Source: Bdellovibrionota bacterium (GTDB lineage Bacteria; Bdellovibrionota; Bdellovibrionia; Bdellovibrionales; JAEYZS01). From it: 32,577 bases of DNA. Below the pieces are notes generated by a model that was not told where the DNA came from, did not search any database, and saw only the letters and a program-made list of their open reading frames with translations. The stretch covers positions 1 through 32,577 of the forward strand of contig CAUJEF010000145.1 in the NCBI GenBank assembly GCA_963169515.1. The letters run 5' to 3'. Position numbers and translations under genes: made by a program. This document shows positions 1 through 32,577 of the stretch, piece after piece. Numbering within the stretch: the first letter of the stretch is position 1; each line of letters starts with the position of its first letter.

Positions 1-35
1 ACACCGCCGGTTGTGATTTCAACAATGTTGTCATT

Positions 36-869
36 TCAATCTGATCCAACTAAAAGATTACCGTTTGGCAAGACGGCAATTGCTGTCGGATTATTAGTAT
101 ATGTCGTTCCACTTATAATAGTTGCTGCGACATCTGCTCCCGTGAAGGCTTCAGGTAGCTCGTATATTGTGTCATTTGTTTGAGTTCCAATATAAACATT
201 CCCATTTGGATGTACTGCGAGCGGAATGGGTTGATTCGCTCCTATCGTGACATTTGAGTCCGAACATGACGGGGAAGATGTAGATATATCATATCGCAGT
301 ACACGACCATTTCCGAAGCTAGCTACTATTAAATCTCCCAGGCTGTTAATAGCCAAGCCTCTAGCGGCAGAGATAGTGCATCCTCCGACAACTGTGCCTA
401 TGAAGGGTGCGCCAATACGAGTGTTGCCGCTGAAAAGTTCGATATTATTTGTCTCGATAACCAGGAATTGATTGTTGGCTCTTTTTGCCATGCCATAAAT
501 ATTACCGCTCAGATTTAGATTTGTTGTGTAGCTTTCCATGTAGCCAGTTAATAGGTTCACTTTTCGCAATGAGTCTGGCGTATCACTGGCTATTAAAATG
601 TTGAATTCATCAAATATTGATGTACCCCGAGGAATCAGCCCGATGCTAGAGGTGTCCTTTACAATTTGCAAAAAATTTCCGTTAATGTCATACATGGCAA
701 CTCCGTAACTTACAGGTGCGGTGGTTGCGTAAGAGACCAAGATGCGTCCATCATTAAGCCCCAAGGTAGAATAAAAGAAGCTGTCGCCTTTCGACCCACA
801 TCCAAAAAATGATATCGAGAGTGCCCCAACGGAAACAATTGATAAAAAATAAGTAGCTATCAATTTCAT
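36..869 (-). CDS. Beta-propeller lipoprotein, interrupted by in-frame TGA
   Basis: This 277-residue protein starts with a lipoprotein-type signal (hydrophobic stretch, then FFGC with the candidate lipidated Cys at residue 24). The body is built of repeated blades with NHL-like signatures such as HPNGNVYIG and LPNGNLLVGSD, typical of secreted beta-propellers. The stop is a TGA at 36-38. Reading on in the same frame gives NDNIVEITTGG up to the window edge, which is exactly how such a blade should continue, so the gene is probably longer and broken by a nonsense mutation or a sequencing error. Its start overlaps the stop of the upstream outer-membrane-like gene (ATGA), so the two form an operon. 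Ligand and role are unknown; the propeller fold is inferred from the repeats. Confidence 0.75.
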   Translation of the reverse strand: MKLIATYFLSIVSVGALSISFFGCGSKGDSFFYSTLGLNDGRILVSYATTAPVSYGVAMYDINGNFLQIVKDTSSIGLIPRGTSIFDEFNILIASDTPDSLRKVNLLTGYMESYTTNLNLSGNIYGMAKRANNQFLVIETNNIELFSGNTRIGAPFIGTVVGGCTISAARGLAINSLGDLIVASFGNGRVLRYDISTSSPSCSDSNVTIGANQPIPLAVHPNGNVYIGTQTNDTIYELPEAFTGADVAATIISGTTYTNNPTAIAVLPNGNLLVGSD

Positions 870-1492
870 TTATTGACCACCAATTCTCTTGTTAGTGAGG
901 CCACTGAAGCACCAGTTACAAAAGTAAAATTTAACCAGACCGTCTTGTTTGATATTTTTGCATTCCTTGAAGCTCTGATTTCACTTTTTGAAATTTGCCC
1001 ACTCCCGAAGGTATATCCAATGCCGACAAGCATTTTTCCTACATTGTAGTCCAGTCCAGTAGAAATCTGCGATGTATTATAGCCGTATTCGATTTGGTTT
1101 CCTATTGATCCAACATAGGAATGGGATGCCCTCATCAAATAGTAGTTGTAGGACAAGTAAAGGGAGTAGTATGTAAATTTTAATCCTAGTCCAGGCCCAT
1201 AGTGATGGGCCATTTCAGCAAATTGATTGCTGTTTATGGAGTTTTTCAAATCGTCGTACTGGAATTGTCCACTGACGTACATGGAAAAATTGTTTTCAAA
1301 TATCGGAACCAAAACTTTACCGAGTACTGACAATCCGTCAAAACCTGCGGCAGATCCGTTGGGATTCTCTATTTCCACTGACGGAACCCCAATAGCAGCC
1401 TGAAAGCTTAAGCCGTGGGCCTCTTTAGAGTGCGAAGAAAAAGAGATGCTGGACATAGCAATGATAAACAAAATATGTTTATATTTCAACAT
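866..1492 (-). CDS. Predicted outer-membrane beta-barrel protein
   Basis: About 208 residues from the ATG at 1490-1492. The N-terminus reads MLKYKHILFIIAMSS, a Sec signal peptide. The rest is rich in alternating aromatic and polar residues (for example YYSLYLSYNYY and LDYNVGKMLVGIGYTFGSG), typical of short amphipathic barrel strands. The frame is open upstream to 1624, but that extension runs through a GC-rich hairpin and puts the signal peptide inside the protein, so I prefer the internal start. An AAGGAG lies about 14 nt upstream of this ATG, a rather long spacing; a GTG at residue -5 is an alternative. It is followed by the lipoprotein gene with a 4-nt overlap. I do not recognise the family; the barrel is an inference from composition. 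Confidence 0.7.
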   Translation of the reverse strand: MLKYKHILFIIAMSSISFSSHSKEAHGLSFQAAIGVPSVEIENPNGSAAGFDGLSVLGKVLVPIFENNFSMYVSGQFQYDDLKNSINSNQFAEMAHHYGPGLGLKFTYYSLYLSYNYYLMRASHSYVGSIGNQIEYGYNTSQISTGLDYNVGKMLVGIGYTFGSGQISKSEIRASRNAKISNKTVWLNFTFVTGASVASLTRELVVNK

Positions 1493-1515
1493 CTTACAAA
1501 TTAACACTCCTTGTA

Positions 1516-1532
1516 ATATTTTATTAAAATAT
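1516..1532. other. AT-only palindrome upstream of the barrel gene
   Basis: ATATTTT and AAAATAT face each other across a 3-nt centre, just upstream of the AAGGAG of the barrel gene. It could be an operator or a chance product of the very AT-rich leader. Confidence 0.25.
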
Positions 1533-1585
1533 GACGAATTATGAAATTTTAAATTCAATTTTAAATTTTTATTTAGTTTTAGGGA

Positions 1586-1611
1586 CCCAGGCATTGATCT
1601 AGTTGCCTGGG
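1586..1611. other. GC-rich hairpin (possible terminator without U-tract)
   Basis: An 8-bp perfect stem (CCCAGGCA / TGCCTGGG) with a 10-nt loop lies 10 nt past the stop of the Lys-rich small ORF on the minus strand. No T-run follows in either direction, so it is not a canonical intrinsic terminator. It may stop or stabilise the toxin-like transcript, or act in the leader of the barrel gene. Confidence 0.45.
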
Positions 1612-1620
1612 CCTTTGGGT

Positions 1621-1797
1621 TCAACTTGGGTGAATGCTTTTTTTTATTTGTTTTAAAATAGTTTTTTTATTTTTTTCGAAGGCCCGAATGATTTTTTTCT
1701 TTTTCTTTGCAGCCGCTTTTTTTTGAGCAACGACTTTGGGGAACTCTTTGAGTGCCTTCTTTATTTTTTTTAGGCGTTCGATTTGCTCTTTGGTCAT
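1621..1797 (-). CDS. Lys-rich 58-residue protein coupled to zeta-like kinase
   Basis: A 58-codon ORF starts MTKEQIERLKKIKKAL and ends KSIHPS. It contains about 20 lysines and few acidic residues, and is predicted to be helical. Its ATG overlaps the TGA of the upstream zeta-like gene (ATGA at 1794-1797), the usual sign of translational coupling. That coupling and the long open frame support it as a real gene, although poly-A tracts make chance Lys codons likely here. It may be the partner or antidote of the kinase, or a nucleic-acid-binding accessory. I do not recognise a family. Confidence 0.6.
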   Translation of the reverse strand: MTKEQIERLKKIKKALKEFPKVVAQKKAAAKKKKKIIRAFEKNKKTILKQIKKSIHPS

Positions 1798-2381
1798 GTT
1801 TTGCCCTTGCTTAAAAATTTTTCACTAAATTTATTTTGGCCAGCCCCATCCAACTTTTCGTAATCGTCCTTGCTGAGTATCAGTTTGGGCTGTGAATTCG
1901 AGTTGTCGAATATGTACCAGTCTTTGCACAGCGTACGATAGAGAGCCCAAAAGTTTTCAACCGAGCGAGGGATTCTTCTTTTAACTGCTTCTTTGGGGAT
2001 GTCGTGTCCACCTAAGGAAACCCTTTGTTTAATTCGCAGCAGGTTTAGTTTATAATTATTAAGATAAAGAAAATAAATGACGATTTCGTATCCCTGTTTT
2101 TTTGCATCAGATAGCGTATGCAGCCAGTTGCGACCCGATAATGTACTTTCAAAGCAAAAGGATTCGTTTTTGGAAATGCGATCTTTAACTTCAGAAATTA
2201 AAACTCGCCCTGCTTGTATCGATGCTTTTTCGGTTCCTATAGGGGAGATACCGCTGGCAATTAAATCCGGATTTAAATAAACGGAAGTGATCTTTTGTTT
2301 AACCAGATAGGTTTCTGCGAAAGTTGTTTTGCCACTGCCGTTGGGCCCAGCGACGATTTCGATTTTTTTTGAACTACTCAT
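1794..2381 (-). CDS. Zeta-toxin-like P-loop kinase (COG4185 type)
   Basis: The 195-residue protein has a Walker A motif GPNGSGKTT at residues 12-20, then LNPDLIA (36-42), ESTLSG (78-83) and the segment RVSLGGHDIPKEAVKRR with a following RS..NF. These are the landmarks of the zeta-toxin / predicted ABC-type ATPase family. Zeta toxins phosphorylate UDP-GlcNAc using ATP; many chromosomal relatives have unknown substrates. No epsilon-like antitoxin lies upstream: the gene starts 14 nt after the 3' end of tRNA-Pro and may be co-transcribed with it. The only close partner is the downstream Lys-rich ORF. The ribosome site is weak (AGGT). Family assignment is secure, toxicity is inference. Confidence 0.85.
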   Translation of the reverse strand: MSSSKKIEIVAGPNGSGKTTFAETYLVKQKITSVYLNPDLIASGISPIGTEKASIQAGRVLISEVKDRISKNESFCFESTLSGRNWLHTLSDAKKQGYEIVIYFLYLNNYKLNLLRIKQRVSLGGHDIPKEAVKRRIPRSVENFWALYRTLCKDWYIFDNSNSQPKLILSKDDYEKLDGAGQNKFSEKFLSKGKT

Positions 2382-2395
2382 CGCTACCTAAAAAT

Positions 2396-2472
<77 letters not shown>

Positions 2473-2585
2473 TAACATAATTATTCGAATTTTATCTCAA
2501 GCGAGATTTAAAAATTGAGATCTGATGAAATTAAGTTAGTAGACAACGTATGTCAATAAACCTGCCCTAAAGTCCTAACACTGAG

Positions 2586-2591
2586 TATAAT
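2586..2591 (+). promoter_or_regulatory. Candidate -10 box of the porin gene
   Basis: A perfect TATAAT lies 136 nt before the porin start, but no good -35 hexamer sits 17 nt upstream, so the call is tentative. If used, the mRNA would have a leader of about 130 nt ending in a small GGCT/AGCC hairpin near 2685-2700 and a strong AAGGAG. Otherwise I see nothing else in the 254 nt between the tRNA and the porin. Confidence 0.3.
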
Positions 2592-2726
2592 CATATTAAA
2601 AAGATATTGCTTTCTGGACCAAGACAAAAATACGATCAAGGCGTAAACGTAAGGAAAACAAATTTAAGATGAACAACAGTGTGGAGGCTCGCGTAAGCCC
2701 CAACTGAAAGCAACAAGGAGTTATGA

Positions 2727-3995
2727 ATGAAAAAGCTTATGTTTGTCGTCGCTAGCTTAGCACTTGCTTCAATAGCAATGGCTGCCGATGGCACAGAGAC
2801 AAAATTTAGCGGCGAGCTTCGTGGCCGTTACTTGATGGCGGATAATCCATCTATGGCGCCAGATGCGACTGCAGACGGATCGTCAGGATGGATGCAAAGA
2901 ACTAAAATGGGCGTAACATTCTCAAAAGGCGAAGACCTAATGGGACAATTTACCTTTATGCATAACGCCAATTGGGGGGATGCTGCAAACGGTGGTGCTG
3001 CAAACGGTGGTGTTGCTGCGGGAACTTCCGATGTGTGGGCGTCTGAAGCATGGGGATTTTGGAAAGCTACAGACAACTTTTCTCTACGTATTGGTCGTGG
3101 TGGATTTCAAATCGCGGATGGATCTGTTGTTGGAACAAACGACTGGGCTGAAATGCCAAAAGCATTTGAAGGCGTTTTGGGTACTTGGTACACAGAATTT
3201 GCCAACATTCATGGGTTTGGCGTAAAAGGTGTTGATAGCACAGGAGCTGTCGGAACAGACACTCCAGAAGCGAACTTTTACGGTTTAAGCTTTGATGTTA
3301 AAAACCTTCCAGAAGCTCTTAAAATGGCGAATGTTCACTTCTTGCAAATTAATTCGCATGATGTCATTGCTGCAGGTATGATGACAAATACACTTCGCTA
3401 CGGACTAACACTTGGCGGTGGTCTGAATAACTTCGACTATCGTGCAACTTATGCAGGCTATTCTGGTGAAGCAAAAATGGGTGCAACCTCAGCAGATATG
3501 ACGGGTTCAATGTTTGATGTTGAAGCAGGTTACACCTTACCAGACTACATGAAATGGCACTTCGGTGTTCTTTATCATATGGATTCTGGCGAGGATGCTG
3601 ATGCCTCTAAAACAACCCAGTACGACCCATTCCATTACAACGAACATGAAAATGCAGGTTTAATGGATGTCATTGCTTGGGGTAACTCAACTTACATTAA
3701 AGTTGGTACTTCTATCGCTCCGTGGGAAAATTCAGTGATTGGTTTGGACTACTATATGTTCAGCCTATCTGAAGAAGCGGATACTGTGAATTATCAAACA
3801 GCCGGCTACGGTGCTGCTCGAAATGCAACACTCAGTGACGCTGTTGGTTCAGAGATCGATTTCTATGCTACAAAAACATACGCAAACGGTTTCTCAGCAG
3901 GTCTTCGCTACGGCGTTTTCACTCCGGGCGACTACTACGTAGACACTGCCGAAGCAGCAAGCCAATTCATGCTTGAAGGCAAATTCACTTTCTAA
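2727..3995 (+). CDS. Outer-membrane porin-like protein
   Basis: The 422-residue protein has a classic Sec signal (MKKLMFVVASLALASIAMA with cleavage after AMA), then GELRGRYLM and many alternating-pattern strands ending in a terminal ...LEGKFTF, the aromatic C-terminus recognised by the BAM barrel-assembly complex. Length and pattern suit a 16- to 18-strand porin. No Cys residues were seen. The start is fixed by AAGGAG six nt upstream, and a strong terminator follows the stop, so it is a single-gene unit and probably well expressed. An exact 15-nt tandem repeat in the coding region adds ANGGAANGG in a likely surface loop. The exact porin family and solute are not recognisable to me. Confidence 0.85.
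   Translation: MKKLMFVVASLALASIAMAADGTETKFSGELRGRYLMADNPSMAPDATADGSSGWMQRTKMGVTFSKGEDLMGQFTFMHNANWGDAANGGAANGGVAAGTSDVWASEAWGFWKATDNFSLRIGRGGFQIADGSVVGTNDWAEMPKAFEGVLGTWYTEFANIHGFGVKGVDSTGAVGTDTPEANFYGLSFDVKNLPEALKMANVHFLQINSHDVIAAGMMTNTLRYGLTLGGGLNNFDYRATYAGYSGEAKMGATSADMTGSMFDVEAGYTLPDYMKWHFGVLYHMDSGEDADASKTTQYDPFHYNEHENAGLMDVIAWGNSTYIKVGTSIAPWENSVIGLDYYMFSLSEEADTVNYQTAGYGAARNATLSDAVGSEIDFYATKTYANGFSAGLRYGVFTPGDYYVDTAEAASQFMLEGKFTF
2982..3011 (+). repeat. 15-nt perfect tandem duplication inside the porin gene
   Basis: GCTGCAAACGGTGGT occurs twice back to back, keeping the frame and duplicating five residues (AANGG-type) in a Gly/Ala/Asn loop. Confidence 0.9.
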
Positions 3996-4021
3996 TTTGA
4001 TCTGAAAAGATTAAATCACAA

Positions 4022-4052
4022 AAAGCCGAGACCCGCTCTCGGCTTTTTTTTT
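4022..4052 (+). terminator. Rho-independent terminator of the porin gene
   Basis: A 9-bp stem AAAGCCGAG / CTCGGCTTT with a 7-nt loop is followed by a T-run of nine. It lies 27 nt past the porin stop. Confidence 0.95.
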
Positions 4053-4053
4053 A

Positions 4054-4086
4054 GGGTGCCAGGCACCCGTTGTCCGTTGGCCGGAC
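4054..4086. repeat. REP-like double palindrome
   Basis: GGGTGCC-A-GGCACCC (4054-4068) is followed 3 nt later by GTCCG-TTGGC-CGGAC (4072-4086). Two adjacent GC-rich palindromes in an intergenic gap are the form of REP/BIME elements mobilised by RAYT transposases, and one RAYT gene is present at 28093-28638. I found only this copy in the window, so repeat status is unproven. Confidence 0.45.
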
Positions 4087-4130
4087 GAAAGTGGTTGTCA
4101 GATGCTGATATATTTCATTAAAATTATCTG

Positions 4131-4634
4131 ATGAGATGTTTTTTGTTGATATTCTTTGTGGCTATTTCGTGTCCAGCAAAGGCTAAGGCATCTAAAAAAG
4201 CCAAGATCGATTTAAGACCCACTACAGTAAAAGAACTTACGCAGGTTTTCAGTCAGGCAGAACGGCTTAGGCAATTCATGTTTGAATCCAATGGGCCATT
4301 AGTCGGCGGACAGCTTGAATTTTTAAAAGTGTCGATCCAAAAAGCAATGAATGCGAGCAAAAGTGAAAGCGTCAAGGGTCAACACATCAGTCGATTGTTA
4401 CTTTCTGCGCAAGATAGTCTGACAAATGCGCAGAATACTTCGGGCAAACAAAAAACTAAATTTATCCAAGATGCTTTCAAACAGCTTGTAATCCTGTATC
4501 AAACTTACCAATTGGATTTAAAATACACGATTTATTGGTGCCATATCGATCGAAGTATATGGTTTCAAAAGGGATCAAAAGCACAAAACCCTTTCGAGCC
4601 GCGATCAAATTGCGGCCGTGTTGTAACCAAATAG
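4131..4634 (+). CDS. Exported protein of unknown function
   Basis: This 167-residue protein begins MRCFLLIFFVAISCPAKAKA, a signal peptide with probable cleavage after AKA. The mature part is mostly helical and polar, ending in a segment with two cysteines (WCHIDRS ... SNCGRVV) that could form a disulfide in the periplasm. It is first of three closely spaced genes; the next starts 7 nt after its stop. No good ribosome site precedes the ATG. Family not recognised. Confidence 0.7.
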   Translation: MRCFLLIFFVAISCPAKAKASKKAKIDLRPTTVKELTQVFSQAERLRQFMFESNGPLVGGQLEFLKVSIQKAMNASKSESVKGQHISRLLLSAQDSLTNAQNTSGKQKTKFIQDAFKQLVILYQTYQLDLKYTIYWCHIDRSIWFQKGSKAQNPFEPRSNCGRVVTK

Positions 4635-4641
4635 GAACCTG

Positions 4642-5244
4642 ATGAATAACCTACCCCGAGCGATGTTGGTTGCGCTTGGCCTAGCCGGCGGATTAATACT
4701 CATCTACCTGGTGACTCCCCCCTTTACGGCCTGTACGGCTCAGTACGAGGTTATTCAGAAGTCTTTGACCCCGTATCTATATCTGGACCCAAGGAAAAAA
4801 CATATCGTTAAGACAGGGATGCAAAAATCCGTTGAAGATTGTAAATTAACGAATAACTCCGGTGGATGTTTCCCATTTTTTGAAGGCTCTCAAAAAATGG
4901 TGCATGAACTAAGGGTGGTGAGCCCCGAGTGTGCGGCAGAAGTTTTGGAGAAATCCGAAATAAAAAGTGCTTTGTTCCAGTCGACTCGTTTCATGGTAGC
5001 TTTAGCTTGGGGAGCAGCCCCACCGAAATCTGAATTTGAACGTGACGGATGGTACGACAACTTGAATAAAGCAATTTTTTGTGAGTTGAAAACTTTTTTG
5101 CAAAACAACTTCAAAGATGATTGGGCAAGTTTCATTGACGAGACCCTTCAGTCGTTACCCGGCTCCAACGAACTTCAGGGCCCAAAGGGATGGCGGGAAG
5201 CGACCTGGAACCGTACCATCTTGGCAAATCGATGTGATTTTTGA
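4642..5244 (+). CDS. Membrane-anchored periplasmic protein, unknown
   Basis: 200 residues with one N-terminal hydrophobic segment (about residues 7-25, LVALGLAGGLILIYLV) and no clear cleavage site, so probably a signal anchor. The rest is soluble and carries seven cysteines, suggesting disulfides outside the cytoplasm. AGGAA precedes the ATG. The stop overlaps the next start (TGATG). Function and family are not recognised. Confidence 0.7.
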   Translation: MNNLPRAMLVALGLAGGLILIYLVTPPFTACTAQYEVIQKSLTPYLYLDPRKKHIVKTGMQKSVEDCKLTNNSGGCFPFFEGSQKMVHELRVVSPECAAEVLEKSEIKSALFQSTRFMVALAWGAAPPKSEFERDGWYDNLNKAIFCELKTFLQNNFKDDWASFIDETLQSLPGSNELQGPKGWREATWNRTILANRCDF

Positions 5245-5642
5245 TGAACCAAAAACGCGATTTAATCCAAATTTTAATTTTTCAACTGCTCACTGTTCCT
5301 GCCGTAATTTTTATTTTCAAGTTTATCGAGCCCCGCCAAATTGCAGCACTTTTAGCAAGCTTTACGTTCATTTCATTTGGCGTTTTTGGGTTATTTAAAA
5401 TTACAAAATGGCCGGCCTTTAAATGGGATATTTTATTTTGGCTTTTTTGTATTCACTTGCTTGTGATCTCGCTTCCGACATTATTCGTTCGGCTGTTAAA
5501 TTGGTCTTCTGACTTTGCCACTCTGCATATCTTTAGTATTCCGGCCCCTGTTTTTCACAAACTAAGCGAGCGATTTGCCATGATTATGATGGTGGTGGTT
5601 TTGATTAAAATTTATAGACTAAGGTCCCCGAAGGCAGGCTGA
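5244..5642 (+). CDS. Small integral membrane protein, unknown
   Basis: 132 residues from the ATG at 5244; the TTG just before it is in frame but is less likely to be the start. Hydrophobic segments near residues 9-26, 33-50, 60-80 and 105-122 indicate four membrane helices. It shares one nucleotide with the stop of the previous gene, so translation is probably coupled. With the two genes before it, it makes an envelope operon of unknown role. The short AGGC/GCCT repeat after the stop is too weak to call a terminator. Confidence 0.65.
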   Translation: MNQKRDLIQILIFQLLTVPAVIFIFKFIEPRQIAALLASFTFISFGVFGLFKITKWPAFKWDILFWLFCIHLLVISLPTLFVRLLNWSSDFATLHIFSIPAPVFHKLSERFAMIMMVVVLIKIYRLRSPKAG

Positions 5643-5694
5643 GCCTAGACTTAGTTACCGCAATCGCCGTTCTTTAATTTTTAGCCATCTAATT

Positions 5695-5724
5695 TTGATA
5701 TTTTTCTTGGTCATTTTGTGTAAT
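5695..5724 (+). promoter_or_regulatory. Candidate sigma70-type promoter for the PilZ-methyltransferase/cyclase operon
   Basis: TTGATA (5695-5700) and TGTAAT (5719-5724) are separated by 18 nt. They precede the start at 5776 by a distance suiting a leader of about 45 nt. The match is by eye. Confidence 0.45.
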
Positions 5725-5775
5725 CAAACCCACTTAAAAAACCGAAAAAGATACAAGAAAATAGGGGATTTAAAT

Positions 5776-7266
5776 ATGTCAGAAGCCAGTAAAAAAGATG
5801 ATCAAACGCGTGTTTCCAAAAGTAAAGCATTTCGATTTCGTGAATCTAGAATCACACTACCTGAAAAATTCAGTTCGCACGCACTTTTAAAAAACTTCTA
5901 TGGCGATGAAGTCACCGCAAAGGTAGTAAACCTTTCTCAGTTTGGTGCAAGGATTGAAGTCGATACAAAAGATTTTAATTTGCATAAAAACGAATTAATA
6001 AAAGAGGCGAGCGTTTTTGTAAATCACACAAAAGTATATAGCGGCTCCATCAAGGTTGTGAACGAGGCACAGATCGACATAGGCAGGATCGCATATGGGA
6101 TTATTTTTAACGACGATGGAATTGACGTCGAAAAGGTTCGAGCTATCTTAGAGATGGATGGCAAAGAAGATGAATTCATTATTACCACAAGAAACTTTGA
6201 ATTATCAGATCTGGTTTCCCCCAGATTCAAAGAGCTTGTCGCTGATTTAAACACCGTTTTGCAAGAGGTGAGGATAAAGCTTCTGCACGAGGAAATGAGA
6301 ATAAAGGACGCGTATAAAGACGGAGCGTATCAGCAAAGCCTTTGTGAGCACGCCATCTCCATTGCCTTTTCTGTTTACGGTCCGGAAGTAAATCGAATTT
6401 TTTCAAAATTCCAAGAGCTGTCATCTAACTTTGTTGGTGACGAAATTTCTATTCATAAGAAATATTTCCGAATCAACTTTCATCCAATTTTAATGGCCAC
6501 TCCGTTCGTTAATCGGAGCTTCACAAAACCACTCGGTTACTCTGGTGACTATGGGCTAATGGTAATGCTGTACGAATACGAGGACCTTGGGGGAAATCTT
6601 TTTGACAAGTTTTTTCACCGTTTTTGTTGCAATCAAATTGTTACGCTTGCAAACAAAAATCGGGTAGAGGTGCTTAGCCAGTTGATCGTTGAAGATTACA
6701 CAAAATGCTCAAAAAAAGCGGATGAATTTAAAATTTCTAGTATTGCCTGCGGACCCGCACGAGAGATTCAACTCGCGTTGGATAAAATTGAAAATGATCA
6801 TGGGCCTCGAATTGAGATAAAGTTGATAGACAACGAACCTATGGCGCTAGAACACGCACGAAGAAAATTGAGTAAAAACCTGGTGAGTAGGAATTGCAAC
6901 ATAGAGTTTTTCCAAGAAGATGCCATACTCGGTATAATAAAAAAGAGACCGTTTGCAAATGAAATGGAGAATTCTGACGTAATAGTTTGCGCAGGCCTAT
7001 TTGATTACCTAAGCGATAGGGTGAGCGCGAAGCTTATTGAATCGCTATTCGCAATGCTTAAGCCTTGTGGCAGACTTTTAATTGGTAATGTTTCAAAATC
7101 AAATCCAGATCGCTTCTCAATGGAGTATGGGTTGGACTGGCATTTGGTATTAAGATCCAAGGACGATTTATTGAATCTTGTCCCAAGTTCGATAAAGGCA
7201 GCTGCGAAAGTAGATGTTATTTCAGAATCTTTAGGGGTGAACCTGTTTTTGAGCATTATAAAGTAA
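5776..7266 (+). CDS. PilZ domain-SAM methyltransferase fusion (PhcB/3-OH-PAME synthase-like)
   Basis: 496 residues from the ATG at 5776, which has AGGGGA 8 nt upstream; the frame is open to 5695 but lacks a ribosome site there. Residues about 15-125 look like a PilZ c-di-GMP-binding domain: Arg-rich FRFRESR (19-25) and NLSQFG (52-57), matching the NxSxxG motif, although the RxxxR spacing is not exact. After a helical linker comes HPILMATPFVNRS, then KPLGYSGDYGLM (251-262), a SAM site IACGPAREI (323-331), acidic IDNEP (351-355), and GNVSKSNPDRFSMEYGLDW (437-455). These are family features of methyltransferases annotated as makers of 3-hydroxypalmitic acid methyl ester, as I recall them. It shares an operon with the cyclase 7 nt downstream. 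The acid substrate is unproven. Confidence 0.75.
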   Translation: MSEASKKDDQTRVSKSKAFRFRESRITLPEKFSSHALLKNFYGDEVTAKVVNLSQFGARIEVDTKDFNLHKNELIKEASVFVNHTKVYSGSIKVVNEAQIDIGRIAYGIIFNDDGIDVEKVRAILEMDGKEDEFIITTRNFELSDLVSPRFKELVADLNTVLQEVRIKLLHEEMRIKDAYKDGAYQQSLCEHAISIAFSVYGPEVNRIFSKFQELSSNFVGDEISIHKKYFRINFHPILMATPFVNRSFTKPLGYSGDYGLMVMLYEYEDLGGNLFDKFFHRFCCNQIVTLANKNRVEVLSQLIVEDYTKCSKKADEFKISSIACGPAREIQLALDKIENDHGPRIEIKLIDNEPMALEHARRKLSKNLVSRNCNIEFFQEDAILGIIKKRPFANEMENSDVIVCAGLFDYLSDRVSAKLIESLFAMLKPCGRLLIGNVSKSNPDRFSMEYGLDWHLVLRSKDDLLNLVPSSIKAAAKVDVISESLGVNLFLSIIK

Positions 7267-7273
7267 TTTAGAT

Positions 7274-8716
7274 ATGAAAAAAGAACTTCCAGGGACCTAC
7301 ATCGAATATGAACGTGAAGTTCACATAAGACGGGCAAGACAAGCGATTGTATATTTTGCCATCCCGGCCGTATTGATATGGACTATTGTGGATCGTTTTT
7401 ATGTTCCAGATATCATGATGGAATTCTTTTTTGTTCGTTTATTGGTTATCCCCGCAGCTATAATTACTCTAATTTTGTTCCGTCAAAAAAATATTATTTC
7501 GCATGACAAGCTTTATACAGTTCCGTCATTTTTTATGATCTTTTTTATTGGTGTCTATTCTGCCTATTTATGTTATCGGACGGGATTTGAAGAGTCGATT
7601 TATTATGCGGGTATAAACTTAGTTGCAGTAGCACTGTTTGGATTTGTACCCTGGCAACCATATCAACTTTTTATTTTGCCATTTTTGCTTTACTTGCCGT
7701 GGGGGGCAATGCTTTTTTTTAAATCAAGTCAGCTCAATATGGCGATTCTGGTCCCGCATACGGCATTTATGGCTTCAACGGCAACAATAGGATTCGGAAT
7801 CTCGTTGATCATGCGAGCGATTCGAATTAGCGATTTTAAGGCAAAAGTGAGGTTGGATAACGAACTGAAGACCAAGGAGCAGGTTATCGCCCGCAAGACC
7901 AATGAGGGCATATATCTCGAAAAACTTGCAAGCCAGTTTTCCCCACAAGTTATCGATGCAATCAAGAACGGAAAAATATCAATTGATGCCAAAGTAAGAT
8001 CTGAAATATCATGCATCTTTATTGACATAGAAAATTCAACGGACAGATCTGGGAAAATTGATCACAATGACTACCTCGATACGATCACAGAGTTTTTTAA
8101 TAATTGTATAGAAATATTACTAAGGCATGACATTACAATTGGAACTTATCTGGGGGACGGAATGCTTGCATTTGTAAACGCTCCTCAAAAACGCGAAAAT
8201 CATCCCTTGGTTGCAATAGAGGCATGCTTAGATATTCTAAGGGAGCATGACTCGAAAAGAAAATACTACTTTGAAAAGTGGCGCAGGGATTTCAACGTCA
8301 GAATTGGCATAAATACCGGGTACTCATATGTCGGCTTTTTTCCAAGTTATAAGCGGGGAACGTATACAGGGATGGGTGATTCTGTAAATTTGGCATCAAG
8401 ACTGTGCACAAGAGCTACTGCCAATACGATATGCGTCTCCAAAACCTTTATGAAAAGAATCGTTCAAAGCGCGCCGAGTGTTGAAATTATCAAAACAGAA
8501 AGAGTAAATGATCTAAAGGGTTTTGAGAGTGAGCAAATTGAAATTTTCCATCTACGTCATAAAAACACAATTTCGATTCCTTCTGCAGATCTGTGCCCCA
8601 TGTGCAAAGGCAATTTCACAATAGAAGCCGATCTGGGGGTCTCGCTTTATTTAAAGTGTCCTTCGTGCGGCTTCATAGATCTTAGGGACAAAATTCATAA
8701 GAAAAAAGCTGCCTAG
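7274..8716 (+). CDS. Six-TM class III nucleotide cyclase with C-terminal zinc ribbon
   Basis: 480 residues. Six hydrophobic segments at about 23-40, 51-69, 82-101, 111-127, 130-148 and 158-179 form an N-terminal sensor. QFSPQVIDAI (221-230) leads into the cyclase domain at about 240-425. Metal-binding Asp are D251 (FIDIENS) and D295 (YLGDGM); the transition-state Asn/Arg are N372 and R376 (VNLASR). The usual adenine-selecting Lys position, four before D295, is Thr291, and the partner position in YTGMGD is Thr, so ATP versus another substrate is uncertain. The tail has C441-x2-C444 and C462-x2-C465, a zinc ribbon unusual for this class. It follows the methyltransferase closely, and its stop interlocks with the convergent desaturase stop (CTAG). 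It probably makes a cyclic nucleotide in response to a membrane signal. Confidence 0.85.
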   Translation: MKKELPGTYIEYEREVHIRRARQAIVYFAIPAVLIWTIVDRFYVPDIMMEFFFVRLLVIPAAIITLILFRQKNIISHDKLYTVPSFFMIFFIGVYSAYLCYRTGFEESIYYAGINLVAVALFGFVPWQPYQLFILPFLLYLPWGAMLFFKSSQLNMAILVPHTAFMASTATIGFGISLIMRAIRISDFKAKVRLDNELKTKEQVIARKTNEGIYLEKLASQFSPQVIDAIKNGKISIDAKVRSEISCIFIDIENSTDRSGKIDHNDYLDTITEFFNNCIEILLRHDITIGTYLGDGMLAFVNAPQKRENHPLVAIEACLDILREHDSKRKYYFEKWRRDFNVRIGINTGYSYVGFFPSYKRGTYTGMGDSVNLASRLCTRATANTICVSKTFMKRIVQSAPSVEIIKTERVNDLKGFESEQIEIFHLRHKNTISIPSADLCPMCKGNFTIEADLGVSLYLKCPSCGFIDLRDKIHKKKAA

Positions 8717-9678
8717 TGTTTTCTTAACTTCATGTCGATTAATGTTTTGCTAGGTGCTTTTGGTAAGGTTACTAATTTCAGTTCACTCAGAACTAATAAC
8801 AACCAGTGCGATGGATCTAAATGTCGTTTCAAAATGTCGTTTCTGTGCGAGTTGGGAAAGGCGTGGTGGGTGTTGTGCCATGATCCCCCCAGGGTAGGGA
8901 TGAATAGCAATAGATTATTTTTACTGTTGTCGTCCGTACTAAAATCAGTTGCTCCCCAAATATGACAAACAGAGTTGATCATCCAGGTAAAGTGCTGTGT
9001 AAGCGTCAGTCGAACAATCCCTCCCAAAAGGATTCCTTTGGCCAAGAATGTTGGATTTTGACCAGAAATAAAATATGCAATCACGCCTGGAAGAAGAATT
9101 CCGAGAAGTACATTTACAAAGTAAAATCGATCAAACTTGCGAAGTGTTTTATCTGTCAAAAGATCTTTCAGGTAAAGGTTTGGATTTGGATATGGATATC
9201 GTAATTTCCATAGAATATGTGATCGGATGAATGTCTTGAATGTAACTTTGCCGTTGGAATCATAAGGGGAGTGGGTATCGGCTTTGCTGTCGCTATATGC
9301 ATGATGGTGTCGATGAGTTGCCGCCCACGAAGTAATTGTACCTTGCCCTGCGATGTGGGTCAAAAATGCCAAAACGAATTTCACAGATGGTGTGGCGGTA
9401 AATGCTTTGTGCGAAAACAACCTGTGGAACCCCAGCTCAACTCCCACAGCGGTAAGAAACCACATAAACGCAAACACACCGAGATCTAACCAGCCTATGC
9501 CTAAATGAACAAGTATGGGTATTGAGATCAGAGTTAAAACAAGAGGCAAAATATCCATAAGATAAAAATGTACCTTCTGTGCTCTATAAATTGCCGGGTG
9601 CGAGAGAAAGGTTCGGCGTGTTAGCTCTATTCTTTGCTCTGTGATGCCATTGAACTGGCTGGTTTTTTCGTCTTTCAT
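8713..9678 (-). CDS. Fatty-acid (acyl-CoA/acyl-lipid) desaturase
   Basis: 321 residues with the three His boxes of membrane di-iron desaturases: HRLFSH (85-90), HRHHH (122-126) and WHNTHH (267-272), plus H229 and H239. Hydrophobic segments near 42-60, 66-83, 101-118, 186-204 and 213-228 place it in the inner membrane. The delta-9 family inserts a cis double bond into long acyl chains using O2 and an electron donor; position and donor are not visible here. GAGGTG lies 11 nt before the ATG. It is transcribed towards the cyclase and overlaps its stop by 4 nt. It could supply unsaturated chains for the lipid genes further along. Confidence 0.92.
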   Translation of the reverse strand: MKDEKTSQFNGITEQRIELTRRTFLSHPAIYRAQKVHFYLMDILPLVLTLISIPILVHLGIGWLDLGVFAFMWFLTAVGVELGFHRLFSHKAFTATPSVKFVLAFLTHIAGQGTITSWAATHRHHHAYSDSKADTHSPYDSNGKVTFKTFIRSHILWKLRYPYPNPNLYLKDLLTDKTLRKFDRFYFVNVLLGILLPGVIAYFISGQNPTFLAKGILLGGIVRLTLTQHFTWMINSVCHIWGATDFSTDDNSKNNLLLFIPTLGGSWHNTHHAFPNSHRNDILKRHLDPSHWLLLVLSELKLVTLPKAPSKTLIDMKLRKH

Positions 9679-9833
9679 GCTTATTACAACACCTCAGAGC
9701 CTGATCGGAATAATTCAATGACAGGTAAATCTGAGCAGTACCTTAGTCATAGGTGTTTTAGAATATACGAATAAAACGTCTTAATTTCGTAATAAGAAGT
9801 AAATTAGAAGTGGCTCCGCAGTTTTAAAAACTA

Positions 9834-10103
9834 CTACGCCTTAGCGGCAGCTTTGGTTTTCTTTTTTGAGGCTTTTTTCTCTGGCGTTGCTGATTCGATT
9901 AGTTTCACGTTTGAATAATCGATGAAGCCTTCCATCTTTTTAATGCCGTCTTTTTTATCAAAGTGGGTCATCATTTTTACTCCAGTAACTTTGATACGAA
10001 GACGTTTTGAGCCTGTTTGAACCAGAAGAACTTTCCCGCGTTTGCCTTTGTCGGCGCCTGTTGTAACTTCAACGGTGGCACCTTTTTTGATTTTCAATTT
10101 CAT
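9834..10103 (-). CDS. rplX: 50S ribosomal protein L24 (bL24-like)
   Basis: 89 residues. The N-terminal KOW motif (KKGATVEVTTGADKGKRGKV, residues 6-25) and the later GFIDYSNVKLIES are characteristic of L24, which starts assembly of the large subunit. The middle loop is shorter than in standard L24, and a Lys/Ala tail (KKASKKKTKAAAKA) has been added. L24 normally lies in the spc operon between rplN and rplE; here it stands after rpmB, with a 4-nt ATGA overlap. This may be the organism's only L24 or a paralogue. Confidence 0.88.
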   Translation of the reverse strand: MKLKIKKGATVEVTTGADKGKRGKVLLVQTGSKRLRIKVTGVKMMTHFDKKDGIKKMEGFIDYSNVKLIESATPEKKASKKKTKAAAKA

Positions 10104-10432
10104 TGTTGTGCTCCCTGCTCAGTGCCTTCCCCGGGCCTTGTGGTCGGGCTTTTTCCGCGTAGCTTTCTTAGTAGCTGTGTGCGAACTTTGCGAGCGCGTA
10201 AAGATAAATTTTGAATAGGCTGTTTTAGGATGAAGCTATCCAGGCCGCCATTATGTTCGATGGTTTTGATTGTGCTTGATGCTAGCTTTAGGCTTACCAG
10301 TTTTCCAAGAGTCGCGCTAAACAGTTTTTTTTGCTGGATATTTGGGTGTTTAATCGTTTTTGTTTTGATATTTGAATGGCTTACCTTGTGGGCAACGGTT
10401 GGGCCTTTTCCTGTTAATTCACAACGAGGCAT
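10100..10432 (-). CDS. rpmB: 50S ribosomal protein L28
   Basis: 110 residues with the L28 opening MPRCELTGKGPTVAHKVSHS and the basic core typical of bL28, including NIQQKK and LKLASSTIKTIEHNGG. The only Cys is C4, so there is no CxxC zinc site (C-minus type). A basic tail of about 30 residues follows the core. It is first gene of a pair with L24. L28 usually sits next to rpmG (L33), which is not present here. A candidate promoter lies upstream at 10479-10508. Confidence 0.92.
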   Translation of the reverse strand: MPRCELTGKGPTVAHKVSHSNIKTKTIKHPNIQQKKLFSATLGKLVSLKLASSTIKTIEHNGGLDSFILKQPIQNLSLRARKVRTQLLRKLRGKSPTTRPGEGTEQGAQQ

Positions 10433-10478
10433 ACTTTTTATCCCTTTACTTAATTTCAGGTTTTAAATAACCCCATAG

Positions 10479-10508
10479 GGTATATGGTAGAAAGGTCCAT
10501 TTTGGCAA
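10479..10508 (-). promoter_or_regulatory. Candidate promoter for rpmB-rplX
   Basis: On the minus strand TTGCCA (10503-10508) is followed after 18 nt by TATACC (10479-10484). An ACCC-CATA-GGGT inverted repeat overlaps the -10 and might be an operator. Matches are by eye. Confidence 0.4.
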
Positions 10509-10517
10509 TAAAAAAGC

Positions 10518-10546
10518 TTGTCAATTAGGGGGTTAGGCCTTAATTC
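10518..10546 (+). promoter_or_regulatory. Candidate promoter for the S18 gene
   Basis: TTGTCA (10518-10523), 17 nt, TAATTC (10541-10546), about 50 nt before the ATG at 10597. It diverges from the rpmB promoter within the same 164-nt gap. Confidence 0.4.
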
Positions 10547-10596
10547 TTTATGTTTTAACAAAACTATTAGTTTAAAAGCTTAACGGAGTAAAACGG

Positions 10597-10872
10597 ATGA
10601 AAAAACAATCATTTAGGTCAAAGTTCAGATCGGACTTTCCCGCAGACTATCACTTTGATTACAAAGACGCCCACACATTGGGGAAATTCGTAATCGAAGG
10701 TGGAAAGATTGTTCCATCACGAATCAGCAAGCTCAGCTCAAGCCAACAGCGTGCAGTAACTGGTGCCATTAAGCGTGCGCGCAATCTTGCTTTGTTGCCA
10801 ATTGGTAGCGATGCTTACGACCGAGGAGCATTTGTAGAACCAATCTCTCCACAGCCATTTAAGTTCGAATAA
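10597..10872 (+). CDS. rpsR: 30S ribosomal protein S18
   Basis: 91 residues. The core [20 protein letters not shown] (20-39) and [12 protein letters not shown] (57-68) are diagnostic of bS18, which binds the 30S platform with S6. There are no Cys residues, so it is the zinc-free form, and it has a short acidic/Pro tail. The gene starts behind GGAG at a normal distance. rpsR usually lies between rpsF and rplI; neither is here. It is divergent from rpmB-rplX. Confidence 0.93.
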
Positions 10873-10902
10873 CACGCTAAATATAACGTCTTTTAGATTT
10901 TC

Positions 10903-11628
10903 TTACTGAGCCTTTTGCCAGCAGAGCTTGGCGGTTTCTGGCTGAAGATTTTCAGACTCCGTAAGGCATTTTTCAGATTGGCTAACCTTGGTCATTTCTT
11001 TTTTCATTAGCTTTTTCATTGTGCCGCTCATTGCTCGGACCCACCATCGAAGCGGATAGACGATTGAAATCTCTCTTGCGATGACTCCACCGGGGGCCTT
11101 TTCTAAGACTTTTAGGTTATCCCGCAGGGCAAAGTTTTTTTTGTCTTCTGACAATGGCGCACGGACAAAATAAAAATTTTCAATCTGTCGGCCCCTATAT
11201 TGGAGCGTAAAATCTTGGTCTTCAATGCCAGGGACCTTTTTTTGCAATCTTCCTAAAAACATTCCACCGACTGGATCGTTTACCTTTGATGGGCCGTCGA
11301 GCCCATAGGCAAACTGAAACAATTGCGGAGAGTTTAAAAAATCACGATAGGTTTCGAACTTGGTTTTAGCAAAAGATTGAGTGTGCCCAATTCCAATTGT
11401 AAATGTGTCGTTGTCAATTGCTAAAACTTCGCTGGTTACAACTGTTGATGGCTTCGAATCAGGGGAAATTGGGGGAAACACATTTGGGTTTTCGTTTATG
11501 AATTTTGTCCAGGCCTGAGCGGTTGCGAGCTTATCCAGGCGGGCATTAAAGTTTTTTAAAATATGCTGGTGGGTGGGGGTAAGGTCAAAGCCCAGTGCAA
11601 AATTTACTAAAAAACAAAATAAAATCAT
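10903..11628 (-). CDS. Exported protein in the SPT operon, possibly START-like
   Basis: 241 residues with signal peptide MILFCFLVNFALG. The mature part of about 220 residues is mixed alpha/beta, with VTSEVLAIDNDTF, a central IEDQDFTLQYRGRQIENFYF, and near the end VYPLRWWVRAMSG, followed by a helical Lys-rich end with two Cys. Length and strand pattern resemble SRPBCC/START lipid-binding proteins, but I cannot confirm this. It starts 2 nt after the alpha-oxoamine synthase stop, so the two are co-transcribed. A role in handling the sphingoid product in the periplasm would fit. Confidence 0.65.
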   Translation of the reverse strand: MILFCFLVNFALGFDLTPTHQHILKNFNARLDKLATAQAWTKFINENPNVFPPISPDSKPSTVVTSEVLAIDNDTFTIGIGHTQSFAKTKFETYRDFLNSPQLFQFAYGLDGPSKVNDPVGGMFLGRLQKKVPGIEDQDFTLQYRGRQIENFYFVRAPLSEDKKNFALRDNLKVLEKAPGGVIAREISIVYPLRWWVRAMSGTMKKLMKKEMTKVSQSEKCLTESENLQPETAKLCWQKAQ

Positions 11629-11630
11629 GA

Positions 11631-12905
11631 TTACGAAAATAGATCTGCCGCCGAATCTGGGGCATGATTCAGGCGCGAATCGCCACTATCCAAATTGTCA
11701 GCGAGCGCGGTATCGTTATCTGCCAGATTGTTCGCTTCCGCGATCATTGGTGCGAGCTCTTTAAATGCGGCAATGGCTTTGTCCAAATCTGCACGTGTAT
11801 GGGTTGCCATAACCGAGCAACGGATCAAAGCGTGGCCCTTTGGAACGGCCGGGTATGGGACCGGTGTTGTGAAAATTCCTCGTTGTAGCAGTTCCTGGCA
11901 AATTACTAATGACATCTCGTCGCTGCCAATGAATACAGGAACCACACAAGTCTCTGAACCAAGGGTGTTCAACCCGATATCATCGAAGGCCTTTTTTAAA
12001 TACGCTGCGTTTGCCTGAACATTATCCACACGTTGGGGCTCTTCTTTTAAAATACGAAGGGCCTTAAGAGCAGACGCTGTACTCGCCGGAGAAAGCGCTG
12101 CAGAAAACATGAATGTGCGCGATTTAACCCGCAACCATTCTGTCAAATCCTTAGACCCGCAAATATAACCACCTTGGCTTGCCAACGATTTCGAAAATGT
12201 GCCCATAAGAACATCTGGTTCAATTTTAAAATGACTTGGAGTCCCTCGACCGCCGACGCCGATTACACCCAGGCCGTGAGCGTCGTCAACATAGGTGCGA
12301 GCGTTGTATTTTTTTGCAAGCTTATGGATACGATCAAAAGGGGCTATGTGTCCGGTCATACTGAATACGCCATCAGTGATAATTAGCTTACCCGCGTCCA
12401 GTGGAACCGATTGGAGAAGTTGTTCCAAATGTTCCATATCTCCGTGTCTATAAACCAGAACATTTGCCCGAGTCAGGCGACAGCCTTCGATGATGCACGC
12501 GTGGTTTTCAAAATCAGAAAAAATGTAGTCGTCTTTTTTAACCAACGCGCCAATAGCGCCTTGGTTTGCCATAAATCCAGTTGCATAAACTAGGGCGGAT
12601 TCTGTACCAAAAAAACTGGCAAGTTCGTCCTCAAGTTCTTCGTGAAGTTCGAGGTTACCATTTAGAAAGCGCGACCCAGTGCAACCGGTTCCCCATTTGT
12701 GGATGGCATCGATAGCGGCCCCCATCACTCGAGGATCGTGCGTGAGACCCAGGTAATTGTTCGAGCCCATCATCACAAGTTCTTGGTTATTGAAAAAAAC
12801 ATTTGTGCCGCGACTGCCTTGAAGACGTCTAAAAAACGGATACATTCCAGAAGATTTCAGCAAACGAATGATCTCTAGACCTTTAAACTTGTTAAACAAA
12901 TCCAT
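11631..12905 (-). CDS. spt: Alpha-oxoamine synthase, serine palmitoyltransferase-like
   Basis: 424 residues from the ATG at 12905, which has GGAGG 11 nt upstream; the longer frame to 12962 lacks this. PLP enzyme of the alpha-oxoamine synthase family: MGSNNYLGL (46-54), GTGCTGSRFLNG (72-83), the stacking His in ENHAC (H135), YVDDAHGLG (205-213) and the Schiff-base Lys239 in GTFSKSLAS. The family condenses an amino acid with an acyl thioester. Neighbours and overall resemblance favour serine palmitoyltransferase (3-ketodihydrosphingosine) over KBL or BioF: no tdh or bio genes are near. Bacteriovorax stolpii is known to make sphingolipids through such an enzyme. An acidic, low-complexity tail of about 30 residues extends beyond the core. 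Confidence 0.82.
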   Translation of the reverse strand: MDLFNKFKGLEIIRLLKSSGMYPFFRRLQGSRGTNVFFNNQELVMMGSNNYLGLTHDPRVMGAAIDAIHKWGTGCTGSRFLNGNLELHEELEDELASFFGTESALVYATGFMANQGAIGALVKKDDYIFSDFENHACIIEGCRLTRANVLVYRHGDMEHLEQLLQSVPLDAGKLIITDGVFSMTGHIAPFDRIHKLAKKYNARTYVDDAHGLGVIGVGGRGTPSHFKIEPDVLMGTFSKSLASQGGYICGSKDLTEWLRVKSRTFMFSAALSPASTASALKALRILKEEPQRVDNVQANAAYLKKAFDDIGLNTLGSETCVVPVFIGSDEMSLVICQELLQRGIFTTPVPYPAVPKGHALIRCSVMATHTRADLDKAIAAFKELAPMIAEANNLADNDTALADNLDSGDSRLNHAPDSAADLFS

Positions 12906-13088
12906 GCAAAAATCCGCCTCCAAAAAGGTCGCTTTTATAAAAAGCGTACCCCCCCATGACACTATCCGAAAAGCATTTCTTATAGACCGTTTTAAATGGT
13001 TTATCGATAAGAAAATGTAGCGAGGAATATTTTTTTCTACTCAACGCAGCACTTTACGGTAAATAATAATAAGAACGCCAATTTTTAG

Positions 13089-13106
13089 AAAAAACAAGTG
13101 TTTTTT
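13089..13106 (-). terminator. Weak AT-rich hairpin at the end of the GNAT gene
   Basis: On the minus strand AAAAAAC-ACTT-GTTTTTT overlaps the stop codon of the GNAT gene. The T-run is part of the stem and there is only one GC pair, so it is at best a weak terminator. Confidence 0.3.
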
Positions 13107-14316
13107 AATGCTTAGGACTACTGAGCGGTGCCTTTTCAAAAATACGATAAACCTTACTGTGTTTTCCACCCATTGCTTTTGAAAGCTCGTTCATTGGACC
13201 GTTGTTGGCAAGTACCCATGACACTTCTGCCGAAGGGTAACCGTGGCGGGGGCCACGTTCGAACATATCTTTCACAAGTAGGCTTCCAATCCCCAGCCCG
13301 TGCGCCTCTTTAAGAACACCCAGCGCGTATCCGCGCAGATTATTTACGTATTTTTTTCGATTCATGAATTTTAATATAAACCCGGGCGTAACTTTACCCC
13401 TAAAAGGTTTGATCAAAGGGTTATAGTTTGGAAGCATAATCAAACAGCCGACGGGCTTGCCATTAAGCATGGCAATAGAAACAACGTCCGTGTCTAGAAA
13501 CATCTTCATCATCATGACCATTTCATTGATTTGGTCCTCAAGGAACTCTTCAAAACCCCAATTTTTAGAAAGCGCATCGTTGAATATTTCAGAAATAATT
13601 CTTGATTCATCGTATAGTTTTTTTCTATTCACCGTTCGGATTGTTACGCCGGCTTTGGTGGATTCTTCGGCATTTTTATACAGCGAGGGTTCGAGAGGAT
13701 TTTTGCTATGAAGTTCATACGTAAATAGATCCATAACTTTTGTAAATCCGGCTTTTTCCAAATAGTCTTTGTAGTATGGCGGATTGTAGGACATAAGGAA
13801 AAATGGATCCTGATCAAATCCCTCTGTAAGAACGCCAATATAAGGGTCTTCCATGCGGAAGTGATGCGGTCCAATGACTTTCAAGTTGGGGTAAAGTGCA
13901 TGAACAGCATTAATAAGTGCAAGCGTTGCATCTTGATGGCCTTCAAGACATTCATAAAAACCAAAATTTAGCGTGGTATGATTACCGTATTTGTGAACTT
14001 TTGCTGCGATTCGAGCGACGGTAGCTCCATTTTTTCGTGCTAAAAACAGATGCTTTTGCCCTTGCCCCAGCTTTCCAATCATCATTTTCATGTGGAGGTT
14101 AAGGGGTTTAACATAGCGGGTATTTACGTCTGTATAGATCTGATCAGGCAGGTTCAAAAAATCACGATAGTTCTTGCTGTTTTTTACTTCAATTACCTCG
14201 ATTTGGCCAGGCCCCCATGATTTTTGTTGGCTTGTTTGGTTGTTTGTTTGACTGTTTGTTTGTTCGTGCAAAGAACCCATTGTGTAACCCCGCCTAGCCT
14301 TAGGACCTTTGACCAT
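13105..14316 (-). CDS. GNAT-fold acyltransferase, candidate bacterial ceramide synthase
   Basis: About 403 residues from the ATG at 14316, with AAAGGA 8 nt upstream; a GTG at 14340 and the ATG at 14280 are alternatives. The C-terminal half holds the GNAT acyl-CoA site LGVLKEAHGLGIGSLLV and SWVLANNGPMN, with ...SKVYRIFEKAPL at the end, as in the YghO/PTHR41368 family. From memory, that family includes the Caulobacter ceramide synthase bCerS, which acylates sphingoid bases. It lies 199 nt upstream of the SPT-like gene on the same strand, which supports a sphingolipid role. The N-terminus carries a Gln/Asn/Thr repeat from TTTG-like DNA. Substrate is inferred. Confidence 0.72.
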   Translation of the reverse strand: MVKGPKARRGYTMGSLHEQTNSQTNNQTSQQKSWGPGQIEVIEVKNSKNYRDFLNLPDQIYTDVNTRYVKPLNLHMKMMIGKLGQGQKHLFLARKNGATVARIAAKVHKYGNHTTLNFGFYECLEGHQDATLALINAVHALYPNLKVIGPHHFRMEDPYIGVLTEGFDQDPFFLMSYNPPYYKDYLEKAGFTKVMDLFTYELHSKNPLEPSLYKNAEESTKAGVTIRTVNRKKLYDESRIISEIFNDALSKNWGFEEFLEDQINEMVMMMKMFLDTDVVSIAMLNGKPVGCLIMLPNYNPLIKPFRGKVTPGFILKFMNRKKYVNNLRGYALGVLKEAHGLGIGSLLVKDMFERGPRHGYPSAEVSWVLANNGPMNELSKAMGGKHSKVYRIFEKAPLSSPKH

Positions 14317-14352
14317 TGCATACATCCTTTCGTGGGGCACGTCATCATTTTT

Positions 14353-14381
14353 TTGTTCCTTGCTAATTTTGATGTTATAAG
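14353..14381 (+). promoter_or_regulatory. Candidate promoter for the small exported protein at 14414
   Basis: TTGTTC (14353-14358), 17 nt, TATAAG (14376-14381), giving a leader of about 25 nt before the AAGGAG and ATG. Confidence 0.4.
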
Positions 14382-14413
14382 AATTAGTGAATCCATATCA
14401 AGGAGAGAGCGAG

Positions 14414-14704
14414 ATGGTTTTACAGCTTTTATTGTTAATTGCAGCCAGCGTTTCCTTTGCAGAAACAGATCCGCAACAAGTGCTCTGCCGTAACGGTAAA
14501 GTAGTAAGAACCCTGTCATTTCAAGTTGATAAAAATAAGAACGAATGTACCACTGTTTATACTAAGGGTGGTGTAGACCGCGAAATTGGCCGAGGACAAA
14601 ATTCATCAACTTGCATCGAAGTCTTCAACCAAGTTAAGGGCACTCTGGAAAAAGCGGATTGGAAATGCAAAGACATAAGTGCCCTACAAGTGTTTGATAA
14701 CTAA
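14414..14704 (+). CDS. Small exported cysteine-containing protein
   Basis: 96 residues from the ATG at 14414 with AAGGAG 8 nt upstream. Signal peptide MVLQLLLLIAASVSFA, then an 80-residue domain with four Cys (VLCRNG, NECTT, STCIEV, WKCKD), probably two disulfides, and conserved-looking YTKGG and IGRGQN. I recall similar small proteins from Bdellovibrionota but know no function. It ends 27 nt before the amidase gene and may be co-transcribed. Confidence 0.78.
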   Translation: MVLQLLLLIAASVSFAETDPQQVLCRNGKVVRTLSFQVDKNKNECTTVYTKGGVDREIGRGQNSSTCIEVFNQVKGTLEKADWKCKDISALQVFDN

Positions 14705-14731
14705 GATTTAGCTTGAATTACCGGAGGTGAC

Positions 14732-15538
14732 ATGAAAACCGAGCTTAATGTTGCGGTTTTTCAAATGACTTCTTCGAATAACCTTGAATCTAACATCCAG
14801 CAATTTTGGGGGCTTGTTAAAAAAATTAACCACCCGAAAAAGCTGGATTTAATTTCTACCCCTGAGAATACATTTTTCATGCGGCATAATCAGGCGGAAA
14901 AACAACAGACGCTGACCCTGAAACACCAAATTTTTGCAGATCTTGTTGAATACGCACAACGAAATGAAGTGTTCATCCACATCGGGTCAGTTGCACTTCG
15001 TGAAAAAAATGAAGATTACAATGCGACAGTCATCGTAACGCCAGAGGGGCAGATTTTCTCGCCATACCAGAAAATTCATTTGTTCGATATTCAGCTTGAA
15101 AATGAGAAGCCGACTAATGAATCGGACTTATTTGTACACGGAGATAAACCGGGAATTATAGAATATGAAGGTTGGAAAATGGGGTTGAGCATTTGTTATG
15201 ACCTGCGGTTCAGCGAGCTTTACAATCACTATAAAAAGGTCGACGTTATTTTTATTCCAAGCGCATTTTTAGTGCCGACAGGAAGAGCGCATTGGGAGAT
15301 CTTGGTCCGGGCTAGAGCGATCGAGAACCAATGTTTTGTCATCGCGGCGGCACAGGGCGGGAAGCATGGCGACCGTTCAACCTATGGTCACTCGATGGTC
15401 GTAGACCCGTGGGGAGACGTTTTGGGCGAAATAAAAGATGCATCCGAACCGTCTGTTCTTGAGTGCACCCTTGATAAAAGTCGAGTGGCATTTGTTCGTA
15501 AACAAATCCCTATGCATAATCATCGGCGACTTAGGTAA
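14732..15538 (+). CDS. Carbon-nitrogen hydrolase (nitrilase/Nit1 family amidase)
   Basis: 268 residues, the usual length for the family. The Glu-Lys-Cys catalytic triad is visible: E45 in STPENTFF, K114 in PYQKIHLFD and C155 in LSICYDLRF, the last two in the pattern of Nit1 / omega-amidase-like enzymes. Nit1 members hydrolyse deaminated glutathione; this is the best guess, but other small amides are possible. No signal peptide, so cytoplasmic. The start is fixed by a strong GGAGGTGAC. Confidence 0.92.
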   Translation: MKTELNVAVFQMTSSNNLESNIQQFWGLVKKINHPKKLDLISTPENTFFMRHNQAEKQQTLTLKHQIFADLVEYAQRNEVFIHIGSVALREKNEDYNATVIVTPEGQIFSPYQKIHLFDIQLENEKPTNESDLFVHGDKPGIIEYEGWKMGLSICYDLRFSELYNHYKKVDVIFIPSAFLVPTGRAHWEILVRARAIENQCFVIAAAQGGKHGDRSTYGHSMVVDPWGDVLGEIKDASEPSVLECTLDKSRVAFVRKQIPMHNHRRLR

Positions 15539-15592
15539 TCTGGACAATGGGCCGTCTTAGTCTTCAATGAAAAAATGCCGAAATGCTAAGTG

Positions 15593-16051
15593 ATGAAAAT
15601 TATTACAGCTGTTTTGTTATTTTTGGGATCTTGCGCGAACGCACAGGATATATTTGTGCCACCGACGGGATATCAGCCGCCACCAAAAGCCGAAGAGGTT
15701 TTACCAATTGCGCCAATGCGTATTGATGACCGTGCTGAAATGCCGGCTCAGGTTTTTTCGTCTGTAAGCAAAAGCGATCCTTGGGAAAAATATGAACGGG
15801 GAGAAGGGAAAAACTCTAAGAGTACGGTGATGGTGGCCGACAGCAATGCCAAAAAAAGAGTCGCTAAGAGTAAGATCACTTCAAAGCGAAAAGTTGACTC
15901 CAAAAAGAAAGTTGCTAAGCTAAAATCTCAAAAAGGCACATTATCTAAAGGTAAAGTTGCAAATGCAAAAAAAATATCAAAGCGACAGCCTGCTGGGAAG
16001 AAAGCCTCTTCCAAAGGTAAATATAAAGGCAAGAGCAAGAAAAAGAAATAG
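15593..16051 (+). CDS. Exported Lys-rich protein
   Basis: 152 residues from the ATG at 15593; a GTG at 15590 is in frame. Signal MKIITAVLLFLGSCANA is followed by a Pro-rich part (VPPTGYQPPPK) and then, from about residue 85, a tail that is mainly Lys/Ser/Ala/Gly with repeats of the KxVAK kind. Such a highly basic tail could bind nucleic acid, peptidoglycan or LPS. The ribosome site is poor. Family not recognised. Its last 89 nt may overlap the next gene in another frame. Confidence 0.65.
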   Translation: MKIITAVLLFLGSCANAQDIFVPPTGYQPPPKAEEVLPIAPMRIDDRAEMPAQVFSSVSKSDPWEKYERGEGKNSKSTVMVADSNAKKRVAKSKITSKRKVDSKKKVAKLKSQKGTLSKGKVANAKKISKRQPAGKKASSKGKYKGKSKKKK

Positions 16052-16367
16052 CTTGTTCTTTCTTTTCCTGATTTTAATTGCAATTCCATGTTTTGCGCAA
16101 ACAAGAAAAAATGATTCTCGCAAAGTTGAAATAATAAAACGTCAAATTGAATTGCCAAGGGTGGATAAGCTGAGTGCAAAGCCAGACTATTCTTCAAGCA
16201 AATCGTTGAATGAAGAACCTTTGCAAGTACAAAAAGATTTGAATTTCCCACAGCGCTCAGGCAGCATTTTTTCAATTCAGAAAAAAGTTTTAAAGGAAAT
16301 TGGCGTGTCAGACACGCAGATCAACTCTACTGATACAGACGATGCCGACGATCACGCTATGGATTAA
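15963..16367 (+). CDS. Small exported protein; start uncertain
   Basis: The sure part is SLFFLFLILIAIPCFA, a signal peptide, followed by a mature protein of about 90 residues (QTRKNDSRKVEIIKRQIELP ... DDADDHAMD) with an acidic end. Two starts are possible: ATG 15963 (134 residues), which gives the signal a basic n-region (KARARKR) but overlaps the preceding gene by 89 nt; or TTG 16053, 1 nt after that gene's stop, which lacks positive charges. It ends 11 nt inside the convergent rdgB. Family not recognised. Confidence 0.55.
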   Translation: MQKKYQSDSLLGRKPLPKVNIKARARKRNSLFFLFLILIAIPCFAQTRKNDSRKVEIIKRQIELPRVDKLSAKPDYSSSKSLNEEPLQVQKDLNFPQRSGSIFSIQKKVLKEIGVSDTQINSTDTDDADDHAMD

Positions 16368-16938
16368 TCACCCGAATAAACTGCTGAATTGCAGCTCCGC
16401 GATGAGAAATTTTATTTTTTTCGGCCATATCCATTTCAGCAGTTGTTTTTGTATGACCATCGGGGATAAAGACGTTATCGTAACCGAAGCCGTTGGTGCC
16501 CCGGATGTCTTTTGAGATTGTACCTTTCAGAACACCTTCAAATACGTATTCTTTTCCCGCGGGATCATAAGCAACAATCACGCATTTAAATTGGGCTCTT
16601 CGATTTGTTGCCGATCGCATATCGATCATTTTTAGTAATTTTGCGGTGTTTTCTACGTCGCGGGCGTTGGGCCCAGCATATCGAGCCGAATGGACGCCTG
16701 GCAGGTGATTGAGGCCTTCGCATTCAATACCAGAATCATCTGCGATCACCCAGCTTTCGTTTTTAATTGCACGAAGGGCTTTTGCCTTGATGCGTGCATT
16801 GTCGGAAAAGGTTTTGCCTGTTTCGGGTGGCATTGTAATGCCCGGAATATCATTGATGGACTTTACGGTTGCAAACGACAATAGACGTTCAAATTCTTTC
16901 AGTTTTCCTTGGTTGCCAGTTGCGATCCAGATTTCCAA
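16357..16938 (-). CDS. rdgB: XTP/dITP diphosphatase (non-canonical purine NTPase)
   Basis: 193 residues from a TTG at 16938 with GGAG 6 nt upstream; the longer frame to 17007 would run back into rph, and E. coli RdgB is 197 residues. It opens EIWIATGNQGKLKEFERLL, then has IADDSGIECEGLNHLPGVHS and NGFGYDNVFIPDG, all diagnostic of the Ham1 family. It hydrolyses ITP, dITP and XTP to monophosphates, keeping deaminated purines out of DNA. It follows rph by 11 nt in the amidase-rph-rdgB operon, a common order for rph-rdgB. Confidence 0.95.
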   Translation of the reverse strand: MEIWIATGNQGKLKEFERLLSFATVKSINDIPGITMPPETGKTFSDNARIKAKALRAIKNESWVIADDSGIECEGLNHLPGVHSARYAGPNARDVENTAKLLKMIDMRSATNRRAQFKCVIVAYDPAGKEYVFEGVLKGTISKDIRGTNGFGYDNVFIPDGHTKTTAEMDMAEKNKISHRGAAIQQFIRVINP

Positions 16939-16949
16939 AATTTCTCCGA

Positions 16950-17669
16950 TTAAAATTTTAAGATCGAATTTAAAATTTCTTTTTGTACAGCGAATAGTGA
17001 TCTGCAACCCAAGAGCGCATGGTCAGTCATTTGATCCATCTGCGTTTTTGTAAATGCCCCTTTTTCTGCTGTCCCTTGAATTTCTACAAAATGCCCTGAC
17101 CCCATAACAACAAAGTTCATATCCACATCTACGCTTGAATCTTCTTGGTAATCCAAATCCAAGAGGATTTGCCCTTCACGCATTCCTACGCTCACGGCTG
17201 CGACGTAATCCTTGATGGGCATTTTTGAAATGATGTTTTGATCAATCAATTTTTGCAAGGCCAGTGTCAACGCGACGAAACCACCGGTAATTGATGCCGT
17301 GCGAGTGCCCCCATCGGCTTTGATTACATCACAATCCACCATGATAGAAATATCTGCCATTTGGTTTAAATTTGTGATCGATCGTAGCGAGCGTCCGATT
17401 AATCGGGAGATTTCTTGTGTGCGCCCGCCAGTAGCGGCCTTGTCACGTTTGATTCTTTGATGTGTCGATCTAGGCAGCATTCCATATTCAGCGGTTACCC
17501 AGCCTTGCTTTGTTCCATAAAGCCATTTGGGTATATTTTCTTCAACGGAGGCAGTGCAAATTACGCGTGTCTGCCCAAATTCGACAAGGACGCTGCCTTC
17601 TGCATGGGAAATAAAATTGGGAGTGATTCTTACCGGTCTTAGCTGGTCGTTGTTTCGATCTGTACGCAC
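16950..17669 (-). CDS. rph: Ribonuclease PH
   Basis: 239 residues, full family length. Signatures include MRTDRNNDQLRPV at the start (initiated by GTG behind GGAGG), YGMLPRSTHQR, DCDVIKADGGTRTASI and MNFVVMGSGHFVEIQGT. It removes nucleotides from tRNA 3' ends phosphorolytically in the cytoplasm. It starts 12 nt after the amidase stop, and rdgB follows it. Confidence 0.97.
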   Translation of the reverse strand: MRTDRNNDQLRPVRITPNFISHAEGSVLVEFGQTRVICTASVEENIPKWLYGTKQGWVTAEYGMLPRSTHQRIKRDKAATGGRTQEISRLIGRSLRSITNLNQMADISIMVDCDVIKADGGTRTASITGGFVALTLALQKLIDQNIISKMPIKDYVAAVSVGMREGQILLDLDYQEDSSVDVDMNFVVMGSGHFVEIQGTAEKGAFTKTQMDQMTDHALLGCRSLFAVQKEILNSILKF

Positions 17670-17681
17670 ATGGCCTCCGCG

Positions 17682-18422
17682 TTAGCGGCCAATATCCGTT
17701 AAGAAGCTATTTTTGTCCATTTTTTCTTTAAAATTTTTGATTCCTTTGGCCAGAACGGCAACAATACTTTTCTGGCCCTGGCGATCTTGCATCCATTTGC
17801 GTTCTTTCTTGTTGGAAATAAAACCCAACTCTACAAGTACTGATGGCATTGGAACATTGACAAGGACGTGAAAAGATTCTTGTTTAATTGGCCGATTGCG
17901 AACCTTCAGTTCTTGGCTCCAGTTTTTTTGAATAAAATCCGCAAATATTTGACTTCGATAACTGTCGCTGGTGCGTTTTAAATCGTGAATGATGGCAATG
18001 ACGTCATTTCGTCCAATTTTCTCTTCATTATTTGCTAAAAATAGGTTTTCGTCGTCGATGGACATCTGCGTTTGGAAATAGAACTCGGCCCCGCTCGCGT
18101 GGGGATCGCTCGAGCTATTTGTATGAATACTTAAAAAAAGATCTCCATTTGTTTTTTGAGCATTTTGGGATCTGCTTGAAAGGGATACGATTTCATCCCG
18201 CTCACGAGTTAGACTTACTTGATAATCGCTATCTTTGCTAAGCTCATCAGCCAGAAGGTGTGCGATTTCTAAGGTGATGTCAGATTCTCGAACACCCTCA
18301 CGGGTAGCCCCATGATCCGTGCCCCCATGGCCTGGGTCGATTACGATATGAAATGCAAACGTATTGCTTGCGAATATTGTTAAAGCTATGAAAAGACACC
18401 AAATTTGTTTTTTCCAGCTCAT
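17682..18422 (-). CDS. N-acetylmuramoyl-L-alanine amidase (Amidase_3)
   Basis: 246 residues from the ATG at 18422, giving signal peptide MSWKKQIWCLFIALTIFASN; the frame upstream to 18455 overlaps the divergent gene. Zinc ligands of the family are visible: H32 in DPGHGGTD, E46 in VRESDITLE and H100 in LFLSIHTNSS, with catalytic E198 in SVLVELGF. It cleaves the amide between MurNAc and the stem peptide in the periplasm. There is no AMIN or SPOR domain, so targeting is unclear. It heads the operon with rph and rdgB. In a predatory bacterium such an amidase may serve in its own division or in prey wall remodelling. Confidence 0.93.
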   Translation of the reverse strand: MSWKKQIWCLFIALTIFASNTFAFHIVIDPGHGGTDHGATREGVRESDITLEIAHLLADELSKDSDYQVSLTRERDEIVSLSSRSQNAQKTNGDLFLSIHTNSSSDPHASGAEFYFQTQMSIDDENLFLANNEEKIGRNDVIAIIHDLKRTSDSYRSQIFADFIQKNWSQELKVRNRPIKQESFHVLVNVPMPSVLVELGFISNKKERKWMQDRQGQKSIVAVLAKGIKNFKEKMDKNSFLTDIGR

Positions 18423-18518
18423 GGTTATATTTTCGATATTTACCTGAAATTCCACAAGGTTCGCAAAGTGGATCTAAATAAAAGTCATAGGCAAAAATTT
18501 CCATTTTCTATTCGTTTG

Positions 18519-18537
18519 GGATGTGGCATACACATCC
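18519..18537 (+). other. Hairpin just before the rlmL-like start
   Basis: GGATGTG and CACATCC form a perfect 7-bp stem with a 5-nt loop, ending 5 nt before the ATG at 18543, where the ribosome site would be. It could limit initiation. Confidence 0.35.
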
Positions 18538-18542
18538 GACGT

Positions 18543-19670
18543 ATGAAAATTATAGTGATGACGTCTCGCGGTCTGGAAGACGCTCTTTTTGATGAGCTTA
18601 AGGACCTCGGGATAGCAAATCCCCTAAAAGGTCGGGGTTACATGGTGTTCGATGGCACTTGGAAAGATTGTTTCCATGTGAACCTCAATTCGCGGATTGC
18701 GACTCGCGTACTTTGGAATATTTTAAATTTTCGGGCTAAAAATCCTGTCGAGCTTTATAATCAGATAAAGGCTCACGACTTTACCCAATATATCAACCCG
18801 GATCAAGCGCTTGCCGTGGAAACGCATTCTCGAAGCGACCTTTTTACTGATTCTCGATTTGTTTCATTGAAGACAAAAGACGCAATCGTTGACCAGTTCC
18901 GAGAGAAATTTGAAATTCGTCCGGATGTTGATAAAAAAAATCCAGATTTGCATTTATTTATACGCGTGACGGATACAGAGTTCGAAGTGAGCATTAATAC
19001 TTCGGGCGACAGCTTATTTAAACGCGGTTATCGGGTTGAAACTGTTTTTGCACCAATGAAAGAACATTTGGCGGCGGGGCTTATTCGATACTCGGGTTGG
19101 AATCGCGAGATTCCCATTGTGGATCCAATGTGCGGGTCGGGTACGATTTTAATTGAGGCTGCGTTGCAAAAGTTAAATATTCCGCCGGGCAGTGGGCGTA
19201 AAAAATTTGGGTTTGAAAAATTAAAAACTTTCGACCGCTCATTGTGGGAAGAGGTTACTGGTAATTCCATGAAAGAAGAATTGTCAGAAATTCCTTTCAA
19301 ATTTTATGGCTATGACATTGACCGCAAGGCTATCTTGGCCGCTAAGGTAAATGCAGAAGAAGCGGGACTGGGTGAGCATATATTTTTTAAACGGCTGGCA
19401 ATTCAGGAACTCGAACCACCGACCGAGCATGGTATGTTGATTCTTAATCCGCCATACGGTGAGCGTTTGGACAATGACGAAAATCTTAGGGATGTTTACC
19501 GTGATCTCGGGTATGTGTTAAAAAATCGCTTTAAAGGTTGGACGTGTTGGGTAATGTCAGGACATCAAGAGCTTGCGACGTATATCGGTTTAAAATCGTC
19601 TCGCAAAATCCCTGTTTGGAACGGTCCAATTGAATGTCGCTTCTTAAAGTACGAAGTGCATTCAGTATAG
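18543..19670 (+). CDS. rlmL: THUMP-domain 23S rRNA guanine-N2 methyltransferase (RlmL-like)
   Basis: 375 residues from the ATG at 18543; the frame is open to 18405 but without support. An N-terminal THUMP RNA-binding region (about 45-155) is followed by a Rossmann methyltransferase: SAM motif VDPMCGSGTILIEA (193-206), acidic YGYDID (255-260) and catalytic NPPYGERL (302-309). The family makes m2G2445 in 23S rRNA. Unlike the fused E. coli RlmKL of about 700 residues, this is the single-domain form, as in Bacillus. No clear Shine-Dalgarno; a hairpin fills the space. Confidence 0.9.
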   Translation: MKIIVMTSRGLEDALFDELKDLGIANPLKGRGYMVFDGTWKDCFHVNLNSRIATRVLWNILNFRAKNPVELYNQIKAHDFTQYINPDQALAVETHSRSDLFTDSRFVSLKTKDAIVDQFREKFEIRPDVDKKNPDLHLFIRVTDTEFEVSINTSGDSLFKRGYRVETVFAPMKEHLAAGLIRYSGWNREIPIVDPMCGSGTILIEAALQKLNIPPGSGRKKFGFEKLKTFDRSLWEEVTGNSMKEELSEIPFKFYGYDIDRKAILAAKVNAEEAGLGEHIFFKRLAIQELEPPTEHGMLILNPPYGERLDNDENLRDVYRDLGYVLKNRFKGWTCWVMSGHQELATYIGLKSSRKIPVWNGPIECRFLKYEVHSV

Positions 19671-19737
19671 CCCAACATATATTGATCAGTTATAGATAAT
19701 TATTGCCGGGCACATGGTCTGCGCGTAACATGGTTGT

Positions 19738-20145
19738 ATGAAAATACCCGACAGAGTTCAAAAAGCTTACAGGAAAGCAAAGTTAGTAATCAAAAATGCA
19801 TACGCCCCCCATTCCCGTTTCAAGGTCGGAGCTTGTCTTGTCGATACTAAGGGCAAGCTATACACTGGGTGTAATGTTGAAAATTCAGCATTTGGATCAA
19901 CCATTTGTGCCGAGCGATTCGCAATTGGAAAAGCGGTGAGCGAAGGCAGTCGAAAATTCACAGATATATTGATTCTAGTTGAAGAAAGTAAAGCGTCGTA
20001 TCCGTGTGGAGCTTGTCGACAGGTTTTGGGTGAGTTCATGAAGTCAAACGCAAAAATTTGGGTAGCGACCCAAAAAGAAATTACAGATGTAAAAAAAATG
20101 GGTGATCTATTACCAAATGCTTACGGTCCCCGGAGGTTTAAGTAA
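19738..20145 (+). CDS. cdd: Cytidine deaminase
   Basis: 135 residues. The zinc site C57-A-E59 (STICAERFAIG) and PCGACRQ (C90, C93) place it in the homotetrameric cytidine deaminase family, with the N-terminal YAPHSRFKVGA substrate region. It deaminates cytidine and deoxycytidine for pyrimidine salvage. The 44-residue ORF overlaps its stop by 1 nt. Confidence 0.96.
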   Translation: MKIPDRVQKAYRKAKLVIKNAYAPHSRFKVGACLVDTKGKLYTGCNVENSAFGSTICAERFAIGKAVSEGSRKFTDILILVEESKASYPCGACRQVLGEFMKSNAKIWVATQKEITDVKKMGDLLPNAYGPRRFK

Positions 20146-20279
20146 TGTCTGAAGACAAAACCGTCCGCTGGAAAGAAATGAATTGGAAAGAGCGACTAAA
20201 GTTCGTTCTGGGCGTGTTAATGGGCATAACTGTAAAGTATTATGATGATAAGCCCATCAAAAAAGAAGGGGACCGGTGA
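20145..20279 (+). CDS. 44-residue protein coupled to cdd
   Basis: A 44-codon ORF, MSEDKTVRWKEMNWKERLKF..., ends KPIKKEGDR. It has GGAGG 8 nt before its ATG, inside the end of cdd, and shares one nucleotide with the cdd stop (TAATG), so translation is probably real. A weakly hydrophobic stretch (FVLGVLMGITV) in the middle may contact the membrane; both ends are charged. The stop is 1 nt from the convergent metG stop. Family not recognised. Confidence 0.65.
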   Translation: MSEDKTVRWKEMNWKERLKFVLGVLMGITVKYYDDKPIKKEGDR

Positions 20280-20280
20280 C

Positions 20281-21810
20281 CTAATCTTTAGTTTCTATCC
20301 TTGGAAATAATGGGTCACCTTTTTGGATCGCGGTCCCAGGCTTCAGGGCGCCCCATTTGCGGGCATCGTCGATTTCGAGTTCTTTATCCCAGCCCATACG
20401 GGTCAGAATTGCCTCCGTTTTTTGGGGCATTACGGGCGACAAGAGAATCGCAGAGATTCGAACCGCCTCAAGGCTATGGTACAAGCTTTCACCCGCGGCA
20501 GCTAAATTAGTTTTTGCGGATTTCCACGGAGCTGTCTCTTCAAGATACTTATTTGCTTCGTTTAATAAATCCACAATATGTCCGATAGCAAGATTTGGCG
20601 CCATTTTTTTAATTTCTGCTTTTACTTTGTCCGCCGTACCCATTCCGGTTTGAACTAAGCGCTTTGTTGCTTCGATATTTTGAGTATTTGCTGGAACTGA
20701 TCCATTGAAGTATTTTGTAATTAGCTGGGTCGTTCTGCTGAACAAATTTCCTAAATTATTTGCAAGCTCTGTATTCACGCGTGAAATCACAAGATCTTCT
20801 GAGAATTGGGCATCGTTACCCAAATGAATGTCACGGGTGAAAAAGTAACGAAGTCCATCTACGCCAACGACGTCCTTCATATCCAAGGGACTTATGGCCT
20901 TTCCCTTGGATTTGCTCATCTTTTCGTTTTCCTTTGTAAGCCACCATCCGTGTGCAAAAATCATTTTTGGAAGTGGCAGACCCAAAGCCATAAGCATCGT
21001 TGGCCAGTAAATGGAGTGGGTAATTAAAATATCTTTCCCAATCAAATGGACTGCGTCGGGCCAAAGTTCATTGAATTGATGTTCCTTGCCTTTTTGTTTT
21101 AGACCGATGCCGCTCACATAGTTGATAAGCGCATCAAACCAAACATACGTGACATAATCTCTGTCAAATGGGATTTCAATGCCCCAACTTAAGCGGGCCT
21201 TGGGGCGACTGATGCACAGATCTTCAAGTGGCTTTGCAAGGAAACCAAGAACTTCGTTTTTCCTGTAATCAGGCTGTATGAATGTTGGATTTTTATGAAT
21301 ATATTCGATCAACTGTTTTTGGTATTTTGACATTTTGAAGAAATAATTTTTTTCTTTTACGCGCTGGACTTCGTTTCCTTGCGGTGACTTTCCGTTCACC
21401 AGATCCTTTTCTGTGTAAAAAACCTCTTCGCTGACGGCATACCACCCTTCGTATTCCTGGATGTAAATGTCGCCTTTTTCGTGCAACTCTGTAAGACAGT
21501 CCTGGACGACTTTTTTATGGAATCCCATGGTTGTGCGAATAAAAAAATTATAATCAATTTCAAGTTCTTTCCAAATGTTTTCAAACCGTTTCGAAAGTTC
21601 GTCACAGTGCTGTTGCGGGGGAACTCCACGTGCGGCAGCAGCACGCTCCACTTTTTGTCCATGCTCGTCTGTTCCGGTAAGAAAAAATGTTTGCTCTTTG
21701 AAAAGCTTATGATAGCGGGTCAGTACATCGGCTACAATTGTTGTGTAGGCATGGCCGATATGTGGGACGTCGTTGACATAATAGATCGGCGTTGTGATGT
21801 AAAAACTCAT
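20281..21810 (-). CDS. metG: Methionyl-tRNA synthetase
   Basis: 509 residues. Class I signatures HIGH (17-20) and KMSKS (297-301), GTDEHGQK (46-53) and the anticodon-binding helical region at the end are present. The connective peptide has no Cys4 zinc knuckle, and there is no C-terminal tRNA-binding (EMAP) dimer domain, so it is the short, zinc-free type. Its start overlaps the lpxD stop by 4 nt, an unusual pairing that implies joint expression. Confidence 0.97.
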   Translation of the reverse strand: MSFYITTPIYYVNDVPHIGHAYTTIVADVLTRYHKLFKEQTFFLTGTDEHGQKVERAAAARGVPPQQHCDELSKRFENIWKELEIDYNFFIRTTMGFHKKVVQDCLTELHEKGDIYIQEYEGWYAVSEEVFYTEKDLVNGKSPQGNEVQRVKEKNYFFKMSKYQKQLIEYIHKNPTFIQPDYRKNEVLGFLAKPLEDLCISRPKARLSWGIEIPFDRDYVTYVWFDALINYVSGIGLKQKGKEHQFNELWPDAVHLIGKDILITHSIYWPTMLMALGLPLPKMIFAHGWWLTKENEKMSKSKGKAISPLDMKDVVGVDGLRYFFTRDIHLGNDAQFSEDLVISRVNTELANNLGNLFSRTTQLITKYFNGSVPANTQNIEATKRLVQTGMGTADKVKAEIKKMAPNLAIGHIVDLLNEANKYLEETAPWKSAKTNLAAAGESLYHSLEAVRISAILLSPVMPQKTEAILTRMGWDKELEIDDARKWGALKPGTAIQKGDPLFPRIETKD

Positions 21811-22874
21811 TGGTTTTCATCGTCCTTTAGGCCGAGATGTTTCATTATTTGTTTAATCTGCCTGCGTATGCGTGGAAGGTGTCCCATGCTCGCAGTTGAT
21901 TTAAAGTGTTCTTTTAGGGGCAACAACGGGTAGCCGCCATAGGCGCCTGGTTTTGTAATGTCGCTCAGGACGGCTGCGCGGCCGCCCAAATGAACGTGAT
22001 CTGTAATTTTCAAATGTCCAGATATTGATGCGTGTCCACCGTAAACATTGTGGTCCCCAATTTCAGTTGAGCCGGCGAAAACGATACCCGAAACAAAAAG
22101 GCCGTGTTTACCAATCTTGCAATTGTGACCAACATGAACCATATTATCAATCTTGGTTCCTTCCTTGATTCGAGTTTCTTTAAATGTCGCACGGTCGATT
22201 GTGCAATTTGCTCCGATAAAGACCTTGTCTTCCAAAACGACAATTCCGCGTTGTGGGATACGGTGGTGCTGGCCCTTTTCATCTGTCGCAAAGCCGAACC
22301 CTTCGCTTCCAATTGTAGAGTTGGGCTTGATTTCGCAATTGTTGCCAATACGACAGCCAGAGCCCACAAAGACCAGCGGAAGAATTCTTGTGTTTGATCC
22401 AATGGTCACATTGGATTCGATAACCGAATTTGAACCAATCCAGGCGTTATCGCCTATGGTGACATTGTCGCCGGTTACAACATGAGCGTCGACTTTGGCA
22501 GATTTGGAAATTTTATTGTTTTTCCCAATTGTCGCGGTTGGGTGGATAGATTTTTCCTGAGGCGAGTACAATGGAAAAAATGTCTGAGCCGTCAAGGCCA
22601 ATGCCAGCTGTACGTTCTTGGAAACAAGCAAGGTTTTTGTGGTCTTTGATTCCACGGCTTTTTTGAATAAATCAGGGGTCAAAACGATAGCAGCTGCGTC
22701 ACTTTTCAAGGCTACCTCAAATAATTTTAGACTTGCCACAAACAGGAGAGAGTTTGGCTTTCCGTCTTCAGCGGGCGCTATATCGTCGATTTTTACGTTT
22801 GGATCGCCGTGAATTTCCCCAAATATCTGAGGGTTGGCCTTGGAAATTTCTAAACAGGTAATTGACGTAGACAT
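21807..22874 (-). CDS. lpxD: UDP-3-O-(3-hydroxyacyl)glucosamine N-acyltransferase
   Basis: 355 residues. The N-terminal uridine-binding domain is followed from about residue 110 by the hexapeptide left-handed beta-helix (IG.N..I repeats), with catalytic His250 in MVHVGHN and a helical end. It adds the second 3-hydroxy acyl chain in lipid A synthesis, using acyl-ACP, in the cytoplasm. Here it is not with lpxA, fabZ or lpxB but with metG. The AGGA before the ATG is too close to be a normal ribosome site. Confidence 0.96.
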   Translation of the reverse strand: MSTSITCLEISKANPQIFGEIHGDPNVKIDDIAPAEDGKPNSLLFVASLKLFEVALKSDAAAIVLTPDLFKKAVESKTTKTLLVSKNVQLALALTAQTFFPLYSPQEKSIHPTATIGKNNKISKSAKVDAHVVTGDNVTIGDNAWIGSNSVIESNVTIGSNTRILPLVFVGSGCRIGNNCEIKPNSTIGSEGFGFATDEKGQHHRIPQRGIVVLEDKVFIGANCTIDRATFKETRIKEGTKIDNMVHVGHNCKIGKHGLFVSGIVFAGSTEIGDHNVYGGHASISGHLKITDHVHLGGRAAVLSDITKPGAYGGYPLLPLKEHFKSTASMGHLPRIRRQIKQIMKHLGLKDDENQ

Positions 22875-22929
22875 TCCTATTTTTTATGGCATATACAAGT
22901 TTTGTACAATAGTTTTCACCGGAGGTGAT

Positions 22930-23364
22930 ATGGCAAAAAGCAAAGAAAAGCCAAAAAAGGAAAAGGCTGTGAAAAGCGCAAAACCAGTAAAAGCTGAAAA
23001 GACGCCAAAAGTGAAAGCGGTCAAGGCTCCCGAGGCCATGCTAGCCCCTGCGACGCCCCCGGTTGCCAAAGAAGAAAAACCACCAAAAGTAAAAAAGCCT
23101 ACAAAAGCAGAGCTTGCAAAGGCAGCTCGTGCGCAAGCCCTCTCTGAAGAGGAGGCGCAGCTAGTAAAAAAATGGCAGAAGTTGCAAAAACAGTATGCTG
23201 AAGAAAAAGCCGAAAATTATGCGATTTCCGGATTTTTCGAAATTAAAACACCCCTCAGTCACAAGGTTCATGGGTGGGGTTTAGTTCTAAACCGCCGAGA
23301 AAATTACATCGATGTTATTTTTGAAACGGGAATGAAAACTCTTATTATTAATTACAAAGGTTAA
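22930..23364 (+). CDS. Lys/Ala-rich protein with PcrA-tail-like C-terminal domain
   Basis: 144 residues from the ATG at 22930, behind a strong GGAGGTGAT; the frame upstream to 22834 lies in lpxD. Residues 1-60 are Lys/Ala/Pro-rich and disordered-looking, 61-95 are helical, and the end (about 103-144, SHKVHGWGLVL ... IDVIFETGMKTLIINY) resembles the Tudor-like tail of PcrA/UvrD helicases (the pattern H..fG.G.V ... v.F..G.K.L). That tail binds RNA polymerase in PcrA. A nucleic-acid or polymerase-associated role is an inference. The gene converges with infA, 1 nt apart. Confidence 0.7.
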   Translation: MAKSKEKPKKEKAVKSAKPVKAEKTPKVKAVKAPEAMLAPATPPVAKEEKPPKVKKPTKAELAKAARAQALSEEEAQLVKKWQKLQKQYAEEKAENYAISGFFEIKTPLSHKVHGWGLVLNRRENYIDVIFETGMKTLIINYKG

Positions 23365-23365
23365 T

Positions 23366-23584
23366 CTATTTCTGTCTGTACAGAATAAGACCGTGTGTTG
23401 GGTCGTAGGGTGATACACCCACGGTCACTTTGTCGCCGATCACAACTCGAATGTTAAACCGGCGCATTTTCCCGCAGAGTTTAGTGTTAATTGTCACGCC
23501 ATTTTCTAAAGTAACTTTGTAAATACCGCCGGCATTTGCTTCCACTACTTTACCTTCTAATTGTGCTAAATCGTCTCTGGACAT
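23366..23584 (-). CDS. infA: Translation initiation factor IF-1
   Basis: 72 residues, exactly the family length. An S1/OB fold with LEGKVVEANAGGIYKV and ENGVTINTKLCGKMRRFNI, and the conserved VGVSPYDPTHGLILYR end. It binds the 30S A site with IF-2 and IF-3. Here it is a single gene, not in the spc operon. A candidate promoter lies 30-60 nt upstream. Confidence 0.97.
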   Translation of the reverse strand: MSRDDLAQLEGKVVEANAGGIYKVTLENGVTINTKLCGKMRRFNIRVVIGDKVTVGVSPYDPTHGLILYRQK

Positions 23585-23611
23585 GACACCTCATATTGTG
23601 CTTGTTGTTAT

Positions 23612-23640
23612 AATTCATATAAAAGCCACAATTTTGTCAA
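23612..23640 (-). promoter_or_regulatory. Candidate infA promoter
   Basis: A perfect minus-strand TTGACA (23635-23640) is followed after 17 nt by TGAATT (23612-23617). The -10 is poor; TATGAA at 15 nt is an alternative. Confidence 0.35.
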
Positions 23641-23710
23641 CACAACCCCTGAATTATGGTTAAGATAATCAAATATTCTGCATTGTTTCTTAAAAACCAT
23701 TTAAAGAGAT

Positions 23711-26098
23711 ATGGCGCAACCAAAATTCCAAGATTTTCTAAAAACACTTTTACCTAAAGTTTCGTGGGAATCAGCCCAGGCTGTAATTGAGCTGCAGAAG
23801 CAAGGTGCAACTGTTCCATTTATTGCCCGCTATAGAAAAGAAAAGACCCGCAATCTCGATGAAGTGGCTGTGCGGGATGTGATTGATGCCCATGAAACCT
23901 TCAATGAATTGATTCAACGCCAGGCATTTATTCTTAAGGAAATCGAGTCCCAAGGGAACTTAACCCCTGAGTTAGCAAAACAGATTCTGTCCTCTATGGA
24001 TTTGGCCGAAATCGAAGAGATTTACCGTCCATACAAGAAAAAAAAGAAAACAAAAGCAAAACTGGCAAAAGAGGCCGGTATAGAACCGTTTGCAGATTGG
24101 GTTTGGGGTATTGGTCAGGGGACAAATTCAGAAACTACGGCGCTTGAAGTAAAGGCGAAAGAATTTTTGAATCCGACTGCGCAGTTTGCGACCTACCAAG
24201 AGGTACTCAAAGGTGCAGAAGACATTTTGATCGAACGTCTTATGAACGATCAAGATATTCGTGCATTCATTCGTATTCACTTAATGGAAAAAGGTACGAT
24301 CGTTTCTAAAAAAGGGAAAAAATATAAGGCTCACTCCAAATACGATATGTATTTGGATTTCAAGGAACTAATTAAGCGACTTTTTGATCAAAAAGCGTCT
24401 TATCGTTATATGGCAATGAAACGAGGATGGACAGAAGGGGAGCTCACGCTGTCTATTGTTGGCGAAGAGAATGTGCTGGAAAATCATCTAAGATCCCTCT
24501 GCGTGAAAAAAACAAAAACCCATGCAGAACCATTTTTCGATGGAATGATAAAAAATGCATTGGATTTGCACCTGATGCCATCAATCACAAACGAGATCCA
24601 TAAAAAATTAAAAGATGCAGCCGATGGACACGCCATCGAAGTGTTTGCAGAAAACGTAAATAAGATTTTATTGGCAAGTCCGTTTGGTTCCAAGTGTGTT
24701 TTGGGGATCGACCCCGGCTTGAAAACAGGGGCAAAAGTAGCTCTTGTAAATGCGGATGGAAGCTATGTCTCTCACACAGTATTGACAATTTTGGGGGATG
24801 CAGCTGAAGGCGAGGCCGAAAAACTATTCAAAGATCTTTTTGCAGCGATCAAAGTCGACGCCGTTGCTGTTGGGAATGGCACCGCAGGACGTGAGACCGA
24901 AGTGTTTATTCGAAAAGTTCTTAAAAAGCTCGACATCAATATTCCCGTTGCTATGGTTAATGAATCAGGTGCAAGTGTATACTCGGCTTCGGAAGTTGCG
25001 CGCGAAGAATTCCCGGACTTGGATCTGACAATTCGCGGAGCAATTTCGATCGCAAGGCGTTTGCAAGACCCGTTGGCAGAGCTTGTGAAAATCGATCCAC
25101 AGAGCATCGGTGTTGGACAATATCAACATGACGTTCCGCCAAACAGGCTAAAAAAATCTTTGGATGCCGTTGTTGAATCGAGCGTAAATAAGGTCGGGAT
25201 TGATTTGAATACGGCGTCCTCTTATTTATTGCAATATGTTTCTGGCATAGGTCCGTCGATTGCAAAAAACATTGTCGATCATCGCAAGCAAAATGGCTTG
25301 TTCAAAGAGCGGGACGAATTGCTTAAAATAAAAAATTTCTCAACGACAACCTTTGAACAGGCGGCAGGGTTTTTGCGCGTGCGCGGCGGCACCAATCTTT
25401 TGGATCAGACAGGAATTCATCCGGAAAGCTACAAGGCTTTGCGAGAGATGGCGCACGAGCTTCGTGCGACGCCCGCGTCCCTTATTGGTGAGGGGGCCAA
25501 GAAACTACTGCCATTGAAAGAAAAATGGGCCGAGCTTATCGGTGAATTTACTTTTAATGACATTCTTAAAGAACTTGAGACCCCAGGGCGCGATCCACGG
25601 GACTTGTTTAAGGTCTTTTCATTCCGGGATGATATTTTTGAAATGAAAGATCTTAAGGAACAAATGATTTGCCCTGGAATCGTTACCAACGTGACAAATT
25701 TTGGGGCATTCGTCGATATTGGGGTTCATCAAGATGGGCTGGTACATATTTCTGAATTAACCCATAATTTTGTCGATGATCCGCGGAAGGTTGTTAGCCC
25801 TGGTGATCAGGTCGAGGTCAAGGTATTAAAGATTGATCTTGAAAAGAAACAAATTTTTCTAACAATGAAACTTTCGGCCGCACCCATAGCAGCTCCGCGG
25901 CCGCGACCTCGGCCACAGTCCCAGTCTCAGACGCAAGCTCCTTCAAAAAATCGTTCGCACAAACCAGAGGACAAAAAGCAACAGTTTGATAAAAACAAAA
26001 AAGGCGGATTCAAACCGAAAGCCCAACCCCCTCGGCCCCCAAAGCCAGCTTTTAATAATCCGTTTGCAGCCCTGGCAGATTTAAAAGTGAAGAAGTAG
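23711..26098 (+). CDS. tex: Tex-family RNA-binding transcription accessory protein
   Basis: 795 residues. Tex N-terminal helices with VPFIARYRKE (35-44), an RNase H-like YqgF fold starting VLGIDPGLKTGAK near residue 333, helix-hairpin-helix motifs around 495-570 (LLQYVSGIGPSIAKNIVDHR), and an S1 domain at about 650-720 (GIVTNVTNFGAFVDIGVHQ). A Pro/Arg/Gln/Lys-rich tail of about 75 residues follows, longer than in most homologues. Tex binds nucleic acid and affects transcription and stress tolerance. AAAGAG precedes the ATG. Confidence 0.96.
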   Translation: MAQPKFQDFLKTLLPKVSWESAQAVIELQKQGATVPFIARYRKEKTRNLDEVAVRDVIDAHETFNELIQRQAFILKEIESQGNLTPELAKQILSSMDLAEIEEIYRPYKKKKKTKAKLAKEAGIEPFADWVWGIGQGTNSETTALEVKAKEFLNPTAQFATYQEVLKGAEDILIERLMNDQDIRAFIRIHLMEKGTIVSKKGKKYKAHSKYDMYLDFKELIKRLFDQKASYRYMAMKRGWTEGELTLSIVGEENVLENHLRSLCVKKTKTHAEPFFDGMIKNALDLHLMPSITNEIHKKLKDAADGHAIEVFAENVNKILLASPFGSKCVLGIDPGLKTGAKVALVNADGSYVSHTVLTILGDAAEGEAEKLFKDLFAAIKVDAVAVGNGTAGRETEVFIRKVLKKLDINIPVAMVNESGASVYSASEVAREEFPDLDLTIRGAISIARRLQDPLAELVKIDPQSIGVGQYQHDVPPNRLKKSLDAVVESSVNKVGIDLNTASSYLLQYVSGIGPSIAKNIVDHRKQNGLFKERDELLKIKNFSTTTFEQAAGFLRVRGGTNLLDQTGIHPESYKALREMAHELRATPASLIGEGAKKLLPLKEKWAELIGEFTFNDILKELETPGRDPRDLFKVFSFRDDIFEMKDLKEQMICPGIVTNVTNFGAFVDIGVHQDGLVHISELTHNFVDDPRKVVSPGDQVEVKVLKIDLEKKQIFLTMKLSAAPIAAPRPRPRPQSQSQTQAPSKNRSHKPEDKKQQFDKNKKGGFKPKAQPPRPPKPAFNNPFAALADLKVKK

Positions 26099-26123
26099 GG
26101 GCGGGTTTGTTCCTAATGAGGCT

Positions 26124-26150
26124 TTTTAAAAATGCATCTTCAATAGATGC
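26124..26150 (-). terminator. Terminator of the small exported protein gene
   Basis: On the minus strand GCATCT-ATTGA-AGATGC (26134-26150) is followed by ATTTTT. The stem is only 6 bp. It lies just past the stop at 26159, in the gap between the convergent tex and this gene. Confidence 0.5.
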
Positions 26151-26158
26151 TAATTGCA

Positions 26159-26509
26159 TTACTTTGGAAAGTATAAGAGTTCTTCCGATTGAAAATCGTA
26201 AAGTGCTACAGGCGTTGGACCTTGCTTAATTTCTCGGATGTATAAACGGTTCGACAAAAAATCAACATAGGCGTGTTGGGATAAAATTCTTTGTTTTTGA
26301 TTTGTGGACTTGTCACTTATGGTAATTTCATTTGAACCAAGGCCGTAGTTCCCATCAAGGGTTCCTACCCCAGCTTCCGGTGCCTTGATGGTCACGCATT
26401 TGGTTTTTCCGCAGCTAAACAAAATGAATCCTGTGATCTTAGATGCAGAAAATGTTGAGATAGAAAAAATTAGGGGGGCTATTAGCCCCCCTATAAATAT
26501 CAGTTTCAT
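26159..26509 (-). CDS. Small exported protein of unknown function
   Basis: 116 residues with signal MKLIFIGGLIAPLIFSISTFSA. The mature part is beta-rich, with two Cys close together (SCGKTKC) that may pair. It shares one nucleotide with the stop of the lipoprotein gene upstream (TAATG), so the two are probably translated together. Family not recognised. Confidence 0.7.
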   Translation of the reverse strand: MKLIFIGGLIAPLIFSISTFSASKITGFILFSCGKTKCVTIKAPEAGVGTLDGNYGLGSNEITISDKSTNQKQRILSQHAYVDFLSNRLYIREIKQGPTPVALYDFQSEELLYFPK

Positions 26510-27846
26510 TAATTGATGTTCTCTCGGTTGTCGATTTTATAAAAATAACCGTCGAAACGAACACATTGTTTGTTGGTAATTTTAAGAAGATCTTGCACAT
26601 TGCCATTTGGGAATAAACCACCAGCAGTGTCGTCGGAAATAGACGTTAACTGCCCACAATCATCTATTTGTGGCCTAAGTGTTTTTAAGTCAGAAATCGG
26701 TTCTGCTAGGAGCGCAACAGGTTTGACTTTAGTTGCAACGTGCTCATTTGAATTTCCTACTGTTGTAATAAACGATTGACCGGCAAGTGCAGCTTCGGCG
26801 TTATCCAAAGCCTTCTCTATTTTTGGATCATTTGTTTTAACACACAATCCGTCGGCAAATATGTAACCAGGGCGGTTTTCTGGATTTGATTCACCGTGCG
26901 GGCACAGCGAATCTTGCATCTTTTGCGCCCATCGTGCTCCCGCTACAGCGTCAATTCCCATGTCAATAATTGATCTCATTGCTTTTGGGTCACGTACTTT
27001 TGCAAAGTTAGGCTGTTTCATTAATGCATTTAGAACATTTTGACTGCTAGGACTCAAGCCCTCAAATGTAATGGCTGTATCTATAGCTCCAGACAAACTG
27101 TAAGAGTTCAGAATTGTACTGTAAATTTGCATACCAGATGCGATATACTGCATGGCTTCGACATCTGCGGTATTGATCTTATATTCTTGTGAATTATGCG
27201 CACATTCCTCATAAGAACTGTCCGATGGTTCATACCAATAAACGCTTTCAGAATACACGACTTTGCTCCACGCGCAATTTCGTATTGCAGCCGCCCATGC
27301 CCCACCCGTTTTGTAACCGTTTGGATTTACGTACAATGTGAGCTCAAGGCTTTTATTTTCTTTTAGCCAGTTTCTGAGATTGCTTACCGCTTTGGTGTAT
27401 TCGTCAAGGTGTGCTTGGAAGTCCTCTTCACTTTTAATATCTTCCTGGCCATCAAGAAGGAAATCCTTGATTGATCCTGCTTTTATATTTTCGACCACTC
27501 GTGCATATTCAGCGGCTGATTTTTGATTTCGATCAGTGAGTGGCTTAATTCGTTTAAGCGACCCTTTGGCCACCATTGGAATAGCGACAATGTGTTTATA
27601 AAACTGTGCGCGCTTATTGTTCGGATCTACACGCAATGCCATATCTAAAACGTCATTTGCAAATATAAAGTTGTTTGGGGTCGCGAGTGTTTCGCCAGCG
27701 CGCGCGAGCTTTTCAGCTTTATCGCTGGCACTTACTCCTTTTTCGTTAAGTATATCGTTCGGATTAATCCGAATTGGCTTGATAGAATTAGGTGTACAGC
27801 CTACAGCTACAATGAAAATAGCTGATAGCATTAGAGATCGTTTCAT
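26509..27846 (-). CDS. Lipoprotein, TPR-like N-terminal part
   Basis: 445 residues. Lipobox AVGC with the acylated Cys at 17 (MKRSLMLSAIFIVAVGC). The segment ANDVLDMALRVDPNNKRAQ resembles one tetratricopeptide unit; the middle is helical, and Cys-containing parts (RNCAWSKVV, ECAHNSQ, SLCPHGE, DGLCVK, DDCGQL, KQCVRF) suggest several disulfides. The start is fixed by AGGAGG. A rho-independent terminator lies only 33 nt upstream of the ATG. It is co-transcribed with the small exported protein. Function not recognised. Confidence 0.8.
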   Translation of the reverse strand: MKRSLMLSAIFIVAVGCTPNSIKPIRINPNDILNEKGVSASDKAEKLARAGETLATPNNFIFANDVLDMALRVDPNNKRAQFYKHIVAIPMVAKGSLKRIKPLTDRNQKSAAEYARVVENIKAGSIKDFLLDGQEDIKSEEDFQAHLDEYTKAVSNLRNWLKENKSLELTLYVNPNGYKTGGAWAAAIRNCAWSKVVYSESVYWYEPSDSSYEECAHNSQEYKINTADVEAMQYIASGMQIYSTILNSYSLSGAIDTAITFEGLSPSSQNVLNALMKQPNFAKVRDPKAMRSIIDMGIDAVAGARWAQKMQDSLCPHGESNPENRPGYIFADGLCVKTNDPKIEKALDNAEAALAGQSFITTVGNSNEHVATKVKPVALLAEPISDLKTLRPQIDDCGQLTSISDDTAGGLFPNGNVQDLLKITNKQCVRFDGYFYKIDNRENIN

Positions 27847-27878
27847 GGGGGCCTCCTAAAAAATATTCATGTTTTGCC

Positions 27879-27909
27879 AAAAAAAGGTTCAGCGCCCACG
27901 GCCCGAACC
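27879..27909 (-). terminator. Rho-independent terminator or attenuator before the lipoprotein gene
   Basis: On the minus strand GGTTCGG...GCTGAACC forms an outer stem (7 pairs, one G-T) with an inner GCC/GGC stem and a bulged G, followed by seven T. It sits between the RAYT gene and the lipoprotein gene, 33 nt before the latter's ATG, with no promoter seen after it. It either ends an upstream RNA or attenuates the lipoprotein operon. Confidence 0.75.
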
Positions 27910-28092
27910 ATCCCTCTTTGGCGCTAGTTCATTTGGCACGAATAAGTACAAATACTATGCCTAGAAAAAGTGAGATGTTTTGTAATAAATTCGCGGTATC
28001 CTTACTGTACGCAGGGCAACCACGGTATCAGCAATTCGCCTGTTATGGCCAATGCCCGCACTCCAACGATGATAGAAAAATATTTGGGCGTT
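27910..28092. other. Untranslated stretch between RAYT and terminator
   Basis: This 183-nt stretch has no convincing gene. A plus-strand ORF crosses it but runs into the antisense of the RAYT gene. It may be the leader or a small RNA ended by the adjacent terminator. I could not see a clear promoter in it on the minus strand. Confidence 0.4.
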
Positions 28093-28638
28093 CTAACCGG
28101 GTTGTAGTAACTCCCTTTGCCTTTGAATTAGAACCTTTGCAATATCGCGCTTGATCCCCCGTCCCTCTAAGCGGTTTACTTTAATATAGTCCTTTAAAGT
28201 TAATCGGGATTTCCATCCTACCACGACTCGGGTAAAGGGCCGCAAATCCCAAAATCTTTTTATCCCTGCTTCTTCCTTTGTCTTCCAGCGGCTAATACCC
28301 GTCACCTTCATAGCAATCGCCGCCGTTACAGCGCGAATAAAAGGTTTATAGGTGTATCGATTCGTAAGCTTTATTTCTAAGTGAATATGGTTTCCGACAT
28401 TGGCTCCGAAAAGCAATTTGACCCCGTATTTTTCAGCAAATCTTCTTAGAATAGACCTGATATTTTCTTTATTTTTGGGTTCAAGAAAAGACCATTTGCC
28501 CTTGGCATGTGTAGATCGAAGGACCAAGTGCATGGTTTGTCTGGTGGCAATGGGTCTACCCGAGGCCCGTCCTTTTCTGGTTTTAAGAAGTTCACCTCCA
28601 TAGGCGAGTTCTTGTTTTTTAAAAAGCACTTTTTGCAT
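28093..28638 (-). CDS. REP-associated tyrosine transposase (Y1_Tnp, RAYT)
   Basis: 181 residues. An HUH nuclease motif H84-I-H86 (GNHIHLEIK), a preceding MHLVLRS strand, the KRFWDLRPFTRVV segment and a likely catalytic Tyr151 in LKDYIKVNRLEG are the order and signatures of RAYT proteins. RAYTs nick single-stranded REP hairpins and spread REP repeats, usually as single-copy immobile genes. There are no IS-like flanking ends here. No ribosome site is obvious. The palindromes at 4054-4086 are a possible target. Confidence 0.88.
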   Translation of the reverse strand: MQKVLFKKQELAYGGELLKTRKGRASGRPIATRQTMHLVLRSTHAKGKWSFLEPKNKENIRSILRRFAEKYGVKLLFGANVGNHIHLEIKLTNRYTYKPFIRAVTAAIAMKVTGISRWKTKEEAGIKRFWDLRPFTRVVVGWKSRLTLKDYIKVNRLEGRGIKRDIAKVLIQRQRELLQPG

Positions 28639-28752
28639 GCGAACGAAGGTATAGATTATTCAAAGTAATTGCAACATTCGATGCGCAACAGCAACGGCTT
28701 TTTTTGGACATGGTCGACAAATGTAGCGGATGCCTAATTACTGCCAGCTGAA
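28639..28752. other. Gene-free segment upstream of RAYT
   Basis: Between the RAYT start and the next weak ORF, AT-rich DNA contains a CTTTTTTT run near 28698 but no clean stem before it. Together with the following weak ORF it makes a stretch of about 560 nt without a well-supported gene. Confidence 0.4.
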
Positions 28753-29040
28753 ATGATCAATCTGCACTCAGAGCGGTGGCACCTGAGGACTGTCCGAGAT
28801 TTTTACAAAGAGAACAATAAGCTAGTTGGTCTCAAGGCTGATATATCAACATGCAAGTGGGTCAGTTTTAATTGCATATGCAAATGCCAAGAGCGCCGTC
28901 TAGAAAATTTTGAAAACTCTCTTCAAGCGCTTGAAACAAATAATCAAAGGACATTGAAGTCCTGGAGTTATGACAGTAAACTGACTGAACGCCAAAAAGG
29001 GTTCGCCGAAACTGCACTGAAGATATGGCTCTCACATTAA
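28753..29040 (+). CDS. Hypothetical 95-residue ORF (doubtful)
   Basis: An open frame of 95 codons, MINLHSERWHLRTV ... ALKIWLSH, with a plausible soluble, helical composition and three Cys, but with no Shine-Dalgarno and an in-frame stop shortly upstream. It might be a remnant of a larger protein or a chance ORF. Nothing similar is recognised. Confidence 0.3.
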   Translation: MINLHSERWHLRTVRDFYKENNKLVGLKADISTCKWVSFNCICKCQERRLENFENSLQALETNNQRTLKSWSYDSKLTERQKGFAETALKIWLSH

Positions 29041-29199
29041 TTTTACAATTTTTTTTGTTAAGCAAGTATGAGCGCCTTTCCTATATTTCAACATTTAATT
29101 CCTCAACAGCAAGATTATCACGGAGAAGAACAGCTGCGTCACAAAGCTCAGTACATTTTGAATCGTGGTTAGATTGCATTTGAATGATTTGGTTGTGTT
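29041..29199. other. Gene-free segment
   Basis: Between the doubtful ORF and the HAD gene. A 34-codon plus-strand ORF (29068-29172) lacks support. No clear terminator for the HAD gene is visible. Confidence 0.35.
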
Positions 29200-29994
29200 T
29201 TAAAACTCCCAATCGGCGGGCTTTTTTAAAAATGCGTCTGTAATTGCACAAAAGCCTCGGGAGCCAGAATGCATTGTTACGAATGCGGGCTTGTGTTGAA
29301 TTTGGTCTATAAAGTTTTTTATATTTTCAACGGCAAAGCTATTTTTAAAAAATTGAAACATGGGTTCGTCATTTGGGGAATCACCCACAAATGCGACAGA
29401 TTTTTGAATTTGATCCAATTCATAATTGAATTCTTTTTTTACAAACTCTTTGCACATACTGAGTTTGTCATAGGTTCCGAACCAGCCGTTGACATGAATG
29501 GAGCTTACTTTTGCAACGGCGCCGTGGGCTTCAAATATTTTAACTATTTCCTGGATTTTTTCTTTCGGCAAGGGTTTCACGTCTTCAGAAAAATCAATTG
29601 CAAGGTCCAGAAGCCTGCAAAACTGGTCCGAGGCAACGGCGCAGCCTGGAACTTTTGCTAAAACTTCGGCTTCGATTTTTTCTAATTTCTTTTTATTCTC
29701 AACGCGTATATTTTCTGGAATTGCAAAATGACGGCACATTTTTTTATCTTTGTAGCGAAAATAAAACCCACCGTTTTCGCCAATAACCCCGGCAACGGGC
29801 CAAAACCGCGCAATCATTTCGCACCATCCGGCGGGTCGTCCGGTAACAGGAATGACTGAAATTCCATTTTGATAAAGGTCCCAAAGCGCTTTGTATGAAC
29901 GGTCTGGTAACTTACCATCGTCTGTAATTGTGTCGTCAATATCGGTAAACACAAAACGGATTCCTGGATTTTGAAATTGGTTTAAAGGTCTCAT
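29200..29994 (-). CDS. HAD-superfamily phosphatase (Cof/HAD-IIB type)
   Basis: 264 residues from the ATG at 29994; the frame upstream to 30060 gives a poor N-terminus. Motif I is D18-I-D20-D-T (VFTDIDDTIT), with nucleophile D18. VTGRPAGW (motif II), a Lys in the middle, and FVGDSPNDEPMF (motif IV) follow. The size of the cap matches class IIB. Substrates of such enzymes are sugar phosphates or phosphoglycerate esters; none can be chosen from the sequence. No signal, so cytoplasmic. It is divergent from topA. Confidence 0.88.
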   Translation of the reverse strand: MRPLNQFQNPGIRFVFTDIDDTITDDGKLPDRSYKALWDLYQNGISVIPVTGRPAGWCEMIARFWPVAGVIGENGGFYFRYKDKKMCRHFAIPENIRVENKKKLEKIEAEVLAKVPGCAVASDQFCRLLDLAIDFSEDVKPLPKEKIQEIVKIFEAHGAVAKVSSIHVNGWFGTYDKLSMCKEFVKKEFNYELDQIQKSVAFVGDSPNDEPMFQFFKNSFAVENIKNFIDQIQHKPAFVTMHSGSRGFCAITDAFLKKPADWEF

Positions 29995-30133
29995 AATGAC
30001 AGCATAATTTAAAATTTGTGGATAACAAAGTAGCGAAAACAAATTGGATTTATAATGCACGCGGGCGAATTTAGGACTTGCTAAGTTGTGGTGATGTAGT
30101 TCATTTTTTTTATAAATGTCCCGAGTTATTACC

Positions 30134-30153
30134 GACCTTATTTGAAAAAGGTC
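30134..30153 (+). other. Hairpin in the topA leader
   Basis: GACCTT and AAGGTC pair across an 8-nt loop, ending 1 nt before the AGGAAG ribosome site of topA. It may influence translation. Confidence 0.3.
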
Positions 30154-30164
30154 TAGGAAGATTC

Positions 30165-32577
30165 ATGACGAAAAAAGCAGCAGGTTCTGCTCGAAAACTT
30201 GTGATTGTAGAGTCTCCGACGAAAGCAAAGACAATCAGAAAATTTCTTGGCAAGAATTTTATGGTTGAATCTTGCATGGGACATGTTCGTGATTTGCCCC
30301 AATCCGCCAAGGACATTCCTGAAAAATATAAAAAACAAGCCTGGGCAAAGCTTGGCGTGAATACTGAAAAGGATTTTGAACCGCTCTATTGCATACCCAA
30401 CAATAAAAAAAAGGTTGTAAGTCAGCTGAGGGATTTAATCGACAAAGCCGATGAACTTTATCTTGCGACGGACGAAGACCGCGAAGGTGAGAGCATATCA
30501 TGGCATTTGCTTCAGCTCTTAAAGCCTAAAGTTCCGGTGAAACGTATGGTCTTCCACGAGATCACTGAAGATGCAATTAAGGACGCCTTAGAAAATCCTC
30601 GAAAAATCGACGACAATCTTGTACATGCCCAGGAGGCTCGCCGAATATTAGACCGCTTGGTGGGTTATACGCTTTCTCCTATTATATGGAAGAAAATTGC
30701 GTTTGGCTTGTCGGCGGGAAGGGTGCAGTCGGTTGCTGTAAAACTCATATCTGAGCGGGAAGCGCTGAGGTTAAAATTTAGAAAGGCTGAATATTGTGGC
30801 CTTCAGGCCCTTGGTGAAAAAGATAAGCAGGAGTTTTTGAGCAAATTGTCTATATATAAGGACAAGAAGATCGCCACGGGTAAGGATTTCGACAGTGAAA
30901 CGGGCGAGCTGATCAAAAATAAGAAAAGCGACCTGCTGCAACTTTCTAAAAAAGAAGCTCAAAAAATACTGGATGAAATTAAAGGGAAAAAGCTGGTCGT
31001 TGAAAGCGTGGAAGACCGACCTATTTCGCGCTCCCCATATGCTCCGTTCATAACCTCAACATTGCAACAGGACGCCAGCCGGAAGTTTGGTTGGACTGCT
31101 CGAAATACAATGAGAACTGCTCAAACGCTGTATGAGAATGGTTTGATTACCTATATGCGTACGGACTCGACAGTTCTATCCGCACAAGCGCTAAAGGCGG
31201 CTCGAGCACAAGTGAAAGAACTGTATGGTGATAAGTATCTGCCGTCTGGACCACGATCCTATGAAAAGAAAAAAGTAAAAGGTGCGCAAGAGGCGCATGA
31301 AGCCATTCGCCCTGCAGGAAACAATTTTAAAATACCGAAAGAGACGGGTTTGTCCGGAGACCCCTATAAGCTGTACGAACTGATTTGGATGAGAACTTTG
31401 GCTTCGCAGATGGTGGATTCAAGGCAACGCCAAACGCAAGTGCGGCTGGGACATGGCAATGCAACATTTTCAGCATCGGGTACGGTGATTGAGTTCCCAG
31501 GCTTCCTCAAAGTGTACGAGGAAAGCCAAGACGACGTATCTGACGAGGAAAATTCACAGTTACCCGCACTGAAGAAGGGAGATTCGATTACTGTTCGAAA
31601 ACTAGAGGTTACTGAACATGAAACAAAGCCGCCAAGTCGATTTACCGAGGCTGGTTTGATTCAGGTCATGGAAAAAGAAGGTATTGGTCGTCCATCAACA
31701 TACGCCGCAATTCTTGGAACAATTCAAGATCGTGGTTATGTCACTAAGCAAGGGAACACCCTAAAGCCGACCTTTACGGCAATGATCGTAAGCCAATTGC
31801 TAGAAAAATATTTCCCTGAATATGTGGACCTTGGGTTTACGTCTGCAATGGAAAATTCCCTTGATGAGATTGCATCGGGCGACTTGGAGTCAGTAAAGTA
31901 TTTAAAAGATGTGTATCTTGGGAAAAATGGTCTAAAGAAATTGGTAGAAACTCAAGATAAGAAAATTGACCCTGATGAAGCCCGTGCGATTAGGCTTTTT
32001 GGGCTCGATGAATTCGTATTTAAGGTTGGCCGTTATGGTGCGTATGTTTGCCGAAAAGAAAAGGGCGAGGAAATTTGTGCTTCAATACCAGAAACGCATG
32101 CGCCCTCAGAATTGAACGCAGATATTATCAACAAGTTGATCGATCAAAAAATCAAAGGTGCTGACGCATTCGCGACGGATCCGAAAACAAAAAAGAAGAT
32201 TTATGTTTTAACCGGTCGATATGGCCCATACGTGCAGCTGGGCGAATCGGACGAAGAAAAACCAAAACGAGTTTCAATTCCACCGACAATTCAGCCAGAA
32301 AATATTACATTAAACCAAGTGATGACGTTGATTAGTTTACCGGCAACACTCGGAACGCACCCTAAAACCAAAAAAGAAATCAAAATGAGTATTGGCCGAT
32401 TTGGCCCATACATTCTTCATGATGGTGAGTTCCGATCCATTCCCAAAACGGATAGCATTTTCGATATGGACTTGAAAAGGGCGGTTGAAATTTTGGCCGA
32501 GCCTAAAAAAGGCCGTGGTGGAAGAAAATCATCCGTGTTGAAAGAACTCGGAAAACATCCGGATAATAACGAAAAAG
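30165..32577 (+). CDS. topA: DNA topoisomerase I, C-terminus cut by window end
   Basis: At least 804 residues are visible; the frame is open at the window edge. The start has AGGAAG 4 nt upstream. A TOPRIM domain with E16 (VIVESPTKAKT) and D103-x-D105-x-E107 (ATDEDREGE) is followed by the type IA core with catalytic Tyr330 (GLITYMRTDST). After that come at least three C-terminal topoisomerase repeats (VGRYGAYV, LTGRYGPYV, IGRFGPYIL) in place of Cys4 zinc fingers, and a Lys/Gly-rich end. It relaxes negative supercoils and is essential. Confidence 0.97.
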   Translation, partial: MTKKAAGSARKLVIVESPTKAKTIRKFLGKNFMVESCMGHVRDLPQSAKDIPEKYKKQAWAKLGVNTEKDFEPLYCIPNNKKKVVSQLRDLIDKADELYLATDEDREGESISWHLLQLLKPKVPVKRMVFHEITEDAIKDALENPRKIDDNLVHAQEARRILDRLVGYTLSPIIWKKIAFGLSAGRVQSVAVKLISEREALRLKFRKAEYCGLQALGEKDKQEFLSKLSIYKDKKIATGKDFDSETGELIKNKKSDLLQLSKKEAQKILDEIKGKKLVVESVEDRPISRSPYAPFITSTLQQDASRKFGWTARNTMRTAQTLYENGLITYMRTDSTVLSAQALKAARAQVKELYGDKYLPSGPRSYEKKKVKGAQEAHEAIRPAGNNFKIPKETGLSGDPYKLYELIWMRTLASQMVDSRQRQTQVRLGHGNATFSASGTVIEFPGFLKVYEESQDDVSDEENSQLPALKKGDSITVRKLEVTEHETKPPSRFTEAGLIQVMEKEGIGRPSTYAAILGTIQDRGYVTKQGNTLKPTFTAMIVSQLLEKYFPEYVDLGFTSAMENSLDEIASGDLESVKYLKDVYLGKNGLKKLVETQDKKIDPDEARAIRLFGLDEFVFKVGRYGAYVCRKEKGEEICASIPETHAPSELNADIINKLIDQKIKGADAFATDPKTKKKIYVLTGRYGPYVQLGESDEEKPKRVSIPPTIQPENITLNQVMTLISLPATLGTHPKTKKEIKMSIGRFGPYILHDGEFRSIPKTDSIFDMDLKRAVEILAEPKKGRGGRKSSVLKELGKHPDNNEK

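Follow-up and report, generated by a model that had tools for sequence, protein, structure and literature searches.

The two adjoining genes analysed here encode a methyltransferase of the PhcB family and a class III nucleotide cyclase, whose six-TM sensor domain is homologous to the membrane domain of PhcS. They lie in a stretch of Bdellovibrionota DNA of 32,577 nucleotides, which is called the window below, and the two-gene unit is real and conserved across Bdellovibrio-type bacteria. We consider it likely that this unit is a synthase/receptor pair of the Phc type, in which a class III nucleotide cyclase serves as the output of the receptor. The features of the unit and its neighbour are as follows, with amino acid positions counted in the respective protein.

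5776..7266, + strand: PilZ-like/PhcB-family methyltransferase gene, 496 aa (ORF, Pfam, hhalign, family profile)
5833..6156, + strand: PilZ-like barrel, aa 20-127 (AF2 strands; Pfam PilZ in three relatives)
5833..5850, + strand: arginine motif R20-F-R22-E-S-R25
5929..5946, + strand: N-L-S-Q-F-G motif, aa 52-57 ([ND]x[ST]xxG in 25/31 relatives; Gly nearly invariant)
6208..7263, + strand: SAM-dependent methyltransferase domain, aa 145-496 (Pfam, hhalign to PhcB, AF2, Foldseek)
6526..6549, + strand: family signature KPLGYSGD, aa 251-258, common to PhcB and rhizobial relatives
7274..8716, + strand: six-TM sensor/class III nucleotide cyclase gene, 480 aa
7346..7813, + strand: six-TM sensor domain, aa 25-180 (homologue of the membrane domain of PhcS)
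7814..7981, + strand: signalling helix between membrane and catalytic domains, aa 181-236, with invariant K208 and F222
7991..8479, + strand: class III cyclase catalytic domain, aa 240-402, with D251, D295, T365, N372 and R376 kept and T291 at the position of the base-selecting Lys
8594..8668, + strand: C-terminal zinc ribbon CPMC...CPSC, aa 441-465
8699..8713, + strand: KKKAA at the C-terminus, an instance of the recurrent ending -[KRQ]A[AS]
8713..9678, - strand: fatty-acid desaturase, convergent to the unit

The preliminary description had placed the two genes in one operon, and our neighbourhood survey bears this out. In the window, both open reading frames are on the same strand with 7 bp between them. 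Besides the window's own genome (173 contigs, 2.4 Mb, with relatives in the Bdellovibrio order), 19 of 60 relatives carry the methyltransferase, and the cyclase adjoins it in nearly all of them. In a survey of 291 genomes from this phylum, 36 were found to have the methyltransferase, at 40 places altogether, and 51 to have the sensor domain. At 31 of the 35 methyltransferase loci that were read, which come from several families, the next gene downstream is a sensor gene in the same orientation, at a distance of -17 to +24 bp; 30 of these linked sensor genes are full cyclases, and the remaining one is a sensor alone of 204 aa. In addition, the divergences of the two partners are correlated, with r = 0.93 for 30 gene pairs that differ by up to about 80%. 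The genes flanking the unit are otherwise unrelated between families, by which mere vertical synteny is ruled out as the cause of the linkage. Exceptions occur on both sides, i.e., methyltransferase copies with no adjacent cyclase in three genomes (G057, G167, G228) and sensors with no methyltransferase at all in three others (G044, G166, G115). The desaturase seen beside the unit in the window also adjoins the cyclase-less methyltransferase paralogues and a Deinococcus homologue, an association which is suggestive only.

For the methyltransferase gene, we prefer the ATG at 5776 as the start, with a ribosome-binding site (AGGGGAT) just 5' of it and the match to the family profile beginning there; the TTG at 5695, which had been proposed before, would add 27 unconserved residues and fits less well. 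In the C-terminal part of the protein, and only there, the Pfam families Methyltransf_31, Methyltransf_12, Methyltransf_25 and CheR exceed their cut-offs. The superfamily carrying the KPxGYxGD signature is broader than PhcB. When both methyltransferase models were searched with Foldseek against the PDB, the matches were dominated by class I methyltransferases, with nothing informative on the N-terminal barrel. Among proteins of solved structure, a chemotaxis methyltransferase is the closest in sequence (1.7e-8).

The relation to PhcB was established through the Burkholderiales. A tblastn search of plasmids found in Paraburkholderia graminis an operon of a methyltransferase, a histidine kinase, and two response regulators, and in the genome scan this methyltransferase matches proteins from Ralstonia, Cupriavidus, Janthinobacterium, and others with 53-92% identity over approximately the full length. 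Several of these homologues stand in a recognisable phcBSRQ arrangement. Based on this arrangement and the identity to the P. graminis protein, we take the Burkholderiales methyltransferases as PhcB. Comparison of the Bdellovibrio-type methyltransferases with PhcB by hhalign gave a probability of 100% and an E value of 9e-58 over 338 columns, that is, over the whole catalytic part, so that the PhcB-like character assigned earlier is upheld as homology. In the tree, the window methyltransferase groups with PhcB (97/91) and not with the copies from the genus Bdellovibrio, a placement that is tentative given its long branches.

The same holds for the partner. The sensor had been likened to PhcS and CqsS for its six-TM topology, and the family-averaged hydropathy of the cyclase does show six peaks, at residues 31, 59, 93, 117, 140, and 167. 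Its membrane domain and that of PhcS are related at 99.2% probability in hhalign (E 1.7e-19). When a profile was built from the membrane domains of Bdellovibrio-type cyclases alone, it matched PhcS in 59 Burkholderiales loci and no further open reading frame in them; in the 42 loci scored for adjacency, the kinase beside PhcB is matched at E 2e-10 to 7e-21 in this one-way search. The kinase beside the Pseudanabaena homologue is matched by this profile at 2e-8. Single PhcS sequences gave a probability of 98-99%, and none of the 53 unrelated multi-TM proteins used as controls exceeded 24%. Since the hhalign comparison, the profile matches, and the multi-TM controls agree, the six-TM resemblance is homology, and specifically homology to PhcS. 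This in turn points to a Phc-type signal pair with an exchanged output. We have not filed the sensor domain as MASE8 (Pfam PF20968), since sensors of this kind match that family only under the cut-off (0.004-0.005). No solved structure was found for the sensor-domain profile in the PDB, even at E 10.

The output coupled to this sensor differs between lineages. Beside PhcB in Burkholderiales the sensor is joined to a histidine kinase, and in Pseudanabaena too the methyltransferase adjoins a sensor kinase. In one Bdellovibrionota genome (G082, locus L161), the gene convergent to that of the methyltransferase joins the sensor to a histidine kinase, and another (G272, L179) has a fusion of sensor, kinase, receiver, and cyclase; at the remaining linked loci of Bdellovibrionota, the sensor is joined to a cyclase. 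On plasmids labelled as Rhizobium and its neighbours, 10 methyltransferase loci were inspected, and in all of them the divergent gene beside the methyltransferase is of GGDEF-EAL type by annotation. The membrane domain of these rhizobial proteins is likely related to the Bdellovibrio-type sensor, with a profile comparison at 95% (E 3e-8) and single sequences at 59-94% against the control ceiling of 24%, which is a weaker relation than that to PhcS.

The N-terminal part of the methyltransferase had been described as a PilZ domain of the c-di-GMP type. As to the fold, this is likely to be right. In the AlphaFold model of the window protein, for which the input alignment was made of PhcB sequences, strands at residues 34-39, 45-54, 57-63, 74-82, 85-101, and 104-111 are followed by a helix at 118-127; this order, modelled with a pLDDT of about 80, is that of a PilZ barrel, and the methyltransferase is C-terminal to it. 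Pfam PilZ gives no match in the window methyltransferase itself and is above the cut-off in three of its relatives (8e-9, 1e-7, and 4e-10). The search of the N-terminal profile against the PDB returned no significant PilZ domain, that of Alg44 appearing only at E 0.8.

In PilZ receptors, c-di-GMP is held by an arginine motif, usually with the spacing RxxxR, and by a motif of the DxSxxG type. The second motif, in the form (D/N)xSxxG, is found in the window protein as N52-L-S-Q-F-G57. The canonical RxxxR is absent, the window protein having FRFRESR and 29 of 31 relatives having R-x-x-R. In an alignment of 13 relatives, the only invariant columns of the N-terminal domain are R22, R25, and G57, which belong to R-x-x-R and N-x-S-x-x-G. 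Because the conserved motifs match the c-di-GMP motifs of PilZ except for the arginine spacing, we call the domain PilZ-like and regard a nucleotide site, as predicted from these motifs, as probable.

Whether this site serves c-di-GMP is a separate matter. With RxxR in place of RxxxR, and with a motif-less six-stranded N-terminus also in PhcB, gating of the methyltransferase by c-di-GMP is only plausible, and we judge it about evenly balanced. The alternative is that the barrel is architectural, i.e., inherited with the PhcB family and neither binding c-di-GMP nor gating the enzyme. This reading deserves serious weight, though we hold it somewhat short of an even chance, and it is compatible with the other steps of the mechanism proposed below. 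It agrees with the missing RxxxR and with the model of Cupriavidus PhcB, where the N-terminal six-stranded domain has neither the arginine nor the DxSxxG motif, but it leaves unexplained that a domain which otherwise changes fast has kept two arginines and the glycine of NxSxxG, and no other positions. Furthermore, hhalign detected no sequence relation between the N-termini of PhcB and of the Bdellovibrio-type proteins, and for this reason we do not claim a shared PilZ origin for them. The PhcB model implies that an N-terminal domain of such a sort may predate the Bdellovibrio-type lineage, while the c-di-GMP-type motif would be new.

The catalytic domain of the partner belongs to class III. 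Guanylate_cyc (PF00211) matches it at 2.3e-14, and its nearest solved relative is CyaB (3r5g, 4e-14). The two metal-binding aspartates (D251 and D295), the transition-state N372, and R376 are all in place in the window cyclase. The pair selecting adenine, Lys-Asp or Lys-Thr, is incomplete there, as Thr291 replaces the Lys while Thr365 is kept. Most relatives have the Lys; Thr also occurs in one other locus (L052), and Thr, Ser, or Asn in some others. The cyclases of the genus Bdellovibrio keep the Lys, but their transition-state Asn is changed to Pro (Arg in one), and this Pro is also seen in a few others. Accordingly, activity or specificity may be altered in the window protein by T291 and in the genus Bdellovibrio by Pro for Asn. 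For the cyclase family as a whole, adenylate cyclase is the likely activity. That the window cyclase is impaired or of unusual base specificity, so that its output is not cAMP, we consider unlikely but worth keeping in view; these substitutions speak for it, while the retention of the metal aspartates and Arg376, of Asn372 in the window protein, and of the Lys in most relatives speaks against it. Such a cyclase would likewise be compatible with the other steps.

Taken as a Phc-type pair, the unit suggests the following mechanism. A lipophilic carboxylic acid would be the substrate of the methyltransferase, which would convert it to a membrane-permeable ester; a 3-hydroxy fatty acid or a similar compound is the most likely one. 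The analogy is with PhcB, which makes methyl 3-hydroxymyristate or 3-hydroxypalmitate (PMC13220807, PMC8578825). The ester would leave and re-enter cells and would be bound within the membrane by the PhcS-type six-helix domain of the partner, and the signalling helix would relay this binding to the dimeric cyclase, with a changed level of cAMP or another cNMP as the result. The PilZ-like domain may tie ester synthesis to an intracellular nucleotide, most simply c-di-GMP. Since the receptor is fused to a cyclase and not to a kinase, a signal passed between cells could be turned directly into a message of the cAMP kind. Such coupling is physically feasible, as the CqsS-Rv1625c chimera has demonstrated with a quorum-sensing six-TM domain in control of a class III cyclase (PMC4821796). 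The window's own genome offers a suitable setting, in that it encodes 5 GGDEF, 11 PilZ (over the cut-off), and 8 cNMP-binding domains, though no EAL domain was found in it.

In its fullest form, the proposal is that a c-di-GMP-gated synthase of a lipid signal feeds a PhcS-type receptor that makes a cNMP. This would be a natural one-component quorum-sensing receptor cyclase, within a wider module whose outputs have been exchanged, namely a histidine kinase in Burkholderiales and cyanobacteria, a class III cyclase in Bdellovibrionota, and GGDEF-EAL in Rhizobiaceae. We advance this full form tentatively and hold it somewhat less likely than not.

A different use of the methylation would be intracellular. 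That is, a CheR-like methyltransferase acting on protein, or an enzyme methylating another metabolite, would be gated by c-di-GMP and tune the cyclase, with no extracellular signal. Consistent with this are the Pfam CheR match, which is over the cut-off (6e-7), the chemotaxis methyltransferase as the closest solved structure by sequence, and the precedent of MapZ-CheR1 in Pseudomonas, where c-di-GMP controls a methyltransferase through PilZ (PMC6370697). However, only the general class I fold is common to CheR and the window protein, the cyclase bears the PhcS sensor, and the same methyltransferase adjoins PhcS in a system whose published product, according to PMC8578825, is a secreted fatty-acid methyl ester. 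We therefore find the intracellular reading rather improbable. It is quite improbable, too, that the sensor reads another input (membrane state, or prey or host lipid) while the methyltransferase separately modifies membrane lipids, since the two genes are adjacent and co-divergent in 31/35 loci and the sensor of Phc responds to what the adjoining methyltransferase makes, even though a desaturase flanks both the window unit and the cyclase-less paralogues, sensors without methyltransferase exist, and an effect of free fatty acids on the membrane cyclases of mammals has been reported (review PMC12414865).

Among known systems, the Phc-type pair inferred here is closest to Phc (phcBSRQ) of Ralstonia and Cupriavidus, which has the homologous synthase PhcB and six-TM sensor PhcS encoded by adjacent genes. 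The differences are that the receptor output is a class III cyclase (Guanylate_cyc) in the window and a histidine kinase in PhcS, and that the window-type synthase has the RxxR and NxSxxG motifs, both of which PhcB lacks; response regulators of the PhcR/PhcQ kind were not found in the flanks of the window unit. Six-TM anchors of cyclases have been proposed as receptors, and the CqsS-Rv1625c chimera likewise fuses a six-TM domain of quorum-receptor type to a class III cyclase (PMC4821796). While that chimera is engineered, the window pair is natural, of PhcS type, and encoded together with a candidate synthase. Six-TM class III adenylate cyclases such as Rv1625c/Cya also have six TM helices, a signalling helix, and a cyclase domain, but the window cyclase is of a different membrane family and has a C-terminal zinc ribbon. 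MapZ-CheR1 of Pseudomonas aeruginosa similarly links a PilZ-type domain to a methyltransferase; unlike in MapZ-CheR1 and PilZ receptors, the two domains are fused in one chain here, the arginine motif is RxxR, and binding of c-di-GMP is a prediction. We have found no earlier description of the synthase/receptor-cyclase unit in the open-access papers searched.

In the genus Bdellovibrio itself, the unit is carried by B. bacteriovorus HD100. There, bd3072, which is among the annotated adenylate cyclases (PMC6717892), is probably the cyclase of the unit, as judged by genome position only, and by the same reasoning the methyltransferase is probably Bd3071. For Bd3071, described as a regulatory protein, substantial downregulation has been reported in the course of periplasmic predation (PMC12546842). 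Bd1971 of Bdellovibrio, a cAMP-activated c-di-GMP phosphodiesterase (PMC6717892), is another link between cAMP and c-di-GMP within this phylum. Together with the module of the window it could form a closed loop, though it is a different protein and no EAL domain was detected in the window's own genome.

The ligand of the six-helix anchors of class III cyclases is a long-standing question, and the answers so far have been mainly engineered chimeras and lipids whose physiological role is unsettled. In the present unit, a natural membrane cyclase has its own candidate ligand-making enzyme adjoining it, co-diverging with it, and akin to a known signal/receptor pair, by which the possible ligands are reduced to a short list. 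The unit is of high interest because the ligand question of membrane cyclases thereby becomes directly testable. If the reading as a Phc-type pair is true, predatory Bdellovibrio-type bacteria would have a lipid signal of quorum type wired into cAMP and c-di-GMP, the messengers implicated in their life cycle.

The sensor shared by the PhcS receptor and the window cyclase also occurs in other settings. We have found two variants among the loci read for comparison, and the longer one has a domain arrangement intermediate between those of PhcS and of the window cyclase.

Locus L179, 4214-6853 (genome G272): 879-aa single chain with sensor, HisKA, HATPase, receiver and class III cyclase.
Locus L061, 5373-5987 (genome G024): 204-aa six-TM sensor alone, lacking the cyclase domain; it directly follows the methyltransferase gene.

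A further type of locus lies on plasmids of Rhizobiaceae and neighbours.

Loci L074, L076 and L180-L187: methyltransferase that is shorter and lacks PilZ, with GGDEF-EAL gene.

The two genes are divergent in all ten loci inspected, and the membrane domain of the GGDEF-EAL protein has a distant similarity to the sensor of PhcS and the cyclases. In L063 (G057), L171 (G228) and L173 (G167), where the methyltransferase has no adjoining cyclase, a fatty-acid desaturase gene lies immediately upstream on the same strand, at 80-160 bp; a methyltransferase homologue also clusters with a desaturase on a Deinococcus plasmid.

Two side observations concern other genes of the window.

11631-12962, - strand: BioF/serine-palmitoyltransferase-type PLP enzyme; it matches the NCBIfam bacterial SPT profile at 5e-133, yet under the profile's own cut-off, and its role is possibly sphingolipid synthesis.
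1794-2381, - strand: P-loop protein (GPNGSGKTT), resembling zeta-toxin/AAA_33 ATPases by eye.

Finally, some of the cyclases share a short C-terminal pattern.

Window 8699-8713: cyclase tail -[KRQ]A[AS].

The tail recurs in relatives (L056, L059, L062, L064, L065, L160, L163, L165, L168-L170), and this ending is carried by 13 of 35 cyclases versus 1 of 343 other ORFs of the same loci (Fisher p 5e-14, kinship ignored). The tail resembles ClpXP C-terminal degrons and may set receptor turnover.
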